Source: a virus. From it: a stretch of 64,000 bases of DNA. Shown here in pieces: positions 1 through 64,000 of the stretch. The notes under the pieces were generated by a model. The model had not been told where the DNA came from and did no database searches. It worked only from the letters and a program-made list of their open reading frames with translations. The stretch lies in IMG/VR virus record IMGVR_UViG_3300012685_000002, positions 1 to 64,000 of that record; one strand, 5' to 3'. The position numbers were made by a program, and so were the translations under genes. Position 1 is the stretch's first letter. The number at the start of each line of letters is the position of its first letter.

Positions 1-274
1 GCATGACATACCAGACGATCACGGGGGGCGTTGGGACATCGGCCCAGACGGCACGACCGGTGCAGTAGTAGATGGCCTCCGCCACGGCGTACCAGGTCTT
101 ACCGGAGCGGTTACCGCCCACGACCAATAGAATAGGGTGCCGGTCTTGATGGGCTTCGATCTGGACGCTGTGCGGCTTGTAGACGAGACCGAGGGGATCT
201 TCATGCTCCCGGCGACGGAGCTCGTTCTCGATGTCGCGGTAGTTGGCGAGCTCGTTCACTTGGCTCTCAGACAC
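1..274 (-). CDS. Terminase large subunit, N-terminal part (runs off the left edge)
   Basis: The frame reads VVGGNRSGKTW about 50 residues in, a Walker A loop of the kind found in phage large terminases, the ATP-driven motors that package DNA into the procapsid. Only about 91 residues are visible; Walker B and the nuclease domain lie outside the window. There is no ATG: the GTG at 274 is the likeliest start but the only SD-like bases touch it, and in-frame GTGs also exist further upstream (283). It overlaps the preceding membrane-protein gene by 19 nt. Family call rests on the P-loop and on the packaging and virion context. Confidence 0.82.
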   Translation of the reverse strand, partial: MSESQVNELANYRDIENELRRREHEDPLGLVYKPHSVQIEAHQDRHPILLVVGGNRSGKTWYAVAEAIYYCTGRAVWADVPTPPVIVWYVM

Positions 275-528
275 TCCAGCCACGATGCTCTGGGCGAGAT
301 AGCGATACACTGGTTCTGCGCGGCAATGGTGTTCGCCTTTCGCAGCTCAGCGATAATCGTGTCAGCTTGGATCATGTGCGCATCGAGCTTGGAAGGGATC
401 TGCAGGCCCGCGCGCACGCCACCTGAGACTCCGGCGATGAGACTGATCACTGCGACCAGTGCCGCAATCGCCTTCCAAGCCGACGGCAAGTTGTCGATGA
501 AGTTCGAGATATGGGTGAGCTGCATCAT
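256..528 (-). CDS. Small single-pass membrane protein next to terminase
   Basis: 90 residues with one hydrophobic segment at about 19-45 (AIAALVAVISLIAGV) and a charged C-terminal half containing two cysteines. Lies between a virion-like gene (ends 536) and terminase, overlapping the latter. Size and topology would suit a holin or minor membrane protein, but no family is recognised and lysis genes sit elsewhere at 30.8-31.9 kb. Confidence 0.7.
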   Translation of the reverse strand: MMQLTHISNFIDNLPSAWKAIAALVAVISLIAGVSGGVRAGLQIPSKLDAHMIQADTIIAELRKANTIAAQNQCIAISPRASWLECLRAK

Positions 529-535
529 ACCCCTC

Positions 536-1273
536 CTAGTACTGCCGTTCCCACCACGCGCACTCGAACTCGATGTTGAAGGCGGTGGCCATACCGGGAT
601 ACCAGGCCAAGATCGCGAAGCTGGACTGAGGCGGAATGCAGATGGGGCCGACGTTCTCCGTGATCAACTGGGCCGTCGTGCCCGCCTTGTTGCCTGATCC
701 CGCAAAGGTGTCACCGAACATCCAGAGCCACTCATCGCCAACGACTGGAAGACCCTGACGGAGCGTGCCACGGCCGCAGATGAGACGATTCGTGCCAGCC
801 ACGTTGAGCGAGATGGCACCGACGTGGACGTTGGCCGTTGGCGCGAAGCCTGCTTGGTTCATGACGAGCACGTTCTCGGCGCCATACTCCGGCGAGATCG
901 CTTGGAAGCCGCCGGAGTTGAAGCGGAGCTTCGGGTCGATGACCAGCCACCATTCGACAGAAGTGGTACCGGTACCTGGGCTGACGACGGTGGCGCGGAA
1001 GTAGTGCGGGTAGATGAAGATGCTGCCCTGACCGAGCGGGTCTTGGGCGGCGTTGGCGATGAGCGACGGCGAGCCACCAGCCGAGAAGGGATAGATCTGG
1101 TTGGGGTTCTCCATCTCGAAGAGCGCGGCAGTCGAGGAGAGCGTGGTGTTCGTGGTGGAGGCATGTCCACCGCCACCCGGCGAGCCAGTCATGGCCTTGT
1201 AGTACTTGCCTCCTGCGACATGCCACCGACCACGCATCTCTTCTTCACGACGGACGATACCGAGGTTATCCAT
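536..1273 (-). CDS. Putative minor virion protein
   Basis: About 245 residues, rich in Gly, Thr, Ser, Asn and aromatics, with alternating beta-like segments and few charges, as in phage tail or head-decoration proteins. No enzyme motif is visible. The ATG at 1273 is preferred; an in-frame GTG at 1282 is possible. It overlaps the stop of the 1266..1610 gene by 8 nt, so the pair is translationally coupled. Virion role is inferred from composition and neighbourhood only. Confidence 0.7.
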   Translation of the reverse strand: MDNLGIVRREEEMRGRWHVAGGKYYKAMTGSPGGGGHASTTNTTLSSTAALFEMENPNQIYPFSAGGSPSLIANAAQDPLGQGSIFIYPHYFRATVVSPGTGTTSVEWWLVIDPKLRFNSGGFQAISPEYGAENVLVMNQAGFAPTANVHVGAISLNVAGTNRLICGRGTLRQGLPVVGDEWLWMFGDTFAGSGNKAGTTAQLITENVGPICIPPQSSFAILAWYPGMATAFNIEFECAWWERQY

Positions 1274-1610
1274 GGGACTCACTCTCGACTGGGGTCAACA
1301 ACTCTTTGAGGTTGGCGTCTCCGCTGTTGATCTTCTGAACGATACCCTTGAGCTCGTCAACGGACAAGTGAGAGAAGCGGGAGCGGCGGAGACGCTCTGC
1401 GATACCTTCTGGGTCTTCTTTGAGATTGATGAGGGCCCGGGCTGCCGGGACGCGCTCTTTGTCCGTGCCGTTCACTGCAGCATCGAGCAGGGCAGAGTAG
1501 CCGAGGATGACCCCGAAGAGCTTCAGGGTGTCATAGAGCTGATCGAGGGTCTTGGGAGTAAGCCCTTCCCCGATCAGTGTTTCGAGCTCGGCGATAGCGC
1601 GTTCGTTCAT
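1266..1610 (-). CDS. Small helical protein upstream of terminase, possible small-terminase-like protein
   Basis: 114 residues, predicted mostly helical and charged (for example RRSRFSHLSVDELKGIVQ). Its place as the first gene of the group that leads to terminase makes a DNA-packaging role possible, but no small-terminase motif is recognisable. There is no SD before the ATG at 1610, and the sequence GTGTACTATTGACAC ends immediately upstream. If TACTAT there is the -10 box, the transcript would start at or next to the ATG, giving a leaderless mRNA. Confidence 0.7.
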   Translation of the reverse strand: MNERAIAELETLIGEGLTPKTLDQLYDTLKLFGVILGYSALLDAAVNGTDKERVPAARALINLKEDPEGIAERLRRSRFSHLSVDELKGIVQKINSGDANLKELLTPVESESHG

Positions 1611-1616
1611 GTGTCA

Positions 1617-1645
1617 ATAGTACACGGGGGTTGACAAGATAGCAA
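1617..1645 (-). promoter_or_regulatory. Candidate leftward promoter, TTGCTA-17-TACTAT
   Basis: On the minus strand TTGCTA (1640-1645) is followed after 17 nt by TACTAT (1617-1622). The -10 lies in the 15-mer GTGTACTATTGACAC (1611-1625), which recurs exactly in the capsid promoter at 62357-62371. The -35 match is only fair. Confidence 0.5.
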
Positions 1646-1658
1646 ATAAGGGTATAAT
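1631..1658 (+). promoter_or_regulatory. Consensus sigma70 promoter driving the 1722 gene
   Basis: TTGACA (1631-1636) and TATAAT (1653-1658) both match consensus exactly, with a 16-nt spacer. Predicted start is near 1665, inside a perfect 9-bp hairpin. It is the only clear plus-strand promoter seen and it faces the only convincing plus-strand gene. Confidence 0.85.
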
Positions 1659-1662
1659 AGCT

Positions 1663-1684
1663 GGCAACCCCCGACGGGGTTGCC
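1663..1684 (+). other. Perfect 9-bp hairpin at the 5' end of the plus-strand transcript
   Basis: GGCAACCCC (1663-1671) pairs with GGGGTTGCC (1676-1684) around a 4-nt loop. It would form the first bases of the mRNA, as expected for a 5' stabilising stem or an operator. No U-tract follows, so it is not an intrinsic terminator. Confidence 0.6.
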
Positions 1685-1721
1685 TACGCAGATGATGATG
1701 ACACCTGGAGGGAAAGGGAAT

Positions 1722-1994
1722 ATGAAGTGCCCGCGTTGTGGATACCGTATCAACAGCATGACAGAGGACAAGGTGAAGTTGATGCGGGAGGACTATCCGA
1801 AGGCGTTCTTGCCATGGACGCCACAGGATGATGAGCAGCTCTCTCACATGGCCGCTGCAGGAAAGACACTCGTAGATATGGCGAAGGCCCTACAACGTCA
1901 GCCGACGGCGATCAAGCGACGTATTGATCTGTTGGGAGCCCAAATGGTGGAACCACCGGCCGCCACAGCACCGGTGGATTATCTGCCTGAGTAG
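1722..1994 (+). CDS. Zinc-knuckle plus Myb/SANT-like HTH protein (plus-strand regulator candidate)
   Basis: 90 residues. It opens with CPRCG, half of a zinc ribbon, and then has a Myb-like helical domain at about 30-70 (WTPQDDEQL ... GKTLVDMAKALQRQ ... AIKRRIDLLG), a layout seen in small phage DNA-binding proteins. The ATG at 1722 is chosen because GGAGGGAAAGGG precedes it; an in-frame upstream ATG lacks an SD. It is the only convincing gene on the plus strand and has its own perfect promoter, so it may be an early regulator. The function is inferred. Confidence 0.75.
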   Translation: MKCPRCGYRINSMTEDKVKLMREDYPKAFLPWTPQDDEQLSHMAAAGKTLVDMAKALQRQPTAIKRRIDLLGAQMVEPPAATAPVDYLPE

Positions 1995-1996
1995 GC

Positions 1997-2623
1997 TTAG
2001 TTCGGGTTGGCGTCTTCCACCATGCGACCACCGAGGTTCTGATCGTCTTCGGGGACTTCCCGGAGATTCAGATCCGCGCCTTCGTCCTTGGAGATGCCAC
2101 GAACATCGTCCGCGTTCCCAGCGAAGAGGGGAGCCTGGGGAATGCCCGGATACTGACCGCCACGGACGTTGCCGACACCGCTTTCGCGGGTCTGGGTATC
2201 GTAGGTCGCGCCACCGAGGCTGCCCTTGGTGTCACGGAGACCGTCGAAGCCTTCTCCGTAGGTCATCGGGACCGGGATACCAGGATACTGGCCCTCAGCC
2301 TTCGGGATGGAGACTTCGAGACGCTCATTCGGGTTCTTGACCTGGAACTTGCCTGGAGTGGGACCCTGAGAGTTGGACTTGGCCGAGTGGACGTAGTCAC
2401 CGGCAAGGGCCGGATCGGTGCCACGGCCACCTTCAGAGGCTTGGCCGGTGTTCGTGGGCTCGTGCTGAACGCCCGCTTCAGCCATGCCTTCCCACTGGCG
2501 CTCGCCAGGGTACTGACCGGACTTGGCGCCGCTACCGTGCACGTCGCCGGTGGTCATCTTGGTCGGGGAGGGTGGAGTCTCCTTGTCAGCCGTCAGTCCA
2601 CCGAGTGTGCTCTTGCGCGCCAT
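1997..2623 (-). CDS. Low-complexity Pro/Gly-rich protein with QYPG repeats
   Basis: 208 residues, hydrophilic, with three copies of a GQYPG element (GQYPGER, GQYPGIPVP, GQYPGIPQAP). It looks disordered and could be a virion linker or internal protein. The ATG at 2623 (MARKST) follows the stop of the next gene by 1 nt; the frame is open further upstream but that part overlaps the neighbour. No family recognised. Confidence 0.7.
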   Translation of the reverse strand: MARKSTLGGLTADKETPPSPTKMTTGDVHGSGAKSGQYPGERQWEGMAEAGVQHEPTNTGQASEGGRGTDPALAGDYVHSAKSNSQGPTPGKFQVKNPNERLEVSIPKAEGQYPGIPVPMTYGEGFDGLRDTKGSLGGATYDTQTRESGVGNVRGGQYPGIPQAPLFAGNADDVRGISKDEGADLNLREVPEDDQNLGGRMVEDANPN

Positions 2624-2624
2624 G

Positions 2625-3035
2625 TTAGTTGCCCTCTTGAGTGGAGCCATACTTCTGTTTGGTGGTGACCGACTGGATGCTCTCATCGTCAGCAGCGAGG
2701 CCGATAGTCTCGACTTCCTTGCGCTCGCGGATGCCTTCCTTGGGGCCGACATCACCCTTCGTGGAGTGATCCGCACCGCTGGAGGGCTTGCCATGGACCG
2801 CGAGGGACTGCTTGGCAATCTCCTTCGAGCGTTCCTTGATGTAGCCGTCACCGGTCGCGCCGAACATGTCGAAGCCGTAGTCCGAGGGGCAGATCACCAC
2901 GTCACCGTCGTAGCCGTTGGAACCCATGGCCTCGGGTGTGGTGTTCTTCACGTTCACATCGCGGACGGAGGCGTGAGCGGCCTTCACTTGGCCGGGGATG
3001 TCGGAGATCAACTTGTCGATTTCACGCTTACTCAT
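2625..3035 (-). CDS. Hypothetical hydrophilic protein
   Basis: 136 residues, starting MSKREIDKLISDIPGQ at the ATG 3035, with GGAG six bases upstream. Contains a NGYDGDVVICPSDYGFD segment but no recognised domain. Its start overlaps the stop of the zinc-ribbon gene at 3028 and it is followed at 1 nt by the QYPG-repeat gene, so the three genes are one coupled unit. Confidence 0.7.
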   Translation of the reverse strand: MSKREIDKLISDIPGQVKAAHASVRDVNVKNTTPEAMGSNGYDGDVVICPSDYGFDMFGATGDGYIKERSKEIAKQSLAVHGKPSSGADHSTKGDVGPKEGIRERKEVETIGLAADDESIQSVTTKQKYGSTQEGN

Positions 3036-3222
3036 TGGAGACTCCAAGAGATCGTTGTACGAGCTCGCCAGGGAGCTTCGCTAGAATGTACCCACAGTGG
3101 CCGCAGCGCACAACTACCATGTTGGCTACGAGATACCGAGATGGAAGGATAGTGCGAACCCGTGTTTCGCACTTGACGCAGAACTGGGGGGTCAGTTCCA
3201 GCATCTCGGATGTCCACTTCAT
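3028..3222 (-). CDS. Small zinc-ribbon protein
   Basis: 64 residues with two CxxC knuckles, CVKC at about 15-18 and CGHC about 25 residues later, the spacing of a zinc ribbon. The ATG at 3222 follows GGAG. It is one of several single-ribbon proteins in the accessory part of this genome. Such proteins can bind nucleic acid or RNA polymerase, but nothing here decides which. Confidence 0.75.
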   Translation of the reverse strand: MKWTSEMLELTPQFCVKCETRVRTILPSRYLVANMVVVRCGHCGYILAKLPGELVQRSLGVSNE

Positions 3223-3224
3223 GG

Positions 3225-3563
3225 CTACTCCGTGGCTTCGTCCCCGCTCATTGCGCCGTACGCTCCATCACGCACCCGGAGATGTACCTTCTGGCCGATC
3301 TTCAGGTGGTTGGCATCGTCAATGTGGACGTGGGCGGTGGACTCGGGACGGTCATCAAACCCGAGTCCGCTGCCCTTCCCCGGCTTCGCTGGCTGCCCAT
3401 GCTTGATCCGCACCCGGGCGACGCCAGGATGGTCCTGATGGAGCTCGATGCTGTGGATGGTCCCCGATGCCATCGCCGGGACTGCGCCCTGTTGGGGCAT
3501 CCCCTGCTGGGCATGGGCCGTCTTCACGAGCTTCGAGAGATCTCCGGTCGTTGGTCCGCGCAT
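3225..3563 (-). CDS. Hypothetical protein with a C-terminal beta domain
   Basis: 112 residues from the ATG at 3563 (MRGPTTGDLSKLV), preceded by GGGAGCAGACA. The second half alternates beta-like strands (GTIHSIELHQDHPGVARVRIKH ... HLKIGQKVHLRVRD), suggesting a small barrel fold. The upstream membrane-protein frame runs into this gene for 209 nt in another frame. Confidence 0.65.
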   Translation of the reverse strand: MRGPTTGDLSKLVKTAHAQQGMPQQGAVPAMASGTIHSIELHQDHPGVARVRIKHGQPAKPGKGSGLGFDDRPESTAHVHIDDANHLKIGQKVHLRVRDGAYGAMSGDEATE

Positions 3564-3807
3564 TGTCTGCTCCCTGTGGACGTTCCCCTGCAAGATAGCT
3601 ACCTACCCAAGCTCCCGCAACACATGGGATTGCGAGCCAGGCACTCTGCGAGACCGCGATGGCAATGACCGAGAGGGAAGCGATGAGTTCGTAGGTTGCG
3701 GAGTAGTTCGCTCGACCCAGACGTGTCGCGGCATCCTGCCACTTACACGCCAGCCAGTCGAGCAATGCCGTGGAAATGAAGAGTGCTGCCCAGATGAGTA
3801 CCCGCAT
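3355..3807 (-). CDS. Small membrane protein with a long out-of-frame C-terminal overlap
   Basis: The first 75 residues from the ATG at 3807 hold two hydrophobic segments (VLIWAALFISTALLDWLA and IASLSVIAIAVSQSAWLAIPCV), compatible with a two-pass membrane protein. After about residue 80 the frame stays open but the sequence becomes Arg/Gly/Pro-rich and lies over the 3225..3563 gene, which suggests that only the N-terminal half is under protein selection. The true end is therefore uncertain. Confidence 0.55.
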   Translation of the reverse strand: MRVLIWAALFISTALLDWLACKWQDAATRLGRANYSATYELIASLSVIAIAVSQSAWLAIPCVAGAWVGSYLAGERPQGADNARTNDRRSLEAREDGPCPAGDAPTGRSPGDGIGDHPQHRAPSGPSWRRPGADQAWAASEAGEGQRTRV

Positions 3808-3810
3808 AGG

Positions 3811-3834
3811 ACCCAAGGTACCATATAGCCCAGT
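3811..3834 (-). promoter_or_regulatory. Copy of the early-region motif (degenerate 5' half)
   Basis: Minus strand ACTGGGCTATATGGTACCTTGG aligns without gaps to the three best motif copies in its GGTACCTTGG half; the TTGCGG half is replaced by ACTGGG. It ends only 4 nt before the ATG at 3807. A TTGACA (3841-3846) lies upstream without a good -10. Confidence 0.4.
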
Positions 3835-4050
3835 AGGGGTGTCAATATCCCCTAGGGTAAGTCGATGGGACCCAAGATCTAACGGCGGTGCATGCTCACG
3901 AGGAAAAGGTACAGTGGGTGCGTGCTCACGAGGACTCTCCCGGTGCGCTTTTGATGTCATCATCTGATGATACATCGGGTCGGGATGGGACCCTAAAGCA
4001 TGCTTCTGCATGGAGTTAGCTGCGGGGATGGGGACAACGGGAGGGAATGA

Positions 4051-4075
4051 TCGGGGCGCAAGTTGCACGCCCCGA
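4051..4075 (-). terminator. Perfect 8-bp GC hairpin downstream of the 4087 gene
   Basis: TCGGGGCG and CGCCCCGA pair perfectly around a 9-nt loop, 11 nt after the stop of the 4087..4638 gene. There is no U-tract, so it may slow or end transcription or protect the 3' end. Confidence 0.45.
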
Positions 4076-4086
4076 CCACGTTACCG

Positions 4087-4638
4087 CTACAACCAACTTG
4101 CGATCTCCTGCGGGGTTGCGGCGGCTTTCTTTCCGCTCGGCCGTTCCGCCTTGCTCGCTTCGGCGTCCGCCTTGACGGCGAGGATGTACCCTCCGCGCCG
4201 AGGGGCGGCGAGAATGACACCGCCCGCATTGGTCTCCTTCGCGAACGTGCCAGCCTTGCACGCCTCCACGAAGTCTACCGGAGGCGCGATCAGCCCCGCC
4301 GTCACCGCAAGGGCATACTGCTTGCTGAGCGCCGGGCGACGAGCTTTCCCGGGTTCGGCGTAGGGTGAGTAGTTTTGATGCACCCAACTGAAGCGAGGCT
4401 GACGGCCCGCAAGCTCAAACTGGGCCGCCGTCGCGATCAGTTCGGGGTGAGTGGCGGTCACGTCGAGCCCGAGCAGGGCGCACGCGCCGTTGTGAACCTG
4501 CTTGCGTTGCGCGTCCGTCAAGCCCGCAAAGGCTTGCGGCTCGGACACATACGCCAGTGCCACCGCAGTATTGTGCGCGCAGTTGTTGCGGATAAGCCGC
4601 ACAATCGCTTCGATGGGTTTCAACTTGGCCGTTGCCAT
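4087..4638 (-). CDS. Hypothetical protein with Lys/Ala-rich tail
   Basis: 183 residues from the ATG at 4638 (MATAKLKPIEAIVRLIRNNC), with GGAG 9 nt upstream. Helical N-terminal half, mid-protein segment RFSWVHQNYSPYAEPGKARRPALSKQ, and a charged C-terminus resembling a linker. No family recognised. The 23-nt early motif lies 77 nt upstream (4715-4737), so this is probably the first gene of a transcript. Confidence 0.7.
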   Translation of the reverse strand: MATAKLKPIEAIVRLIRNNCAHNTAVALAYVSEPQAFAGLTDAQRKQVHNGACALLGLDVTATHPELIATAAQFELAGRQPRFSWVHQNYSPYAEPGKARRPALSKQYALAVTAGLIAPPVDFVEACKAGTFAKETNAGGVILAAPRRGGYILAVKADAEASKAERPSGKKAAATPQEIASWL

Positions 4639-4714
4639 AAGGTTAGCTCCGATCAGTGCCACCGTTTCGCGCCGATGGTCCGCGCCGAGCGGGACCGCGC
4701 CCGCTCCCGACACT

Positions 4715-4737
4715 CTAAGTTACCGCCTACCCGCAAG
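4715..4737 (-). promoter_or_regulatory. Early-region 23-nt motif, copy b
   Basis: Reads TTGCGG, then GTAGGC, then GGTAACTTAG on the minus strand. It aligns gap-free with the copies at 5107 and 13856 (TTGCGG-STASSS-SGTAMCTTDG) and precedes a leftward gene start. Role as promoter or operator is inferred. Confidence 0.55.
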
Positions 4738-4805
4738 GGGCCGGATCGGCCAGCTTGCGCGTGCATCAGATGTGGATTTCTCTCAGCCTGGAAACATTGG
4801 GCTGT

Positions 4806-5057
4806 CTACTGCTGTGGGATATACGCAGCGTCACGGTCGTAGAACACGACTGCACCGAGCCCGCGATCCCAAGCGCCATACAGGAAGCCTGTGAAGAACG
4901 CTCTGAAATGGCGTGCCGCGTGCTCACCGTGCTTGGGATGAATGCCAGTGCTGTCTTGGTAGTAGCACTCTGGCTTGATCGTGCGAACATCTGGCAATGG
5001 TGAGTAACCCATTGCATCTAGCATCTTTACATCACGGGGATCAATCTCAGCGGGCAT
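4806..5057 (-). CDS. Hypothetical 83-aa protein
   Basis: Starts MPAEIDPRDVKMLDAMGY after a strong SD (AGGAGGGAGCT). Aromatic and His-rich centre (YYQDSTGIHPKHGEHAARHF) and a compact C-terminus. No family recognised. Motif copy c lies 50 nt upstream. Confidence 0.72.
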   Translation of the reverse strand: MPAEIDPRDVKMLDAMGYSPLPDVRTIKPECYYQDSTGIHPKHGEHAARHFRAFFTGFLYGAWDRGLGAVVFYDRDAAYIPQQ

Positions 5058-5106
5058 AGCTCCCTCCTGAGGGGTGGGGCGCGGCCCGGACCACGACCGC
5101 GACCCC

Positions 5107-5129
5107 CCAAGGTACGGGCTAGCCGCAAG
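5107..5129 (-). promoter_or_regulatory. Early-region 23-nt motif, copy c
   Basis: Minus strand TTGCGG-CTAGCC-CGTACCTTGG, 50 nt before the ATG at 5057. Sixteen or more positions agree with copies b and d. No sigma70 -10 or -35 is evident around it. Confidence 0.55.
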
Positions 5130-5135
5130 GACATC

Positions 5136-5315
5136 TTAGGCGGAGTGACAAGTGCAGGGTTTCAGCTCGACCACAATGCCCATGGCATCAGCATCTAGGT
5201 CGTTGTACAACTGAGCGTGTTCTGCGGCAGCCGCAGCACTGTGAAATGGGCCATCGACGCTCACGTCCTGCAGCATTGGAACTGCAGGGGAGATATGCAG
5301 CACGGCGTAGATCAT
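5136..5315 (-). CDS. Hypothetical 59-aa protein
   Basis: Starts MIYAVLHISPAVPMLQ at 5315, overlapping the stop of the upstream gene by 4 nt (ATGA), and ends with a CTCH tetrad. Ala-rich helical middle. No family recognised; part of the coupled 5136-6523 gene group. Confidence 0.65.
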   Translation of the reverse strand: MIYAVLHISPAVPMLQDVSVDGPFHSAAAAAEHAQLYNDLDADAMGIVVELKPCTCHSA

Positions 5316-5530
5316 TGCCACCCCGCTTGTAAGGGCTGAATAGCACGACACTTAGGACACGGTGGACTGTGATGGCCACGATCCACCGCGTACTCGTAAT
5401 GGCATGCGACACAAGCGGTTGTGCTGTAGGGGATCTTGTAACTGACGCCAGCACTCGCGCCACCAGCATGCTTGCGGGACTTACGAATACCCACAGGCAG
5501 CCGCTTTACGGCGCTAGAATGGGATGTCAT
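5312..5530 (-). CDS. Small zinc-ribbon protein
   Basis: 72 residues: a basic N-terminus (AVKRLPVGIRKSRKHAGG) followed by CVAC and CPKC about 17 residues apart, a zinc ribbon. GAGGAG lies 7 nt before the ATG at 5530, inside the end of the upstream gene (17-nt overlap). Confidence 0.75.
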   Translation of the reverse strand: MTSHSSAVKRLPVGIRKSRKHAGGASAGVSYKIPYSTTACVACHYEYAVDRGHHSPPCPKCRAIQPLQAGWQ

Positions 5531-5966
5531 CGACTAGCTCCTCTCGTGTCACGAACACATCACGGTCGAAGTCGTAGGAGACGCCAACATCGAGACGCTT
5601 CTTTCCTGCCACATCCATCACGATCTCCTCTGATTCATCACAAGCACAGCACTTCTTGCAGCGGTAGTTGTTGAGATTAGCCAGGCCCTTCTCAGCATCT
5701 CTGTGACAGGTTCTTGCACACGCGCTACAGAGCACCAGCAAACCTTTGCATCCTCCGCAGAAGGCGAGTGCATGCTTCACCCTCACAGGCTCTAGCATCT
5801 CTGTGTAGCGGTAGCCATCCTCGGTCATCTTCACGAAGCGAGCAGCGCCACACTCATGGCACAACGCATGGCCCTCGCCTTCCTCGGCCCAGCTGTGCAC
5901 ATGTTCAGCAGCCTTCAGCCCTACGAAGGCTGTGGGCAGTGGGAACTGGTTAGTGTGCTTAACCAT
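5514..5966 (-). CDS. Cysteine-rich multi-zinc protein
   Basis: 150 residues with about twelve cysteines grouped as CHEC, CGGC, CSACARTC and CKKCCAC between residues 36 and 109, enough for two or three zinc sites, then an acidic tail. An RNA/DNA- or protein-binding role is plausible; no named family is recognised. The start at 5966 overlaps the end of the lipoprotein gene. Confidence 0.72.
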   Translation of the reverse strand: MVKHTNQFPLPTAFVGLKAAEHVHSWAEEGEGHALCHECGAARFVKMTEDGYRYTEMLEPVRVKHALAFCGGCKGLLVLCSACARTCHRDAEKGLANLNNYRCKKCCACDESEEIVMDVAGKKRLDVGVSYDFDRDVFVTREELVDDIPF

Positions 5967-6135
5967 GAGGCGTTCCTTGCTTTGTGCACAGCAGCACAGG
6001 CACTGTGTCCAGCTGCCCGCCTGCGGTGCGTACGGTGTCCGCTGCGGGTGCCCACTCCAAGCACGGAGAAGTCACCGTGATGCAGCCTGCGAGCAAGCCC
6101 AGCAGCAGGTAGAGCAATCCTCTGAGTAGTCGCAT
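5959..6135 (-). CDS. Small predicted lipoprotein (58 aa)
   Basis: MRLLRGLLYLLLGLLAGC is a short lipoprotein signal with lipobox LLAGC at residues 14-18, so Cys18 would be acylated after export. The mature part is about 40 residues with two further cysteines. GGAGG precedes the ATG at 6135, 1 nt after the stop of the exported HELLH gene. Phage lipoproteins often act in superinfection exclusion or as outer spanins; here the location away from lysis genes makes an envelope-modifying role more likely, by inference. Confidence 0.72.
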   Translation of the reverse strand: MRLLRGLLYLLLGLLAGCITVTSPCLEWAPAADTVRTAGGQLDTVPVLLCTKQGTPHG

Positions 6136-6136
6136 C

Positions 6137-6523
6137 TTAGCCTCCTACAGGGAGTTGCAACAGATGGCAGCGATAGACGAAGTACAGGACTGGATGCTTC
6201 TCCTCGTTCGGTGCGGGCTGCAGCAAGTAGTGCAACAGCTCATGCACAACGGTCACGCTATCGTTCAGCGTGAGTGGATCAAGGATGATCGTATCTGGAG
6301 CGATCCACAAGCCAATCATCGCGTGGAAGCGATCCTTGACGCGCAGATCATCGACGTACCAGTGCACTCGTGCCAAGTCGAAGCCAGGCTTTGGCTTGAG
6401 TTGACTGCAGGACTGCGCCGCCTCCCATGCTTGGGGAGCAATCGCAGGCATAGCAATCGGCAACGGTCGTTGTGACATAGCGATGAGCAACAGTACCCAC
6501 AGTCCAAGCGCGATGACTTTCAT
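6137..6523 (-). CDS. Exported protein with HExxH zincin-like motif
   Basis: 128 residues. The N-terminus MKVIALGLWVLLLIAMSQ is a signal peptide or anchor, and residues near 95-99 read HELLH within VTVVHELLHYLL, the zinc-binding helix of zincin metallopeptidases. A Glu, His or Asp third ligand is not certain (DLARVHWYVDDL lies upstream). AGGAGG precedes the ATG at 6523. It forms a pair with the lipoprotein gene and may act in the periplasm or at the surface. Confidence 0.7.
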   Translation of the reverse strand: MKVIALGLWVLLLIAMSQRPLPIAMPAIAPQAWEAAQSCSQLKPKPGFDLARVHWYVDDLRVKDRFHAMIGLWIAPDTIILDPLTLNDSVTVVHELLHYLLQPAPNEEKHPVLYFVYRCHLLQLPVGG

Positions 6524-6649
6524 AGAGCCTCCTCTGACCAGCCCGGGCTATCAGTCCTGGCCCAGCCCTTGGGCATTCACAACATTGCCGCCACTCGCAC
6601 TAACTAAGTGTCCAGGCGCTGCATGTCGCTAGGTCAGCAGTAAGGGGTT

Positions 6650-6687
6650 TCAGGTAGTAGGAACATGTGATGCTGTATACTACCTGA
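6650..6687. repeat. 10-bp perfect inverted repeat
   Basis: TCAGGTAGTA (6650-6659) and TACTACCTGA (6678-6687) are perfect complements separated by 18 nt. It could be an RNA hairpin or a protein-binding site; it lies in a gene-free stretch. Confidence 0.5.
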
Positions 6688-6855
6688 TGTGCTCACAACC
6701 TGACAGGCCGGTAACTCCCGATCCAAGGCTGTGTTGGAGCATACGTGTAACATGTGCACAAGTGGCTCAGCTTGCGTGCAACCCGCAGAGGCCGCTATCT
6801 CGTTGCAGCGAGTAGGCTTCACGGTGAGGAAGCGCCCTGATCTCGTACACCGTAG

Positions 6856-7055
6856 ACATGGCCAGGACACAAGCCATGTTAGAGCAGACTGGGAGGGAAG
6901 ACTAGCACGGACTGTCTAGTGATGTGCACCAGATCTGCACGGTCACCACAGAGCAAGGTCAGTTGCTCGTGCGTGGTAACACGCCAGAGGGTAAGGTGAC
7001 CAGCATAGTGCTGTGTCGCTCGTCAGCGAGAGACGCTATTACGTCTCCCTTACCC
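6856..7055 (-). ncRNA. Candidate structured noncoding RNA with a four-way junction
   Basis: Minus-strand helices follow one another almost without gaps: GGGTAAGG/CCTTACCC (7048-7055 with 6989-6996) enclosing three perfect hairpins (GAGACG/CGTCTC, TCGCT/AGCGA, CAGCA/TGCTG), then hairpins at 6971-6984, 6951-6968, 6924-6940, 6901-6920 and 6856-6879, all with perfect stems of 5-7 bp. In the junction 48 of 67 nt are paired. It lacks a T-loop so it is not a tRNA. Phages are known to carry large ornate RNAs (GOLLD, ROOL) near tRNA genes; membership is only a suggestion. Confidence 0.6.
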
Positions 7056-7059
7056 GTTA

Positions 7060-7173
7060 AAGCTAGGCTGGGAGTCGCACCCAGCCCCTGCTACCTCAGG
7101 ACACAATGGCCCGCCCGCCTACTGGCGCGTTGAGATGGCTCACATTGGACAGGCTCTCGCCTGCACCCTAGCT
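7060..7173 (-). tRNA. tRNA-like gene with enlarged anticodon loop (weak)
   Basis: Acceptor strands AGCTAGG (7167-7173) and CCTAGCT (7061-7067) are perfectly complementary, and the T-arm CTGGG-TGCGACT-CCCAG uses the same unusual T-loop as the canonical tRNA-Pro(TGG) of this phage. A CAATG/CATTG stem could be the anticodon stem, but its loop would be 34 nt and the D-arm lacks the usual GG. A long variable arm (CCTG/CAGG) is possible. Amino acid not assigned. Confidence 0.35.
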
Positions 7174-7182
7174 CTCCAGGGG

Positions 7183-7566
7183 CTAGCCCTGAATCTTGCC
7201 CAGGCTGACCAGCGCAGCCTGAGAGTTGTACTCACCGGCGCCGTACGCTCTGGCCGTCGGTGCTTCGGGGAAGATGGCCAAGAGTGCTTCCTTGGCGCTC
7301 TGTGCGTGCTGCCCGAAGTGTGAACTGCCGCCCTTGATCTCGCTGATCGAACGGCTGTTGGCTTCCCCCAGCAGCTTGCCAGCTGCGTAAGCCCGGGGGA
7401 ATGCACGCCCACGCACGGTGGCCGTGCTGTTGGTCTTGTTGCTCTGATCGTCCGGACCCCGCACCAAGCCAAGCACGTCCCAGAGACGCTTCGTCTCCAT
7501 CGGGTCGCCGTAGGTGAAGAACTCGTCCAGCGCTTGCAGAGCGCTCTTCGCGGTCGTTGCAAACAT
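7183..7566 (-). CDS. Hypothetical 127-aa protein
   Basis: Starts MFATTAKSALQALDEFF after GGAGG. Alternating helices and a Gly/Ala-rich C-terminus (GEYNSQAALVSLGKIQG). No family recognised. Motif copy e is 32 nt upstream; the tRNA-like gene begins 10 nt after its stop. Confidence 0.7.
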   Translation of the reverse strand: MFATTAKSALQALDEFFTYGDPMETKRLWDVLGLVRGPDDQSNKTNSTATVRGRAFPRAYAAGKLLGEANSRSISEIKGGSSHFGQHAQSAKEALLAIFPEAPTARAYGAGEYNSQAALVSLGKIQG

Positions 7567-7597
7567 TACAACCTCCAGTTGGAGTGAATCAGTGGGA

Positions 7598-7618
7598 CCA
7601 CTGTACTGCAACCGCAAA
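7598..7618 (-). promoter_or_regulatory. Early-region motif, copy e (one base shorter)
   Basis: Minus strand TTTGCGG-TTGCA-GTACAGTGG resembles copies b, c and d but has a 5-nt middle and a weaker 3' part. It lies 32 nt before the ATG at 7566. Confidence 0.4.
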
Positions 7619-7627
7619 CTGGACCAT

Positions 7628-7714
7628 GCGTTACTGCGCTTCGCAGTGTGCACACCGCTAACGCTCCCACCCTTTCCATGAGCTAGGAAAGCCAGGGGCT
7701 TTACGGAGAGCGTT
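7628..7714. ncRNA. RNA segment with two mutually exclusive helices
   Basis: TAACGC at 7659-7664 can pair with GCGTTA at 7628-7633 (closing a CTGCG/CGCAG hairpin), while the overlapping AACGCTC at 7660-7666 can pair with GAGCGTT at 7708-7714 (closing CTTTCC/GGAAAG and AAAGCC/GGCTTT hairpins). Only one can form at a time, as in switch-like RNAs. Confidence 0.45.
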
Positions 7715-7788
7715 CACCCGCCGTTTCCCTGCTGCAAGCCTTTCTCCTCACGCACAATCCAGTCAATGACGTGCTGGGCCTTGCGCAT
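7714..7788 (-). CDS. Possible 24-aa ORF, end of a longer open frame
   Basis: From the ATG at 7788 the frame gives MRKAQHVIDWIVREEKGLQQ plus four residues and a stop. The same frame is open and protein-like for about 38 codons further upstream (ATLYSLQRVDHHVRK precedes it) but has no ATG or GTG and runs into the tRNA-Glu-like gene. SD is weak. It may be a remnant of a gene interrupted by the tRNA element. Confidence 0.3.
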   Translation of the reverse strand: MRKAQHVIDWIVREEKGLQQGNGG

Positions 7789-7856
7789 CTTACGGACGTG
7801 GTGGTCTACCCGCTGCAGCGAATAGAGAGTAGCAGCCGTATCAGGCCCAGCGTTAG

Positions 7857-8142
7857 TAGCAGCGACTGGCTTTGAACCAGTGTCTCTCGGTTGAGACCGA
7901 GTGTCCTAGCAGAGATAACTCCTCAAGCTACAGAGACTTATGATAGCCATGCTATCTAGTCTAGGGTATCGTGCGCCTGCAACTCCCCATCTTGCAACTA
8001 GACTCACAAGCTGTTAAAGCACTCGAAAGCACCACGGTGGGGACCTAACACACCCTCCCAGCTTGGACCTAGCCACTCAAGGGCGACATGAGCACATGGC
8101 TCCTCTGATTCCCTTGCGGGAAACCCGCTAGACGACGCTGCC
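7857..8142 (-). tRNA. tRNA-Glu-like gene with about 213-nt insertion in the D-loop
   Basis: GGCAGCG (8136-8142) pairs perfectly with CGCTGCT after one G-U at the end (7858-7864). It is followed by TC and GTCTAGCGGG, the Glu-type D-arm start, and the 3' part resumes with GCTAGGAC exactly as in this phage's canonical tRNA-Glu. Then come CTCGG-TCTCAA-CCGAG (anticodon CTC, 6-nt loop) and T-arm ACTGG-TTCAAAG-CCAGT. So a tRNA frame of about 73 nt is split by about 213 nt. The 6-nt anticodon loop argues for decay or unusual maturation. Confidence 0.5.
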
Positions 8143-8149
8143 GTACTGC

Positions 8150-8512
8150 CTACTTCCCGATTGCCTTCTTCAGCTTCTCGCGCAGCTTGCCCTTCGGGCT
8201 GTCCGCGCCGCTAACGATCCGACTCCGGAGATCCGCGTTGAGCCAGCCCTTAGCTTTGCGGGTCTCACTGATGCGGAACGTGCCCTTGCCTTCGATGAAG
8301 GCCACAGCGCTGATGGGGCAGAAGTCTCCGCCCGCATCCTCCCTGATCTTCTGTCTGGCCAGCTCGGCCACCTCACCGTTGACCACCGTGCCACCGATGC
8401 GAAGCTTTAGTGCCTCTGGCCGTATGGTCGCACGAAGCGTACCGCCTTGAACCGTCCACTTCAGGTACGCGGTGGTCTTGCTCAGCGCCTTCAGAAAAGA
8501 TTGCAACGTCAT
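8150..8512 (-). CDS. Hypothetical basic protein
   Basis: 120 residues from the ATG at 8512 (MTLQSFLKALSKTTAYL) after GGGAGGAATC; ends in a Lys-rich helix (GKLREKLKKAIGK). No family recognised. It is bracketed by tRNA-like genes: one begins 8 nt after its stop and another ends 24 nt before its start. Confidence 0.7.
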   Translation of the reverse strand: MTLQSFLKALSKTTAYLKWTVQGGTLRATIRPEALKLRIGGTVVNGEVAELARQKIREDAGGDFCPISAVAFIEGKGTFRISETRKAKGWLNADLRSRIVSGADSPKGKLREKLKKAIGK

Positions 8513-8535
8513 GATTCCTCCCGGGTTGAACTGCA

Positions 8536-8671
8536 TAGCCAAGCAAGGATTCGAACCTTGATCTCCCACCAGAGAGGCGGGGGTCCTCGGGAACAGTCCT
8601 GCATTTAAGTAGTGTGCCACCAGTTCCCCTATGCTATCATCAGCAATAGCATACCCTTAGACGACTCGGCC
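8536..8671 (-). tRNA. tRNA-Glu(CTC)-like gene with about 64-nt insertion in the D-loop
   Basis: GGCCGAG (8665-8671) pairs with CTTGGCT (8537-8543) through five Watson-Crick and two G-U pairs; then TC and GTCTAAGGG. After an insertion come GAGGAC, anticodon arm CCCGC-CTCTCTG-GTGGG (U33, CTC), AGAT, and a canonical T-arm CAAGG-TTCGAAT-CCTTG; A73; no CCA. The D-loop is 74 nt instead of about 10, and the extra part folds into TATGCTAT/ATAGCATA and GGGAAC/GTTCCC hairpins. A normal tRNA-Glu(CTC) exists at 23618. Confidence 0.6.
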
Positions 8672-8680
8672 AAGATACAG

Positions 8681-8790
8681 TTGCCTCAGCAGGACTCGAA
8701 CCTGCGACCTTCCATGTGTGACCGCGTGCAGTTGCTGTCCTCATGCAGGGCGGTATTGAATGGACGCTCTACCAACTGAGCTACGAGGCA
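8681..8790 (-). tRNA. tRNA-Val-like gene with 37-nt insertion in the anticodon loop
   Basis: A nearly canonical tRNA: acceptor TGCCTCG/TGAGGCA (one G-U), TA, D-arm GCTCAGTTGGTAGAGC, anticodon stem TCCAT/ATGGA, variable AGGTC, T-arm GCAGG-TTCGAGT-CCTGC, A73. The loop closed by TCCAT/ATGGA is 44 nt (8716-8759) instead of 7, and the extra bases form ACCGC/GCGGT and TGCA/TGCA helices. Removing 37 nt at either of two positions leaves anticodon CAC (Val). No CCA. A normal Val(CAC) gene is at 23843. Confidence 0.65.
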
Positions 8791-8843
8791 GTGGTGGGCC
8801 GCAGCTTGCGCTGCTTTATACCGGTAACCGGAGCCCGTTACTG

Positions 8844-9125
8844 CTAGTAGCGGTCGCCGTTCAGCGGCGCCCCCACCTTGATCCCACCGACGGTGGCTTC
8901 CGCCCACGTCAGGTCGTTCGTGATCTTGCGGACCTGCTGCGCCCGGAGCGACACGGCGGTCAGCAGATCGCTGGCCGTCTTGAAGACCGTCGCTTGCTGT
9001 TCGTTCGTCACGAACTTGAACTTCCCGTTCGGCTGCACCTGCACGTACTTCTGCGTGCTGACCTGGTGGACCCGCCAGTTCGGGTGTGCGATGCGCCGTG
9101 CGGGCTTGGTGCACAGGACGTACAT
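8844..9125 (-). CDS. Hypothetical 93-aa protein
   Basis: Starts MYVLCTKPARRIAHPNW with GAGGAAC upstream; beta-like middle (KYVQVQPNGKFKFVTNEQQ) and a helical stretch. No family recognised. Begins the small group that leads into the tRNA-Val-like gene. Confidence 0.68.
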   Translation of the reverse strand: MYVLCTKPARRIAHPNWRVHQVSTQKYVQVQPNGKFKFVTNEQQATVFKTASDLLTAVSLRAQQVRKITNDLTWAEATVGGIKVGAPLNGDRY

Positions 9126-9174
9126 TGACTGTTCCTCTCTGCAGAGGTTCGCTGCGTTATGGTGGACACCTGAG

Positions 9175-9312
9175 CTAGGAACGCAGCCCTGCCCTAGCCA
9201 TGTCTGGGTTGCTGTAGAGCACGCATGCGGTAAACAGGCCTAACATAAGTAGGCCCATCAGCAGCATCGCGAAGACCGCTGCGAGCAACGCAAAGCGCTT
9301 GTGTCGTGACAC
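9175..9312 (-). CDS. Small membrane protein or lipoprotein (45 aa)
   Basis: GTG start at 9312 with GGGAGG six bases upstream. After RHKR comes a hydrophobic run (FALLAAVFAMLLMGLLML) ending at GLFTAC, which could be a weak lipobox, then SNPDMARAGLRS. Follows the peptidase gene by 14 nt, so it may be cotranscribed. Confidence 0.6.
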   Translation of the reverse strand: MSRHKRFALLAAVFAMLLMGLLMLGLFTACVLYSNPDMARAGLRS

Positions 9313-9326
9313 TCCTGCCCTCCCCT

Positions 9327-11318
9327 CTACTCCCAGCTTCCTGCCTCTCTAAGCTGAGCAGTAACGTCGTGTGGATCTGGTATGGCAGCAGGCGGTAAGG
9401 CGTGCCTGCTGGGTTCTGGGACCTTCTGATTGTCCAACGCCTCCTTGACCCGAATCTCGTACCACTGCACGAGTTCGTGGCTCTCCTTGCTGTGTGTCGT
9501 GCAGGGCGAGACATAGGGCAGCATGCAGCCCCGGGGATACTTCGGTGCCGCTTGATTGAGCGGGAGTCGTGAGTGCTTCCACACTCCGTTCTGACGTGCG
9601 GCGACGATGTTGTTGCTGCACTGGCTGCAGTGATGCACGCACACCGTCACCTCAAGTGCAGGAATCTCTTGATGGACAGTGCCCGTAAGAGCCTTGGGCT
9701 TGACTCGCACGCGACTGTGTGTGGCAAAGCTGCAGGTATCTGCATGCTGCCCATTGTTGACGGTGAGGTTGTAGTAGCACTCGCTGCAAAAGCCGTCACC
9801 TTCGGCCCTTGTCCCACGCTCACCACCCCAGTCTGGGCAGATGATGCTGTGTCCATCAGCGATCTTGCGGTGACAGTAGCCGCACAAGTCAGGCTTGTTC
9901 CAGATGCACTGCGGCTTGTGGTTGGGCAGCAGCTCAGCGCACGTCTCGCAGGTGCGCTGTGGTGTGGGTAGTGAACGAACATTCCCCTTGCCGCCCGGAA
10001 CACCCACCGAGAATGCCCCATCGTTGGGACACTCCGCCTTGTGGACGTATGTGTTACGACAGGACGGGCAGGGCGAGTGAGCAACAGCGGCCTTCTCGCA
10101 CTCCGTGCACGATGCAGCGATAGGCTTTCCGTGCAGACAAACGCGCACCTTGCCGGTAGCGGCCCGGCTGGGGCGCTTGTGGCACCACAGCTTGTGTTCC
10201 TCGACGGGCGCAAGCTCCGCCGCGCCGCAGTAGCACAGAACGTCGTCCCTGTTCTGGTAACTGTCGGCCATCGGTGTGGCTGCTGGCAGCAGCAACAGCT
10301 GGTGTTCCTTGTCCGCTGCCAGCTCCGGAGGGTAAATCTTATCGAGCATCCGCACCGCTTGCCACCGCTGGATCTTGGCCTTCTCCACGAACTTCCGCAC
10401 CTTGGCGGCCAGCTTCTTGCGCTTCTTGCCGCTGATGGTGGCCAAGTCGATCTTGTCTACCTCCTTGATCAGCTCCTCCACATCGGAGACGAACATGCTG
10501 CCGACATGGTAGTAGCTGACGCCGCCGTACTGCGTCACCGGCGCGTAGGTCCGTGCACGGAACTTGAACTGTTCCAGCTTGTCCAGCTTGAGCAGCTTCT
10601 TGAGTACGGTGCGCGTGTGCATCCAGGCGCCGAGCAGCAGCATCTCCCCATCGCTGTGCTCGTGCCAGAAGCCCGCCGAGAGGTTCACGCCGCACAGCAG
10701 GATCTCGCCGCAGATGTGGCGGATGTCTGTGCTGCTGCCCTCGAACTCCCGCCACGGCTTGTTCTCGAAGTCGAACTTGCTGAGCGTGGACGTGATGAAC
10801 GCCTTGAACTTGTCCGTGCCGACATCGTAGAACACTGCTTGCCGGTCACCACGCCGGTCTACCTGGACCGCGAACTGGTGCTTCTCCAGCTCCTTCTTGA
10901 TGTCCTGCACCGCTGCACGGGCGCCCACCAGTCCACGCTCTTCACCGGTGGTGACGAGCAGGGAGTGAGAGCCATCCCACAGATCGTACATCAACGCACA
11001 CCCAGCACGGTCATCAGCGCCGAGTGGGCCACTGGCGACAGCACCCTTGCCCCACCCACCGCCGGACTGCCCACCGATGCGGCAGCACACATCGCCGATC
11101 CAGAGCAGATCGTTGATGGGCTTGTCTTCGTGTACCGTGTCAGCATGGGCCACGCACAACACACGGTCAGGCCGCTTGCCGGGGATGTAGACCCACTTGA
11201 AGCCCGGCTCTTTGTTCCGGATCGCTCCTGGCAGCTTGAGGAACTTCGCCACCACCTCATCTTCGGTGGGACGCAGGAAGTTCTCCAACAGCCGCTGCTG
11301 TTCTGTCAGCTTGATCAT
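9327..11318 (-). CDS. M28/M20-like metallopeptidase fused to a multi-zinc-ribbon region
   Basis: 663 residues. The first 240 show the ligand pattern of di-zinc aminopeptidases: VAHADTVHED (His and Asp, about 57-66), LGADDRAGCAL (about 100), TTGEERGLVGA (Glu-Glu, about 122), SSTDIRH and FWHEHSDGE (Asp and His, about 195 and 220). Residues about 360-600 carry many CxxC pairs (CYCG, CPSC, CETC, CGYC, CSEC, CSQC), enough for several ribbons. Predicted cytoplasmic (no signal). Overlaps the upstream gene by ATGA. Substrate unknown; the fusion is unusual. Confidence 0.72.
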   Translation of the reverse strand: MIKLTEQQRLLENFLRPTEDEVVAKFLKLPGAIRNKEPGFKWVYIPGKRPDRVLCVAHADTVHEDKPINDLLWIGDVCCRIGGQSGGGWGKGAVASGPLGADDRAGCALMYDLWDGSHSLLVTTGEERGLVGARAAVQDIKKELEKHQFAVQVDRRGDRQAVFYDVGTDKFKAFITSTLSKFDFENKPWREFEGSSTDIRHICGEILLCGVNLSAGFWHEHSDGEMLLLGAWMHTRTVLKKLLKLDKLEQFKFRARTYAPVTQYGGVSYYHVGSMFVSDVEELIKEVDKIDLATISGKKRKKLAAKVRKFVEKAKIQRWQAVRMLDKIYPPELAADKEHQLLLLPAATPMADSYQNRDDVLCYCGAAELAPVEEHKLWCHKRPSRAATGKVRVCLHGKPIAASCTECEKAAVAHSPCPSCRNTYVHKAECPNDGAFSVGVPGGKGNVRSLPTPQRTCETCAELLPNHKPQCIWNKPDLCGYCHRKIADGHSIICPDWGGERGTRAEGDGFCSECYYNLTVNNGQHADTCSFATHSRVRVKPKALTGTVHQEIPALEVTVCVHHCSQCSNNIVAARQNGVWKHSRLPLNQAAPKYPRGCMLPYVSPCTTHSKESHELVQWYEIRVKEALDNQKVPEPSRHALPPAAIPDPHDVTAQLREAGSWE

Positions 11319-12613
11319 ACGAACATCCCCCCAGCGAGAACCGCTGCTTTGTTGTCCACCTCAGGATAGGGCCAGACCTTCGGCAGCTCCAGCTCAGGGA
11401 GCGGACGCCCCGGGCCAGCGCCATTGCGTGTGTAGAGCCCCAGCTTGTCAGCGTAGTTGAGCACCTCACGGAGATAGTGCTCGGTGTACTTGGTGCGGAA
11501 GGCTGTCTTGCCCGCGAGATAGGTGCAATCCGCGTTCGTGTAGAACGCTTGATTCTGGTGATCGCGGATGCTGATGACATGCCCACCGAAGGCTTCTGGA
11601 GCTGGCACGTTCAAGCCTGCTTCAACCGCTGCGAGCACCGCTGGATAGACCAGCTCCTTCGTGAGCCCGTAGAAGTTGCTCACCACGCAGCCTCTGCGGG
11701 GAATCCCGATGCCCCAGCCCCGACCTTGGGGCTTCCCAGCTTCCTGCGCCTGCTTGAGCTTCTTTCCCCCCTCATCTGCGGCGGTGCCCCGATACGTCAG
11801 CATCACGAAGGAGTCGGGTAAGTCAGCCGCTAGGAACAGCTTGGAGCTGTCATGCAGTCCGGCATTACGGTAGCAGGACCCAGCGTCGATCCCCTCGTAA
11901 TGGCCGAGACTCAGGAAGGCAGAGGGTCTGGCAGTGAGGGTGACGGCGACGGGCACTTGCTGCCCCACCCACACCGACTCGCCCAGCTGGACGAACAGCT
12001 TCTCGTACACCTCGCTGATGTCCGGCCACTGCTTCGTGATCCCTGCATCCTCCAGGGCCTCCATGATGAGTGGAGCGATCCGCTGGCCCACCCGTGCTTT
12101 GATCTTGATGTACTTCCGCACCTCACGACCGCTGCGTGTCTCACGCTCCACGTACTGGCCAGCGGTGACGTAGACACCCTTGCTGGGCAGCTTGTAGCCG
12201 TCGTAGTTCTCTTGGATGGTCTTGGCGCACAAAGCGTTCTGTGCCTGTGCAACCGCTCCCACACCATCTGCACCGATGTGCATGTCCACGATGAACTGAC
12301 GTGGACCATACGCTGCGAAGCCACCGGCTTCATATCCGTTCTTGCAGAGCACCGTATTGATCGCCGCGACGAACTTATCGTACACGGTCTTGGCAGCCCG
12401 CTTCGCTGCGGTAGGATCTTCGATGAGCGTGACGGGACCCTGATGCTCCCATCCTTCCCACATCTCCAAGAGCTGCCGATGCATGTGGGCGCACCGTTGC
12501 ACGAACGTCTTGACGGGCATCCGAGGCGGTGTCTTCAAGCCTGGATACTTCGTCAGGAACGTCTCGCAGCGCTTGATCTCCTCTGCGACCAGCTGTTCCA
12601 TGAGCGGTGGCAT
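11315..12613 (-). CDS. Large protein of unknown function, partner of the peptidase gene
   Basis: 432 residues, soluble. The N-terminal 200 are helical and charged; the C-terminal half has a well-formed domain with SFVMLTYRG, GRGWGIGIPRRGCVVSNFYG and GGHVISIRDHQNQAFY. I recognise no family. The stop overlaps the start of the peptidase by 4 nt, so the two are likely made together. GGGGAGGCTGAG lies before the ATG at 12613. Confidence 0.72.
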   Translation of the reverse strand: MPPLMEQLVAEEIKRCETFLTKYPGLKTPPRMPVKTFVQRCAHMHRQLLEMWEGWEHQGPVTLIEDPTAAKRAAKTVYDKFVAAINTVLCKNGYEAGGFAAYGPRQFIVDMHIGADGVGAVAQAQNALCAKTIQENYDGYKLPSKGVYVTAGQYVERETRSGREVRKYIKIKARVGQRIAPLIMEALEDAGITKQWPDISEVYEKLFVQLGESVWVGQQVPVAVTLTARPSAFLSLGHYEGIDAGSCYRNAGLHDSSKLFLAADLPDSFVMLTYRGTAADEGGKKLKQAQEAGKPQGRGWGIGIPRRGCVVSNFYGLTKELVYPAVLAAVEAGLNVPAPEAFGGHVISIRDHQNQAFYTNADCTYLAGKTAFRTKYTEHYLREVLNYADKLGLYTRNGAGPGRPLPELELPKVWPYPEVDNKAAVLAGGMFV

Positions 12614-12614
12614 C

Positions 12615-13022
12615 TCAGCCTCCCCGTTGCCCAGGTGGATTTACAGGCCACTGCAGCCCCTGTGGAGCAATGGCAGCCATGAACTGCCCCAACTGCTGCG
12701 GCAGAATCTGCTGTTCCAGCACGGCGGCCATAGCACCTTCTAGCCAAGGATGCACCTTTCTCACCGGCCTAGCTTCCTCCGTGTGATTCATCATCTCGAT
12801 TTGCATCCACACTTCTGCGGTCTTCAGCGGTTCTACGGTGATGGTGATGACGTTGGCTCCATCCCGTTCGATGTACATGTCGGCACCGCACGAGCAGCCG
12901 TATTCATACGGCTCTCGCCTGCCAGTGCGGACATCCCAGCCACCCCCTTGCCGCTTCCACTCATGCTGATGCGGTGGAGGCGCTGCAGGCGGTAGTGGAG
13001 CGGTATCCGGATACTTGAGCAT
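12615..13022 (-). CDS. Hypothetical protein with possible zinc site
   Basis: 135 residues: a Pro/His-rich start (PPAAPPPHQHEWKRQGGGW), YGCSCGADMYIERDG which could bind metal with the nearby His, and a Gln/Pro-rich tail. Strong SD GGGGAGGAATC. Stop overlaps the next start region (TGAGATG). Confidence 0.68.
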   Translation of the reverse strand: MLKYPDTAPLPPAAPPPHQHEWKRQGGGWDVRTGRREPYEYGCSCGADMYIERDGANVITITVEPLKTAEVWMQIEMMNHTEEARPVRKVHPWLEGAMAAVLEQQILPQQLGQFMAAIAPQGLQWPVNPPGQRGG

Positions 13023-13107
13023 GATTCCTCCCCGTGCTGCGCTCCAACCCCTTCACGCAGCACACTAACGTGGCCGTCCAACTTCGGAGTATTGCAGGGG
13101 TCCCACG

Positions 13108-13293
13108 CTAGATGTAGAGCCCCATGAGCTTGCGACAGTGAATCCCCAGCTGTTCCAGCGCCTTGCCATCTTGGCCGTAGCGCGCCCGATCCAGCAGCGC
13201 CTGCAGATTCCTGATGTACAGCGTCTTCGCTTTCTTCGGACTCTCGGCAGCGATGATCTCCTCAGGGAAGTCCATCAGCTGCACAGCGTACAT
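13108..13293 (-). CDS. Hypothetical 61-aa protein
   Basis: The ATG at 13293 (MYAVQLMDFPEEIIAAESP) is chosen over one six codons upstream because GGAGG sits 4 nt before it. Helical, with a positively charged centre. No family recognised. Confidence 0.65.
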   Translation of the reverse strand: MYAVQLMDFPEEIIAAESPKKAKTLYIRNLQALLDRARYGQDGKALEQLGIHCRKLMGLYI

Positions 13294-13307
13294 CTTGCCT
13301 CCGCTCT

Positions 13308-13664
13308 TCATAGCGCCACCGTTCTGAGCAGGGCATTGAGCCGTGCCACCTCCATACGGAGCTCGAAAGCGTCCATGCCTGGTCCTCGCTCTGCAGCACC
13401 GTCACGGTAGTCTCGCACGGCTTGACGACGGATGTCATCATAGTCACCCATCGTCACAAGCCGTATGACGAAGGCGCTGATGACGAGAGCGACTAAAATG
13501 AGCACGATGCAGACGAGCCGCCGCTCACCAGGCAGCCAGACGTAGAATCCCCCATTGGGTGTGGGGTGGATGTGCATGCTGAAGATGGCTATCACAGTGG
13601 CGATACCAAGAATCACTGTGAGCGCTCCCCAGATGCACCAGGCCAGCTTCTCATTCTCTCTCAT
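13308..13664 (-). CDS. Two-pass membrane protein
   Basis: 118 residues: hydrophobic segments at about 9-29 (WGALTVILGIATVIAIF) and 51-73 (LVCIVLILVALVISAFVI), then a charged coiled-coil-like C-terminal region (AFELRMEVARLNALL). SD GGGAGGAACG before the ATG at 13664. Overlaps both neighbours by a few bases. Confidence 0.7.
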   Translation of the reverse strand: MRENEKLAWCIWGALTVILGIATVIAIFSMHIHPTPNGGFYVWLPGERRLVCIVLILVALVISAFVIRLVTMGDYDDIRRQAVRDYRDGAAERGPGMDAFELRMEVARLNALLRTVAL

Positions 13665-13828
13665 CGTTCCTCCCTTGGATCGTCCTCCGGCATGGGCGTG
13701 AATCGTTCGCTGCCACAGTGCGGGCAGCATGGCAGCACGAGTGGGAATGGTGATGCGAGATCGTCTTCCCAGTCATCTAGCTCACCCGGCTGATCGAAGA
13801 TTTCGTGGCACTCTTTGCACTGATACAT
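13661..13828 (-). CDS. Small zinc-ribbon protein
   Basis: 55 residues with CKEC at 4-7 and CPHC about 30 residues later, acidic between. GGAGG precedes the ATG at 13828. First gene after motif copy d, 28 nt upstream. Confidence 0.72.
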   Translation of the reverse strand: MYQCKECHEIFDQPGELDDWEDDLASPFPLVLPCCPHCGSERFTPMPEDDPREER

Positions 13829-13855
13829 GCGGCCTCCGGGGTCGCGCCGTGAGCC

Positions 13856-13878
13856 CAAAGGTACCCGGTACCCGCAAC
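13856..13878 (-). promoter_or_regulatory. Early-region 23-nt motif, copy d
   Basis: Minus strand TTGCGG-GTACCG-GGTACCTTTG, 28 nt before the ATG at 13828. Best copy together with b and c. Confidence 0.55.
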
Positions 13879-14010
13879 CCCCCCCGCCGTGCTGCGCGCA
13901 GAGCACCCCACAGTGTGCCCAGGATGCCCTAGGAACGATGATCCCCCATAGCATCGAGGCCAGATACCGTGACTCGGCATCCGGCCTCATGCTTGGAAAA
14001 GGAAAGCTGG

Positions 14011-14196
14011 TTAGTTCGCGAAGCGGGCGCTGCGGGACTTGGCAGAGACCTGGGCGCTGACCATGAGCTTCTGGGCCAGCTCTAGGGCTTGCTCGGGGGT
14101 GAGGACGTACGCCGCGCCATCGTTGTCGTCATCCGTGTTGGCGTGGATGATCACTTGATCGTCAGCGATCTCGATGTGCAGGTTCGACTGGAACAT
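14011..14196 (-). CDS. Hypothetical 61-aa protein
   Basis: MFQSNLHIEIADDQVIIHAN is beta-like, then TDDDNDG and a helix (LTPEQALELAQKLM). The start overlaps the ATPase gene by 35 nt; GGGAGCAGCC precedes the ATG. No family recognised. Confidence 0.65.
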   Translation of the reverse strand: MFQSNLHIEIADDQVIIHANTDDDNDGAAYVLTPEQALELAQKLMVSAQVSAKSRSARFAN

Positions 14197-15061
14197 GGCT
14201 GCTCCCTTCCAAGTACTGCTGGATGACATGTGGCCCAGCGACGAAGGAGCCGAGCAAGTACTGCTCCAGCTCCACGGTCGTGCCACGGGGGTGACGCTGG
14301 CGCCAGTGCGTGGCCAGCTTGTCCACCTGTTCGCCTGTAGCATACAACAAGAGGGTCTGTGAATGCAAGAGCAAGGGGATCTCGGGCTGGGCCTCGCAGG
14401 TCCGCGTCTTCGTGAAGCTGAGCATGAGCCGGTTCCCCGCCACGCGCTGGAGATGGAGGCCTGTGTCCGCATCGTCCAGCCACGCTCCGCTGCCTCGGAA
14501 GAGCTCATCAGGATCTAGTTGCTCCTGGTCCACCACCGTCTTCTTGTCATGATGGATGAAGAAGTGAGTAGCCGTCGGGAACATCTCCTGGGACTTCCCG
14601 TAGATGAAGCTGGCCGCATCGTCATCGTTCGTGCCGAGCCGCTGGATCTTCCGCAGCGTGTCCCAGAAGATGATGGAGGGCCGGAGATGGGCGATCTCAC
14701 ACATGACCGGATCACTCATGGTCACTTGGGCCAGATCGAAGAACCGTGGAAAGAAGAAGTGGACATCCTTCAGTCGATAGAGCTCCTGGATCTGTCGGAT
14801 GCGACGCTGCTGGATGTGGGCCGACATGTCCGCTTGGACATACACGATAGGCCCATAGGGATGTGTAGGATACTTCCCAAAGAGAGCACCATGCTCACTC
14901 AGGCAGGCGATCAGCGTCAGGGCCAACTGGCTCTTACCGATGTTCCGCTTGCCATGAAAGAAGCAGATGCCCTCTCGGGGAAGAAAGGGCTCGATCAGGA
15001 ACGCCTGGGGGAAGACGTGATCCCGCAGGGCCTCAGCTGTCCAGAGGTGCTGCCCGCTCAT
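14162..15061 (-). CDS. RepA/AAA_25-like ATPase, probable replicative helicase or loader
   Basis: 299 residues of RecA-fold type: Walker A GKRNIGKSQLAL at about 38-49, Walker B SIIFWDTL near 130, and a THFFIHHDKK strand that fits the sensor position. Such proteins act as plasmid/phage replicative helicases or recombination mediators; the adjoining polymerase supports a replication role. The ATG at 15061 is preferred over the upstream extension, which overlaps the neighbour. Confidence 0.75.
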   Translation of the reverse strand: MSGQHLWTAEALRDHVFPQAFLIEPFLPREGICFFHGKRNIGKSQLALTLIACLSEHGALFGKYPTHPYGPIVYVQADMSAHIQQRRIRQIQELYRLKDVHFFFPRFFDLAQVTMSDPVMCEIAHLRPSIIFWDTLRKIQRLGTNDDDAASFIYGKSQEMFPTATHFFIHHDKKTVVDQEQLDPDELFRGSGAWLDDADTGLHLQRVAGNRLMLSFTKTRTCEAQPEIPLLLHSQTLLLYATGEQVDKLATHWRQRHPRGTTVELEQYLLGSFVAGPHVIQQYLEGSSHVPVEPAHRDR

Positions 15062-15581
15062 CCCGCCCCACTTGGATACCCACCTTCTGGAACGCGGCTT
15101 CGAGCTTCTCGAACACCTTCTTGGGGTCCATCCCAACCTGGGCGTGAATCGCGGCGGTCACGGTAGCGAACTTCTTCTTGAGATCGTGGGCGTCGTCGAG
15201 CGTGAGTTTGACCATGGCGTGATCGGCCATCTCTAGCAGGGTTTCCATGAAGAACAGACGCTGCTGGGCATCGGTGGGGTCGTCCATCCACACCTCGGGA
15301 TGGAACGCCATCAAGGCCGCACCCACCACTTGGGCCACGGCACAGTACTGAGGGAAGTTGAGATCGGTCAGGGACACGTTGACCTTGGATGTGTCATACT
15401 TCCGGTCATCCAACTCATCCAGGTCTTCATCGCCTGGATCGTTGTCTCGGATCACCATCGGCTCCTGATCGAGTGCGGGTCCCTGCGGCTGTGAGCAGAG
15501 TGGACAGTCGAGCGACTCTGATGCGAGCCACGAGGTGCCGCAGGTGGGACACGCTTGTTCATCCTTCGGCTTGTGAGACAT
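15033..15581 (-). CDS. Zinc-knuckle protein upstream of the helicase
   Basis: 182 residues. CPTCG ... CPLC (residues about 11-29) forms a short zinc finger, followed by an acidic linker (DPGDEDLDELDDRKYD) and a helical domain. SD AGGAGGCAGT before the ATG at 15581; overlaps the helicase gene by 29 nt. May be a helicase partner or primase-like accessory; inferred from position. Confidence 0.68.
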   Translation of the reverse strand: MSHKPKDEQACPTCGTSWLASESLDCPLCSQPQGPALDQEPMVIRDNDPGDEDLDELDDRKYDTSKVNVSLTDLNFPQYCAVAQVVGAALMAFHPEVWMDDPTDAQQRLFFMETLLEMADHAMVKLTLDDAHDLKKKFATVTAAIHAQVGMDPKKVFEKLEAAFQKVGIQVGRDERAAPLDS

Positions 15582-15592
15582 ACTGCCTCCTG

Positions 15593-16471
15593 TTAGAAGT
15601 TCCATTTGTGACGGAGATACGTTTCTACTGCTGCTCGCTGGGCATCGGGAATGACACTGTTGTAAACAAGCAGTTCAGCTAGACTTCCCACAAACCCGCC
15701 TGGCTGACTTCCATTTCCTCGACCGCCAACGAATGTCGGGTTCGCTGCAAGAACACTTGGCACTCCAGTGAACTGCGCTGTAATACGGTGCATGTTTCTG
15801 AGAATCTGGTTCTTGTAAAGCCACGGGATAGCTCTAGTGTTATCCAGCTGCACAAGCTGTTGTCCGCTGTACGCCCACGACCATAGCGCCCATTCTCCGA
15901 CGATATTGATACTTGTGCCATCGTTATACTGGTAAACATCAGTAGACAATCCTACGCCGCTTTGCCGGAGAATGACGATATTGACTGCGTTGGAAATGGT
16001 GAAGAGATCCTGATACTGAAAGATCCCTCCATTGTTGTTGCTCAAGGCAGTCGTGAGCAGCGTGTCGGTGTTGATCGACCCTGCCAGTCGTGTCAGGCTG
16101 ATAATCGAGTAAGGATTCGTGAAACCGAGCTTGACGAGCCAGGATTTCGCTGATTGGAGACATTGCGTCCCACTGAAAGCGACCACTGGGAGACCGTTCT
16201 GCCCCGGAACTGTCAGGGTGGGATTCCCGCCACCCGATCCCGAGGGGCCAAGATCGTTCCCGTTGCCACTTTTGTCTACCCATGCTGTCACACTCGATCC
16301 ATTCGTGCCGCTCAAGCTCGTGGCGTCATACCACACGAGCAAGTTATTGTCGGGCATAGGGTTGAACGCGCCGGGAGGGTCCATAGGAATGAACACCGCC
16401 GTGTTATCCGGCGTAGTCGTCTTGTCCAGATCCTTGGGTGCGTCGAATGAGCCTGTACGATAGCCTGGCAT
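15593..16471 (-). CDS. LamG/concanavalin-like lectin domain protein within the replication module
   Basis: 292 residues. From about 55 it follows the laminin-G_3 pattern: LLVWYDATSLSG, VTAWVDKSGNGNDL, NGLPVVAFSGTQCL, and ends AAVETYLRHKWNF, the usual terminus of that family. No signal peptide. Such domains bind carbohydrate in tail or surface proteins. Its start shares one base with the polymerase stop, so it is cotranscribed with replication genes, an odd place for a virion protein. Confidence 0.75.
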   Translation of the reverse strand: MPGYRTGSFDAPKDLDKTTTPDNTAVFIPMDPPGAFNPMPDNNLLVWYDATSLSGTNGSSVTAWVDKSGNGNDLGPSGSGGGNPTLTVPGQNGLPVVAFSGTQCLQSAKSWLVKLGFTNPYSIISLTRLAGSINTDTLLTTALSNNNGGIFQYQDLFTISNAVNIVILRQSGVGLSTDVYQYNDGTSINIVGEWALWSWAYSGQQLVQLDNTRAIPWLYKNQILRNMHRITAQFTGVPSVLAANPTFVGGRGNGSQPGGFVGSLAELLVYNSVIPDAQRAAVETYLRHKWNF

Positions 16472-17484
16472 TACATCCCCTTGTGCTCGAACTTGGCCAT
16501 GTGACCCCAGTTGTGACCCCGCTTCCACTCGACTGGAATGTAGAGCTCTCGACCGTGGATGGCAAAGCGGCGTTCGAGGAACGGGCTGACCGTGCGGACG
16601 AGGGTCGGAATGGCCTCTGGCGGGCTCTGGAACAAGAGTTCGTCGTGGATCTGGAGGAGCATATCGACTGGCTGGGTCTTGAGGGCGGTATGGACCCGGG
16701 GCAAGGCGTGGTTCATGAGCCACGCAATCGTGCTCTGGGGATAGAAGCTGAGACCCTCCTTGAGACGTTCATCAGGATCAGGGTTGTGGAACGTCCGACG
16801 GTAGCCGAAGCAGTTCCAGAGTACCCCATTCTGCTTCTCCAGCTCTCGACGGGTGGTATCCCACCAGAGCTCCAAGGGATGGAGCTGCAAGAGCTTGTGG
16901 TGCAGGACCGTGACCTGATCCTCGGTGAAGTACATCCCTGTCGTATCCGCTTCCTTGTTCAGGTTGAGGGTGATCGTCCGTACCTTGGCGGCGTACTGAC
17001 TGGCATAGCGGATGGTCTTGGCGATGTCCCGCTGGAGTGGCGTGATCTCCGTCTCGAACATGAACTTGGCTAGCTCGACATGCGTATCAATGCCAGCTTC
17101 GAGCTTCTCTAGGTACTTCCAGTCCTTGGAATAGGCAGCGCAGCAGAACGCTTCAGCTCCCACGAAGTCGCAGGCCACCAGCTCCATGCCCTCATCAGCA
17201 ATGAAGATGTCCCGCACCTTGTACTCGGGGTCCAGCTTCGCCACCTTCTTCTCCATGTTCTGGAGGTTGGTGGACTCGAACAAAAGACTGTCACTGCTGG
17301 ACATACGGAAGCTGGCCGTGTCCGGGGAGAGCACGGTACGGATACGGCCATCCTTGCCCGGGCTAAGGCGTTTGTACGTCCCCGCGACCTTGCGGTCCCG
17401 GACTCCCTTGAGCATCGGGACTACTACTGACTCCGCCACTGCTCGGCGTTCGTTGATCGACTTGATCGAGAACCGGCTGGACAT
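16471..17484 (-). CDS. Family A DNA polymerase, palm/fingers part (C-terminal half of a split polymerase)
   Basis: 337 residues carrying the catalytic motifs: FRMSSSD and LQNMEK, motif A VACDFVGAE (about 105), motif B RDIAKTIRYASQY (about 152-164, with Arg and Lys) and motif C QIHDELL (about 283). It lacks the exonuclease and thumb, which are in the 17918..19504 gene two genes upstream. A full enzyme would need both polypeptides to associate. Start ATG 17484 follows GGGGTGAAGG and lies inside the zinc-ribbon gene (122-nt overlap). Confidence 0.88.
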   Translation of the reverse strand: MSSRFSIKSINERRAVAESVVVPMLKGVRDRKVAGTYKRLSPGKDGRIRTVLSPDTASFRMSSSDSLLFESTNLQNMEKKVAKLDPEYKVRDIFIADEGMELVACDFVGAEAFCCAAYSKDWKYLEKLEAGIDTHVELAKFMFETEITPLQRDIAKTIRYASQYAAKVRTITLNLNKEADTTGMYFTEDQVTVLHHKLLQLHPLELWWDTTRRELEKQNGVLWNCFGYRRTFHNPDPDERLKEGLSFYPQSTIAWLMNHALPRVHTALKTQPVDMLLQIHDELLFQSPPEAIPTLVRTVSPFLERRFAIHGRELYIPVEWKRGHNWGHMAKFEHKGM

Positions 17485-17668
17485 CCTTCACCCCTTCGTC
17501 CTTGATGTCGAGTACCTGTTTGTGCATGTACTGCACGAAGCACATCGGGCAGCTCTTGAGCCAGATGGTGTTGCCAAGGGCATCCTTGAACTCTAGGAAG
17601 TACCACTCTTTCTTCGTGGTGTACCAGATGTGTCCCTTGGGACACTTGAGCTTACGGGCTTCGCTCAT
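17363..17668 (-). CDS. Zinc-ribbon protein between the polymerase halves
   Basis: 101 residues with CPKGHIW and CPMC about 30 residues apart (a C-x3-H / C-x2-C type site) and a helical segment. The last 40 residues (Ser/Gly/Pro-rich) lie over the polymerase start in another frame and look unselected, so the functional part may end near residue 60. Confidence 0.6.
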   Translation of the reverse strand: MSEARKLKCPKGHIWYTTKKEWYFLEFKDALGNTIWLKSCPMCFVQYMHKQVLDIKDEGVKDVQPVLDQVDQRTPSSGGVSSSPDAQGSPGPQGRGDVQTP

Positions 17669-17916
17669 GAGGCTCTGTCCGAGAAGCAGCGCACCCAGCA
17701 AGCGTATTTGCTGTCGTAATCATCATCCACCGCAATCGGAAACAGCTCGCCCTTCTTCACGTCTCTCTTCTTGTCGTCTTGAAGAGCCTGAAAATAGTCC
17801 ACTCGGGTGTACTTCCACACGACCCCTTCGTTGTCCAGCGCGAACAGTCCAGATGGGCCAACGCTGATCTGGATAAATCTTGATGTCCCGGCAGGATCTC
17901 TTGGAATGATTTTCAT
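17665..17916 (-). CDS. Hypothetical 83-aa protein between the polymerase halves
   Basis: MKIIPRDPAGTSRFIQISVG then GLFALDNEGVVWKYTRV, a beta-rich start like one blade of a propeller, then a charged tail. Ends with ATGA overlap to the zinc-ribbon gene and starts 1 nt after the upstream polymerase half. Function unknown. Confidence 0.65.
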   Translation of the reverse strand: MKIIPRDPAGTSRFIQISVGPSGLFALDNEGVVWKYTRVDYFQALQDDKKRDVKKGELFPIAVDDDYDSKYACWVRCFSDRAS

Positions 17917-17917
17917 A

Positions 17918-19504
17918 TTATTGCCCTCTCGCCCACCGCAGCACCTTCTTCAATGCGGTAGCGTCAGTGGTGATCTTGTTATTCCAGATGTTCTTGGGGG
18001 CCCCAATGGCCTCGTACAAGAAGGTCTTCATCTGCGCAGGAGAGTATGGATTGAAGTGGTACGCCGTGAGCTTGCCCGTACCGCTACAACGTACACAAGG
18101 ATGGAGCGTCGCTCCGATCTTCTTCCCGGGCTTCTTAGCGTAACCTGCGCAGCGCCAACACGCTTGGCGGCTGACTGTCCCGCCCCCGCAGCAATCACAG
18201 CGCTTCTGCCGAGCAAACGCTGCCACTCCTTCGCGTTGAATGTAGCGAAGGCCTTCACCTGCGCTGATCTCTTTCGCAGCTTCTGCGCGGGCTTGTAGGG
18301 TAGATAGACGATGGTGCTGGAGCTCGACATTGATCCGTACCCCTTTCAGTTGCATCTCTACCGTTGCGGGGTAGAGAGATGTGGCGAGTTCGTACTGGGC
18401 TTGGCAGCCTGCGGCCTCCATCTCGGGGAGCATACAGGCAGCCAGCCAGCGCGTGACGTAGGCATCGTTCCCGTTCAAGATGAACATCTTCTCGTTGTGC
18501 TGGGGATCATCCGGGAGTGGATAGTCCTTCCACCAGGGCAAGTTGAAGTAGAGGGAGGCGAGGAACGCGAGGCCCTTGCGGCTCATACGGCTGGGCGTAA
18601 TCGCTTTATCTTCTTCGTCCGTGTCACCAGATCCCGCAAGGTCAGGCTCCAGAGCCCACCACATTTGTTGTGTGTCGTGATGATAGTGACGTACACGGAG
18701 ATCATAGAAGAGTCGCATCGCTGGCACGTCGAACCCAGGTCCGTTGTGTCCAACTTTCGGCACGTCGGACAGAAGAATCTGCTTCCCGTATAGGTCAAAG
18801 TAGTGTCCCCACATCGCTACATACGGTTGCATGTCGTCTCCGCAGAAGCCGCTGCAGAGCAGTGCGGTCATGTCCCACTTCGTCTCAATGTCCCACGCCA
18901 CCAATCGAGAGTGAAGAATCTTCTCCACTTGGGCTTGGGTCTGGAGACGGAGGGGTACCGGGAACGCATCACGGGGTAGATCACCAGCAAGCCAGCGTCT
19001 ACCTCGACGGAGATCCATTCCCAGTAGATAGCGCCCTGGCGTAGGCTTGCGGAGCACTCCAGCGGGATGGAGGGTGGTGAGCACCAGACCGTCCGGTGTG
19101 TCCCAGAAGTAACCACGACGGTCTTCGATACCTTTGGCTCCAAGGATACCCCGCCCGGCAGTCGGCCATCGAGTACCGAGACAGGCGTATGATGCCTCGT
19201 TGCCGAGCGTGATAGTAAGGCTAGGCCGGAGTCTTCGACGGAGCTGTTGAAGCTGCTCAACTCCTTCAAGTACTCTTCCGGGCTCGTGAGCTTTGAAGTC
19301 GTTGGCCGGGGGACGCCAGCCACAGACGTTGGCGATGTTGACATCTTGGCGTCGGAGTCCGACGCTTCCGAGGACGGTGTCGAGGAGTTCCCCGGCTCGT
19401 CCAATGAACGGTCGTCCTTCACGTTCTTCATCCTCCCCAGGATCACGTCCAATCAACAGGATGTGTCCCGGCTCTGGGTGGTTGATCTCTGGCGGTACGA
19501 ACAT
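17918..19504 (-). CDS. Uracil-DNA-glycosylase-like domain plus 3'-5' exonuclease and N-terminal polymerase region
   Basis: 528 residues. About 12-175 resembles family 4 UDG (ILLIGRDPGEDE, GRPFIGRAGELLD, ITLGNEASYACLG, TTLHPAGVLRKP). About 210-330 is DnaQ-like: VAWDIETK (Exo I) and VGHNGPGFDVPAMRLF (Exo II). Then a thumb-like helical part with an inserted DnaJ-like zinc finger (CDCCGGG, CWRCAGYA, CVRCSGTGKL, about 430-470) and NPYSPAQMKTFLYEAIGAP, a segment that normally leads into the polymerase palm. The palm is missing here and is in 16471..17484. UDG-fused family A polymerases are known in some phages; the split is notable. Confidence 0.8.
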   Translation of the reverse strand: MFVPPEINHPEPGHILLIGRDPGEDEEREGRPFIGRAGELLDTVLGSVGLRRQDVNIANVCGWRPPANDFKAHEPGRVLEGVEQLQQLRRRLRPSLTITLGNEASYACLGTRWPTAGRGILGAKGIEDRRGYFWDTPDGLVLTTLHPAGVLRKPTPGRYLLGMDLRRGRRWLAGDLPRDAFPVPLRLQTQAQVEKILHSRLVAWDIETKWDMTALLCSGFCGDDMQPYVAMWGHYFDLYGKQILLSDVPKVGHNGPGFDVPAMRLFYDLRVRHYHHDTQQMWWALEPDLAGSGDTDEEDKAITPSRMSRKGLAFLASLYFNLPWWKDYPLPDDPQHNEKMFILNGNDAYVTRWLAACMLPEMEAAGCQAQYELATSLYPATVEMQLKGVRINVELQHHRLSTLQARAEAAKEISAGEGLRYIQREGVAAFARQKRCDCCGGGTVSRQACWRCAGYAKKPGKKIGATLHPCVRCSGTGKLTAYHFNPYSPAQMKTFLYEAIGAPKNIWNNKITTDATALKKVLRWARGQ

Positions 19505-19716
19505 TATGGCCGAAGGATGCGGCTCTCAGGCTGCTTCGCTGCCATGAGCATGCCTTGCACCGCGCTCGTCAAGATACCGACGGCGGCATAGAGGTTCGCG
19601 ACGTTGGACTGGATACTGATCTGGCCATCCGGCTCCAGCGTCACCATGATCTGTGCCTTGGGTGGCGCGACCGGCCGCATGGGCGGCGGGGCGTCGAGGT
19701 TGATGACATCAGTCAT
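19504..19716 (-). CDS. Hypothetical 70-aa protein
   Basis: Beta-like IMVTLEPDGQISIQSN then a hydrophobic helix (LYAAVGILTSAVQGMLMAA). Stop and polymerase start overlap as TAATG. GGAGCCAGCTC lies before its ATG. No family recognised. Confidence 0.65.
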   Translation of the reverse strand: MTDVINLDAPPPMRPVAPPKAQIMVTLEPDGQISIQSNVANLYAAVGILTSAVQGMLMAAKQPESRILRP

Positions 19717-19936
19717 GAGCTGGCTCCGTCGGCTTGGGGGACGGCTTCGATGCTTCCCGGGCTTCCTGGAAGATCTCCGCCAAGGACTTGTTCAGGTGCT
19801 GCATGATCTGGAGCGCTCCCTCCGGGTCCATCACGGGGATCGTTCCCGTAAACTCCCGGAGCAGGATCGTCCGCTCCGTGTGCTTCTTCGACGGCGCGTG
19901 CCGCCGTAGCTGGATCTTGAGAGAGACCAACCACAT
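19709..19936 (-). CDS. Hypothetical protein, helical C-terminal half
   Basis: 75 residues; the last 45 (VMDPEGALQIMQHLNKSLAE and on) look like a real helical domain, while the first 25 lie over the preceding gene and lack an SD. Either the start is internal or this part is joined to the upstream frame by frameshifting. Confidence is for the downstream half. Confidence 0.55.
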   Translation of the reverse strand: MWLVSLKIQLRRHAPSKKHTERTILLREFTGTIPVMDPEGALQIMQHLNKSLAEIFQEAREASKPSPKPTEPAHD

Positions 19937-20216
19937 AGTTCACATCCATGAGGAAGTTGTCGAGAGCGGCACCCATGGAGGCGTAGCCGTCCGCCTTCCC
20001 GATCACGGTGTCGGCACGGTTGCCGAGGGCCGCGTCGCGAATGAAGCGGATGATGGGCTTGAGCAGGGGCTCGATGAGAAGCAGACAGTTCCGACAGGGA
20101 CGGCCCTTGGACTCCGTGTGATCGCACAGGAAGCCTGCGCAGCCACGCCAGAACTGATTCCCCAAGTGCTCTTCGTCTGCAGCGGAACCGATACGTTGGT
20201 ACTTGAGTGACGACAT
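19713..20216 (-). CDS. Zinc-site protein whose frame runs over the next gene
   Basis: 167 residues from the ATG at 20216 (MSSLKYQRIGSAADEEH). The first 95 look real: CAGFLCDHTESKGRPCRNC is a four-Cys site, and ALDNFLMDVNYVVG closes a helical domain. After that the frame is Gly/Pro/Asp-rich and overlaps 19709..19936 by 224 nt. First gene after the tRNA operon. Confidence 0.6.
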   Translation of the reverse strand: MSSLKYQRIGSAADEEHLGNQFWRGCAGFLCDHTESKGRPCRNCLLLIEPLLKPIIRFIRDAALGNRADTVIGKADGYASMGAALDNFLMDVNYVVGLSQDPATAARAVEEAHGADDPAPGVYGNDPRDGPGGSAPDHAAPEQVLGGDLPGSPGSIEAVPQADGASS

Positions 20217-20396
20217 CCGTTGATGCTTCACAACTCTTGCCTCACAAGAGGGTCTGGGAAGGGTGGCAGACTGGTGGAGGCAGGCGGAGCGGGGGGCTTG
20301 CCTACCGTGCGTGTTGTATCTGCCCTTTCGCACAGTACAACCAGCGGGGCCGACTTCCCATCAGACGACGTACCGCCTTACGCGGTGTACTGTGAG
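20217..20396. other. Spacer between tRNA operon and the replication genes
   Basis: Contains hairpins ACCGC/GCGGT (near 20370-20385) and CTCTTG/CAAGAG (near 20236-20252) that could slow or end transcription of the tRNA operon, and a possible 19-codon ORF without SD. Nothing else assigned. Confidence 0.4.
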
Positions 20397-20467
20397 TTGG
20401 AGAGGTAGGAGTCGGACCCACATTCGACGGTTCAAGGCCGTCTGTCCTGCCATTGGACGACTCTCCA
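20397..20467 (-). tRNA. tRNA-Gln(TTG)
   Basis: Acceptor TGGAGAG/CTCTCCA perfect; anticodon loop CCTTGAA has C at position 33 instead of U; T-loop TCCGACT; A73; no CCA. Last gene of the operon. Confidence 0.85.
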
Positions 20468-20470
20468 GTA

Positions 20471-20539
20471 CAGCGAGTCTAGGTGTCGATCCCAGGACGG
20501 CAAGTTTTGGAGACTCGCCTGTACGCCGGTACACTCGCT
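20471..20539 (-). tRNA. tRNA-Trp(CCA) with shortened D-arm
   Basis: AGCGAGT/ACTCGCT; loop CTCCAAA; T-stem CTGGG/CCTAG with loop ATCGACA; G73. The D-arm is reduced to GTAC-CGGC-GTAC, giving only 69 nt. Confidence 0.78.
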
Positions 20540-20542
20540 ACA

Positions 20543-20614
20543 TGCAGCAACTAGGAATCGAACCTAGTCTCTCACCCATGTCAAGGGTGCGCGTTCCCAT
20601 CTCGCTCTTGCTGC
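20543..20614 (-). tRNA. tRNA-Val(GAC)
   Basis: GCAGCAA/TTGCTGC; loop TTGACAT; T-loop TTCGATT; A73. Its first base directly follows the deformylase stop codon. Confidence 0.9.
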
Positions 20615-21043
20615 TCAGTAATCGACGATCAACTTGCCCTTCAAGTGATCGAGCTCGTGGAGCAGGACTCTCGCCATCAGTCCTGTGGCGTGGATCTGTT
20701 CCCAGAGACCGTCCACGCTGCGGTAGTCCACGATCACTTCCAGCGACCGCTTCACCGGCTTCGTGATCCCAGGGAGGGAGAGACAGCCTTCCTCCTGTTT
20801 GTTCCGGTTGATCGACTGGGCCCGGAGATGCGGGTTGATCAACGCCAGCTTCTGGTTCTCGATGTTCACCACGATCACTTGCACCGGCTCGCCCACCTGG
20901 ATCGCGGAGAGTCCTACGCCGATCCCTTCTACTGTCTCGAACATGTCGTCGATCAATGTCCGAACCCCGTCGTCGATCTCCTTGAGCGGAAGAGACTTCC
21001 GACGGAGTGCCTTCATATCGAACTCTACGATGGTGCGCTTCAT
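20615..21043 (-). CDS. def: Peptide deformylase
   Basis: 142 residues with all three family motifs: GVGLSAIQVG (about 51-60), EGCLSLPG (Cys ligand, about 95-102) and HELDHLKG (HExxH, about 129-136). It removes the formyl group from nascent proteins; phage versions are short like this one. The ATG at 21043 is 2 nt after the discriminator base of tRNA-Ala (A-CT-ATG) with no SD, and the stop touches tRNA-Val. Translation from a processed, leaderless mRNA is inferred. Confidence 0.93.
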   Translation of the reverse strand: MKRTIVEFDMKALRRKSLPLKEIDDGVRTLIDDMFETVEGIGVGLSAIQVGEPVQVIVVNIENQKLALINPHLRAQSINRNKQEEGCLSLPGITKPVKRSLEVIVDYRSVDGLWEQIHATGLMARVLLHELDHLKGKLIVDY

Positions 21044-21045
21044 AG

Positions 21046-21119
21046 TGGAGGCATGGGGATTCGAACCCCAGTCGCTAGTTTGCGGGACTAGCATAATGCC
21101 CAGACTATACGATACCCCC
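21046..21119 (-). tRNA. tRNA-Ala(CGC)
   Basis: GGGGGTA/TGCCTCC includes the G3-U70 wobble that identifies alanine tRNAs; loop CCCGCAA (C33); T-loop TTCGAAT; A73. Followed after 2 nt by the deformylase ATG. Confidence 0.85.
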
Positions 21120-21123
21120 AAGA

Positions 21124-21326
21124 TGTGTGTTCCGTAGCCGCGATTCTGTTTTATCCCGTCATCTGTCTAAGCCCCAACCCGGGGTTCTCTAGGGTCAAGC
21201 GATCCCCTGTTTGGGTTGCAGCATTGCCGTGGTGCGAACCGCTACCCGCACTGCTTGGCGTCCCACGTCCCCATTGCTGTCGCGAACTTCCTCAGGTCTC
21301 TCGACCCGCGACGGGTCGAACACACA
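21124..21326 (-). ncRNA. rnpB: RNase P RNA (compact, about 203 nt)
   Basis: P1 is TGTGTGTTC/GAACACACA. CR-I reads GAGGAAGTTCGCG and CR-V ACAGAATCGCGGCTA; they form P4 (AAG, bulged U, UCGCG with CGCGG-CUA; the outermost pair is an A-A mismatch). Between them: GTGCGGGTAGCGGTTCGCAC (P12, compare bacterial GUGCGGUAAGAGCGCAC), CACGGCAAT (CACGGUAAA in E. coli), ACCCAAACAGGGG (compare CCAAAUAGGGG), GAACCCCGGGTTGG and AGATGA. So this is a bacterial-type RNase P ribozyme about half the usual size. It lies between two tRNAs in the operon it could process. Confidence 0.88.
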
Positions 21327-21327
21327 G

Positions 21328-21400
21328 TTGGGGGAGCAGGGGTCGAACCTGCACTCTCCGGGTTCAGAGCCCGGCGTGTTGCCAGTTACACCATCCCTCA
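21328..21400 (-). tRNA. tRNA-Gln(CTG)
   Basis: TGAGGGA/TCCCCCA with one A-C mismatch; loop CTCTGAA; D-arm GTGTAACTGGCAACAC; T-loop TTCGACC; A73. One base separates it from the RNase P RNA. Confidence 0.88.
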
Positions 21401-21401
21401 G

Positions 21402-21473
21402 TCTGGCTACCGGGAGTCGAACCCGGACTAAGAGGATCGGAGCCTCTCGTGATGTCCGTTTCACTATAGCCAA
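21402..21473 (-). tRNA. tRNA-Arg(CCG)
   Basis: TTGGCTA/TAGCCAG; loop CTCCGAT; T-arm CCGGG-TTCGACT-CCCGG; A73. Confidence 0.9.
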
Positions 21474-21474
21474 G

Positions 21475-21546
21475 TCCGGCTGGTGGGAGTCGAACCCACA
21501 CTGAAAGGTTCGTAGCCTTTCCGTCTCTCCGTTAGCTTACAGCCGA
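21475..21546 (-). tRNA. tRNA-Arg(ACG)
   Basis: TCGGCTG/CAGCCGG; loop CTACGAA, A34 presumably deaminated to inosine by the host; T-loop TTCGACT; A73. Confidence 0.9.
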
Positions 21547-21547
21547 G

Positions 21548-21620
21548 TTGGACTCCACGGAATCGAACCGCAGCCTGCTGCTTTTCAGGCAGCCGTGCGC
21601 ACCAGCTACACCAGAATCCA
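21548..21620 (-). tRNA. tRNA-Phe(GAA)
   Basis: TGGATTC/GAGTCCA; anticodon arm GCTGC-CTGAAAA-GCAGC; T-loop TTCGATT; A73. Confidence 0.9.
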
Positions 21621-21621
21621 G

Positions 21622-21690
21622 ACCGCTCGGAGGGACTCGAACCCTCATTGCTCCGGTAGAAACGGAGTCGCTGTCCATCAGCACGAGCAG
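21622..21690 (-). tRNA. tRNA-Arg(TCT)
   Basis: CTGCTCG/CGAGCGG; loop TTTCTAC; compact D-arm GCTG-ATGGA-CAGC; T-loop TTCGAGT; T73. 69 nt. Confidence 0.85.
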
Positions 21691-21691
21691 A

Positions 21692-21946
21692 TTAGTGACG
21701 CTCTCGCCACCAACAGCTGGTGGGGCGTCCGATCACTGCTTCCCCGTATACCTTCCGTGTGACGAAGCACACCATCACGGGGCTTCCTACTGCTTGCAAC
21801 CAATACGCTTCGGTCCCGGTTCCATCATAGCTCCGTGGCCAGTAGGCACGTACAGGGCAGCTGGGGCTCGACACGTCTGGACAGTAGCCCATGTCCTTCA
21901 CTGTCAGGCCCTGTGTCATCAGGAGAGCTGCGAGCCAGGTCCACAT
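21692..21946 (-). CDS. Hypothetical 84-aa protein, leaderless-type start after tRNA-Asp
   Basis: MWTWLAALLMTQGLTVKDM may be a short signal or anchor; the rest has five cysteines and many aromatics. The ATG is 1 nt after the discriminator base of tRNA-Asp (G-T-ATG), with no SD, and the stop is 1 nt before tRNA-Arg(TCT). Reality is supported by this exact fit, repeated at four other sites. Confidence 0.6.
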   Translation of the reverse strand: MWTWLAALLMTQGLTVKDMGYCPDVSSPSCPVRAYWPRSYDGTGTEAYWLQAVGSPVMVCFVTRKVYGEAVIGRPTSCWWRERH

Positions 21947-21947
21947 A

Positions 21948-22021
21948 CGCGACTGGAGGGATTCGAACCCTCGCTCTTCTCCGTGACAGGGAGATGGCTT
22001 GGACCGCTAGCCGACAATCGC
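21948..22021 (-). tRNA. tRNA-Asp(GTC)
   Basis: GCGATTG/CAGTCGC; loop CTGTCAC; T-loop TTCGAAT; G73 as usual for Asp. A TGAGATA/TATCTCA hairpin (22024-22048) precedes it. Confidence 0.9.
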
Positions 22022-22051
22022 ATTGAGATAGTTTACTGTCATATCTCAGGA

Positions 22052-22144
22052 CTATGTTCTCTTCACTACTCCACAACGACACAACCAGTACCGACTTGCA
22101 CCCCACGGATAAATAATCCGTGTCCACCAATGTTTGTGTTTCAT
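22052..22144 (-). CDS. Possible 30-aa mini-protein after tRNA-Ser(CGA)
   Basis: Begins MKHKHWWTRIIYPWGASRYW and ends in VVKRT; very aromatic and basic, with CRC. The ATG is 2 nt after G73 of tRNA-Ser (G-CT-ATG), no SD. Codes through an otherwise unassigned gap. Confidence 0.45.
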   Translation of the reverse strand: MKHKHWWTRIIYPWGASRYWLCRCGVVKRT

Positions 22145-22146
22145 AG

Positions 22147-22229
22147 CGGAAGGTCAGAGACTCGAACTCTGGAACCCGTTAGGGCCAGCGGTTTTCGGGA
22201 CCGTTTCCTCGACCGGCCGGACACCTTCC
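22147..22229 (-). tRNA. tRNA-Ser(CGA)
   Basis: GGAAGGT/ACCTTCC perfect; loop CCCGAAA (C33); long variable arm; T-loop TTCGAGT; G73 typical for Ser. Confidence 0.85.
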
Positions 22230-22231
22230 AT

Positions 22232-22318
22232 TTATTGCGGCTGTGCGCTCGCTCCACCATGATCTTCAGGAGCATCTGACAACTCTCGCCATCTACGCAC
22301 AGCTTCATCTGTTGTCAT
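22232..22318 (-). CDS. Possible 28-aa mini-protein after tRNA-Ser(GCT)
   Basis: Begins MTTDEAVRRWRELSDAPEDH and ends GGASAQPQ; helical and charged. The ATG is 1 nt after G73 (G-T-ATG) and the stop 2 nt before tRNA-Ser(CGA). No SD. Confidence 0.5.
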   Translation of the reverse strand: MTTDEAVRRWRELSDAPEDHGGASAQPQ

Positions 22319-22319
22319 A

Positions 22320-22410
22320 CGGAGCGTCCAGGATTCGAACCTGGGTGGGGCCTCTGTGAGACTCCTCTGCGTTAGCACCGCAGCGCATTCAACCGCTCTG
22401 CCAACGCTCC
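22320..22410 (-). tRNA. tRNA-Ser(GCT)
   Basis: GGAGCGT/ACGCTCC; loop GTGCTAA; long variable arm; T-loop TTCGAAT; G73. Confidence 0.92.
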
Positions 22411-22413
22411 AAG

Positions 22414-22493
22414 TCGTGGACCTAGGGTTCGAACCTAGCATGCCGAAGCGTCTGGTTTACAGCCAGGTGGGACACCGTAGTCCCTTGTCCACG
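22414..22493 (-). tRNA. tRNA-Tyr(GTA)
   Basis: CGTGGAC/GTCCACG; loop CTGTAAA; variable arm CGCTTCGGCATG as in bacterial type II Tyr; T-loop TTCGAAC; A73. Confidence 0.9.
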
Positions 22494-22496
22494 AAG

Positions 22497-22563
22497 AGCC
22501 AAGTGCGTGACTCGAACACGCGCTCCCGGTTTACGAAACCGGCGGTCTACCTGTTAACCTAAC
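22497..22563 (-). tRNA. tRNA-Thr(CGT), short
   Basis: GTTAGGT/ACTTGGC with three G-U pairs; anticodon arm CCGGT-TTCGTAA-ACCGG; T-loop TTCGAGT; T73. Only 67 nt, reduced D-arm. Its 5' end overlaps the stop of the 53-aa ORF. Confidence 0.78.
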
Positions 22564-22720
22564 GAGGCGTAAGCTTCTCGAACTTCTTCAGCACATCCTT
22601 GAGCTTCTTCAGCCGGACTCCCTCTGCCACCTGCACGGAGAGTCCATTTCGAAGCGCGTTGCCATAGGCCACGCTGGTCTCTAGCACCAGCTCTCGGATC
22701 TGCTGCATCGTCAACTCCAT
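22559..22720 (-). CDS. Small helical protein (53 aa) after tRNA-Asn
   Basis: Starts MELTMQQIRELVLETSVAYG; a charged helix with a Lys-rich C-terminus (KKLKDVLKKFEKL), typical of a folded small protein. The ATG is 2 nt after G73 of tRNA-Asn (G-TT-ATG) without SD; the stop overlaps tRNA-Thr(CGT) by a few bases. Confidence 0.65.
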   Translation of the reverse strand: MELTMQQIRELVLETSVAYGNALRNGLSVQVAEGVRLKKLKDVLKKFEKLTPR

Positions 22721-22722
22721 AA

Positions 22723-22794
22723 CTGGGACCGGAGGATTCGAACCTCCATCTCAGCGGGTAACAGCCGCGTGACTTGCCATTCGCCCAGATCCCA
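22723..22794 (-). tRNA. tRNA-Asn(GTT)
   Basis: TGGGATC/GGTCCCA; loop CTGTTAC; T-loop TTCGAAT; G73. Confidence 0.9.
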
Positions 22795-22795
22795 A

Positions 22796-22870
22796 TGCAG
22801 TCAGGAGGATTCGAACCTCCACTTGTACCACCTTCTCAGGATGGCCCGTATACCGTTCCGGCATGACTGC
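22796..22870 (-). tRNA. tRNA-Leu(GAG)
   Basis: GCAGTCA/TGACTGC; loop CTGAGAA; variable region unusually short for Leu; T-loop TTCGAAT; A73. Confidence 0.85.
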
Positions 22871-22873
22871 GAG

Positions 22874-22947
22874 TCGTCGGTCGAGGATTCGAACCCCGTG
22901 TCCCCGGTTTATCAGACCGGTACTCCTACCATTCGAGCTGCCCGACG
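22874..22947 (-). tRNA. tRNA-Ile(GAT)
   Basis: CGTCGGG/ACCGACG with one G-A mismatch at 7-66; loop CTGATAA; T-loop TTCGAAT; A73. Confidence 0.88.
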
Positions 22948-22950
22948 AAG

Positions 22951-23023
22951 TTGGCCGCGTGGGCAATGATCCCACAACCTATCGGTTAAGAGCCGATTGC
23001 TCTGCCAGTTGAGCTAGCGACCA
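22951..23023 (-). tRNA. tRNA-Lys(CTT)
   Basis: TGGTCGC/GCGGCCA; D-arm GCTCAACTGGCAGAGC; loop CTCTTAA; T-loop is the odd ATCATTG; A73. Confidence 0.85.
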
Positions 23024-23024
23024 G

Positions 23025-23108
23025 TGCACCTGGGAGGAGTTGAACCTCCATGACCTTGCGGTCACTGGTTTCTGAGACCAGTCTGTCTGCCAGTTCCAGC
23101 ACAGATGC
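23025..23108 (-). tRNA. tRNA-Leu(CAG)
   Basis: GCATCTG/CAGGTGC; loop CTCAGAA; long variable arm TGACCGCAAGGTCA; T-loop TTCAACT; A73. Confidence 0.9.
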
Positions 23109-23178
23109 ATGATCGGTGGGCCGCTAAGCCCTACTCCCTGCCGATCCAGGTAGACGGTAATGAGCCGTCGGGCCCGAG
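23109..23178. other. Unassigned tRNA-operon segment with a CAT-loop hairpin
   Basis: Minus strand has GACGG-CTCATTA-CCGTC, shaped like a Met(CAT) anticodon arm, but no D-arm or normal T-arm. GATCGGTGGGC at 23111-23121 is exactly complementary to GCCCACCGATC at 23331-23341, so the two gaps flanking tRNA-Thr(GGT) and tRNA-Thr(TGT) could pair. Confidence 0.45.
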
Positions 23179-23249
23179 AGCTAAGAGCAGGAATCGAACC
23201 TGCGCTAGCTGCTTACCAAGCAGCTGGTCTACCACTAACCTATCGAAGC
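23179..23249 (-). tRNA. tRNA-Thr(GGT), imperfect acceptor
   Basis: Anticodon arm GCTGC-TTGGTAA-GCAGC and T-arm GCAGG-TTCGATT-CCTGC are perfect, but acceptor GCTTCGA/TCTTAGC has two mismatches; T73. Confidence 0.78.
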
Positions 23250-23252
23250 AAG

Positions 23253-23325
23253 AGCCAGAGGACGGAGTTGAACCGTCACGATCCGCATTACAAGTGCGGC
23301 TTGGCATCCCGATAGCCGCTCTGAC
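23253..23325 (-). tRNA. tRNA-Thr(TGT)
   Basis: GTCAGAG/CTCTGGC; loop CTTGTAA; T-loop TTCAACT; T73. Confidence 0.9.
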
Positions 23326-23374
23326 GTGAAGCCCACCGATCCGCAGACCAGGGGCTAGTCTCTTCTATGTACAG

Positions 23375-23447
23375 TGCTGCTCGAAGGACTCGAACCTTCA
23401 GTCAGCTGGGTTTGAGCCAGCCCCGTCTACCGTTGCGGCAGAGCAGC
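23375..23447 (-). tRNA. tRNA-Leu(CAA)
   Basis: GCTGCTC/GAGCAGC perfect; anticodon arm GCTGG-CTCAAAC-CCAGC; short variable region; T-loop TTCGAGT; A73. Confidence 0.9.
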
Positions 23448-23454
23448 AATGCTA

Positions 23455-23595
23455 CTACTTCTTCCCAGCGTGCTTGAAGTACTCGACCTGCCGTTCCCGC
23501 TTCACTGCGGCGGCCTTGCTCCCAGGCTTCGAGAGGGGCTTGCCGGTCTTCTTGCTCTTCAGAACGAACTTCCCGCCGGTCTTCACGATGGTCAT
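23455..23595 (-). CDS. Small basic protein (46 aa) inside the tRNA operon
   Basis: Begins MTIVKTGGKFVLKSKKTGK; beta-hairpin-like start then a Lys-rich helix ending HAGKK. Unlike the other operon ORFs it has an SD (AAGGGGA) before the ATG at 23595, 22 nt after tRNA-Glu. Size and charge suit an RNA- or ribosome-binding protein, by inference. Confidence 0.75.
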   Translation of the reverse strand: MTIVKTGGKFVLKSKKTGKPLSKPGSKAAAVKRERQVEYFKHAGKK

Positions 23596-23617
23596 ACATT
23601 CCCCTTGCACAGGTGAG

Positions 23618-23690
23618 TCAGGAGCAGGGGATTCGCACCCCTGTCTGGACCTTGAGAGGGTCCTGTCCTAGGCTCCTAGACGAGCCCCTG
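23618..23690 (-). tRNA. tRNA-Glu(CTC)
   Basis: CAGGGGC/GCTCCTG; D-arm GTCTAGGAGCCTAGGAC; anticodon arm GGACC-CTCTCAA-GGTCC; T-loop TGCGAAT (G55); A73. Reference for the interrupted Glu genes. Confidence 0.9.
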
Positions 23691-23691
23691 A

Positions 23692-23765
23692 TGGCAGAGG
23701 AGGGAGTCGAACCCTCGGATTCCAGTTTATGAGACTGGCGCAGGAGCCGTGCCTGCTCCTCTGCT
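23692..23765 (-). tRNA. tRNA-Met(CAT)
   Basis: AGCAGAG/CTCTGCC with an A1-C72 mismatch reminiscent of initiators, but the anticodon stem CCAGT/ACTGG lacks the three G-C pairs of bacterial initiators; loop CTCATAA; A73. A CAT tRNA could also be an Ile tRNA needing lysidine. Confidence 0.85.
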
Positions 23766-23769
23766 CTAG

Positions 23770-23841
23770 TTGGCCGACTGGGACTCGAACCCAGACCTTA
23801 CCGCTTAAAAGGCGGATGTGCTGCGTTCACACTATCGACCA
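23770..23841 (-). tRNA. tRNA-Lys(TTT)
   Basis: TGGTCGA/TCGGCCA; loop CTTTTAA; D-arm GTGTGAACGCAGCAC; T-loop TTCGAGT; A73. Confidence 0.9.
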
Positions 23842-23842
23842 G

Positions 23843-23914
23843 TTGGAAATCAGGGGATCGAACCCTGGGCCTCTCGGATGTGAGCCGAGCGCTCTACCGC
23901 TGAGCTAATCTCCA
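23843..23914 (-). tRNA. tRNA-Val(CAC)
   Basis: TGGAGAT/ATTTCCA; D-arm GCTCAGCGGTAGAGC; loop CTCACAT; T-loop TTCGATC; A73. Confidence 0.92.
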
Positions 23915-23915
23915 G

Positions 23916-23987
23916 AGCATCTGGCGGGTGCTGCCCCCGCTGCTTCCACCTTGGCAAGGTGGCAGTCTGCTGTTGACTTACAGATGC
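23916..23987 (-). tRNA. tRNA-Gly(GCC)
   Basis: GCATCTG/CAGATGC perfect; loop TTGCCAA; T-stem GCGGG/CCCGC encloses the very unusual loop GGCAGCA; T73. Confidence 0.85.
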
Positions 23988-24079
23988 AGTACCCGCGTTT
24001 AATGAGGTAGCGGGGATCTCAGGACGAGAACCAGGGGCACCATCGCGAAGCTGTTTACCGTGAGTCGCGATCTCACTCA
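23988..24079. other. 92-nt gap in the tRNA operon
   Basis: Holds GTGAG/CTCAC and ATCGCG/CGCGAT helices and a possible 25-codon ORF starting GTG 3 nt after tRNA-Gly(TCC). Not enough to call a gene. Confidence 0.35.
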
Positions 24080-24150
24080 AGCACCAGGCGGGAATCGGAC
24101 CCGCGTGTCAAGTTTGGAAGACTTGCGCGCAGCCACTACGCCACTGATGC
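24080..24150 (-). tRNA. tRNA-Gly(TCC)
   Basis: GCATCAG/CTGGTGC; D-arm GCGTAGTGGCTGCGC; loop CTTCCAA; T-loop TCCGATT; T73. Confidence 0.9.
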
Positions 24151-24153
24151 ACA

Positions 24154-24225
24154 TGGGAGAGGAGGGTTCCGACCCCTCTTCTGGAGTTTGAAGGACTCCT
24201 GTCCTAGCCAGTAGACGAATCTCCC
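24154..24225 (-). tRNA. tRNA-Glu(TTC)
   Basis: GGGAGAT/CTCTCCC with one T-C mismatch; D-arm GTCTACTGGCTAGGAC; loop CCTTCAA (C33); T-stem GAGGG/CCCTC with loop GTCGGAA; A73. Confidence 0.85.
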
Positions 24226-24227
24226 GG

Positions 24228-24298
24228 GGTGCTGTACGGGGTACGATCCCGTTCCTGAGCCTTCACAGGGCTCAATGCTTCCATTACACCACCAGCAC
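24228..24298 (-). tRNA. tRNA-His(GTG)
   Basis: GTGCTGG/ACAGCAC; anticodon arm GAGCC-CTGTGAA-GGCTC; T-loop ATCGTAC; C73, the His discriminator. Confidence 0.88.
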
Positions 24299-24300
24299 AG

Positions 24301-24372
24301 ACAGTAGGGTGGGGATCGAACCCACGTTGCTGGGTTTGCAGTCCAGCGCCTGAACCACTCGGCTACCTACTG
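24301..24372 (-). tRNA. tRNA-Cys(GCA)
   Basis: CAGTAGG/CCTACTG; loop CTGCAAA; T-loop TTCGATC; T73 as in bacterial Cys (U73). Confidence 0.9.
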
Positions 24373-24375
24373 AAG

Positions 24376-24447
24376 TCAGTGATGCAGGAGTCGCACCTGC
24401 CTGATCGTGCTCCCAAAGCACGCGCCTGTCTGCTAGGCTAATCACTG
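24376..24447 (-). tRNA. tRNA-Pro(TGG)
   Basis: CAGTGAT/ATCACTG; anticodon arm CGTGC-TTTGGGA-GCACG; T-loop TGCGACT (G55); A73. Confidence 0.9.
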
Positions 24448-24616
24448 AAGGTGACCACTTCATTCGTAGGCTGGTCACCCACCCACGCCAGTTCGTTTCG
24501 GACGACTGGCTATCCGATAGAGGAGGAGGAGAGGAGGCGTTGCCGCCCGCTTCTGCCGGTGAGTTACCCCATCCAGCATGTTGTATATCTGCCCGGGGCA
24601 GAGTCTCCGTGTCGAG
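24448..24616. other. Spacer between the two tRNA-Pro genes
   Basis: Contains a perfect GGTGACC/GGTCACC hairpin (24451-24480), a CCAGT/ACTGG hairpin beside it, and a 34-codon frame (MLDGVTHRQKRAATPP start) without SD. No gene called. Confidence 0.4.
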
Positions 24617-24692
24617 TCGGGGCTGCTGGAATCGAACCAGCCTGATGCCTCGCTTCCGAAGCGAGTGGCCCGAGCCTTGAGCCCGAACCCCG
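24617..24692 (-). tRNA. tRNA-Pro(CGG), first gene of the operon
   Basis: CGGGGTT/AGCCCCG; anticodon arm CTCGC-TTCGGAA-GCGAG; T-loop TTCGATT; A73. Its 5' end is about 7 nt after the predicted transcription start. Confidence 0.9.
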
Positions 24693-24699
24693 AGGTGAT

Positions 24700-24722
24700 G
24701 GACCCATAATATCTATGGGTCC
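24700..24722. promoter_or_regulatory. Operator-like inverted repeat over the -10 box
   Basis: GGACCCATA (24700-24708) and TATGGGTCC (24714-24722) are a perfect 9-bp inverted repeat with 5-nt spacer centred on the -10 of the tRNA promoter, the layout of a repressor site. Confidence 0.6.
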
Positions 24723-24734
24723 ACCAGTTGTCAA
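24706..24734 (-). promoter_or_regulatory. tRNA operon promoter TTGACA-17-TATTAT
   Basis: TTGACA (24729-24734) and TATTAT (24706-24711) with a 17-nt spacer, directly after the stop of the 24738 gene. Start predicted near 24699. Confidence 0.85.
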
Positions 24735-24737
24735 GGC

Positions 24738-25352
24738 CTACCGAGTCCGCAGGGAAGGCCCTGCTTCCTCGACTTCTGCCGGGCTCGGAGCCACCTCGAC
24801 TCCGTTCACGCCCTTGAACGCGATGACGTTGGCCACCGTCTCCTTCTTGGCCGAGCCGTCAGGGTTCTTGCGCGTCTTGGAGTCGTAGCTCCGCTGCTCG
24901 ACCGTGAACAGGACTTCCCGGTTCGTGAACACCCCACCCGAGAGGGCGGTGATGAACTCGTCCAGGTCCACGTCCACGTTGCCCGTGGCGTCGAACGACG
25001 CGGCGCCCAGGGCCAGACCGAGCTGCGAGAACAGCGTGGCCGACTGCCGGATGCCGTAGGGGATAGAGTCATCCCACTCCGTCACATCCACGATGGAGAT
25101 CGGCGTCTGTCCTGGCTTCGGGGGACGGACGATGTCGAGCCGCTGCATGAGCGGACGGGCACCGACCTGTGGCCCCTCAACCGGGGTGATCTCCTTGAAG
25201 GTCAGCGTCAGCCGAGCGCTGTCCTTCTTGTCCGGCGCGTTCTTCGTGTCCGAGGCGTACCACTCCTGCTTGGCCTCGATCAGCTTCCCCACGAATGTAC
25301 CCTCGGGGAATGGAGGAGACTTCCCTTCTGCGACGTGCGATGGGATCTTCAT
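24738..25352 (-). CDS. Probable ssDNA-binding/DUF669-like recombination accessory protein
   Basis: 204 residues: N-terminal beta-rich part (GTFVGKLIEAKQEWYASDT, SARLTLTFKEITPVEG), then helices and a strand-rich C-terminus. Gene order with a Sak4-like ATPase and a PD-(D/E)XK nuclease is that of phage recombination cassettes, where DUF669 or SSB proteins occur. The specific family is inferred from context. SD AGTGAGGCAAC before the ATG. Confidence 0.6.
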   Translation of the reverse strand: MKIPSHVAEGKSPPFPEGTFVGKLIEAKQEWYASDTKNAPDKKDSARLTLTFKEITPVEGPQVGARPLMQRLDIVRPPKPGQTPISIVDVTEWDDSIPYGIRQSATLFSQLGLALGAASFDATGNVDVDLDEFITALSGGVFTNREVLFTVEQRSYDSKTRKNPDGSAKKETVANVIAFKGVNGVEVAPSPAEVEEAGPSLRTR

Positions 25353-25378
25353 GTTGCCTCACTGAGAGTTAGAAGTGA

Positions 25379-26269
25379 TCACTTCTTCGCTGCCTGCGAC
25401 TGCCGAATGAGCCCCAGAAGCGCCTTGAAGTCATTCGGGATGAACTGCATGGGCGGCAGCGGCCCAGACAGCTTCGTGTGCCGTTCGTTATCGGGTCGGA
25501 CCTGGAGCATGTACTGGACATCGAAGCTCTTGGCCGTAGCCGAGAGTCCCATGTTCGCCTTGATCTGCATGTCCGTGTAGACCACGGTCGGGAACTGGGC
25601 CCCGAGCTTCCGACGGTACGAGCCACGGATCATCGGGAGCACATCCCCTTCGTACTCGACACCCTTGGCGGCATGGTCGGCGCTCTCCTTCTTCACGCCA
25701 CCGTCCGAGGTGTCGTCCTTCGGCGCCTGGATGTGCCAGGTCACGGCCACATGCTTCCGCTTCTTGGCGACCTGGGTCAAGGAGATCAGATCCTTGATGC
25801 CTTCATCGAGCAGATTAGCCAGAGTCTCATACGGTAGCCAACGAGACTTGCCATCCATGTCGGCGGGTGTGCCCACGCCATGGGGAGCGAGCGCCGCGTG
25901 CCACGCCATTTCAGCGAGCTCAGTTCCTGAATCAAGAATGACGGCTTCAAACTGTTCGTCTTCCTCTCTGAGCCAGCGGACCAGCTTCCGGAACTCGGGA
26001 AAGCCATTGGCCACGAAGGTCTTGAGTGACGGTGCCCAGTCCTTGTCTTCGATCAGGACATTGGGAATGGTGAGCTGCTTGTACTTCCAGCTCTCGATCT
26101 CCTTCGCCAGCGTGGCGATCAGGAGCGTCTTCTCTGGGCCCACGTACTCGGCCATGGAGCCGCAGAGAGTACTCTTGCCGGTGCCCTGCGGACCTTCGAT
26201 GACGTACGCCACGTACTCTGAGGCGGCCGCCTTGCGAATGTCTGGGGTGTACTTCGTGACGAGTGTCAT
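25379..26269 (-). CDS. Sak4/AAA_24-like recombination ATPase
   Basis: 296 residues; Walker A EGPQGTGKSTL at about 25-35, Walker B FEAVILDSGT near 108-117, and TQVAKKRKHVAVTWHIQ downstream, the RecA-like core of small phage annealing-type recombinases. Located with the nuclease gene (ATGA overlap) and a putative SSB. Acts on ssDNA in recombination or repair by family analogy. Confidence 0.75.
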   Translation of the reverse strand: MTLVTKYTPDIRKAAASEYVAYVIEGPQGTGKSTLCGSMAEYVGPEKTLLIATLAKEIESWKYKQLTIPNVLIEDKDWAPSLKTFVANGFPEFRKLVRWLREEDEQFEAVILDSGTELAEMAWHAALAPHGVGTPADMDGKSRWLPYETLANLLDEGIKDLISLTQVAKKRKHVAVTWHIQAPKDDTSDGGVKKESADHAAKGVEYEGDVLPMIRGSYRRKLGAQFPTVVYTDMQIKANMGLSATAKSFDVQYMLQVRPDNERHTKLSGPLPPMQFIPNDFKALLGLIRQSQAAKK

Positions 26270-27270
26270 AGGTCCAAGAAGCTCCGATCCACGGTGGTGT
26301 AGGCTGTGTGCATAGTGGCCTCACGAATGATCGGCGTCTGCGCACAGAGTTCGGCGAAGGTGCAGCCCCCGCACATCTTGCCCGTGTGCTGGGGGTAGTA
26401 GCCCTGCTGCTCGTAGTAGTCGAGCGCCTTGCGCCAGTGATACTGGTTCTTGATCGCTTCGTCCAGGTGGCTCGGGGAGTAGAGCATCGGGCCGAAGCGG
26501 CCGAAGCGCTCTCCCTTGAAGTCACTCAGGACCGCCCGCTCGCCCATGTAGATCCCGTTGATCAGGGCTCCGTTCAGCTGGATCTTCGTCATCCGGCTGA
26601 GCATCGCGCAGTAGCCCCGGAGCTGGTTCGAGAACCGGAACTGGTCGAAGTAGTAGGTCGAGAGATAGCTGTTCGTCGATTTGTGGTCCCACAGGTAGAT
26701 CGCTCCGCCAGACTCCACGGGCAGGTCTGGCTTGCCAGAGTAGATGAAGGGGTGGCCCACCACATCCTCGAAGTCCATGATGATCTTGGACTCCCCCAGG
26801 ATGACGTTGCCGTTGGGGGCGATACGGAAGACGGCCCCTACCACCTTCGAGAGATCGAGCTCCTCGAACTGGACTTCCAGCGGCTTGAAGGTATCCCGCC
26901 GCTTGGCGTAGTCCATGTAGTTCTTGAGCACAGTCTCCAGGAAGCCCAGGTTCAGGTGGCCGAACTTGGTCGAGGGCGGCGCGAAGTCGCGGCCCTTGCC
27001 CCACACGCGCGCGAGTTCCACGAGCGCGAGATCGCCGTCCACGCCCGCATAGAAGAGGGAGAGGGCGGCGTGGAGGGCCCCACCGGCCTTCATGGCGTAG
27101 CTCTCGTCCTTGGCCACGAGCCCATAGCGGATGGCGTACTCCCCGTTGCGGGGGCAGCGGGCGATCTGGGTGGCCGTGGTGGCGTCCCAGTTCGTCTCTA
27201 CTCCCTTCTCTAGGAGCTCTCTATTGGGATAGAGAGGAGAGAAGTACTCGACTTCCTTGATGTCACTCAT
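26266..27270 (-). CDS. PD-(D/E)XK (Cas4/RecB-like) nuclease
   Basis: 334 residues. Active-site pattern: GKPDLP (Asp) and YLWDHKST (Asp-x-Lys) around 180-200, N-terminal ATQIARCPRNGEYAIRY, and CGGCTFAELC near 305-315, Cys that could bind an Fe-S cluster as in AddB/Cas4. Start ATG 27270; the frame is open upstream but overlaps the next gene. Partner of the 25379 ATPase. Confidence 0.8.
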   Translation of the reverse strand: MSDIKEVEYFSPLYPNRELLEKGVETNWDATTATQIARCPRNGEYAIRYGLVAKDESYAMKAGGALHAALSLFYAGVDGDLALVELARVWGKGRDFAPPSTKFGHLNLGFLETVLKNYMDYAKRRDTFKPLEVQFEELDLSKVVGAVFRIAPNGNVILGESKIIMDFEDVVGHPFIYSGKPDLPVESGGAIYLWDHKSTNSYLSTYYFDQFRFSNQLRGYCAMLSRMTKIQLNGALINGIYMGERAVLSDFKGERFGRFGPMLYSPSHLDEAIKNQYHWRKALDYYEQQGYYPQHTGKMCGGCTFAELCAQTPIIREATMHTAYTTVDRSFLDL

Positions 27271-27500
27271 GCCCGCTCCGGTGGGAAGAGATGCGCCTTC
27301 CCGTGAACCTTGATGAAGGTAAGCCACTCCTTGGGACTCCGTGGCTCGGTCAGATGGAGCTGATCAATCACGTCTCCACAGGTATCACAGAGCGGTACCG
27401 GCTGACGCATGGGCCAGGCGAAGAGTCGTGTCGCCCGGTTCGGACAGCTCTTCAGCCCACAGAGACTCCGTGGGTCCAGCACGTTCTGTTGGGGCTGCAT
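27267..27500 (-). CDS. Zinc-finger protein in the recombination cluster
   Basis: 77 residues with CGLKSC and CDTC about 30 apart. Starts at TAATG overlap with the preceding stop and ends with ATGA overlap to the nuclease gene. Confidence 0.7.
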   Translation of the reverse strand: MQPQQNVLDPRSLCGLKSCPNRATRLFAWPMRQPVPLCDTCGDVIDQLHLTEPRSPKEWLTFIKVHGKAHLFPPERA

Positions 27501-28036
27501 TAGCCAACCTTGTAGTTGGGCGGCCAGTCGTGTGTCTGGCCACGTTCCTGATCGAGTGCATCGCATTTGCCCTTCACGGAGCAGAACTTGCAGACGTACG
27601 CTCGTGGGCTGTCCTTCGCGATGCGACCAGCGTCCCACCAGTCCCGCAGGGCTCTGGAGATGAGCACCTGTGCCTCGTCACTGGTAGGGATGTCAATGTA
27701 GTGTATGGACAAGTTGCCGTCAACCTCTTGAATCAAGTCCACGGTCTTCACGTTGAACGAGGTGTAGTTGTTCACCACGGCGCCGAGAAGCTGACAGTCG
27801 TCCCGCCACCAGTCCTTCCATTGTCCACCACGGAACTGGAGGATGTCGTGGTTGAAGAGGTAGACGTTGAACGGACCTGCCGGTGTGTCGATTGGACACA
27901 GGGTGCCGATGGCAGCCAGGACGGCGTCGCCCCGGACGTTCCGCCAGTTGCGGCTGCCCCACTGATTGGCTCGGGTACAGCCAACAAGGGGGCAAGGGAT
28001 GGCGACGACTTGCTCAAGCGCTTGGAGGGGATTCAC
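27500..28036 (-). CDS. Cas4/RecB-like Cys-cluster protein, possible second nuclease
   Basis: 178 residues. The C-terminal CKFCSVKGKC is the cluster-binding pattern of RecB-family nucleases, and VKTVDLIQEVDGNLSIHYID precedes it where the nuclease strands would be, but clear GxxD or D-x-K catalytic residues are not certain. GTG start, overlapping the upstream stop as GTGA. Confidence 0.6.
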   Translation of the reverse strand: MNPLQALEQVVAIPCPLVGCTRANQWGSRNWRNVRGDAVLAAIGTLCPIDTPAGPFNVYLFNHDILQFRGGQWKDWWRDDCQLLGAVVNNYTSFNVKTVDLIQEVDGNLSIHYIDIPTSDEAQVLISRALRDWWDAGRIAKDSPRAYVCKFCSVKGKCDALDQERGQTHDWPPNYKVG

Positions 28037-28383
28037 CGACCGACTGTCTCCGCCGATTCGTGGCCGATACCAGCGTTCGCGTGTTGCTCCTCTTCTTCGA
28101 TCATGCCTCGGAGCAGGGCGAGATAGAGTCTCGCGTCCTTGATGCGGCCACGGACATCTTCCCGCTGAGACTTGAAGCCGTTGATGTAGGCCAGGATACC
28201 GTCGAAGTGCTTCTGCATGTAGACCCAGAGCACCTGCTTCCGGTCCATGTGGAGCTGCTCGGCAAGCCGGTTGAAGTTGCCCAGGGCGTCACCGTGCGCG
28301 TACTCCTTCTGCGCGACGTGGCGCACCTGCAGCTCCTCGTCCTGCATGTGCTCCAGGAGCGTCTCCATCTGTTCGTTCGTCAT
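28033..28383 (-). CDS. Nmad1/DUF1599-like protein of nucleotide metabolism
   Basis: 116 residues: AHGDALGNFNRLAEQL, VYMQKHFDGILAYI and RGRIKDARLYLALLRGMI follow the pattern of the nucleotide-modification-associated domain 1/DUF1599 helical family. ATGA overlap with the MazG-like gene upstream supports a shared role. Family call from memory of the pattern. Confidence 0.6.
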   Translation of the reverse strand: MTNEQMETLLEHMQDEELQVRHVAQKEYAHGDALGNFNRLAEQLHMDRKQVLWVYMQKHFDGILAYINGFKSQREDVRGRIKDARLYLALLRGMIEEEEQHANAGIGHESAETVGR

Positions 28384-28724
28384 GAGATGTCCAGGTTGTG
28401 TTTGGTGGAGATGACACCCTTCACGAGCTTCCGGCCCGTGGTATCCTGGTCCGTGCCCTTGAAGTGAGCCTTGGGATGACGGGGCCGCATGAACTCGATC
28501 ATGGCGAAGTTGGCCACGTCCACGAGCCACTCCTTGTTCCCCGTGTCCTTGTAGCGCTGCAGACGGATCTCCAGGGAGGCGACGGCATCGACTCGCTCTG
28601 GGTAGCCATCCGCCACCTTGCCGTACTTGAAGAAGCTCATGCACATGGCCTTGTACATGAGATCAGCGAACTGATCGCTGAACTCGGATTCCGGGACAGC
28701 GGTAGACTTCTTGATGGGTTTCAT
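28380..28724 (-). CDS. MazG-like nucleotide pyrophosphohydrolase (putative)
   Basis: 114 residues, helical; KYGKVADGYPERVDAVASLE, NKEWLVDVANFAMIEF (with the D..N of MazG-type helices) and RHPKAHFKGTD match a phage MazG-like family that hydrolyses dNTPs. Stop overlaps the DUF1599-like gene. Confidence 0.62.
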   Translation of the reverse strand: MKPIKKSTAVPESEFSDQFADLMYKAMCMSFFKYGKVADGYPERVDAVASLEIRLQRYKDTGNKEWLVDVANFAMIEFMRPRHPKAHFKGTDQDTTGRKLVKGVISTKHNLDIS

Positions 28725-29293
28725 ACCTTCTCCATGAGTGCTTCCACGAAGGCCTCGAAGTCGAAGGCCGCGTCCATCGCACTGAAGCCGTAGAGCCAGT
28801 CATCGGACTTCGTGATGGCTTCATTGGCGATGGGGTCCACCCGCTTGATGCCGTCGCGGTAGTTGGGTCCGGGTTTCAGGATGGCGTCGGCTACCTGCGG
28901 AGCAAAGAGTCTTGCTTCCGAGTAGGCCATCTGGTTGTCGATCTGGTGAACGATACGATCCGTCTGCAGCGATGGGATGGAGAGCTTGAGCTCGGCATAG
29001 ATACGGTTACGGAGCATCGTCTGCAGGTCTCTCGTCTCGTCCGTCTTCCACGGCTGCGGGATGTCGTTCGTGATGCTCTCATCCGCGTCATGAAGGAGAG
29101 CGTAGAGCTGCGTGAGCGTGGACTCCTTCATCAGCGCCGCGTAGAAGCTGCAGGCGTAGACGTGGTTGAGGACGGTCCACAAGCGTGTGGTGTGTCCGGC
29201 GAAGCGGGGGAGCTGGCTGAGACTGTAGCCGATGTCGTACAGCGAGGGTGCTCCGTGCTCTCGGGTGACATCCACCCCAGTGATGGTGATCAC
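28721..29293 (-). CDS. HD-domain phosphohydrolase (YfbR-like)
   Basis: 190 residues: LNHVYACSFYA supplies the first His, LYALLHDADESI the HD pair, and DIPQPWKTDE follows, as in 5'-nucleotidase YfbR-type HD enzymes acting on dNMPs. GTG start at 29293 with GGGAGG upstream, overlapping the phosphoesterase stop. Confidence 0.75.
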   Translation of the reverse strand: MITITGVDVTREHGAPSLYDIGYSLSQLPRFAGHTTRLWTVLNHVYACSFYAALMKESTLTQLYALLHDADESITNDIPQPWKTDETRDLQTMLRNRIYAELKLSIPSLQTDRIVHQIDNQMAYSEARLFAPQVADAILKPGPNYRDGIKRVDPIANEAITKSDDWLYGFSAMDAAFDFEAFVEALMEKV

Positions 29294-30225
29294 AAGCCTC
29301 CCTTCTTCGTGAGATAGATCTCCCAGCATTCGAGACAGGGAATCTGTGGCTGCCGTGTGGCCTTGTACTCGGGATGACGGGAGCAGGCGAGACGCTCGCC
29401 ACTCGACATCCGGGTGACCTTGTCTTCCTCGTTCGGGATGCGCTTCTTGTTCGGATCGACGTGGAAGATGTCGTACGTCTGCTCCTTCGAGTGATCGTCG
29501 TGACTGTGGAACGTGATCGACAAGTGCGCGGGAAGGATCGGGGGGTAACCCTTGTCTTCCGCGTAGCCTGAGCGGGAGTCGTAGGCGCAGCCGCAGATGT
29601 AGCCGTGCGTGGAGAGCCAGCGGATGTAGCGGGTGCCCCCGTGGGAGTGGTCCAGGTACGCGCGGCTGCTCGGCGGGATGACCACGCAGATGTGCGAGTG
29701 GGCCGACATGATGGCGTCGGCGATGATCACCTCTTCGAACTTCTTGGCCTTCATGATCTTCGTGCCGGTGGCCACGCCCGAGTCGAGTCCGTGATGCGTG
29801 AAGATGGTGTAGGTCGTGCGATGGACTTGGAGATGCCAGAAGGTGGAGACCCCGTGGTAGGGGATGCCGAGCTTCATGCACAGCCCCTCGTCGAAGTTCA
29901 GCCCGCTGTCCTTGAAGGTCCGCCAGCCGTGGTTCCCCTTCACGCCGAAGAGCATCTTCTCCTTCACCGGGAGGAGCTTGTTGGCCACCCAGTTGAGCTG
30001 CTCCTGCGGGTTCATCGTCTGCTCGTAGATCTGTCCCTTGGAAGTCTTCGTCACGCACTCGCCGCCATCACCGAGATAGATGCCTCGGCCATGGGGATCA
30101 TCCTTGAGACGCTCGACCATCTCGTCAATGAACTCGTAGTCACACTGCGGCGCGCCGACGTGCCAGCAGACGAAGGGATAGAGAGTGAGCTTCTTCTCTT
30201 TGGTCTCGTAGCGGAAGTAGCGCAT
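29290..30225 (-). CDS. Calcineurin-like metallophosphoesterase
   Basis: 311 residues with modified family motifs: CWHVGAP (DxH position), IYLGDGGE (GDxx), VKGNHGW (GNH), FTHHG and SAHSHI (HxH). Such phage enzymes are phosphodiesterases or nucleases. A CSRH ... CLEC site near the C-terminus could bind zinc. Part of the nucleotide metabolism block. Confidence 0.78.
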   Translation of the reverse strand: MRYFRYETKEKKLTLYPFVCWHVGAPQCDYEFIDEMVERLKDDPHGRGIYLGDGGECVTKTSKGQIYEQTMNPQEQLNWVANKLLPVKEKMLFGVKGNHGWRTFKDSGLNFDEGLCMKLGIPYHGVSTFWHLQVHRTTYTIFTHHGLDSGVATGTKIMKAKKFEEVIIADAIMSAHSHICVVIPPSSRAYLDHSHGGTRYIRWLSTHGYICGCAYDSRSGYAEDKGYPPILPAHLSITFHSHDDHSKEQTYDIFHVDPNKKRIPNEEDKVTRMSSGERLACSRHPEYKATRQPQIPCLECWEIYLTKKGGL

Positions 30226-30537
30226 CTAGGCTCCGAGGTGACTGTCAGCCGTGAGCTTCAGCTTCTTCTCGATCCACATGCTGATCTGTTGGCCGGTCGT
30301 GCTGCCGTAGACCGTGGCCACTGTGTACGGAACCATGAGAAGCCAGCTCATGTGTTGGGTCACGATCAGGAACTTCGCCGTGATGTACCACGTCACGTTT
30401 GAGCCAATAGCGGCGATACGGTGGTACGCCACGCTGTTCCGATTGCGAGAGCGACTCACGATAGAGAAGCTCACGTTCTGGCAGAATGCCATGATCATCA
30501 TCAGGGCGATGGGCCAGATCACGTTCCATGCCTGCAT
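30226..30537 (-). CDS. Two-pass membrane protein
   Basis: 103 residues: hydrophobic segments at about 5-25 (IWPIALMMIMAFCQNVSF) and 48-75 (TWYITAKFLIVTQHMSWLLM). GGGGGG precedes the ATG. No family recognised. Confidence 0.68.
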   Translation of the reverse strand: MQAWNVIWPIALMMIMAFCQNVSFSIVSRSRNRNSVAYHRIAAIGSNVTWYITAKFLIVTQHMSWLLMVPYTVATVYGSTTGQQISMWIEKKLKLTADSHLGA

Positions 30538-30546
30538 TATACCCCC

Positions 30547-30684
30547 CTAGATATGGATGTACCAGTCACAGTTGGGGCAGCCCATGAGCGGACCCAACTT
30601 GGCGATGAGAAGTTTCAGTCTGCAGCCACAGAGCTTGCAGACCTTCAGATAGTCTTCAGGTTGTCTCTGAATCGTAACGCTCAC
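30547..30684 (-). CDS. Small zinc-ribbon protein (45 aa)
   Basis: GTG start at 30684 with GGAG 7 nt upstream. CKLCGC at 16-21 and CPNC at 36-39 form a zinc ribbon. Its start lies within the end of the next gene upstream (29-nt overlap). Confidence 0.7.
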   Translation of the reverse strand: MSVTIQRQPEDYLKVCKLCGCRLKLLIAKLGPLMGCPNCDWYIHI

Positions 30685-30835
30685 GCGGACGCTCCGGCAC
30701 CTGTAGCTGGAAGGGATTCATTCGCTTGAGCCGCTCGATGGCCCCGCGCAATCGAGCAACGATGAAGCGGTCGTCGCCGTACTTGTCGCGCAACTTGGCC
30801 AAGCGTTGAATCTCGTGCAGTACGTTAGTAGGCAT
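30656..30835 (-). CDS. Small basic helical protein (59 aa)
   Basis: Begins MPTNVLHEIQRLAKLRDKYG; a charged coiled-coil-like helix then a Pro/Arg tail. Overlaps the stop of the transglycosylase gene at its ATG. Confidence 0.65.
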   Translation of the reverse strand: MPTNVLHEIQRLAKLRDKYGDDRFIVARLRGAIERLKRMNPFQLQVPERPRERYDSETT

Positions 30836-31262
30836 CGCTCTTTAGCGCAAGTTCGTAGTAGAGGAGGAGTGTGTCAGTATGACGCACATAGGTGGAGTCA
30901 CCGCCGACATAGCGGTAGCGGGCACAGGTCCAGTCGCCACAGGTCTTGTAGAGGACAGAGAGGATGTATGCGCCACAGTTGATGTTACGGTGGTAGAGCC
31001 ACCAGCGGGTACAGTGTGAGTCCTTCCCCCAGATGCTCGGCATGACTTGCATCCGTCCGTAGGCACCGGCGGAACTGATCACGCCATCGCCGCGACTGTG
31101 GCGTGTCTCTTCGTACGCGACACTCCACATGATCTTGGCAGGGACATGATAGTGGTGTCCAGCCTCGCGGAGCTGGAGGGCGTCTGGATGGCCCGTCACG
31201 AGGATCATGGCGATGAGCCGAGCGGCAGGGATGATCGCCTGCATGGCACAGATGTGGATCAT
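30825..31262 (-). CDS. Lytic transglycosylase (SLT-like), exported
   Basis: 145 residues. An N-terminal hydrophobic segment (IIPAARLIAMILVTG) could export it. YEETRHSRGD carries the catalytic Glu, and GAYGRMQVMPSIWG is the family's GLMQ-like signature. Cleaves peptidoglycan glycan strands. Together with the next two genes it forms the lysis block. Confidence 0.82.
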   Translation of the reverse strand: MIHICAMQAIIPAARLIAMILVTGHPDALQLREAGHHYHVPAKIMWSVAYEETRHSRGDGVISSAGAYGRMQVMPSIWGKDSHCTRWWLYHRNINCGAYILSVLYKTCGDWTCARYRYVGGDSTYVRHTDTLLLYYELALKSDAY

Positions 31263-31678
31263 GCACCGATCAGCTCGAAGTGGTCGAGATCCATGAAGTC
31301 TCCTTCGTGGTTCAAGGTACCCTTCCATGCGCCGCCCCAACGGATGGCGATGTTGAGCGACTCAGCGGTCTTCTTGACGTAGCCCGCGAAGTGGTAGAAG
31401 CGCACGGTGTCCGTCCAGTTCACTTGGAGGACATCGTTCAGCGGGGCGACATCCACTGCGAGGGCCTGGGGACGTGCCGGGCCGACGACGTGCTTCGAGT
31501 CCATGGGGTTCGTGAGATGGGAGCGGCCACTGTCGATAGCCATCTGCTCGTCGGCAATGCTCCGAGCGCCCACGAGCACGACACAGTTGTAGCCTACGAT
31601 GACGACCTGGAAGAGCTGGACGAGCTTCGGATGGCAGCCGTTCAGGCGGGTCAGGGAAGACTGGCCGAACGTGGGCAC
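31259..31678 (-). CDS. Endolysin, M15-type L-alanyl-D-glutamate peptidase
   Basis: 139 residues: SKHVVGPARPQALAVDVAP gives the His and Asp ligands and DFMDLDHFEL the final D-x-x-H-type His of VanY/M15C peptidases. GTG start shares a base with the stop of the holin-like gene. Cleaves cell-wall peptides at lysis. Confidence 0.85.
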   Translation of the reverse strand: MPTFGQSSLTRLNGCHPKLVQLFQVVIVGYNCVVLVGARSIADEQMAIDSGRSHLTNPMDSKHVVGPARPQALAVDVAPLNDVLQVNWTDTVRFYHFAGYVKKTAESLNIAIRWGGAWKGTLNHEGDFMDLDHFELIGA

Positions 31679-31899
31679 TACGGGCCACTCTTGGGCTTGA
31701 GGAACGGCAGGACGGCGCTCGCTCGGTTCAGGAGATCGTCGGCCAGGGCCTGGTTGAAGAGGGCCACGCCGAGTCCCAGGAAGGAGAGGAGCAGGATCAG
31801 GATGGGCTTCGTCAGCTCGGTGTGGTTGAGCACGAGGATACATCCTCCAACCACGGAGGCAAGGACGAGGAAGGCACCGAGCAGCTTGTTCCAGTTCAT
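31678..31899 (-). CDS. Holin-like two-TM protein
   Basis: 73 residues with two hydrophobic segments (LLGAFLVLASVVGGCILVL and PILILLLSFLGLGVALF) and a charged tail, directly before the endolysin. This is the usual holin position and topology. Confidence 0.7.
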   Translation of the reverse strand: MNWNKLLGAFLVLASVVGGCILVLNHTELTKPILILLLSFLGLGVALFNQALADDLLNRASAVLPFLKPKSGP

Positions 31900-32144
31900 T
31901 AGATCTCCCAGGAGCGAAGTAGTTCCTTCTTGCCTCTGTAGCTCTCAAAGTAACCTGAGTCCCGAGACTGCACAACTCCGACGCGACGCAATGGGATCTT
32001 GGTCTGGAAGAACCACGCTACAGCGTGCGGCTCTGTCTTCTTGTTCTTGTGGTTCATCATGTTGGGGATGCGCCAGCGGACGTACTCGATGGCTTGCTGG
32101 ATGCAGTCGCCACGGTGGATGGCGTCGGGCTTGATGGAGTTCAT
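31899..32144 (-). CDS. Hypothetical basic protein (81 aa)
   Basis: Starts MNSIKPDAIHRGDCIQQAIE at a TGATG overlap with GGGAG just upstream. Contains PHAVAWFFQTKI and a basic C-terminus. The frame is open far upstream but that part overlaps the 98-aa gene. Confidence 0.62.
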   Translation of the reverse strand: MNSIKPDAIHRGDCIQQAIEYVRWRIPNMMNHKNKKTEPHAVAWFFQTKIPLRRVGVVQSRDSGYFESYRGKKELLRSWEI

Positions 32145-32708
32145 CAACTCCCGTTCGATGAGTCGGATACGCTCGTGTCCGAGAGCACGCTGCCAGGGGG
32201 TCCGCAGATGTCGCTGGGGTAGATGTCGATGCAGGACGATGATCTGGGTGAAGGGAGACTCGGTGCGCCAACAACCACCTTTGGTCCAGACGATGGAGTT
32301 CCGCTTAGGTCGATGGTCATTGTGAGGATTCGTGCCTGCACGTCGAAGGAAATGTTGATAGCGCTCACTGGATACCCGCTCTCGAAGGAAAGATGCTCCT
32401 TCACGAGCTCCACCAATCTGGCAGTGTTGAGCGAAGTCATCCCAGTACTCCTCTAGTCCAGATGCGACGAGGACGTTCCACCAGCGCCAGGACCAGTCAC
32501 GGAAAGGAGCTTTCGGAAGCGTGCTGCCAACTGCTGCTTCAAGCACTGTTCTCCCGAAGTAGCGACCAAGTGCAGCAAGTCCCAGGAGACGACGTACTGC
32601 CGCCGGAAGATCGGCGTTGGCGGCTTCGTACCGCTGGAGGGCCGTGATGGCGCCTGCTCTAGTTCGGGGGAGTCCATGAGAGACGCCGGGGACATCAGTA
32701 TTTCGCAT
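31899..32708 (-). CDS. Open frame, coding evident only in its first third
   Basis: From 32708 (MRNTDVPGVSHGLP) the first 90 residues look real (GRYFGRTVLEAAVG, FRDWSWRWWNVLVAS, EEYWDD). The frame then continues without stop through the two genes above to 31899. Either a 269-aa protein overlaps them or the functional end is near 32440. A GTG at 32744 is an alternative start. Confidence 0.45.
   Translation of the reverse strand: MRNTDVPGVSHGLPRTRAGAITALQRYEAANADLPAAVRRLLGLAALGRYFGRTVLEAAVGSTLPKAPFRDWSWRWWNVLVASGLEEYWDDFAQHCQIGGAREGASFLRERVSSERYQHFLRRAGTNPHNDHRPKRNSIVWTKGGCWRTESPFTQIIVLHRHLPQRHLRTPWQRALGHERIRLIERELMNSIKPDAIHRGDCIQQAIEYVRWRIPNMMNHKNKKTEPHAVAWFFQTKIPLRRVGVVQSRDSGYFESYRGKKELLRSWEI
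32144..32440 (-). CDS. Hypothetical 98-aa protein
   Basis: First 45 residues look well folded (TARLVELVKEHLSF, INISFDVQARILTMTIDLSG); the Ser/Pro-rich rest may be a tail. Lies in another frame within the longer 31899..32708 frame. Confidence 0.55.
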   Translation of the reverse strand: MTSLNTARLVELVKEHLSFESGYPVSAINISFDVQARILTMTIDLSGTPSSGPKVVVGAPSLPSPRSSSCIDIYPSDICGPPGSVLSDTSVSDSSNGS

Positions 32709-32734
32709 AGTGAGAGAGAGAGGGTACCGTAGCT

Positions 32735-32756
32735 GGTGGCCCACGACGGGGCCACC
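32735..32756 (-). other. Perfect 8-bp hairpin at the predicted transcript start
   Basis: GGTGGCCC/GGGCCACC with a 6-nt loop begins about 4 nt after the predicted start of the 32767 promoter. Confidence 0.55.
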
Positions 32757-32766
32757 GACGCCTCTG

Positions 32767-32794
32767 ATTATACCTTCCGGACGTGGCTTGTCAA
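32767..32794 (-). promoter_or_regulatory. Consensus sigma70 promoter of the lysis region
   Basis: TTGACA (32789-32794), 16-nt spacer, TATAAT (32767-32772), all consensus. The -35 overlaps the stop of the 32791 gene. Would drive 32744 leftward, including lysis genes. Confidence 0.85.
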
Positions 32795-33309
32795 GGGTGA
32801 CCGAAGATGAGTCGGAGGAGTTCCACTGTGGCTACAAAGCCAGCGCCCCAGTGGGCCTTACACTTCAGGTCGCACTGAGGCGGAGGATCGTCAAAGACGA
32901 TGGCAGGGGCCCCAGTTGGCGTTACACGCAACGAACGCAGGGGACCGGGCGTCCAGTACTGGTACTGCCAGTGGGAGAGCGTGTAGGCCGAATCTGTGGC
33001 CTGCAAGAGGAAGCCATAGGCCAGGGTCGAGTCACCGCGCTTCTCACCGATCTGGAGGGCTTCGAGACCCACCAAGTTAGGCACCTTGTAGATCGTTTCG
33101 GCGGGTGTCCGGATCACCCGCTCTACGATGTTCACCTTCTGGACCGTGTCGTGCTTGAGCTTCGTCAGCCAGAGTGTGTCGATTTGACGCACCGTGTCGT
33201 ACTGGGTGACGATACGTGGCACAGGTGGGAGGCTGGTGTGCCGGAACAACAGGCTGCCCAGAATGACGCCACAAGCGACCGCGATAAGCAACGTGAGCTT
33301 GTTGTTCAC
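32791..33309 (-). CDS. Membrane-anchored protein, possible spanin-like
   Basis: 172 residues; N-terminal anchor LTLLIAVACGVILGSLLF, then an extended periplasmic-type region with many Thr and Val, and CDLKC near the end. Type II topology next to lysis genes would fit an inner-membrane spanin, but coiled coil is weak. GTG start overlapping the upstream stop. Confidence 0.62.
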   Translation of the reverse strand: MNNKLTLLIAVACGVILGSLLFRHTSLPPVPRIVTQYDTVRQIDTLWLTKLKHDTVQKVNIVERVIRTPAETIYKVPNLVGLEALQIGEKRGDSTLAYGFLLQATDSAYTLSHWQYQYWTPGPLRSLRVTPTGAPAIVFDDPPPQCDLKCKAHWGAGFVATVELLRLIFGHP

Positions 33310-33575
33310 AGGACCGTCCAGAGTAGAGTGAGCAGGAGGGCCGCAATCTCCCGTTGAGCGAAGTCGAGATCATCCCAGCCCCAGGGATCGAGCCAGCGTT
33401 CGTAGCCGTAGCTGCCGGTCGTGTAGATGAGCAGGGCCCAGTACGGGCCGAGCCAGATGGCGAGGGGGATGTAGAAGACGCCGCTGAGTCCCTCGTTGAT
33501 CCAGGTGCTCTTGGTCATCCAGGCTGGTTCGAAGCTCTGGAGCCACTTGATGAAGGCTTTGATCTTACCCAGCAT
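33306..33575 (-). CDS. Membrane protein (89 aa)
   Basis: Hydrophobic centre (GVFYIPLAIWLGPYWALLIY) and C-terminal helix (IAALLLTLLWTVL), aromatic-rich. GAGG 5 nt before the ATG. No family recognised. Confidence 0.68.
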   Translation of the reverse strand: MLGKIKAFIKWLQSFEPAWMTKSTWINEGLSGVFYIPLAIWLGPYWALLIYTTGSYGYERWLDPWGWDDLDFAQREIAALLLTLLWTVL

Positions 33576-33750
33576 GATGGCCTCGCTTGTTGAGCAACCA
33601 CCAGGGTGATCCCCGATGGATCAGGTTGAGCGTGTACTCGGGACCGGCGAACTCCCAGGGCCAGTCCGCGAGGTGAATCTCGCCACGCCAGGACTCATCG
33701 TCTAGAAGTGGAGTGTAATCTCTACGGCTACGGTCGCGCCAGATCTCCAT
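33565..33750 (-). CDS. Hypothetical 61-aa protein
   Basis: MEIWRDRSRRDYTPLLDD, Trp-rich centre (ADWPWEFAGPEYTLNLIH). Overlaps both neighbours. No family recognised. Confidence 0.55.
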   Translation of the reverse strand: MEIWRDRSRRDYTPLLDDESWRGEIHLADWPWEFAGPEYTLNLIHRGSPWWLLNKRGHHAG

Positions 33751-33908
33751 CCGACATCCTTCCAGCTCCAGCCGTTCTTGTCGATGAAGCGTTCGTAGAC
33801 CACAGAGGGGGCAAGCTCGATAGCGATCCGTGGCAGCAGGTGGTGCGGGGAGATCCCGTTCGCCGCGAGGGCCAGGAGCATGCCACTGATCACCTCTGGC
33901 CAGTCCAC
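33702..33908 (-). CDS. Hypothetical 68-aa protein
   Basis: GTG start overlapping the DUF3008-like stop. Hydrophobic helix (ISGMLLALAANG) then a mixed region (KNGWSWKDVGWRSGATVAV). Overlaps the next gene by 49 nt. Confidence 0.55.
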   Translation of the reverse strand: MDWPEVISGMLLALAANGISPHHLLPRIAIELAPSVVYERFIDKNGWSWKDVGWRSGATVAVEITLHF

Positions 33909-34108
33909 TACTTCTTCCCGAAGGCCTTCTTGGCCTTGGAGAGGGTGGCGTGGGCAGCCTTCTTCTTCCCGAGGCCCTTGGTCGAGGCGAACTCGTGGAG
34001 CTGCTTCTGGCTCATGGAGAGCACGCCCTTGTTCTCCTTGTGGAGCTTCTCGGGGTGATGCTCAGCGATGGCGAAGAGCTGGCGTTGCTTCTCGGAGACT
34101 GCGGGCAT
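33908..34108 (-). CDS. DUF3008-like small basic protein
   Basis: 66 residues: MPAVSEKQRQLFAIAEHHPE and SMSQKQLHEFASTKGLGKKK match the DUF3008 pattern (PAVSxxQ...MA...; DFASTK), common in phages, function unknown. Strongly basic tail. Confidence 0.75.
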   Translation of the reverse strand: MPAVSEKQRQLFAIAEHHPEKLHKENKGVLSMSQKQLHEFASTKGLGKKKAAHATLSKAKKAFGKK

Positions 34109-34116
34109 GGGGGCTC

Positions 34117-34272
34117 CTAGCTACTCGGGTTGGGGCTACCGTACGCTTCAGCGTGGACCACCACGGTCTTGCGGCCACCCTTGGCAATCCGGAGGATGTC
34201 AGGCATGGACTCCTTCTTGGGAGCAGGCTTGACATGGTTCATCTTGGCGACGATCCGCTGGGACTCGGTCAT
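34117..34272 (-). CDS. Small basic protein (51 aa)
   Basis: Begins MTESQRIVAKMNHVKPAPKK; ATGA overlap with the gene upstream. Middle LRIAKGGRKTVVVHAEAYG is beta-like. No family recognised. Confidence 0.65.
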   Translation of the reverse strand: MTESQRIVAKMNHVKPAPKKESMPDILRIAKGGRKTVVVHAEAYGSPNPSS

Positions 34273-34403
34273 TGTGGTTTCTCATCCGTAATGTACATGC
34301 CAGGACCGATCTCTTCCACTCGGAACTTCATGAAGGGCTGGGTGGTCGGCTTGAGACCTTCCCAGTCCTTCACGTTCCAGAAGTACTCCCAGAGGGCGAG
34401 CAT
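34269..34403 (-). CDS. Small protein (44 aa)
   Basis: Begins MLALWEYFWNVKDWEGLKPT at a TAATG overlap with the virion gene upstream. No family recognised. Confidence 0.6.
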   Translation of the reverse strand: MLALWEYFWNVKDWEGLKPTTQPFMKFRVEEIGPGMYITDEKPQ

Positions 34404-35032
34404 TAGATCGGGACTTCCGCCCAGATCAGGCCAATCGTGAGTACCGCCGCTGTGGCAGTCACGGTCGCGGCTACCGAGCACCAACTACCTGGAGGCACAA
34501 TCATGCTACCGCCGAGATCCACGAAGCCAGGGAGTGTGGTATCGACTGATGTAGCACCGAGATGAATGCCGACGAACGGAAGCAGGAAGTTTCCTGCATT
34601 GACAACTGTTCCGACACGGAAGGCGCTCGCGTTGGGTGCGGCACCGCCAAGGAACAGGTTGCGGACGCCGTCGATGGCGGTAGTCGTGGTCGGAGCGCTA
34701 GGCTGCCCGGTATTTCCTGTGAGGCCGAGACCGAATGCGGCTGTCGTGGCAGCGGTAGTCAGAGCGAAACTGACAGCGAGCGGGACGATATTGACCGTAG
34801 TGGAACCGTTCCAGATCAGCGGGCCACCGGTACCGGCAGCGGTCGTATAGACCACCGGAGCTGTGACAATGGCCTGGGCAATGAAGAGACGGCCAGCGCG
34901 GCACTGCTCATAGTAGCGACCGTTCAGCTCGCTGACGATGACATCGGCCAGACGACCTTGTCGAAGGGGTTGGGTAGTGACGCCAACTCCCAGCTGTTGT
35001 TCACCAACTTGTCCTGAGACTGGAAGAGGCAT
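34403..35032 (-). CDS. Virion protein, hydrophobic beta-rich
   Basis: 209 residues, Ala/Thr/Gly-rich with long uncharged runs (TTAATTAAFGLGLTGN, ATVTATAAVLTIGLIW), like phage tail or head-surface proteins. SD AGGAGTTCCT. Role inferred. Confidence 0.68.
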   Translation of the reverse strand: MPLPVSGQVGEQQLGVGVTTQPLRQGRLADVIVSELNGRYYEQCRAGRLFIAQAIVTAPVVYTTAAGTGGPLIWNGSTTVNIVPLAVSFALTTAATTAAFGLGLTGNTGQPSAPTTTTAIDGVRNLFLGGAAPNASAFRVGTVVNAGNFLLPFVGIHLGATSVDTTLPGFVDLGGSMIVPPGSWCSVAATVTATAAVLTIGLIWAEVPI

Positions 35033-35040
35033 AGGAACTC

Positions 35041-35991
35041 CTAACTCAATGGGGCGTCAATGAATACCGTGGGGTCCGGTGCTTCGATGCGTGGACTGTT
35101 GATGAAAGATAGCTGATAGCTGATGCCGCGCAACAAGCCAATCTGTAGCTTCATCAAGCTGATGAGCGTCTCGATACCAGCCTGCTCAAGGACTTGTACC
35201 TGGCCGAGTTGACGAGCAGGACGATCTGCTGGATCAGTGATAACGGTGGAAGCTAGTGTCACCGCGAGAGTTGCATTGTCTACCGTGACGTGACCGAGCA
35301 GTCGGCCCACACGGTCGGTGGGATCGGTCGTGACAGTACCGGCCACGCTGGAGACGGCGACGGTGCCAGCCACGGTCACGGTGCCAGTGACGCTGTCCAC
35401 AATGACGTGACCGATCACGTTGCTACCGGCTGGGATAGCAGCACTCAGCGCGATGGAGCCTGAGTCTACAATGATATGGCCGATCACGTTCGAGCCAGAG
35501 GGTAGCGAGGGCAGGGTATCGACCGTGACGTGCCCTAGGAGGCGTCCTGAGCGATCTGTGGGGTCTGTGGTGACTGTCCCAGAGATACCGATAGTCCCGC
35601 TGTCTACAATCACATGGCCAATCACCGCTGAGCCAGCAGGGATGGAGGGGAGCGAGGTAACGCTCACCGCGCCTGCCGAGTCTACAATGACGTGACCGAT
35701 GACCGCTGAGCCTGCATCGACTGTAACGTGGCCTAGAACACGAGCGGCACGGTCAGTGACATCTACGGTCGAGCCGCCACCAGGACCGCTACTGACGATG
35801 CGGACGTAGAGCCCAGCTTCCGTACCGGCTGGAGCAACCGTGCTAACCGGAGCCACGCCAGCGGCTGTAGCTGCGTCACTGATAACGACTTGCTGCCGCT
35901 CGACAGTGGCGCCGCCAGCATTGACAAGCTCGGAGGTAGCGACCTTCTTGCCGCCGGAGTCGAGGGGGACTTGGATGAACTGATCAGCCAT
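35041..35991 (-). CDS. Repeat-built tail or fibre protein
   Basis: 316 residues. A short unit (V/L)(I/L)GH(V/I)(T/I)VD recurs seven times between about 85 and 255, alternating with TTDPTDR spacers, a pattern fit for a beta-strand stack or trimeric shaft. A helical C-terminus (AGIETLISLMKLQIGLLRGI) may trimerise. Overlaps the 1739-aa tail gene by 8 nt. Confidence 0.72.
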   Translation of the reverse strand: MADQFIQVPLDSGGKKVATSELVNAGGATVERQQVVISDAATAAGVAPVSTVAPAGTEAGLYVRIVSSGPGGGSTVDVTDRAARVLGHVTVDAGSAVIGHVIVDSAGAVSVTSLPSIPAGSAVIGHVIVDSGTIGISGTVTTDPTDRSGRLLGHVTVDTLPSLPSGSNVIGHIIVDSGSIALSAAIPAGSNVIGHVIVDSVTGTVTVAGTVAVSSVAGTVTTDPTDRVGRLLGHVTVDNATLAVTLASTVITDPADRPARQLGQVQVLEQAGIETLISLMKLQIGLLRGISYQLSFINSPRIEAPDPTVFIDAPLS

Positions 35992-38900
35992 TGCGGTACC
36001 CTGGCAGACGGTAGCGTTCGATGTGACGGTCCAGGATCTCTTGGATCGTGGAAGTTGTCAGGTCACTGCCGGTGAGGCTGCCGACACCGAAGCCAGATGC
36101 CGGAGGCAGGGAGTAGGTCCGCTGGAGGGTCAGTTGGACACCCAGCTCGTTGAATACCTGATACGTGATGGCGAGCTGCTGACCATTGTCCACGACGTTC
36201 ACGAGCCCAGCGAAGCCCATGAGCCGGGTACCGGCATGGGTGATGGGACCCTGGGTGTAGACTCCCCCGTACGTCTGCGTCGTCTGGTTCTCGGGGAAGG
36301 GCAGGAAGACCACGAGCCCATTCGCGGTACCGTCTGCATTATAGCGATCATGGCTACCGTCATCAATGGCGGCGCTGTGCATGTCACCGCAGATGATCGC
36401 GATGCTGTTCCCCAACCCGTTGGCTTCGATGTAGTTCGAGATGACCTGGCGCTCGGTGGTGAAGCCACCCCAGTTGTCTGAGCTGTTGTCGCCCACGGGG
36501 GCGATCCAGGGGACCGTCGAGAACCAGAAGACGAACTGGCCCTGGGCCTTCGCGGTCGTGAGCTCCCCCAGGAACCAGCTGAGCTGGGTGGCCCCCATCA
36601 TGGTCTTGCTGGCGTTATCGGGGTTCCCGTTCGGGGACCGGTTGGAGCGCAGGTCCGTGAGCACGAAGCGGCAGCGGCCAATGATGAAGCTGTGGTAGAT
36701 CGGGCCCGCTGACAGGATCACGGGAGCGCCAGGGACGCCATCGAACTGGGTGTCGGTGGCGCCCAAGCCGGTGGCCGCCTTGAAGGCAGCGTAGGACGTG
36801 CCGTTGAACCCACCAGTGGAGACATGGTGCCACTCGTTGTTCGTCCACTGGTAACCGAGGATGCCAGCGTCGAAGATCGAGAGGATCGAGTTCCCATCGG
36901 CCGCCTTCCAGAGATTGTCGTGGATGTAGATCGAGCTCTGGGGCGAGCCGACCGCGTTCAGGACGAAGGTCGAGAAGATGCCGCCGGACGAGCCACCGCC
37001 CACGCCATAGTTGTTGCCCGCCTCGATGTTGCTCATGGTGAAGGCGCTGTTGTAGCCGATGCGGAGCAGCGCCACACCGGTATCGGGCTGGAAGAACAGG
37101 TTGTGCGTGACGACACAGTTGTTCGGGGCGTGACCGTTGCCGCCGAGCAGCAGGCTCTGCTGCTGGTACTGGGTGCCACCGGGAGCGCCCACGAGAGCTC
37201 CGGCACCGAACCAGATGTTGTTCAGGAAGTTGGCCCAGTCCACGAAGTCCGAGTCCGAGTAGTACTGGCAGTTCAGTCCGAACGAGTTGAAGATGATGCT
37301 CGTGTCGATGTTGATCACGCCTGAGGAGGACCCAGCGTGGTGGAGGTAGAGGTTGTGGCCCTGCTGATTCCGGTTCACGCCCTGGTTGTAGATGATGCAG
37401 CCGTAGGCCTCGAACTTGTCCGAGTTCACCGTGCCGTTGAAGGCACCGATGCCTGCGGACTCGAAGTCATGGATGATGTTGTGGATGAGCTTCACCCCGT
37501 TGGCGTGGCTCGCGTTGAGGGTGAGGCCGTCGTTGAAGACAGGCACGACATCGCGCGAGACCCAGCCGTCATCGTACCACTCGACGTTCCAGAACCAGGT
37601 GTAGTCACAGCCGAAGTGGACGGCGTCGCCAGAGGCCGAGGAGTTGGCACGATTGCGGATCTTCCACTTCTCGCCTGGGTAGGCACGGAAGATGACCTTG
37701 GAGTCGGGAGCATCGACTCCTGATCCCAGCAGCCCGCTGACAGCCGTACCAATGTTGAGCGTCGTCGTCCCCGTATCATACGTCCCGCCACGGACGGCGA
37801 TCACCTTGCCAGGGACGATAGCGCCACCAGCGCCGCTGAGGGCGTAGGTGAGCGACCAGGGGTCGGTAATCGTCCCGGCACCCGTGCCGCCGGTGGGGGA
37901 GACATAGAAGTCCGTGGCGAAGCTCGCTGCCGGTCCCACGACCAGGAAGGCGTTGAAGAAGGGCGCCGTGGCGGTGGGCGTGGAGACAAAGCCACCCGAG
38001 GGTGTGGGATCAGGCTTCTGCGTGGTGGGGAAGGCGACCGTGCCACCCGCATAGGTGCCTGTGAGGATAGGCGTTACGAGATCCCGTACGTCATAGATCG
38101 AGTAGGCATCACCGGTGGACAGGACGCTGGAGAGATCCACGTTCACGGCCGTCAAGTTCGCCCAGTTGTAGAAGGCGACGTGGCCTCGCTTGGCCTCGTA
38201 GCGGGTCACCGGCTTCACGAAGATGATCGTGGCGGCTTGTGTCAGGGGCAGCGGGACCGTGCCAGGGAGTGTGTAGATCGGCCAGTCCTCGCGGTAGGTG
38301 AGCTGGGCCGCCGTCTTCGCGAGGGAGGTGGTGTCCGAGTTATCCTTGCCGAAGTCATGGTCGTCCCAGATCCAGTCAGCGGCCACGTTCTGATAGAGCT
38401 TGGCACGCTTGGGGGCGAGGCCCACGCAGTCGAGGGCTTGGCGACAGAGGGTCTGATCGTTCGAGATGATGTTCCAGTAGTGCAGGTCACCGAACTCGAT
38501 GTGGAGCAAGGGGTTGTAGGCACGGATCGCGTCATAGAGGTTTGTGTTGGAGCCCGTGTCCGAGCAGCCGCCACAGGTGAAAGCGAAGGAGGCGGGCTGG
38601 TTGGGATACGGGTGCGCCTTGAAGGTGCCAATCGGGCCCGTGGCGACACCGTTGTCTAGCGCCTGATAGTAGTACGTGGCCCCAGGGTTCACGGAGATGG
38701 CGAACTGGGCGACGTTGTTCGCATTCGTCACCAGGTCGCCGTACTGGGCGAAGCCGATGAGCGAGGGATTCGTGGCCACGCGGAGCTGGGCATGGATAGT
38801 GGCGAGGTTGAACTTCACCGCCACGGTGGCTGCGTTGTGCTGCACACCGCCCACCCACACCCACCAGACGCCTTGGGTCAGAGAGGCAGCGGTCGAGACC

Positions 38901-41203
38901 TGGAAGGCCCCGATAGTCCAGAGTCCTGTGCGGGTCGCTCCGGTCACGTCGAAGTTGAAGGGATACGTGGCATCAGCCGAGAGATCCACGCCCTTGCCGA
39001 TCAGGCTGGGGTCGCCAGGGAGCGGCAGGGCACTGTTCACCTGGAGGTAGACCGGGAGGCCGTTGGAGGAGTGGGCTCCTTTCGCATCCAAAGTACCGCT
39101 CGACTGGACACCGGGGAGCAGCGCGCCATTCCGTCCGGTCGGGCCACAGGTGGAGAAGTTGTAGTCCGAGGCGGCGTTCGGGCCGGTGGAGGTGTTCCAG
39201 CCGTTGTCGCACCAGAGCGCGGCGTTGTTCTTGTCGATCACGTCCGCATGGTCCTGGAAGCCCTGGTTGCAGTTGATCGCGGTGCAGTTGTAGCGCACGA
39301 TCAGCTGGTTCACGGCCAGGGCCGAGTTGAAGCCGGTGACCGAGATGTCGCGGCTCAGCGCATCGTAGGCGATGCAGTTGATGAAGAAGCAGGTGACCCC
39401 CGCCACGTCGAAGGTGGCCGAGGGCGGATGGAAGCACTCAGCGACGGAGCCGTTCGTGAGGATGTGCTGCTCGATACAGTTCACGAACTCCCAGCGAGTG
39501 GGGGCCACCATGCCGGTCGAGGCGACGAAGAAGCCACCGCCGCTGGAGCTGCCGTCGCTGACGGTGAGCCGGAGCTGCATCTGCTTGAAGCGGACGTACT
39601 CGGCTTTCACGAGGGCCGCGAGGACGTTGGCGTTCCCGTTGATGTCCAGGAGGTAGGTGTTCCCGCTGGCGTCGATCCGGCCCACATGGCCATCGAGGGC
39701 GGTGACTTGGATGTAGTTCGAGGGCCCGGTCATGTAGCCCGCACCACCTGGGTTGTTCCACCCGGGGACCGCGAAGGCAGCCGTGTCGATGCCCTTCACG
39801 CAGTCGAAGGCGAGGATGATGTTCTGGGTGAGCATGTTCTTGTGCGTGAGCAGTTCACCCGCGAAGGCGGCGGCGAGGGAGAGATAGTCTCCGGCCCCCT
39901 TAGGATCGACCGTCTTGTGGATGGTCGTGAGGACGCCCGCTGGAGGTTGGGTGGCATAGGCTAGGTAGCCCACGAAGGATGGGGTGGGATCGGCCACCGT
40001 GTGCTGCCAAGAGAAGCCGCCGGTGATCAGGGTGGCCGCCGCAGCCCCTTGGCGGGCGGGGGCAGTGCTCGCGTTCAAGTAGCAGAGCGTGGCGTCTTCG
40101 TCGGTATAGACCACCGTGGAGGGCGTCCAGGGCAGACCCTTCTGTCCGACGTAGGCGACCGTGTTCCCGTTCTGGTTCACGAGGCCCCAGCTCTGGTTCT
40201 CACTGGCCAGATCGACCGTCGGTGAGGTAGAGGCGGCCTTGTTGGCACTCACGAACATCACCGCTTGGGGATTGAACGGGAGGGTGTTGATGATCGTGTG
40301 CGAGGCGACATCGTTGAAGCTATTGAAGTTACCAGCGGCCCAGTTGCCGCCTTGGACGCAGAGGGCAGCGAAGCGGCGACCGGTGGTCTGGCCGGAGTCC
40401 AGGTTGATGGTGTCGAAGTTGAGCGTGAAGCCCAGGGTATCGAGGCTCTGCACACTCGCCTGCGTGTTGATGTCCGCCGCGTTGTTCTTCATGATGGACA
40501 AGCACTTGCCACCGAGCATGTAGCTGGTGGCCCGGCCTGAGCCGCCCCCACCGCCACCACCGTTCGTGTTCTCCCCACCCGCCCAGGTCCACTGGTTCAG
40601 GTTCTTGTCGCACACGCCGATGTGGGTGGGCGAGTCGGGCTGGACGAAAGGCACGGCCTGGCTCAGATGGTCGCCGAAGAAGAGGACCATGTCGGGCTTG
40701 AAGCCGGGCTGGGAGAAGGAGAGGGCCTGGGGCGTCGTGGGCCCTTGATAGGTCCGTAGGTCGATCCAGGTGAACTCGTTACCTGCGAAGAACCACGTCT
40801 TGACGATGGCACTCTTTGTGAAGACTTCAATGAGCTTGAAGGTGATGTTCGTGGCGTCGATGGAGAGGACGGAGAGCTTCCCCGCTGTGACCGTTGCTCC
40901 CAAGCCGATAGGCAGCTCGCAGACGATACAGTCGCTCTGGAAGGCGACATCCGCCTGCGTGACTGACTGGGCGTTGTCCGAGTGGGCACCGGTGCAGAGA
41001 TGGGTGAGAGAGCCTCCCTTGGGCAGCACCGCCATGCCGAAGGACTTCTGATAGTTCTCCTGTACGAGTGCCCCCGTCGTGCTCTGACCGGTGAGATTGG
41101 CCATGACGATCTGCGGGGGGAGACTGAGCCCGTGCGCGACCACATAGGTCGTATTCAGGACATCAGTCGAGAGGACGGAGAAGCTCGCGGAGCCTTGGCT
41201 CAT
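35984..41203 (-). CDS. Large tail protein: PhoD-like phosphoesterase domain split by a beta-helix domain
   Basis: 1739 residues. About 430-780: Gly/Asn-rich beta-helix-like region. About 795-870: FN3-like strands. About 865-1000: PhoD-like start with FTCGGCSDTG, HIEFGDLHYWN and WDDHDFGKDN (metal ligands). About 1100-1490: a second right-handed beta-helix (YVSPTGGTGAGTITDPW, many NNY/HHN turns). About 1495-1690: PhoD resumes (RFVLTDLRSNRSP, STVPWIAPVGD, ICGDMHSAAIDDGSHDRY). A tail spike or depolymerase that may dephosphorylate or hydrolyse surface polymers. No SD; the upstream stop and this ATG are adjacent (TAG-ATG). Confidence 0.82.
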   Translation of the reverse strand: MSQGSASFSVLSTDVLNTTYVVAHGLSLPPQIVMANLTGQSTTGALVQENYQKSFGMAVLPKGGSLTHLCTGAHSDNAQSVTQADVAFQSDCIVCELPIGLGATVTAGKLSVLSIDATNITFKLIEVFTKSAIVKTWFFAGNEFTWIDLRTYQGPTTPQALSFSQPGFKPDMVLFFGDHLSQAVPFVQPDSPTHIGVCDKNLNQWTWAGGENTNGGGGGGGSGRATSYMLGGKCLSIMKNNAADINTQASVQSLDTLGFTLNFDTINLDSGQTTGRRFAALCVQGGNWAAGNFNSFNDVASHTIINTLPFNPQAVMFVSANKAASTSPTVDLASENQSWGLVNQNGNTVAYVGQKGLPWTPSTVVYTDEDATLCYLNASTAPARQGAAAATLITGGFSWQHTVADPTPSFVGYLAYATQPPAGVLTTIHKTVDPKGAGDYLSLAAAFAGELLTHKNMLTQNIILAFDCVKGIDTAAFAVPGWNNPGGAGYMTGPSNYIQVTALDGHVGRIDASGNTYLLDINGNANVLAALVKAEYVRFKQMQLRLTVSDGSSSGGGFFVASTGMVAPTRWEFVNCIEQHILTNGSVAECFHPPSATFDVAGVTCFFINCIAYDALSRDISVTGFNSALAVNQLIVRYNCTAINCNQGFQDHADVIDKNNAALWCDNGWNTSTGPNAASDYNFSTCGPTGRNGALLPGVQSSGTLDAKGAHSSNGLPVYLQVNSALPLPGDPSLIGKGVDLSADATYPFNFDVTGATRTGLWTIGAFQVSTAASLTQGVWWVWVGGVQHNAATVAVKFNLATIHAQLRVATNPSLIGFAQYGDLVTNANNVAQFAISVNPGATYYYQALDNGVATGPIGTFKAHPYPNQPASFAFTCGGCSDTGSNTNLYDAIRAYNPLLHIEFGDLHYWNIISNDQTLCRQALDCVGLAPKRAKLYQNVAADWIWDDHDFGKDNSDTTSLAKTAAQLTYREDWPIYTLPGTVPLPLTQAATIIFVKPVTRYEAKRGHVAFYNWANLTAVNVDLSSVLSTGDAYSIYDVRDLVTPILTGTYAGGTVAFPTTQKPDPTPSGGFVSTPTATAPFFNAFLVVGPAASFATDFYVSPTGGTGAGTITDPWSLTYALSGAGGAIVPGKVIAVRGGTYDTGTTTLNIGTAVSGLLGSGVDAPDSKVIFRAYPGEKWKIRNRANSSASGDAVHFGCDYTWFWNVEWYDDGWVSRDVVPVFNDGLTLNASHANGVKLIHNIIHDFESAGIGAFNGTVNSDKFEAYGCIIYNQGVNRNQQGHNLYLHHAGSSSGVINIDTSIIFNSFGLNCQYYSDSDFVDWANFLNNIWFGAGALVGAPGGTQYQQQSLLLGGNGHAPNNCVVTHNLFFQPDTGVALLRIGYNSAFTMSNIEAGNNYGVGGGSSGGIFSTFVLNAVGSPQSSIYIHDNLWKAADGNSILSIFDAGILGYQWTNNEWHHVSTGGFNGTSYAAFKAATGLGATDTQFDGVPGAPVILSAGPIYHSFIIGRCRFVLTDLRSNRSPNGNPDNASKTMMGATQLSWFLGELTTAKAQGQFVFWFSTVPWIAPVGDNSSDNWGGFTTERQVISNYIEANGLGNSIAIICGDMHSAAIDDGSHDRYNADGTANGLVVFLPFPENQTTQTYGGVYTQGPITHAGTRLMGFAGLVNVVDNGQQLAITYQVFNELGVQLTLQRTYSLPPASGFGVGSLTGSDLTTSTIQEILDRHIERYRLPGYRNG

Positions 41204-41257
41204 CTAGCTACAGTCGAACCGGTAAGGGGTGCCCCACCAGGGATAGGGATAGCACAT
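41204..41257 (-). CDS. Possible 17-aa leader ORF before the tail gene
   Basis: MCYPYPWWGTPYRFDCS with GGAG 8 nt upstream; the stop is directly followed by the tail-gene ATG, which lacks its own SD, so translation coupling is possible. The frame is open to an ATG at 41299. Confidence 0.35.
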   Translation of the reverse strand: MCYPYPWWGTPYRFDCS

Positions 41258-41316
41258 AGGAGTAGCTCCGTATTGCAGCCTCCGGCATCTGCGACGCATG
41301 AGCGTCGCGATGATGC

Positions 41317-44300
41317 CTACGGCTGCGTGTAGCGGGTGACAGCGTTCTGGTGCTGCTGCATCGTGGTCATGGCTTCCTGCGTCAGATCCTGGAGCCGCGT
41401 CTGCACCGCGCTCTCCGGGATGTAGACGCCCATATGCTGTGCCTTTAGGAAGATGCGCCATGCTTCCTCCGTGTTGCCTTCCTTGAGCGCGACGGCCATG
41501 GAGTTCGTGACGATCTCCCGTGTCGTATTGTAGCTCGCCGCCAGGGAGTTCTCAAACGAGTTCACCGCCTGGTACTCTTCCCGCCGGATGGTCGAGAAGC
41601 CTGCGAGCATGGCGGCCATCTCTTCCGTCCGGTTCTCATAGGGCACCTGCTGCGGCTCGCCATCCAAGTTCGTGATATTGCCGTGATTGTAGATCTCCCA
41701 GGTCTTGTAGGCGTTCCGGGCCATGGCCGGGACCAGGTTGAACACGAGCTGCTTGCCCTCCTTGGACTTGAAGAGGAAGTCGCCAAAGGGGTTATCCGCG
41801 CTCTTGGAGGCCAGCCACGCGCCCACGAGGCCCCCGGTGGCACCCGAGAACGGCAGCGGGGCCCCACCGGTGAGCTTGGAGGAGATCAAGTGAGACGCGA
41901 GCATGCCAGCCGCGCCACCCAACATGGCTCTCCCTGTCCCACGTCCAGTGGAGAGATACTTGCCCCACGCCTGGGCCAGCTGCGGATACAGGCTGAACGT
42001 CGGGCCTGCTTCCGAGACGAGCCAGTGCGGGAAGTCAGAGAAGTCTGGCGTGATGTCCTGCCCTGAGACGCCCAGCCGGTTGCCGGTGGCGACGTGGAAG
42101 GCCGAGCCCAGGATGCCGTAGTTCAGGAGATCCTGCCACCGATACCGCATCGTGTTATTGATCCGCTCTTCACCGGTCATGCTCTGCTGCCGCGCGTTCT
42201 CCGAGATCGCTTCCAGTCCATCCACATTCAACGGAATGCTGTGTCCAGCCATGTGAATGACATCTGGGCGACCTGGCGTCAGGAACTTGACGAGAGCCCC
42301 CAGATAGCTGATGATGGGATGGGCCATGAGCCCTGTCGCTCCACCCAGCGCGGCTAGCATGCCGACGTGGCGTCCCAGCTGACCCCAGGCTTCTGGCTTG
42401 TTCTGGATCGCTGCGCGCCACAGGTCATACTCATAGCCCGTCGCCTGGATGATGAACGGCTTGAACTGGAAGAGCAGCCGTCCCGCAGGCCCGAGCTTCG
42501 AGAACATCTTCGGCATACCGAGGGCATCGTACTTGAAGAAGGTCTTCTCCATCAGCCGCTTAGCCGAGAACATAGCTTCACTGGCGATGTCTGGGTGTGC
42601 TGCAATCGCCTTGGGATCACGCCAGTTGACGCCGTGCTCCTCCAGGTAGCCCTTGAGTTCCATGACGACCGTGGCAAAGCGTCCGCTCTGCTCACCACCG
42701 TTGAACGCGAGCATGCCCATCCACTTGCCGACATCCGTGGAGTAGTCCCAGAGGTTCTTCCCGGCCCGTTGTGGGAACGTGCCTGCTACGTCACCCCAGC
42801 TCGATCCCGAGCCACCCGCCAGCTGCTTCGACGGCATCAGGTCCGGGCCGATCTCATGAATGAGCGGCCAGATCCCCTTGAGGTGCTCTGGCGGGCCACC
42901 ACCGAATGTGTTGTTGTACCAGAGGTTGATCCCGTCCTTCCAGGCGGTGTTGGCATTCACGAAGCGCTCGAACTCGTTGGCCCCACGGGCGAAGGGCGCG
43001 GCGTAGACGTGGAACTGGGTGGCGTTGTAGAGCGCCGACGCTGGATTGATGACCAGCTTCCGCAGCGCGTTGTACGACACCGTGCTGGAGGCCCGTGCCC
43101 GCGATGCGAACTTGCGGTGATACGTCTCGGAGTTGAGGATGTCACCCCAGCTGAGTGGGCTGCCATCACTCAAGCCGATCTGTGCACCGAGCTTCTTGAA
43201 GCCCTCCATGGGAGCCGCCCAGGACATGGTGGCCCATCTCTGCACCCAGTCAGAGATCTTATCCATGGTGGTGTACTCCCCAAGGGCCGAGCGGGCGTAC
43301 TCGTCCATGTCACGCTTGAGATTGGGCATGGTGCTGAGCTCCGGCACGCCCGCCTGTGCGGAGAGCGTCCGGTCCAGCTGATCGTTCTGGAGCACCTGCC
43401 AGGCCTTCGCCACTTTGAAGTTGTACTGGGCACGGCCAATGCGGGCATTGTAAGCGATCATGTCATCCACAAAATCAGGATGCGGACGAGGAAGGTTCGC
43501 CACCCGTGGCTTCGCCGATTGGAGCGTACCAAGCGCCGGAGCCTTCTGCTCAGGAGTCGGTCCCACCTTCTGTGGGATGAAGATGCCCTTCACATCCTCG
43601 CCATCCGCACCGATGTGGTCAGCGAAGGCCTTCATGGCCCGGTTCCACTCCTTGCGGCTGGCTTGGAGAATGCGAGCATCCGTGGGATCGACGACCTTCC
43701 CCACTGGACGGAACACAGCTCCATCCGCTTCGGCTGGGGAGATGTGGCCCTGCTCCACCAAGTCTCTGAAGGTGAAGGCAGCCTCGTGGAAGCTCGGGGC
43801 GAAGCCCGCAATGAGCTCCTGGCCGCCCCGGTTGATGAAGAGGCCGATGTTCCCGTTCTGGACATGGGAGACGTAGCGCTTCCGTCCGTAGCGCTTCCAG
43901 AAGTCGAAGTCCCGAGTGAAGCGCTGATCGGTACCTGGCGGCAGCTCCTTCGCGTTGGCATACTGACGACGGAGCTGGAGGAAGGCCTCGATCTCGTCGT
44001 GCGTGAAGCGACCGGTCTCTACCTCACCCTGGAAGCCAATGTCTGGAATCTTCTCCTTCGTGAGTACCGCGAAGCCCGGCATCATCCGGTTCACATCAAC
44101 GCCGTGTTCGTGCAGCCACGACTCCAGCTTCCCAATGGCGGCGGAGCCCTTCTCGCGCTCGGCATTGATGGCATCCATGTCGATGTACTTCGGTTGGATA
44201 CCCTTCTGCATGGCATCCCGGATGTGGTCTTCCATCCCCTCATCGTAGAACTTGACAGCGCGCAGGAAGGGATAGTGATACTTCTCATCCACGCCTGCCG

Positions 44301-47300
44301 CCTTCGCTTCCTCCCAGGTGTCATAGGTCGTGCGCAACCGGTCGATCTCCATGGAGTCTGGCGATCCCTTCGCCAGCTTCATGCCGTGCTGAGTGAGATC
44401 GTTGACCACTTCCAAGGAGCGACGGTTGTACCGGCTCTGCTCTGAGTTGGCCAGGTCCACCATGTTCAGGAACATCTTCGTGAGCGGATGACGGGCCGCC
44501 TTCTTGATGGGCGTCACGCCGTACTCCGTGAACAGGCCAATGTCGTGGGCCCCTGGGTACTCGACCTTCACCTCGCCTGGCAGATCAGCCTTGTCCAGCC
44601 AGCTGAAGTAGCCGAGCTCCGAGCTGATCTTCTTCGCCACCCGTGCCACGTTCGGATCGAGATAGCGCTGCTTGATTGCTTCCTGGATGACCCGGGCCAT
44701 AGGGGCGTGCTTGGAGACCCCCAGGGCCTTCCGCAGCGCTTCCTCGTCCTTGATGTCGTAGCGGAGCAGGCCCGCGTGGGCCTTGGCCAGGAGATCACCG
44801 AAGGGCGTGTCCCCGAGCTGCTGACGGTAGTGCCGCTCCGCTGCGATGCGGAAGGGCTTCTCTAGCTCTGGGTTCACGGCCCGGATGGCGTTGAGCACGT
44901 TCTGCTCCGTCTCCAGTGGCGTGAGCGAGCGTGTGGGCTTCACCGCAGGCTCCGGTGTCTCCGAGCTGATCCACAGGGAGCGGTTGTAGAGATCCAGCAG
45001 GCCGTCTACGGCTTCCTGGGGACCTGCGAGACTGTTGTTCTCCAGCGGCACGAGCTGCTGCGCGTACTCGAAGGCCTTGCCCGCGATGGCCTGATTGAGC
45101 ACTTCCCGGTCACGGCTGCCCAGGAGACCGAGTTCCTGCTCCACCTTGCCGAAGCCAATGTCCGGCTCACCCTTGAAGTACTCGCCGTAGCGGCCTTCTC
45201 GGATCAGCTGGGCGATGGCATAGTCGTGCTCATCCCGTGTACGGAACTTGGAGGGTTCCACGAGATCCCGGTTGACCGTCATCTCCGAGCCATCGGGGAA
45301 CTTGATGGGACGCTCGGTGGATGCCAGATCGAAGGGCAGGATCTGCACCACTTGACCCGTCGGCTGATACGTGCCAAGGGAGAGCTTGTCCGTGGAGAAC
45401 TGGGCTGGGCCACTCTCGCCGGTCTCCTGCGCCTTCCGCCAGGCCTCGGTCCACTTGCTCCAGGCTGCTTCCTGCGCGGCAGCCTTGGCGGCGGCATCGA
45501 ACTCCCGGAAGGCTCCCTGGCCCTTCACGCCGAGCACATGGGCGTAGAGGAACTGGGCGTCATCGGGGACGTGTTGCACAGCTCCAGACGTGTGCATGTC
45601 CGGGCCGAGCTCCAGAGCACCCCACTCATCCTCCGTGAAGAGTTCTCCCAAGCTGACGTGCGTGATGAACTGATCCGTCTTGGGCGTGGGGGCGTTCATC
45701 CCCTTCGTGTACTTCACGTTCGGGAGATCCACACTGGATGGATCAATGGATTGCGGGTTCGGGTTGGGCATCATGTCTTCGACATCTGGGATGCCGAGAG
45801 CGGCCCGCCAGCTCTTGGAGAACGGTGGCACGCCCATGTGCTCGCGGTAGATGTCCGCGAAGTCATTGATGTACTCCAACACTGGGTCCGGGACGACTCG
45901 TTGCAGGTTCACGGCGTCCTTGATGATCTCCTTCAAGTTGGACTCCACCAGCTTGAGAGCCTTCATCTTGGTGACGGTACGGAAGACCTTCCGAGCTTCG
46001 AGCTGGCCCGTCTCTGGGTTCCGCACGTTCACGACCTTGCCGGTGTACTCCTTCCGTGGCGGAACTTCGACGTACGCCCCAGCCTGCTTCGCGAGCTTGT
46101 CCGTGCTCGGGAGATCAGCGAAGCGCTTGGCGAGGGAGAGATCACCCTCTCCGGTCTGGGTCTCCCGGAAGCCCTGCGCACGAGCCCAGGCGTCGAGCTG
46201 CTCCTGACTATCGAAGGCCTGACGGTCCTTCTGGTTGAAGTAGGTGCTGCCACCCTCTGCGTCCTGATGCTGCTCCAGGATCTCCGCGATGATCTTGTTC
46301 TGCTCAGGCGTGTACAGGTTCCGGTTGGGATAGTCTGGGTTGAACTCTTGGGGCGATGGCATCTGGAGCTTCTGCTCGACCGTGGCTTCCAGCTTCCCAG
46401 CGACCGAAGGACGCACGCGCAGCTGGACATTCGGGTTCTGGGCGTGCACCCAATCCGAGCTGGCGAGATACGTGTTCGCGGGGATGTAGCCGTGCTGACC
46501 GTGATAGGCTTCCACCTCTTCCTCGGTCTGAGCCTGCACGGTAGCCTCCCGCAGGGGACGACCCTGGGGATCAATGGGCGTCATCTCGTAGTAGGTCTCC
46601 TGCGTGGGCGTGATCGGACCCTCGCCGTAGCGCCCATGGGTCCCTGGACGGTTGCGCTTCACCACGAAGAGCCGCTGTCCAGGAATGTTCTTGCTCCGCG
46701 AGACCATGATCTTGTCGGTCATGGCCCGCTCAGCGGCGGCAGGCATATCCGCGAGCATGGCATGGTAGAAGTTCTTGGTGGCCTCCGTAAGGCCCTGCTG
46801 CTCGAACTCCGCGTGGCGCGCCTGCATGTTCTCGTCCAGCAGCGCAGCGGCCTCAAGGGTCTTATCGACCACCCCTGCTACCTCGGGCTGCAGGAAGTAG
46901 CTGGCCACATCTTCCTTGGCGAGCTCCGCAGCCTTGGCCGCACGAGTTGTCTCCGCTTCCAGGAAGGCGACGCCATCGTTCGTGGCCACGGCGTTGGCCG
47001 CTGCCACATGCGCCACACGAGCTTCCGTAGCCGTCTGGGCGATCTCATGATCCACCTTGGCGTTCAGGTTGATCAAGTTCTTGAGGTAGCTCGTCTGCTC
47101 CTCTTGGCCCATGAACTGCAGCCACGTATCCGCCCGCTGCGCCTGCTTGATGAGCTCATCGGCGATGCGGTAGACACGGCCCACGTTGAAGACATCCGGT
47201 GGGAGGTTGACCGGGGAGGAGTACTTCTCCACGACACCCTTACCGCCCAGTGCCCGAATGGCGCTCTTGGCGTTCCCGCTGTACCGCTCCATGGGCGCGA

Positions 47301-49812
47301 GATCTGCTGGGACTTCCAGGCCGTACATCTTCGTCACGCCTTCCTGGATCTCTGGAGGCAGGACATGGGGTGTCATGGACAACTGTCCCTTCGGCGTGGC
47401 GCGGTCAGCGACGAGCGCCTTCAGGTTCTCTGGCGAGAGGGGACCGTTCTGCCAGGCCTGTTCGAAGGCGTCCTTGTTGGCGTTCTGCACGCGGAAGAAG
47501 AGCATCTTGTGGCCCTTCTCGGGCAGCGAGCCAGGCGTGAAGTCCACGATCTGCCGGAGCGAGGCCGGACGCGGAGCGCCGGGCTCGATCCCTTGCTCGG
47601 CTGCGTACTTCTCGAAGCGGGCACGGGCCACCGCGACATCTTCGTCCTTCAGGATGCCTTGGTCACGGAGACGGTAGGCGGCTTGGAGGGCACCCTCGAT
47701 GTCCGAGACAGGCCGCTCATCCGTCGAGCGGGCCAAGTCTGCGCGGGCCACGGTCTTCGTCTTCCCACCACGGGTCCGGACCTTGGCGAGATCCTGGCTG
47801 ACCCCAGTGACCGTGACGGCCTCACCGGTGTTCGTGACTGCCTTGGCATCCGGGATCGGGACAATCGCGGCTTCGTTCGGCTTGGCTTCCAGCTGCTGCT
47901 CGAACTGGTGAGTGGAGGCCGTCGTCTCGTCATCGCCCACTTCCAGGAAGGAGGCAATCTCCTCGGAGGAGATGTCACCGCCACGCTTGCGGACACCGGC
48001 ACGGGCGTTCTGGAGATCCACGGTCTCGACCTTCCCCGTGGTGCCATCCTTCATGCGCACGGTGGTACCAGCCTTGGGGACCGGGGTGAGCTCTGCTGCA
48101 TCCACGTACATCGGCACCGCATCGGGGGCCGAGACATCGCGCACCATGGTCATGCCGAAGCCGACCCGGTCCACGATCTTCACGAGCTTGCCGTTGTAGA
48201 GCGCGTTGGACTGGCGGCGGAGACCCTTGTAGTTAGCGAGGTTCGCCTTTCGCACCCGATCCGTGATCTTCGCGTGGACGGCGTCTGGGACATCGTTCTT
48301 GGCGTAGAAGCGGATACGGTCAGCGAGATCCCGGTTGCCGTCAATCGCGAGCTGGGAAGCTTCCCGCATGACGCCCGCTTCACCCCAGGTCGGCTTGATG
48401 GAGCGGACGGTCTCGATGGCGGCGGCTTCGGTCTCGAAGGATGTCTTGGCGCCGATGCTCTGCTCCAGGCCGAGCACCTTCTCCAGCGCAGCGACACGGC
48501 CACCGGCGGTGATCCGCTCATCCTCGGGGAGTGTCGGGTCCACCATGATCCGCTTGATGGTCATGAGTTCCCGCTGCAAGTTCTCCGCACCGTTCTTCAT
48601 GCGGAGCTTGTTCATCAAGCGACCACCCTGCGTGTTGAAGTACATCGCCCCGATGCCGTTCATCTTGTCGGCATCAGGCTGGAGCTCGCGCGGCAGGGAC
48701 TGGGGGTTGGTGGGCGTCGCGGCTTCCGTGGCGGCCGCCACTGCTTGTCCCTCAGGGCTCTGCGTGGCCTGCTGCTGCGTCCGGGCGAGCAAGTCCTTGG
48801 CGTAGTTCCGCTGCGCCACCTCATCCGGTGTCTTTGCCCAGCGCCACTGACCGGTCGTGGGGTCCTTCGTCCGCCACTTGATGGCTCCAGTCTTGAGCTG
48901 CACCGCTTGCTTCCCGTCGATGACCATGCCCGGGCCGGGGACGAACTGGGACATATCTCCACGGACCTGGCTCTCCAAGACCGTGGCTGCTGGGGCCGCC
49001 ATCCGTGGGGACATCGGCTGGCCACCGTTGTAGAGCTTCGGGAGCAGCCAGCTGGCGATCTTTCCAGCACCCCAGTTGAATGCGCCGAACGTGCCACCGA
49101 AGGCGAGGTTCATGGGGTCGCGCATGCCTCTGAGGCCTGCTTGGCCGACATCTGTGGCGTTCAGCGGTGCATGACCAGGGAGCAGGGAGCTCTCGGCTTG
49201 CTCGACCGCTGCGTTCGCACCACCGAAGATGGAGCCAATCCCCATGCCCTTCGCGATGGAGCCGAGGAGTGGCTCTGGACCGATACCCGCGCCTGCTGCG
49301 CCACCCGCCATGCCAAGCGGCACGAGGACACCGAGTTGCGCGAGCATCGGAGCGATCTGGAGCACGAGCTTCTCACGTTCGTTCGCAGGATTCAACTCGC
49401 CAGCCTCAACTGCGCGTTCGACACCCACGCCAGTCAGGCCGCCTGTGACAGCACTCCGAATACCTGCCGCGAGCACCCGGGACATGCGGACGAACTGCTC
49501 GCTTGGGAGCAACTTCGTGTCACCAGGATTGTTCTTGGGATCGGTCAGATCCAGTGCAGTCCCGCCAGGAGCCACCGTGCCCTCTGTCGTCTCTTGGCTC
49601 GTGGCATTGCCTTGGCCCATGCCGAAGAGCTCCGCGAAGAATGGAGCGAAGCCGAGGGGAGGGCCATAGGGACTGCCGATGATCTGCCGATGCAGAAGTG
49701 CCTGCTGCGGGCCGTGTTGCGTGACCTTGGCGGCTACAGCCTTCAAGATGGGATCGAAGATGTTGTGCGGAGCAGGAGGACCTTGTGGGTCCTGATCGTC
49801 ATACGAGGGCAT
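41317..49812 (-). CDS. Giant virion protein (2831 aa), probable ejected internal protein
   Basis: By far the largest gene. Starts MPSYDDQDPQGPPAPHNIFD. About 150-205 is Gly/Ala-rich and hydrophobic (LGVLVPLGMAGGAAGAGIG), and about 2490-2520 has another apolar stretch (MLAALGGATGLMAHPIISYLG), so membrane contact is possible. The middle has long charged helices. No RNA polymerase, protease or nuclease motif is evident. Position after tail-tube-like and small Gly-rich genes matches podovirus internal (ejection) proteins. Function inferred. Confidence 0.72.
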   Translation of the reverse strand: MPSYDDQDPQGPPAPHNIFDPILKAVAAKVTQHGPQQALLHRQIIGSPYGPPLGFAPFFAELFGMGQGNATSQETTEGTVAPGGTALDLTDPKNNPGDTKLLPSEQFVRMSRVLAAGIRSAVTGGLTGVGVERAVEAGELNPANEREKLVLQIAPMLAQLGVLVPLGMAGGAAGAGIGPEPLLGSIAKGMGIGSIFGGANAAVEQAESSLLPGHAPLNATDVGQAGLRGMRDPMNLAFGGTFGAFNWGAGKIASWLLPKLYNGGQPMSPRMAAPAATVLESQVRGDMSQFVPGPGMVIDGKQAVQLKTGAIKWRTKDPTTGQWRWAKTPDEVAQRNYAKDLLARTQQQATQSPEGQAVAAATEAATPTNPQSLPRELQPDADKMNGIGAMYFNTQGGRLMNKLRMKNGAENLQRELMTIKRIMVDPTLPEDERITAGGRVAALEKVLGLEQSIGAKTSFETEAAAIETVRSIKPTWGEAGVMREASQLAIDGNRDLADRIRFYAKNDVPDAVHAKITDRVRKANLANYKGLRRQSNALYNGKLVKIVDRVGFGMTMVRDVSAPDAVPMYVDAAELTPVPKAGTTVRMKDGTTGKVETVDLQNARAGVRKRGGDISSEEIASFLEVGDDETTASTHQFEQQLEAKPNEAAIVPIPDAKAVTNTGEAVTVTGVSQDLAKVRTRGGKTKTVARADLARSTDERPVSDIEGALQAAYRLRDQGILKDEDVAVARARFEKYAAEQGIEPGAPRPASLRQIVDFTPGSLPEKGHKMLFFRVQNANKDAFEQAWQNGPLSPENLKALVADRATPKGQLSMTPHVLPPEIQEGVTKMYGLEVPADLAPMERYSGNAKSAIRALGGKGVVEKYSSPVNLPPDVFNVGRVYRIADELIKQAQRADTWLQFMGQEEQTSYLKNLINLNAKVDHEIAQTATEARVAHVAAANAVATNDGVAFLEAETTRAAKAAELAKEDVASYFLQPEVAGVVDKTLEAAALLDENMQARHAEFEQQGLTEATKNFYHAMLADMPAAAERAMTDKIMVSRSKNIPGQRLFVVKRNRPGTHGRYGEGPITPTQETYYEMTPIDPQGRPLREATVQAQTEEEVEAYHGQHGYIPANTYLASSDWVHAQNPNVQLRVRPSVAGKLEATVEQKLQMPSPQEFNPDYPNRNLYTPEQNKIIAEILEQHQDAEGGSTYFNQKDRQAFDSQEQLDAWARAQGFRETQTGEGDLSLAKRFADLPSTDKLAKQAGAYVEVPPRKEYTGKVVNVRNPETGQLEARKVFRTVTKMKALKLVESNLKEIIKDAVNLQRVVPDPVLEYINDFADIYREHMGVPPFSKSWRAALGIPDVEDMMPNPNPQSIDPSSVDLPNVKYTKGMNAPTPKTDQFITHVSLGELFTEDEWGALELGPDMHTSGAVQHVPDDAQFLYAHVLGVKGQGAFREFDAAAKAAAQEAAWSKWTEAWRKAQETGESGPAQFSTDKLSLGTYQPTGQVVQILPFDLASTERPIKFPDGSEMTVNRDLVEPSKFRTRDEHDYAIAQLIREGRYGEYFKGEPDIGFGKVEQELGLLGSRDREVLNQAIAGKAFEYAQQLVPLENNSLAGPQEAVDGLLDLYNRSLWISSETPEPAVKPTRSLTPLETEQNVLNAIRAVNPELEKPFRIAAERHYRQQLGDTPFGDLLAKAHAGLLRYDIKDEEALRKALGVSKHAPMARVIQEAIKQRYLDPNVARVAKKISSELGYFSWLDKADLPGEVKVEYPGAHDIGLFTEYGVTPIKKAARHPLTKMFLNMVDLANSEQSRYNRRSLEVVNDLTQHGMKLAKGSPDSMEIDRLRTTYDTWEEAKAAGVDEKYHYPFLRAVKFYDEGMEDHIRDAMQKGIQPKYIDMDAINAEREKGSAAIGKLESWLHEHGVDVNRMMPGFAVLTKEKIPDIGFQGEVETGRFTHDEIEAFLQLRRQYANAKELPPGTDQRFTRDFDFWKRYGRKRYVSHVQNGNIGLFINRGGQELIAGFAPSFHEAAFTFRDLVEQGHISPAEADGAVFRPVGKVVDPTDARILQASRKEWNRAMKAFADHIGADGEDVKGIFIPQKVGPTPEQKAPALGTLQSAKPRVANLPRPHPDFVDDMIAYNARIGRAQYNFKVAKAWQVLQNDQLDRTLSAQAGVPELSTMPNLKRDMDEYARSALGEYTTMDKISDWVQRWATMSWAAPMEGFKKLGAQIGLSDGSPLSWGDILNSETYHRKFASRARASSTVSYNALRKLVINPASALYNATQFHVYAAPFARGANEFERFVNANTAWKDGINLWYNNTFGGGPPEHLKGIWPLIHEIGPDLMPSKQLAGGSGSSWGDVAGTFPQRAGKNLWDYSTDVGKWMGMLAFNGGEQSGRFATVVMELKGYLEEHGVNWRDPKAIAAHPDIASEAMFSAKRLMEKTFFKYDALGMPKMFSKLGPAGRLLFQFKPFIIQATGYEYDLWRAAIQNKPEAWGQLGRHVGMLAALGGATGLMAHPIISYLGALVKFLTPGRPDVIHMAGHSIPLNVDGLEAISENARQQSMTGEERINNTMRYRWQDLLNYGILGSAFHVATGNRLGVSGQDITPDFSDFPHWLVSEAGPTFSLYPQLAQAWGKYLSTGRGTGRAMLGGAAGMLASHLISSKLTGGAPLPFSGATGGLVGAWLASKSADNPFGDFLFKSKEGKQLVFNLVPAMARNAYKTWEIYNHGNITNLDGEPQQVPYENRTEEMAAMLAGFSTIRREEYQAVNSFENSLAASYNTTREIVTNSMAVALKEGNTEEAWRIFLKAQHMGVYIPESAVQTRLQDLTQEAMTTMQQHQNAVTRYTQP

Positions 49813-49869
49813 CGCGGTTCCTAGGTTTCCGTGTACAGCTAGTAGTATACTAGATAGGTATTTAGATAG
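49813..49869. promoter_or_regulatory. AT-rich spacer with inverted repeat before the giant gene
   Basis: Contains CTAGTA-TAC-TACTAG and a TATACT hexamer, in contrast to GC-rich surroundings. A -35 is not clear, so promoter status is open. Confidence 0.35.
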
Positions 49870-51681
49870 CTACTCCTTCTTAGGCTTCTCTTCTGCTCCA
49901 GGCTTGGCCGTCGCAGTCGAGGCGGCAGCCGCTGCGGGCACGTTGCCCAGTGCGGCACCCAACGCATCCTCTCGACCGGCTGTGGCCATCTGGATCAGCT
50001 GGAAGCGGAGCATGTTGATGAGCGTGGGCCGTTGGCCTTGTGGCGCACCCTCGATGGCGTGCACGGCCAAGAGCAGCTCATTGCGCGAGTTGGGGTCGAG
50101 CATGAAGGTTGTGTCCGACGCGAGCTTCTTGAGTTGCGAGATGACATGATCGGTCGAGCCCGTAGAGAGCGAGTCGATGATCATCCGGGACTCGGCGAAC
50201 GAAGTCGGGTTCGCCTTCACCTTGTCGTGGATGGCCTGGTAGAGCGCCCGGCCACCGTTGCTCATGCCCACTTGGTTGACTGGGGCCGTGCCACGGGATG
50301 GAGCACCCTTGGCCCCCATGACTTCTGCTGGGCCAGCCGGGATGATCAGATTCTTGCTGCCACTGGTGGGCGTCGGGGGCGTCCGCTGATTGGCCGCCGG
50401 ACCCTCGCCACCCTCGTTGTACTGCGGGCCCACGAAGATGTCCCCTGCAGGGTTGTAGTTGGGCGAGCTGGGATCAGTGGCTCCAGGGATGCCGCCCGCA
50501 CTCTGGCCACGCATCGCCGGGAAGACACGAGTCTTCAGGTAGTCCTTGACGAGCTGGCTCGTTGGATACGGAGCACCGTTGCGACCACCCCATTCCATGT
50601 TGTCCGGCGAGCCATAGGACATGGCGTACTTCATCGCCTGGAGGAGCGGATCGTTGGACTGCAGGGCCGAGATTGCCTTGGCCATGTCGAGATCGTTGCC
50701 ATGGAAGGTGACGTACTTCCCGTCCGGTGTCTGCAACAGATTCCACCGTGCGGCCAAGCGGGCGGCGATAGCCACCTCGCTGGTGATTGCCTCCGATGGA
50801 GAGGCCGTGCGCATCGACTGCATCGAGCGGTTGAAGTCTTCCGTCGATGGGAAGAACGAAGTGGCGTAGCGGACCTGTGGCGCCAATGCCAGCGCCCGCT
50901 GCATCTTCTCTTCGACATCCTTCCGCAAGGCCGCGTTCTCGGGCCGCTGGAAGATCGGGTCACGCAGCATGCCGAGATACTGGGGCAGCTTCGAGAAGGT
51001 GAAGATGTCCTGGAAGTTCCGGGTCAAGTGACCGGGATTCTTCGGGTCCTGGGCGAAGGCAATCTTGTTCGCGAGCTCCATGAACTCGGGGCCGGGCGTG
51101 TTGAGCTGCTGAATCCGCTGATCGACACGGAGCTCTTCGAACTGTGCTTCTCGCTGCTGCATCTCACGGATCGGCATCTCCAAGCCCATGGCAGAGGCGA
51201 CTTCTGGCAGCTCACCTTCCGTCACGGGTGCAGACTGACCCTTGAAGCCCATACGCTTGCGGGCATCGTCGATGTAGCCCTGGATGTCCTTGGCGACCGG
51301 GAGACCGTAGCGCTTGGCCCCGGTGAGCGCCTCAGGGGTGTAGTAGTCCTCACCGTTGAGAGAGTACTTGGCTGCTGCACCCGCACGGGCGAGGTTGCTC
51401 CGAGTCTCTGCATCGAGGGAGCTGCCTGGGACCACTTGGCCTGTCTGAATCTCTGAACGCTGCTTGGCCAGGGCCATCGGGCCTGTGAACTTGAGCTCCG
51501 ACTCCCGCTGGATGTCCTGCTCCTGCGAGTACTTCTGCAGCTCCCGCTTCTGGGCCATCTTCTGGAAGGGCAGCTGAAAGAGCTCGCTCATCCCCACGTC
51601 CAGGGCGCCACGGAAGGCTTCCTGGATCGGGGAGTACCGGATCGGCGGGAAAGAGAACTGGGGTGGTTGGAGCGGAGCCAT
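49870..51681 (-). CDS. Structural or internal virion protein (603 aa)
   Basis: Helical N-terminal half with many charged residues (QREAQFEELRVDQRIQQL), then GPQYNEGGEGPAANQRTPPT linker and a helical C-terminal domain ending in Ala/Lys-rich tail. Lies in the internal-protein position; no enzyme motif seen. Confidence 0.68.
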   Translation of the reverse strand: MAPLQPPQFSFPPIRYSPIQEAFRGALDVGMSELFQLPFQKMAQKRELQKYSQEQDIQRESELKFTGPMALAKQRSEIQTGQVVPGSSLDAETRSNLARAGAAAKYSLNGEDYYTPEALTGAKRYGLPVAKDIQGYIDDARKRMGFKGQSAPVTEGELPEVASAMGLEMPIREMQQREAQFEELRVDQRIQQLNTPGPEFMELANKIAFAQDPKNPGHLTRNFQDIFTFSKLPQYLGMLRDPIFQRPENAALRKDVEEKMQRALALAPQVRYATSFFPSTEDFNRSMQSMRTASPSEAITSEVAIAARLAARWNLLQTPDGKYVTFHGNDLDMAKAISALQSNDPLLQAMKYAMSYGSPDNMEWGGRNGAPYPTSQLVKDYLKTRVFPAMRGQSAGGIPGATDPSSPNYNPAGDIFVGPQYNEGGEGPAANQRTPPTPTSGSKNLIIPAGPAEVMGAKGAPSRGTAPVNQVGMSNGGRALYQAIHDKVKANPTSFAESRMIIDSLSTGSTDHVISQLKKLASDTTFMLDPNSRNELLLAVHAIEGAPQGQRPTLINMLRFQLIQMATAGREDALGAALGNVPAAAAASTATAKPGAEEKPKKE

Positions 51682-51944
51682 TAGTACCCTTTGAGCGCGT
51701 TAGTGATGGGCGTCTGTGGCGACAGCTTCTGGGTGAAGGCCTTCATGATCGGACTGTTCAAGGTCTCTTGCTCCGTGCTGAGGTTCTTCTGCGAGTTCCG
51801 TCCCTTGAAGAGCTTCGAGCCCGTGGAGCCCGCGCTCTTCCGACCGAAGCCCGGGAAGGCACCCTTGGGCGTGTTCTTGGCCTTGTCCATCTTCTTCGCC
51901 ATGTCCGCGAGCACGCTCAGCTGGCCCGAGCCTTGGGAAGCCAT
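51681..51944 (-). CDS. Small basic virion-block protein (87 aa)
   Basis: MASQGSGQLSVLADMAKKMD then Lys/Gly/Ser-rich, ends QKLSPQTPITNALKGY. Overlaps neighbours by single bases at TAATG junctions. No family recognised. Confidence 0.62.
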   Translation of the reverse strand: MASQGSGQLSVLADMAKKMDKAKNTPKGAFPGFGRKSAGSTGSKLFKGRNSQKNLSTEQETLNSPIMKAFTQKLSPQTPITNALKGY

Positions 51945-52690
51945 TAGTAGCCTCCCAGCGAGGGGAAGTACTCACGGCCTGGACGACCACCCGGCATCGG
52001 CGGCGGAGTGAACTGCTGTGGCTGCCCTTTCGAGGCCTCTCCACGCTGCTTCATGTAGTTATCCAGGAAGCTCTTGAGGATCGGGTTCATGCTCTTGGCG
52101 GGCTCGGCGGCACCAGGACCACCGCTGCCCACCGCGTTACCACCAGGACCGATGGTGCCACCGCCCACCGTGTTCCCTGGAGGCGCGGCAGCAAAGGTCG
52201 AGCCACCGTAGCCACCACCGCCTCCAGCGACACTGTTGGCCATGGAACTCATGCCGCCCATGCCTTGCGTGAGGTTTCCCATGCCTGCAGCGTGCACAGC
52301 TGGATGCCAGCCAGACCAGCCAACGGGAGGTGCCGTGACGCCTCCTGCAGCGGCAGTGCCGCTCGGGAGGCCTTCGCTCACAGCAGCAATCGGATTACCG
52401 CTGGCAGCCCCGGCACCCGCACCAGCACCCGCACCACCACCGATGCCGAATGCGTGTGCAATAGCTGGACCGCCGAAGTAAGCCCCTGCCGCCAAAGCTC
52501 CCAACTTCGCATTGTTACCCCACTCTGTACCGAGGTTCTTGAGTCCCTTCCCTTGCAGCAAATCTCCGCCCATCTTGAACGGATTCGTCAGGGGAGGCAA
52601 ATGGAGCGCCTTCAGGGCCATGTTCGGCAAGAAGTCCGTCACGTCGCCGAAGCCTGAGAAGAGCTTACCGAGAGTGCCGAGAATGGCCAT
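51944..52690 (-). CDS. Gly/Ala-rich internal virion-type protein
   Basis: 248 residues; hydrophobic start (LGTLGKLFSGFGDVTDFLP), then GIGGGAGAGAGAGAASGNP and other Gly runs, and a charged C-terminus. Resembles ejected pore-type proteins in composition. Inferred. Confidence 0.65.
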   Translation of the reverse strand: MAILGTLGKLFSGFGDVTDFLPNMALKALHLPPLTNPFKMGGDLLQGKGLKNLGTEWGNNAKLGALAAGAYFGGPAIAHAFGIGGGAGAGAGAGAASGNPIAAVSEGLPSGTAAAGGVTAPPVGWSGWHPAVHAAGMGNLTQGMGGMSSMANSVAGGGGGYGGSTFAAAPPGNTVGGGTIGPGGNAVGSGGPGAAEPAKSMNPILKSFLDNYMKQRGEASKGQPQQFTPPPMPGGRPGREYFPSLGGY

Positions 52691-52698
52691 GCGTCACC

Positions 52699-53343
52699 TT
52701 ACAGTGGGCCGAAGCCGAGACCGAGGAGTCCGCCCTTGGGAACACTCTTGCCCGCAAGACCGAGCTGACCGATGCTGCCCGCGCCCGAGAAGAGCGACTG
52801 GATCAGATCCATGATGTTCTGGTTCGTCTCGCCGAAGGCGCTCCCGAGCAGGGAGCGGCGTTGCTGCTCCAGGTTCCCGGCTTGCGTGGAGAAGAAGTTG
52901 GAGATGTCCGAGACACCCTGGTTCAGGATGCCGTTCTCTCCACGCTCCGCACCGCTGGGGGCGAAGCCTTGTCCAGCCACCTTGCCACGAGCACCAGCGA
53001 TCTGTCCAGCGATCTGACCACCGGGCTTGAAGAGATTGTTCGCGAAGCCCTGTGTGGCCGTGAGGGCCTGGTTGAAGCTCGCCGAAGGATCGAGGATCGA
53101 GCTCATGAAGGAGTTGCCGATAGGACCCTGCGCGCTGATCTGCTGGTTCAGGAACGGCGTGAACATCTGGCTAAGGATGTCTTCCATCGACTTGCCAGCG
53201 TTCTTGGGATCACTCAGGCCACCCTTCTTTCCAGCGCCAGGGATGCCCGTGTAACTCGTGGTGTCCCACGGCGTCTTGAACTGCGGATAGCCCCCACCAC
53301 TGTTCGGTGCGGTCGAGTTGATCAATGGCATCTGTGGCGGCAT
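52699..53343 (-). CDS. Virion-block protein, Gly/Gln-rich
   Basis: 214 residues with alternating apolar and Gly-rich parts (GGQIAGQIAGARGKVAG, LGLAGKSVPKGGLLGLG) and a helical middle (NIMDLIQSLFSG). No family recognised. Confidence 0.65.
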   Translation of the reverse strand: MPPQMPLINSTAPNSGGGYPQFKTPWDTTSYTGIPGAGKKGGLSDPKNAGKSMEDILSQMFTPFLNQQISAQGPIGNSFMSSILDPSASFNQALTATQGFANNLFKPGGQIAGQIAGARGKVAGQGFAPSGAERGENGILNQGVSDISNFFSTQAGNLEQQRRSLLGSAFGETNQNIMDLIQSLFSGAGSIGQLGLAGKSVPKGGLLGLGFGPL

Positions 53344-53376
53344 AGTCCCTCACTTGATGCGGTAAGTATAGCTCAA

Positions 53377-53868
53377 CTATAGCTCTACCTCAATGCCCGC
53401 GATGATGTCGGCCGTGGTAGGCGTCCAGCCGACGGTGCTGTAGCGGATGTCCAGGCTGTCTCCCGCCTTGAAGAGCATGTTCTCGGTCGTGGGAGCCTGG
53501 GACGCCTTGTAGGTAGTATTCACCGCATCAAGGATCGCCGTGAGCGTGCCCAGCTGAGCACCGTTCTTGAAGACCTTGGCGGTGAGCGTGCCTGCTGTCC
53601 GGGCCGGTGTGCACTTCACCCAGAGGGTCCAGACCCAGCCATCCCGGGGGCAGATCCACTCGTCGATACCGGCGGTCTGGATACGGGTGAGTTGCTGGTT
53701 GGTGGTGGTACCCCCCACCACGTTGAAGAACCACATGTCCACCATGTAGATACTCCGGGCAGACTGGGCATAGGTCTGCTCGAAGAAGGTGCGGGTCTCA
53801 GGATCGAGTCCCTGGGGGATGGAGGGGGCCTTCCGGGTACCCCGACGGCCTGGGGGAGTGGGGATCAT
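53377..53868 (-). CDS. Beta-rich virion protein (163 aa)
   Basis: Strands such as DGWVWTLWVKCTPARTAGTL and DSLDIRYSTVGWT, typical of a jelly-roll-like tail or decoration domain. TAATG junction with the gene upstream suggests coupling. Confidence 0.68.
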   Translation of the reverse strand: MIPTPPGRRGTRKAPSIPQGLDPETRTFFEQTYAQSARSIYMVDMWFFNVVGGTTTNQQLTRIQTAGIDEWICPRDGWVWTLWVKCTPARTAGTLTAKVFKNGAQLGTLTAILDAVNTTYKASQAPTTENMLFKAGDSLDIRYSTVGWTPTTADIIAGIEVEL

Positions 53869-54347
53869 TAGGAGCTCTGGGCCCCACGTTCCTTGGCCCG
53901 ACGCAGGGGGTAGAAGTGCACCTCCGCCTCAGCAGGCAGGAAGATGCCCGTGAGGGTGTTGGAAGCCACGTCCAGCTCCACTTCGACGTAGGTCCCTGGG
54001 GCGTTCACAGAGGCTTCGATCCAGGATTCGATAGGAGGTGCCGTAGGGGCCACCGCCGTGAACGATACGCTCTGGAGCACCTTGTTGCCTCCTGCGTCAA
54101 ATGTGGTCGTTTGTGCCCCATCCACGAAGACTTTCATGGTCGCTTGGAAGGCGCCAGTCCGCCAGATACGCACGGCCACGCGGCGGATGACCACGAGGCC
54201 CACCTCACCCAAGGGAGAGATCCGCTCGGTCTTGAGCACAGCGGTATAGACGCCACCGGTGTCCTGGGTGCCCGAGTCCAAGCCTACACGTCCAATCTTG
54301 TAGACTCTAGAGCCGGTGTTCTCGAAGGCAAACGCTGGAGTGATCAT
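53868..54347 (-). CDS. Beta-rich virion protein (159 aa)
   Basis: MITPAFAFENTGSRVYKIGR, VVIRRVAVRIWRTGAFQATM, TYVEVELDVASNTLTGIFLP: another jelly-roll-like protein, perhaps a paralogue in fold of its neighbour. Start at a TAATG overlap. Confidence 0.68.
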   Translation of the reverse strand: MITPAFAFENTGSRVYKIGRVGLDSGTQDTGGVYTAVLKTERISPLGEVGLVVIRRVAVRIWRTGAFQATMKVFVDGAQTTTFDAGGNKVLQSVSFTAVAPTAPPIESWIEASVNAPGTYVEVELDVASNTLTGIFLPAEAEVHFYPLRRAKERGAQSS

Positions 54348-56464
54348 TAGGCTGGGCACCCGGCAATATGGTTAAGGCTTCGCGAGGGCGTGGTCGCCGT
54401 GCTGGAGAGCGTGGTACCCTCATCGTAGGCGTCCACACGGTACTGCACCGTCGTGTTGGTCGGCGGGTTATCGAGAGTGTCCGTGTAGGCCCCGCTCTGC
54501 AACGAGACCGTGGCGATCAAGAAGAAGCCGCCACCACCGAAGCTCTGGTAGATCTTCGCCGTATCATTGGCTGTGAAGAACGTGCCACTCCAGGTGATGT
54601 TGCCGTGGAACAGGCAGGTCCCGAACTGGGTGATGGTGAGGTTCGCACTCGACATCGCTGGCGGCGGGAAGCCGAAGACGGCATTCACCACCGGGGACGA
54701 GTAGGCCGAGTCTGCCTCGGCAGTCTTCTTAGCCTTCACACGGTAGTAGTACGTGATCCCGACAGTGCCAGAGGTGTCATCGAATGTGAAGGCGCCTGTG
54801 CCGGGATTCGAGACCGTGGTGATGGCACTGAAGGTCGTGCCATTCACGCCGCGCTCGATGACGATGTCCGCACCAGCCTGGTTGTTCGTGTAGGAGATCC
54901 GGACACCCGTGGCAATGCTGTTCGCCGCCACGAGTGTCGGGGTGGCACAGAACGTCCGCGTGCTCTGCTCTGTCGAGTAGGCGCTATTCTGCGCGTTCCG
55001 GACATGGCGGATCTTGTAGAAGTAGTTCGTGGTGGGCGTAAGTCCTGTGTCAGCGTAGAAGGCCACGCCCGACGCCACGGTGGTGAGCAATGTCTCCGTG
55101 CCTGAGGTAGGCCCACGCCAGATCTCCGTGGTCGTGTCGAGGGAGGTATCCCCGTTCACCCAGGTGAGATCCACCTCGGTACCAGAGACTGGAGTCAGCA
55201 CGAGCGCACTCGGAGCTGCCTGGGGCGGCGGCAGCGTCTGGTTCGGGATGGCAGCCATCGAGGTGACGAGGAGTGCCGTACCACCGCTGTTCAGCCACTG
55301 GCCGCTGGAGAAGAGTCCCTGGGCAGGCCCAGCCGCCTGTTGCCGTTGGTAGCCGAGATAGCTGTTGGGCGTGCCCGAGCCGGTCTGCGGCACCGCGAAG
55401 TAGACCATGCTGTCATCCACCGAGTACTCAGCGGAGATCGTGGGATTGAAGCCGACCGCTTGGACGAACTTGCGGATGTTGCCGCCGATGTCTACGACGG
55501 TCTGTCCATCGGTCATGTGCGGACCCCGGTCACTCCAGAAGTAGCAGAAGCCATCTTCCGTCGAGCAGGCGGCGTAGGGACCGATAGCGCCCACCTTGTC
55601 AGAGATGGGACGGAGGGACCAGGTATCGGCATCGTAGCCGAAGAGAGCGTAGGCCTGCCGACGTTTGAAAATGATCGCCGCACCGCCCGCGTACGCCACG
55701 GTCGTGATAGGGTCGCCACGGTCGCCCGCTTCTCGGTGATCGACGTTCCACCACTCCTGCGCGGTGATGCCGACCGCACCGGCCATGTCTGGCTCGATGG
55801 AGGGGATGAGGCCCGGCTGACTGAAGCGCATCATCTCGGGACGGGTGGCCGCGCCGAACTGGTAGAAGCCCGAGCCCCACATGGAGTACTGGTACTTCCA
55901 GATGTAGGTGTAGCGAGTGTTGTGCAGCGCGCCCGAGTCAGCAAAGTCGTTCTGGAGATTGTTGATCGTGTTGGCGTCCGAGTTCCAGAACAGCGTGTCA
56001 TACTGATTGTTGTTGTCCGCGATGTAGAGGCGGGACACGGGCGTTCCAGCGATACCGCCATCGAAGCTCACCATCATCGGGGCCGATAGGGTCGCGCCAG
56101 TCCAGAGCACCGCGACAAAGGTGGACTGGGTACCGTTCGGCGTGCCCTCGGATGTCCCGTCGGGATTGAGGCGGTAGAGATACGTCTTGTTCGTGTTCGA
56201 GCTGAAGGCGATGACGTAGAACTTGTTCTTGTGGAAGCGACCGGCCAGCACGCTCGTGACAGGCGCGGGAGAGCCTGCATCGTCCAAGAGCTGGACGGTC
56301 ACAGTGACAGGGGCTCGCACGGCGAAGCGTCCCCGGAACACGACCCAGTTCGAGAGGACCTGCATCGTGGTCGGATCGGGGATGGCCTGTGAGTCATTCA
56401 GTCCCCCAGCGAGGGCGACGGGCTGAGTCATCAGGTTCCCGTACGGATTCAGGGGATACTTCAT
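54347..56464 (-). CDS. Tail tube/nozzle-like protein with C-terminal fibronectin-type repeats
   Basis: 705 residues. The first 400 read like the beta-propeller nozzle proteins of podoviruses (GGLNDSQAIPDPTTMQVLSN, RLYIADNNNQYDTLFW, GDPITTVAYAGGAAIIFKRR, TEDGFCYFWSDRGPHMTDG). After a Pro-rich linker come about three FN3-like units (VDLTWVNGD, YFYKIRHVRNA, YYYRVKAKKTAEADSAYSSP). Position two genes after the tube-A-like proteins matches T7 gp12. Inferred from order and pattern. Confidence 0.72.
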   Translation of the reverse strand: MKYPLNPYGNLMTQPVALAGGLNDSQAIPDPTTMQVLSNWVVFRGRFAVRAPVTVTVQLLDDAGSPAPVTSVLAGRFHKNKFYVIAFSSNTNKTYLYRLNPDGTSEGTPNGTQSTFVAVLWTGATLSAPMMVSFDGGIAGTPVSRLYIADNNNQYDTLFWNSDANTINNLQNDFADSGALHNTRYTYIWKYQYSMWGSGFYQFGAATRPEMMRFSQPGLIPSIEPDMAGAVGITAQEWWNVDHREAGDRGDPITTVAYAGGAAIIFKRRQAYALFGYDADTWSLRPISDKVGAIGPYAACSTEDGFCYFWSDRGPHMTDGQTVVDIGGNIRKFVQAVGFNPTISAEYSVDDSMVYFAVPQTGSGTPNSYLGYQRQQAAGPAQGLFSSGQWLNSGGTALLVTSMAAIPNQTLPPPQAAPSALVLTPVSGTEVDLTWVNGDTSLDTTTEIWRGPTSGTETLLTTVASGVAFYADTGLTPTTNYFYKIRHVRNAQNSAYSTEQSTRTFCATPTLVAANSIATGVRISYTNNQAGADIVIERGVNGTTFSAITTVSNPGTGAFTFDDTSGTVGITYYYRVKAKKTAEADSAYSSPVVNAVFGFPPPAMSSANLTITQFGTCLFHGNITWSGTFFTANDTAKIYQSFGGGGFFLIATVSLQSGAYTDTLDNPPTNTTVQYRVDAYDEGTTLSSTATTPSRSLNHIAGCPA

Positions 56465-56466
56465 GC

Positions 56467-57195
56467 CTATTGTCCCTGTCCTGGGCGCGAACGAGCCTGT
56501 TGAGGAATCATGCTCAAGGGCACTGCAGGCACCTGCATGATCGGACGCTTCATCGAGTAGTCGTAGACCATCACGGCTTCGTCGAAGAGTTCCATGAGCT
56601 CCATGTGGGCCTTGTCGAGCCACTGGGTCTCTTCGTCTGTGCGACGGTCCCGGATGGCCAGGAGCTTGGCCAGGGGATAGGTCACGAGATCGGCCCACTC
56701 ATCGGGGATGGTGAGCGCCTGCGTGATGGCCGTGACCTTCGTCGGCAACGGGCTGAAGAAGACGTTGAGCTGCGTCACCAGGTTCGAGGGGTCCGTACCG
56801 AGCTCTAGGAGGTACTGCGAGATCCGACGCCCCCGCAGCACGGCGCGTGGCGAGACATCGAAGTTGGGCCAGCGGATCGAGACGAGGTTGACCTGTTGGC
56901 CCACTGCCGCACCCGCGAAGGGCGTGCCGATGATCGCTGCGATCTCGGCGCGGGTCACCGCTGCCACGCCACCAGGAGCACCGGTGAGATCCCAGGTGTC
57001 CGTAATGGCCGTCCGAATGCTGGTGGCGCCGGTGGTGCCGAAGTACTCCGGGTTCAGCCGAGCCGCGCGCTGGAAGACGTTCCGCTCGTACATGGAGATG
57101 TAGTCCACAACCTGCGTCACCGGAACGAGGGCTTCGTCGTTCAGGGAGGACATCTGCGTCGCACGGTCCCAGATCACTTGCGCGGTGGTGCTCAT
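56467..57195 (-). CDS. Tail tubular protein A-like adaptor
   Basis: 242 residues: helical start (AQVIWDRATQMSSL, QVVDYISMYERNVFQRAARL) and DEWADLVTYPLAKLLAIRD, compatible with head-to-tail adaptor helices. TAATG overlap with the next gene upstream. Role inferred from gene order relative to capsid and nozzle. Confidence 0.62.
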   Translation of the reverse strand: MSTTAQVIWDRATQMSSLNDEALVPVTQVVDYISMYERNVFQRAARLNPEYFGTTGATSIRTAITDTWDLTGAPGGVAAVTRAEIAAIIGTPFAGAAVGQQVNLVSIRWPNFDVSPRAVLRGRRISQYLLELGTDPSNLVTQLNVFFSPLPTKVTAITQALTIPDEWADLVTYPLAKLLAIRDRRTDEETQWLDKAHMELMELFDEAVMVYDYSMKRPIMQVPAVPLSMIPQQARSRPGQGQ

Positions 57196-57890
57196 TAGCG
57201 CTGCTCCATTCCACGAGCCTGCGTGTCCGACCGCTTCATCATGCCGAGCAGCAAGTCCTGCTTCTGCTGCTGGGCCCGGGCCACGACCATCTGGAGCACC
57301 TCCGGAGGGATTGGCTGCCGGGGGTCCCCTGTCGCGTTGAGGAGGATGTTCATGGCCAAGTTGGTGGTGAAGAAGTCCCGGTGCTCGTCAGGACTCGCCA
57401 GGTTCTGGGAGAGGGAGACGATCCGCACCGCCTGCAACAGGAAGCGGTATGTGATCGTGTCCCCGTTGCCGATGAAGAAGTTGCGAGGCTGCCCAGGCTG
57501 CGTCCAGCCGATCTCCTGCGGGTCGCAAGGGAAGAGAGTCTGGCCCCGGACGATAGCGGCTGGATGCTGGCCTGGATGGTCAAAGCGGCTGGAGGTGACG
57601 ATGCTGATCGGCCAGACGATGCCTTGGCTGTCCACCCAGTTGAAGTTCCCATAGGTATCCACCGGCGTGCTCTGCAGGGCATACCCAGCGACGTTCTGGC
57701 TGGAGACCACGGTGATGCTCGCGCCAGCATCGAGTCGCTCAGGGAACTGGTTGGAATATAGCTGGACGATGTCCTCATCGAGAACGGTCAGCACGCGCAG
57801 GAGCTGCTGGGTGTTGACCCCAGGCTCCCACACGTAGGGATACGCCATGGCGATGGCATCGTTCACAATGTCACTGACGAGTAGCGGCAT
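57195..57890 (-). CDS. Second adaptor-like virion protein
   Basis: 231 residues; MPLLVSDIVNDAIAMAYPYV, then VLTVLDEDIVQLYSNQFPER, WVDSQGIVWPISIVTSS, and a helical C-terminus (VLQMVVARAQQQKQDLLL). SD GGAGAAAGTAC. Similar size to its neighbour. Confidence 0.62.
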   Translation of the reverse strand: MPLLVSDIVNDAIAMAYPYVWEPGVNTQQLLRVLTVLDEDIVQLYSNQFPERLDAGASITVVSSQNVAGYALQSTPVDTYGNFNWVDSQGIVWPISIVTSSRFDHPGQHPAAIVRGQTLFPCDPQEIGWTQPGQPRNFFIGNGDTITYRFLLQAVRIVSLSQNLASPDEHRDFFTTNLAMNILLNATGDPRQPIPPEVLQMVVARAQQQKQDLLLGMMKRSDTQARGMEQR

Positions 57891-58140
57891 CGTACTTTCT
57901 CCACGAGTCCTTGTCCTCGACGAGATCCTTGTGCGACCGGTTGAAGTGCGCCGCGAGCAGCCCAGCGGTTGGGAAGGGCTTCGTGGGCGTACAGGCTGTG
58001 CAGATGTGCCGGGCCGAGGGAGCAATGGTCACCGTGTTCATCGGCAGCTCAGGCGCTTGCTGCAGCATGCTCGGCGGGTCCACCTGCTTCATCTCGTACT
58101 TCCCAGTCACCGGGTCCTTCACACGCCAGAAGTGCGGCAT
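57871..58140 (-). CDS. C2H2 zinc-finger-like protein in the virion block
   Basis: 89 residues. CTACTPTKPFPTAGLLAAHF followed by NRSH has the C-x2-C-x(12-14)-H-x4-H spacing of a C2H2 finger, rare in phages. Overlaps the adaptor gene start by 20 nt and shares TGATG with the gene upstream. Confidence 0.65.
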   Translation of the reverse strand: MPHFWRVKDPVTGKYEMKQVDPPSMLQQAPELPMNTVTIAPSARHICTACTPTKPFPTAGLLAAHFNRSHKDLVEDKDSWRKYDAATRQ

Positions 58141-58622
58141 CAGACGATTCCTTTCGCTCTCCGCCAGTTACCTTTTCCGGCGGCGTTGGAGGCAATAGCC
58201 ATGTTCCACCAGTACTCTCGGGCGGCGGAGGCGATGTTGCGGCGCTCCTTCTGCTCCGCCAGCTCGCGCTTCGCTTCAGGCTGCTCCACTGTCTCTTCGT
58301 AATGCTCCTTGGACCGGAAGCTGTCGGCCCAGTAGAGCGTGGTGAAGAGCCGGTCATCGAGGGGCAGGAACTCACCACGGTCATCCTGCCAGGTGAACAG
58401 GAAGACCCCCTTCTTGCTGCTGCCATCAAGGTACGGCCGCAGGAGCTTGGGAGTCACCCAGGTCTTGGAGAGGGGGTGATGGCCGTAGTCCTGCGGGACG
58501 GCGAAGATGCACCAGCGATTGCGCCGCATGTCCCAGCAGACATCAATATAGCTGGGTCCACCTTGGGATGCGTTGAACTGGTCGAGCTTCCGTTGGAAGT
58601 CGGGATCGACGTGCTGTAGCAT
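58140..58622 (-). CDS. Hypothetical 160-aa protein of the virion block
   Basis: MLQHVDPDFQRKLDQFNASQ, a beta-rich middle (NRWCIFAVPQDYGHHPLSKT, GVFLFTWQDDRGEFLPLDDR) and a charged helix. SD GGAGGAAAGTAGT. No family recognised. Confidence 0.65.
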   Translation of the reverse strand: MLQHVDPDFQRKLDQFNASQGGPSYIDVCWDMRRNRWCIFAVPQDYGHHPLSKTWVTPKLLRPYLDGSSKKGVFLFTWQDDRGEFLPLDDRLFTTLYWADSFRSKEHYEETVEQPEAKRELAEQKERRNIASAAREYWWNMAIASNAAGKGNWRRAKGIV

Positions 58623-58623
58623 A

Positions 58624-60120
58624 CTACTTTCCTCCTCCAGGTTGTTGGTTGAACTTGTCGAAGGCATCGAGCATGTCCTTCGGGCTCGTGGGATCGAAGA
58701 TCGCCTTGATGCTCTTCTTGAGCTCCTCAGCGAACTTGTCAGACTGATAACGAGTAAAGCGCGAGCGTGGACGGATGCTCGTACCTGGGATTGCCTCGGC
58801 TGGCGGCTCAGGCAGCGGGGCCCGCTCGAACGTCCCAGGTCCAGTCTTCTGGTAGCCGAGGATGCGGGCCTGGTCGATCATCTCGCCCTGGAGCCGACGG
58901 ACTTGATCCGAGATCTTGCTCGCGAAGGCGCCACGGATGCTCTTGGGCTTGATGAACTTGAGACGCCGAGTCATACCCTGCTCGACATCGGCTTCCACGA
59001 ACTTGTGGAGATCTCGCGTCATCGTGCCCTCATCAAGGTGCTCGTTCACCACATGCCCCGTCATCTTGCTGACAGCACCGGGTTGAGTGACAGCGACTTG
59101 CTGCTCACCAGCGGCGGCATGGAGATGCTCACCCCAGATCCGACCGGCGGAGCCCTTGGGCTGACGCTCTAGGAGCTCGGCGATCTTTCCCTTGGTGAGA
59201 CTGCGGGCGTCTACGAGAGGATAGCGTCTCAGAACCTTGTCTGTCGCAGTCGTCGTGGTGGGCGACATGAAGGCGTACTCCTTCTGCGTCACCTCACCCT
59301 CCGGCAGCACCCGCGAGATGTGCGAGATGTCTTCGGCTGTTCGGCTCAGGGTCGCAGGATCGCCCAGGTTCAGTCGCGCGTTGTACGCCTCTGCCGTGGG
59401 ATGGACCTTGAACAGCACTGGACCTTCGCCGTAGCCATAAGGAGCGGCATGAGTCATCGCCAACGTCTGACGCGGGGTCAGACGAATCGCTGCCTGAGCC
59501 ATCTCATCCGCGATCCGGCTCTTGTTGAGGAGTCCTGGGCCAGTGGTCATGAGGCCGACGGGATCGCGAGAGGCATGGTAGAGGCCAGCCTTGGTCACAA
59601 GCATCCGGTCGAGCGGCGTGGCGAGGTTGCTCGTCTGGATGATGGTTCCCACTTGCCCGAGTTCGTTGGCTACTGAGCTCGCCAGACGGTTCGCTCCCGT
59701 GGCGAGTCCTTGTACGGTTCCCTTCGCGACATTGGTGACGGCAGCAGGCGCCTCAGGGTTGAGGGCTGCCCCACCGAGAATGGAGCCGAGCACAGCAGCA
59801 TAGCCACCGGAGGCCGTCTTGGGCTGACCCCAGTAGTCGGCGAACTCTTGGTGCTGCTTCTCCAGGAAGTTCGAGAGGTTCTCGGAGGGAGAGAAGAGCA
59901 TCGGAAGCGCGTAGCCTGCTTCTCCCAGACCGAGCATGAAGGAGCTGCCAGCATCCTTGAGCTCTTCCTTGCCGGTGTAACGCTGTCCAGGCGTAACGGC
60001 CGTCACGTCTGCTTGGGCACGGAAAGGAGCGGGAGCAGCCTTGGGAGCGGGGAGCGGGCTCCGAGGCATTCGTGGCAGGGGGTTTCGCAACCCATCGAAG
60101 AGTCTCTCGTGGTCATCCAT
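58624..60120 (-). CDS. Large virion-block protein (498 aa)
   Basis: MDDHERLFDGLRNPLPRMPR start; a Gly/Ala-rich apolar part (GYAAVLGSILGGAALNPEAP), then mixed helices with many Arg/Lys. The C-terminal 60 residues are a charged helix. Could be an internal or portal-associated protein; no family recognised. Confidence 0.65.
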   Translation of the reverse strand: MDDHERLFDGLRNPLPRMPRSPLPAPKAAPAPFRAQADVTAVTPGQRYTGKEELKDAGSSFMLGLGEAGYALPMLFSPSENLSNFLEKQHQEFADYWGQPKTASGGYAAVLGSILGGAALNPEAPAAVTNVAKGTVQGLATGANRLASSVANELGQVGTIIQTSNLATPLDRMLVTKAGLYHASRDPVGLMTTGPGLLNKSRIADEMAQAAIRLTPRQTLAMTHAAPYGYGEGPVLFKVHPTAEAYNARLNLGDPATLSRTAEDISHISRVLPEGEVTQKEYAFMSPTTTTATDKVLRRYPLVDARSLTKGKIAELLERQPKGSAGRIWGEHLHAAAGEQQVAVTQPGAVSKMTGHVVNEHLDEGTMTRDLHKFVEADVEQGMTRRLKFIKPKSIRGAFASKISDQVRRLQGEMIDQARILGYQKTGPGTFERAPLPEPPAEAIPGTSIRPRSRFTRYQSDKFAEELKKSIKAIFDPTSPKDMLDAFDKFNQQPGGGK

Positions 60121-60136
60121 GCGAGGAAGATACCAC

Positions 60137-60496
60137 TTACTGACTGCCGCCACCACCACCCATCATCGCAGCGGCAATGGGGCTTGCGGGACCACCAGGG
60201 CCGCCTGGAGGGCCACCCTGACCAGCATTCTGGATAGAGGCCATGTTCCCAGCACCGGGCATCTGGCCACTGCCCATGAGAAGCTGGAGGATCTGCATGA
60301 GGGATTCAGCGGAGACTTGACCGCTCTTGAGGGCAGCCAGAAGGGAACCGATGTCGAGACCCCCAGCAGTGGAGCCCGGCCCTTGCTGGACCGGGTTCCC
60401 CTGGGGAATGCCTTGGGCACCGCGCACGGCTGCAGCGAGATCAGCGTGACCACCCTGCAGCGTGGAACCACGAGCGTTGCCTGCGTGGATCGGCAT
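60137..60496 (-). CDS. Gly/Gln-rich small virion-block protein
   Basis: 119 residues; GLDIGSLLAALKSGQVSAES forms the only clear helix, ends GGPASPIAAAMMGGGGGSQ. Low complexity; function unknown. Confidence 0.6.
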   Translation of the reverse strand: MPIHAGNARGSTLQGGHADLAAAVRGAQGIPQGNPVQQGPGSTAGGLDIGSLLAALKSGQVSAESLMQILQLLMGSGQMPGAGNMASIQNAGQGGPPGGPGGPASPIAAAMMGGGGGSQ

Positions 60497-60506
60497 GCGT
60501 TACTCC

Positions 60507-60932
60507 CTAAGCGTACTTGCCGCTGAGCGCGAACTCCAGCGTGATGACCGCCACTCCCGGGCCGACGGTGGCCGTACCGAAGTTGTACTGCAGTACGAGC
60601 ACATCCTTCGGGAGCACGAGCAGGTTGCTGTCCGACGTGAGGACCATCGGCAGCGCTACCTTGGCCACGTCTGCCGTCAAGTCCAGCGTGTTCGTCAGGT
60701 TCAGCGTTCTCGTGAAGTTCTGGATCTGCACCGTGGTCGTGGTACCGGTGACGTTCGCCGTCAACGGGACGAAGGTGGCACGACGCAGGAACATCCGTTC
60801 GATGGCTCCCAACAGGACCACGGTGACGTTCGCCGTACCGAGGGCCGGGGTTGGGATGGAGAGTGTTTCTGGAAAGGGACTGACCTTCCACCAGACGACG
60901 GTGCGGGCCAGATTGAGCTTGGGACCAGGCAT
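60507..60932 (-). CDS. Head decoration-like beta protein
   Basis: 141 residues, Thr/Val-rich strands (TANVTGTTTTVQIQNFTRTL, VAKVALPMVLTSDSNLLVLP). It is the first gene after the major capsid gene, the usual place for a decoration or head-completion protein. Inferred. Confidence 0.62.
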   Translation of the reverse strand: MPGPKLNLARTVVWWKVSPFPETLSIPTPALGTANVTVVLLGAIERMFLRRATFVPLTANVTGTTTTVQIQNFTRTLNLTNTLDLTADVAKVALPMVLTSDSNLLVLPKDVLVLQYNFGTATVGPGVAVITLEFALSGKYA

Positions 60933-60955
60933 GTGTACCTCTCTTGCGTAGGGGT

Positions 60956-60975
60956 GGGGGGTCCGAAGACCCCCC
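60956..60975 (-). terminator. Strong UUCG-loop hairpin after the capsid gene
   Basis: GGGGGGTC-TTCG-GACCCCCC on the minus strand, 8 bp with a UUCG tetraloop, between capsid stop (61018) and the next start (60932). No U-tract follows, so it may cap the abundant capsid mRNA rather than end it. A GTGCCCGGGCAC palindrome lies beside it. Confidence 0.6.
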
Positions 60976-61017
60976 TACCAAGTTCTCACCGGGTCAACAG
61001 TGCCCGGGCACCTGTGA

Positions 61018-62271
61018 CTACTCGCTGAGTCCGTACACGAACCCGTTCGCCGCCGGGAAGAGGCAGGCGAAGTTCCGGTACGTACGGAGAACCGCCCGGA
61101 ACGTGTCTGAGGTGAGCAGGAAGTGCAGCACCGTGCCGTTCAGACCCTGAATCCATTCCACGTCCTTGTCGATGGCGTGGTACCACGTATCCACGTTGGC
61201 AAAGCCAATGTGGGTCGGTGGGAAGAACCGTTCGGCGATGACTGGGATGTCGTCGAACGCCAGCGTCGAGTCCTTGATACCCGCCGGGAGCACCATCGGT
61301 GCGTACCGAATCTGCGGCGCGTACAGGTTGTAGATGTTCCGGCGCTGCTTGTAGTTCGTGACGATGTGCGTCGGGACGCGACCCGAGACTTCCATGATCG
61401 TGTCCACCGTGTCCCGCAGGTTGTCCGGGTCCAGATCGACCGTCGCTGCACCACCCGCTGCGGCATCGACCAGGACGCCGTTCCAGCCGTCCAGGCCTGA
61501 CCGAGTGATGTTGAGATACGTGGTCGAACCGTTGGTGCCGTCATCGACGGCGCCGAAGAAGCCCACCGGCTCCAAGTTTTCCGAGCCTGCGTGGGTGACC
61601 AGATCCGCCGCCGCCACGGTTCCAACTTCCGCCGGGGCGTAGGTGATCGTGGTCGTGGTGGCCTGCTGCGTGACCGACGTGAGTGCCGAGTCGGCAACGT
61701 GGTTACCCGGCGAGCCGAGCGACGACGAGATGTCCACGTTCATGTTCCGGCGCAGGATGTTACGCACCGGGCGCGAGTCCTTGTAGGTCGCGAGACCGTA
61801 CGGGCTCTTGACCACCGCGACGGTGGCCGAGGTACGCGACACGACGGTGGCAATGACGCCATCGCCCTTGCCGAGGATCATGCGGGCCATCTCCAGCTTG
61901 ACACCGGTGACGGTGTTCTCCAGCTGCAGCGCGAGGGCGTCTTCGAACGCACCCGGGTTGTCGCGGGTGGCCGACATCGTCGGGCCCGAGATTTCGAAGA
62001 TGGCGTAGACGAACTTGGCCTGGACGAAGGCCTGGATCGGCTGATCCGTCACAGCGTCACCGAACGAGCCGGTGTCACCGCGAGCGTAGATGCCCTCGTT
62101 CCATCCGAACTGAACCGGGAAGATGCCCTTGCGGCCCGACAGGGTGAGCTGCTGGGTGATCTTCTCGGCAAAAGGGGTGGCTTTGTTCAACGCGATCTGG
62201 ATGGCGTCCACGATAGGACGGTCCTTGAGGATCGCATCGACACGAGCCAGAGTTGCCTGGGTAACAGCCAT
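61018..62271 (-). CDS. Major capsid protein
   Basis: 417 residues, acidic, with the makeup of an HK97-fold capsid protein: helical N-terminus, beta/alpha core (FPVQFGWNEGIYARGDTGSF, FVYAIFEISGPTM, IMEVSGRVPTHIVTNYKQRR, GFANVDTWYHAIDKDVEWIQ). Own promoter and an 85-nt leader, with the scaffold gene upstream and a decoration-like gene downstream. No single diagnostic motif; the call rests on composition, length and order. Confidence 0.78.
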   Translation of the reverse strand: MAVTQATLARVDAILKDRPIVDAIQIALNKATPFAEKITQQLTLSGRKGIFPVQFGWNEGIYARGDTGSFGDAVTDQPIQAFVQAKFVYAIFEISGPTMSATRDNPGAFEDALALQLENTVTGVKLEMARMILGKGDGVIATVVSRTSATVAVVKSPYGLATYKDSRPVRNILRRNMNVDISSSLGSPGNHVADSALTSVTQQATTTTITYAPAEVGTVAAADLVTHAGSENLEPVGFFGAVDDGTNGSTTYLNITRSGLDGWNGVLVDAAAGGAATVDLDPDNLRDTVDTIMEVSGRVPTHIVTNYKQRRNIYNLYAPQIRYAPMVLPAGIKDSTLAFDDIPVIAERFFPPTHIGFANVDTWYHAIDKDVEWIQGLNGTVLHFLLTSDTFRAVLRTYRNFACLFPAANGFVYGLSE

Positions 62272-62362
62272 GGAAGTATACCTCGGGAGCGGGGGCTCCC
62301 CGTAAGGGATTCACAACGATCTATTGTGTTGTGGCTTCCGAGGTTTCCAGTGCTGCGTGTCA

Positions 62363-62392
62363 ATAGTACACACAAGAAGAGCCTGCTGTCAA
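62363..62392 (-). promoter_or_regulatory. Capsid promoter TTGACA-18-TACTAT
   Basis: TTGACA (62387-62392) lies in the loop of the upstream hairpin; TACTAT (62363-62368) is 18 nt on, within GTGTACTATTGACAC (62357-62371), the same 15-mer as at 1611-1625. Start predicted near 62356. Confidence 0.7.
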
Positions 62393-62402
62393 GGCAGGCT
62401 CT
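62378..62402 (-). terminator. 9-bp hairpin overlapping the capsid -35 box
   Basis: AGAGCCTGC (62394-62402) and GCAGGCTCT (62378-62386) pair perfectly around CTTGACA. Followed by TCTTGTGTG. Acts at the end of the upstream transcript while its loop supplies the next -35. Confidence 0.65.
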
Positions 62403-62425
62403 CTTGTCGCGGGGCGGCTACCAGA

Positions 62426-62620
62426 CTACGGCTCGGGAGGGTGCCAGCCGTCGTCCTTCCCGAAGTAGACCTGCCGAGCACCGTAGGTCAAGCTGACTCG
62501 CTCGACGCTCTGATGCTTGGACAGGATCTCCAGGAACTGACCGAGCAAGACGTTGACATCACTCTCGCTCTTGTTGTGGTGAACGCCTGTACCCTCGATG
62601 CTGATCTGCCAGTTTCCCAT
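62426..62620 (-). CDS. Hypothetical 64-aa protein
   Basis: MGNWQISIEGTGVHHNKSES, then a helix (VNVLLGQFLEILSKHQ) and a strand (VERVSLTYGARQVYFG). Between scaffold and capsid genes. No family recognised. Confidence 0.65.
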   Translation of the reverse strand: MGNWQISIEGTGVHHNKSESDVNVLLGQFLEILSKHQSVERVSLTYGARQVYFGKDDGWHPPEP

Positions 62621-62624
62621 GGGG

Positions 62625-63680
62625 TTAACGCTCCACGATGCGTGCGTTGATGGACTTGATCAGGTCACGGAACTTGCCACCGCCGCCTTCACGGACGCTG
62701 GTGCCGTCCTTGAGACCAGGGGAGGCGTCAGACTGACGCTGAACTTGGGCGGTAGCCGCCGAGCCTGCACCCACCTGCTGCTGGGGGGCCTGGCGGACAG
62801 CCGCCTGCTTCTGCGGCGTCACAACCTTTTGCTGCGTCTTGGCTTGCTGACGGGGGATGCCCTTGAGCTCAGAGACGAGCCCCTCGACATCCGTGAGCTC
62901 CAGATCGCCACCGTTGGCCTTGACCGCAAGGGCCACGACCTTCTCAGCGGTGTCGAAGGAGACGCCATGGGCTCGCGCCGCTCTGCGAGTGGCGGCGATG
63001 ACCTGATTCGCCTTCTCGCGCTGGTAGCGCTCGGACATGGCCCGTTCCCGACGCTGGGCTTCCATCAGTCGGGCTTCGGCCGAGAGCTCACGCTCCCAGG
63101 ACGCCTTGGCCCGAGGGTCCTGCTCGACTTCCGTCATGATCTCGGAGACCTTCTTCCACACTTCGGGCTGGCTGAAGGCGAGGGCCAAGAGCACCTTGTC
63201 AGGGGCGTTCTTGAGCCGCTCCGAGAACTCCTGGTAGGACTGCATCACCTGGGAGGCTTCGAGCTGCTTCGTCAGGGCGTCCTGCGCCAGGTCTACGGCG
63301 GCAGCCACGAGCTTCTGGTACTGTGGGAGGAGCTCCTTGGGCACGTCTGCACCGGCGATGCCCAGGTCGATGCCCGCTTCGTTCAAGGCTCCCTCGATCT
63401 CTTCGAGCGAGACAACCTCTTCCGTCACGGTCTCTTCGGTGGTCTGCTGCTGCTGCGTTTGCTGCGTCTGCCCTTCGGGCAACACGGTGACGAGCGGCTC
63501 GGTGTCGGGGTTGGGCTGCAACGTGGCACCGATGTCGTCGTGTTGCTGGTTGGCAGCGGCGGCGGCGGCCGCGCGTGCCAGTCTACCTGCGTCGATTCCC
63601 TCAGCACCGCCTTGATCGGCAAGGTCCGCCGAGCTGAGAGTGAGATCGCCCGCACCGGCGGGCAGGACATCGTTAGGCAT
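62625..63680 (-). CDS. Scaffolding-like protein
   Basis: 351 residues, Gln/Glu/Ala-rich, coiled-coil-like throughout (DALTKQLEASQVMQSYQEF, SAEARLMEAQRRERAMSERY) with a basic C-terminus (KFRDLIKSINARIVER) that could bind capsid, the usual scaffold design. Sits just before the capsid gene. ATG at 63680. Confidence 0.75.
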   Translation of the reverse strand: MPNDVLPAGAGDLTLSSADLADQGGAEGIDAGRLARAAAAAAANQQHDDIGATLQPNPDTEPLVTVLPEGQTQQTQQQQTTEETVTEEVVSLEEIEGALNEAGIDLGIAGADVPKELLPQYQKLVAAAVDLAQDALTKQLEASQVMQSYQEFSERLKNAPDKVLLALAFSQPEVWKKVSEIMTEVEQDPRAKASWERELSAEARLMEAQRRERAMSERYQREKANQVIAATRRAARAHGVSFDTAEKVVALAVKANGGDLELTDVEGLVSELKGIPRQQAKTQQKVVTPQKQAAVRQAPQQQVGAGSAATAQVQRQSDASPGLKDGTSVREGGGGKFRDLIKSINARIVER

Positions 63681-63990
63681 TGGACGACTCCTTCTTCTCA
63701 AACGGTTTGTTCTTCTTCTCGCCTTCAGCTTCCTTAGGTGGCATGAGGTACTGGACCAGCGCATCCACCAGCGCTTTGCCGAGCTCCGTCTTGACGTTCT
63801 GGGATGTCTCGGCGTCCGCCCGGATCTGGCGGAGTTGCTTCTCTTGATCGAGCATGGACTGCTTCTCTGCTTCGGCAGCCTGACTGATGGCTTGCTCGTG
63901 GCCGCTCATGTGCTGCATGAAGGCCTGCTTCTTGTTCGGGTCCCAGGCCTTGAACGAGAGCGTCTTGGGGAGCTTCGAGTGCTCCGCCAT
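63673..63990 (-). CDS. Charged helical protein upstream of the scaffold
   Basis: 105 residues, long charged helix (QAISQAAEAEKQSMLDQEKQ) and a Lys/Glu-rich tail. Overlaps the scaffold start by 8 nt. May be an assembly accessory protein; a portal gene is expected further right, outside the window. Confidence 0.65.
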   Translation of the reverse strand: MAEHSKLPKTLSFKAWDPNKKQAFMQHMSGHEQAISQAAEAEKQSMLDQEKQLRQIRADAETSQNVKTELGKALVDALVQYLMPPKEAEGEKKNKPFEKKESSNA

Positions 63991-64000
63991 GTGCGTCTGA

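Follow-up and report, generated by a model that had tools for sequence, protein, structure and literature searches.

The RNA of RNase P is generally regarded as a cellular gene. Bacterial RNase P RNAs are usually 350–400 nt long, and in type A the specificity domain comprises P7 to P14. A further form, the T-type (type P) RNase P RNA, was reportedly described from the Thermoproteaceae by Lai et al. in 2010. An excerpt of PMC7191817 gives the lengths of T-type RNAs as 195–215 nt. According to an excerpt of PMC8172020, the CPR bacteria have diverged RNase P RNAs in which helices are missing and which were found only by lowering the Infernal threshold; missing helices are what these RNAs have in common with the phage RNAs described below, but as presented there they are cellular genes, unlike ribozymes of phage tRNA arrays. 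The theta ribozymes of gut phages are located beside phage tRNA genes and have a proposed role in tRNA maturation (PMC10879173, in excerpt); these are described as small, HDV-like, self-cleaving RNAs acting at tRNA 3' ends, whereas RNase P acts at 5' ends and in trans. Among the listed matches in open-licence PMC, we found no earlier report of a phage-encoded RNase P RNA. Term searches found no mention of RNase P in a huge-phage paper (PMC7162821), in two jumbo-phage reviews (PMC7824862 and PMC13282480), or in the DLP6 paper (PMC5349666), and no mention of phage or virus in the P finder paper (PMC7191817) or in a paper on RNase P evolution (PMC12974513).

The RNA described here is encoded at positions 21124–21326, on the minus strand, of the window, by which we mean the whole stretch of DNA that was analyzed (64,000 bases out of a 67,410-base virus record). 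By its anatomy we class it with the RNase P RNAs, as a new structural variant that is carried by viruses. Like the bacterial type A (RF00010), it has P1 to P5, the P6 pseudoknot, P7, P15 with a GGU, CR-I, and CR-V, and RF00010 is the best match for some of its viral relatives (54.7 bits for locus L017, 84.9 for L089, 51.3 for L101, and 71.7 to 118.5 for L103–L106). Unlike type A, the phage RNAs are 192–306 nt long, are encoded in phage tRNA arrays, and have a mere stub as specificity domain; as this domain is missing, they are not type A proper. The best Rfam match of the window RNA is the archaeal RNase P RNA (RF00373), over the full model length, but the cultured carriers are bacteriophages and one record encodes a bacterial-type RnpA; the match probably reflects a shared lack of domains. 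By length and domain make-up, the 203-nt window RNA can also be likened to the T-type RNA, which consists of a catalytic domain with almost no specificity domain, although the T-type occurs in hyperthermophilic archaea whereas the cultured phage carriers infect bacteria.

Dozens of viruses, some of them cultured, carry relatives that standard RNA searches have mostly passed over. Such a viral branch, most of which escapes the current covariance thresholds, would extend the translational self-reliance of phages to tRNA processing, and its near-minimal bacterial-type RNase P RNAs would represent natural experiments on the purpose of the specificity domain as well as short ribozymes for structural work.

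The RNA between tRNA-Ala and tRNA-Gln

The 67,410-base record carries a 123-base direct repeat at its ends (positions 1–123 are identical to the last 123), as expected for a complete circular or terminally redundant assembly, which suggests that it represents a complete genome. Judging from its gene matches, the virus is a tailed phage: it encodes a major head protein (phrog_14242, E 1.6e-26), its record contains a terminase match (E 5.4e-13), and other matches are to a family A DNA polymerase, a uracil-DNA glycosylase-like protein, and a peptide deformylase.

ARAGORN identifies an array of 30 tRNAs at 20396–24692, all on the minus strand; the count of 33 in an earlier note on this DNA, made from the letters alone, was not confirmed. 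Rfam reports 24 tRNAs above the gathering threshold in the window, one of which (8681–8790) lies outside the array. The gaps between neighboring tRNAs are 4 nt or less in 16 of the 29 pairs of the array, and the gap between tRNA-Ala and tRNA-Gln is 207 nt, all but 4 nt of it occupied by the RNase P RNA. With respect to the transcript, tRNA-Gln(ctg) is located directly upstream (21327–21400, minus strand, by ARAGORN; Rfam 61.3 bits) and tRNA-Ala(cgc) downstream (21045–21119, minus strand, by ARAGORN; Rfam 48.9 bits). As for the spacing given in the earlier note, tRNA-Ala begins 4 nt from the RNA, and tRNA-Gln is 1 nt away by its Rfam end or 0 nt by its ARAGORN end. The peptide deformylase gene (20615–21121, minus strand; Pfam E 7.4e-38) is also found within the array, where it adjoins tRNA-Ala.

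In a search of 370 nt, RF00373 matches positions 21123–21327 of the minus strand with its model positions 1–288, at 48.9 bits and E 5.8e-13. The covariance check that the earlier note had proposed thus gives a match that is significant by E-value and does not reach the gathering score of 84, a threshold that is a curator's cut-off and no trait of the molecule. Lying below this cut-off, the RNA is missed by a default Rfam scan, which at gathering thresholds finds no RNase P in the window, all 24 matches being tRNAs; it was also missed at a coarse first look with RF00010 and RF00373 over the whole record. A CR-I/CR-IV pattern, derived from the window RNA itself, matches the window at a single place and none of 100 shuffles. 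R1, the family model described below, gives 159.7 bits at 21122–21328, the window RNA being among its 38 training sequences. What speaks for a chance resemblance is the score below gathering, together with an ordinary folding energy (z −1.57, equaled or surpassed by 14 of 200 shuffles); as the folding of this one sequence does not stand out, the case for an RNase P RNA rests on comparison. This comparison supports a phage-encoded, compact homologue of RNase P RNA within the tRNA array, 203 nt from P1 end to P1 end on the minus strand by RF00373 and R1, as the earlier note had proposed for 21124–21326, and by the anatomy tested the RNA belongs to the RNase P RNA clan (Rfam CL00002).

All elements of this anatomy lie on the minus strand. 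The two ends pair over the 9 bp that had been noticed at the outset, as P1 (21318–21326 with 21124–21132); across the family all nine columns show changes on both sides and 81.4% of cells are paired, figures that are biased, since of the possible P1 helices the best was taken. P2 (21310–21315 with 21155–21160) shows both-side changes in 6/6 family pairs, and P3 is a hairpin (21293–21308) with 6 bp in the window and, in the four columns counted for the family, 92.8% of cells paired. The letters of CR-I, GAGGAAGUUC (21284–21293), were fixed by the search pattern. After CR-I, the 5' strand of P4 with its bulged U (21280–21288) pairs with the 3' strand at the end of CR-V (21136–21143), so that the P4 formed by CR-I and CR-V in the earlier note is indeed present; across the family 99.3% of its cells are paired, with both-side changes in four of the eight pairs and the remaining four invariant. 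CR-V of the window RNA (21144–21164; AGAUGA ... ACAGAA) reads ACAGAAUCGCGGCUAC, the ACAGRA letters being fixed by the search patterns. P5 (21275–21279 with 21219–21223) shows both-side changes in 4/4 counted family pairs, and P1, P2, P3, and P5 stand in RNase P order.

The P6 pseudoknot pairs 21269–21273 with 21190–21194, inside the P15 loop, and was assessed by the permutation test given below; the window's own P6 (score 11.5) is among the weaker ones in the family. P7 (21263–21267 with 21228–21232) closes the remnant of the specificity domain (21228–21267); it encloses 30 nt with one hairpin in the window, and 16–54 nt, with a median of 24, in 38 relatives. P15 (21173–21215) consists of two stems with both-side changes in 7/7 family pairs, 100% of cells being paired in the lower stem and 96.6% in the upper. 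Its GGU (21177–21179), the expected contact for the 3' end of a tRNA, is invariant in 38/38 aligned relatives and was free of selection by the search patterns. The first list of elements had lacked P5, P6, P7, and the GGU of P15, all of which are present in the window RNA, and had included a CACGGYAA box, which is not conserved among relatives, and the name P12 for the hairpin within P7, for which the alignment gives no support.

Viral relatives and covariation

A scan of viral contigs with a CR-V pattern gave four stretches, namely L014 (the window's own RNA), L013 and L016 (identical RNAs), and L015; all are RNaseP_arch matches below gathering (40.8 to 49.3 bits) and lie beside tRNAs. With L015 as query, BLAST retrieved a phage in culture, Stenotrophomonas phage DLP_6 (81.4% identity across 72% of the query, E 8e-19), in which the RNA is unannotated, ends 7 nt ahead of a tRNA-Arg, and has an RNaseP_bact_a match of 54.7 bits (E 2e-14). 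Relatives were also found in two records of huge phages, 595 kb and 735 kb in size, for whose copies Rfam at E 0.5 gives no RNase P match. The pattern GAGGAAGT ... ACAGRANNNNGGCTAC, used with two different spacings, matched 28 and 36 stretches on viral contigs; 56 of the 64 were accepted, with five or six of six P4 positions paired, and the other eight, in which 0 to 2 of the six pair, were dropped as chance. With identical cores merged and the window, L017, L018, and L020 added, the set comprises 46 distinct sequences, the window's included, with lengths from 192 to 306 nt when the P1 ends are set automatically; as some of these loci are mutually close, they do not amount to as many independent events.

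Several candidates were set aside. L019 and L021 have no RNase P match, and BLAST matches within protein genes or without RNase P features were discarded. H63/L107 and H61/L109 were left out as probable host DNA, being ordinary RNase P RNAs beside host-type genes (fabI and engB in L107, MW495066.1; coaD in L109, CAKLQF020000022.1), both filed as phages. A scan of genome contigs at one spacing (130–160) gave four stretches, one of which is a Micrarchaeota locus with an R1 score of 34.3 bits; the other three, with 12.4 to 15.0 bits and four to five of six P4 positions paired, two of them fixed by the pattern, were taken as chance.

Later BLAST searches added four records, among them the Microbacterium foliorum phages Zooman, Big4, and A3Wally. 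The RNA of Zooman and of Big4 takes up the interval between two tRNA-Arg genes, and that of A3Wally is flanked by genes annotated as tRNA-Pro; the RNAs of these phages fall outside the search patterns, with UAGGAAGU in Big4 and GAGGAAAGU in A3Wally. When CR-I and CR-V were sought in their cellular form, compactly spaced, four loci with three distinct RNAs came up (Rfam RNase P 71.7 to 118.5 bits), among which L105 exceeds the RF00010 gathering score of 100. This RNA (L105:10596–10802, RF00010 118.5 bits, from a 190,723-base viral record) appears by eye to be internally deleted relative to the RNase P RNA of E. coli, and is perhaps a recent, damaged capture.

Alignment A1 was made from sequence only and holds 38 of the 46 relatives, the ends of some trimmed; L036, L068, L069, L071, L083, L089, L092, and L093 were held out, L069 and L083 being near-duplicates of A1 members. 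The model evaluated on A1 has 46 pairs, in P1, P2, P3, P4, P5, P7, the hairpin inside P7, and the two stems of P15. Standard pairs occupy 93.2% of cells (38 aligned relatives, 46 pairs) versus 64.0% (sd 0.8) in shuffles, both-side changes occur in 40/46 pairs versus 32.6 and in 498 cells versus 149.0, and the covariation score is 0.734 versus 0.183; not one of 500 shuffles attains any of the four values. Relatedness alone can beat shuffles, but controls with the partners slid by 1 to 3 columns retain relatedness, and in these 31 to 44% of cells are paired. RNAalifold, unaided, predicts 35 pairs on A1, 29 of them with both-side changes. P6, between the P5–P7 joiner and the P15 loop, was tested separately and without column pairing: Its own-partner score is 15.7 versus 10.2 for swapped partners, a difference reached in 0 of 5,000 permutations, with the own partner being the single best in 16 of the 38 rows only. 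The letters of CR-I and CR-V were fixed by the patterns, whereas P2, P3, P5, P6, P7, P15, and the outer four pairs of P4 were free. The comparison demonstrates homology, a conserved catalytic anatomy, and covariation at the level of sequence. That the RNA is a functionless, degraded copy of a host rnpB is a reading to which the internally deleted appearance of L105, at least, would lend itself; with pairing and both-side changes maintained to this extent (93.2% of cells, 40/46 pairs) across divergent phages, we regard it as very unlikely.

The RNAs of Big4 and Zooman are close to those of A3Wally and L106 (mean column identity 94%, four sequences), and between these groups P4 differs as AAG-U-CC with GGCUU and AGU-U-CC with GGGCU. 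Among these Microbacterium phage RNAs, both partners have changed in two base pairs of P4, with the bulged U retained. Both forms are found in viruses; as the patterns selected the AGU-U-CC/GGGCU form for most relatives, its frequency is uninformative.

The covariance model R1 was built from A1 (an alignment excluding the window, A2, misaligned P7 and was unused). It finds all eight held-out loci, six at 41.5 to 121.9 bits and the two near-duplicates at 166.7 and 167.0 bits, and scores Zooman at 83.1 and Big4 at 80.7 bits. Controls included all 13 chance stretches from a pattern with one N too many, eight of which were scanned with Rfam at E 0.1 and gave no match; on 21 chance-match loci R1 gives 15.2 bits or less. 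Matches were obtained in 13/13 whole phage records tried, eight of which had supplied training sequences. Of 14 further loci, namely Big4 and 13 from the set of 46, Rfam detects four at E 0.01, none above gathering. Cellular-type RNAs score up to 34.3 bits with R1 (the Micrarchaeota locus; 30.4 and 25.7 bits for two probable host fragments) and the weakest viral copy, L105, 38.0 bits, so the margin is narrow at the low end. A chance resemblance was rejected and is, in our estimation, exceedingly improbable, given the RF00373 match at E 5.8e-13, the covariation of the family, and the separation by R1 of held-out relatives, at 41.5 bits or more, from chance-match loci.

tRNA linkage, RnpA, and the putative role of the RNA

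tRNA genes are present at 42/46 loci, and in 42/42 of these the nearest one lies on the strand of the RNA; none were found at the 21 chance-match control loci. This linkage, too, is demonstrated from sequence. The nearest tRNA is within 10 nt in 20/46 loci and within 1 kb in 36/46. A captured and functional ribozyme with main substrates other than phage tRNAs, such as RNAs of the host or of defence, would be in keeping with the four loci that have no tRNA nearby (L018, L020, L040, and L062) and with the six at which the nearest is more than 1 kb away, but is improbable in view of the closeness at the remaining loci and of the controls. Host contamination as the source of the RNAs in the viral records is unlikely. 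A 16S match was found in 0/32 of these records, a weak result as the same search found 16S in 9/14 control genomes only; of the 32 records, 12 have a match above the cut-off to the single terminase family used, and the window's record has the 123-base end repeat given above.

We consider it likely that the packed phage tRNAs are matured by the window RNA, acting as an active, compact ribozyme together with host RnpA. The RNA would be produced within the transcript of the phage tRNA array. Its catalytic domain is complete (P1 to P5, P15 with a GGU loop that would bind the tRNA end, and the pseudoknot P6), and its specificity domain has been lost almost entirely, with a stub remaining. Bound to host RnpA, or in one huge phage perhaps to RnpA of the phage, the ribozyme would cut the 5' ends of the abundant, closely packed phage pre-tRNAs during infection. 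The 3' end of the ribozyme itself would be made by an RNase P cut ahead of tRNA-Ala, and its 5' end would be freed by the 3' maturation of tRNA-Gln. Transcription, catalysis, partnership with RnpA, and self-release are steps that we infer. In an excerpt of PMC5839562, the catalytic domains of the E. coli and P. furiosus RNAs cleave without the specificity domain, that of E. coli at reduced efficiency. In principle, the host enzyme might also suffice for phages that carry this RNA.

The bacterial GGU pairs with the 3' RCCA of tRNAs (PMC4919922, in excerpt). At their ARAGORN ends 0/30 window tRNAs encode CCA, and this absence of the usual partner of the GGU counts against an active ribozyme. CU follows the discriminator in 16 of the 24 Rfam-defined window tRNAs (expected 6.8%, binomial 8.5e-14, noticed post hoc), and N-C-U is able to pair with GGU if one wobble is admitted; the CU of these CCA-less tRNAs is a puzzle and perhaps a clue. 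In the CCA-less tRNAs of the window, L080, L067, and L036, C74 is conserved, a count that the choice of ends by ARAGORN may favor, and the next base is lineage-specific: After C, U is found at 22/24 ARAGORN ends in L080, and A at 8/8 in L067 and 6/6 in L036.

RnpA (PF00825) was found in 1 of 39 distinct records (1/32 in a first set and 0/8 in a second, one record being shared), and the search of the window's record found none. As most records are perhaps fragments, these absences are weak, with the window's record providing the clearest one. With RnpA missing from 38/39 records, the protein partner must be borrowed, and the gene pattern fits host RnpA as the partner of the phage RNA. The same scarcity of RnpA genes, as well as the reduction of the specificity domain to a stub, would also be compatible with a decoy or inhibitor, a noncatalytic RNA that sequesters host RnpA or pre-tRNAs by a retained binding core. 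We think this hardly probable, as an active site would be dispensable for a decoy but P4 with its bulged U is the best-kept helix, with compensatory repair, and the position among tRNA genes of the same strand fits processing better.

The record with RnpA has 476,236 bases, a terminase match, and no 16S match, and encodes the RNase P RNA at 354985–355198 and RnpA at 440379–440669, about 85 kb away. This RnpA has 99 residues (Pfam Ribonuclease_P, E 3.4e-13), with 4jg4 (E 3.4e-4) as its best solved relative. Beyond the active ribozyme that we favor for the window, the wider proposition would be that tailed phages own an RNase P, a viral ribozyme that is joined by viral RnpA in at least one huge phage and frees both the tRNA array and itself; on this our opinion is evenly balanced. 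If true, maturation of phage tRNAs would be independent of the host enzyme, and at least one huge phage would have a complete viral RNase P holoenzyme. As carrier phages of Microbacterium foliorum are in culture, the question is directly testable.

In locus L099, from the 476-kb phage record, the RnpA gene (1498–1797, minus strand) adjoins a Clp protease gene. ARAGORN also predicts tmRNA genes in L056, L076, and L102, phages that carry an RNase P RNA as well, with DLP_6 among them.
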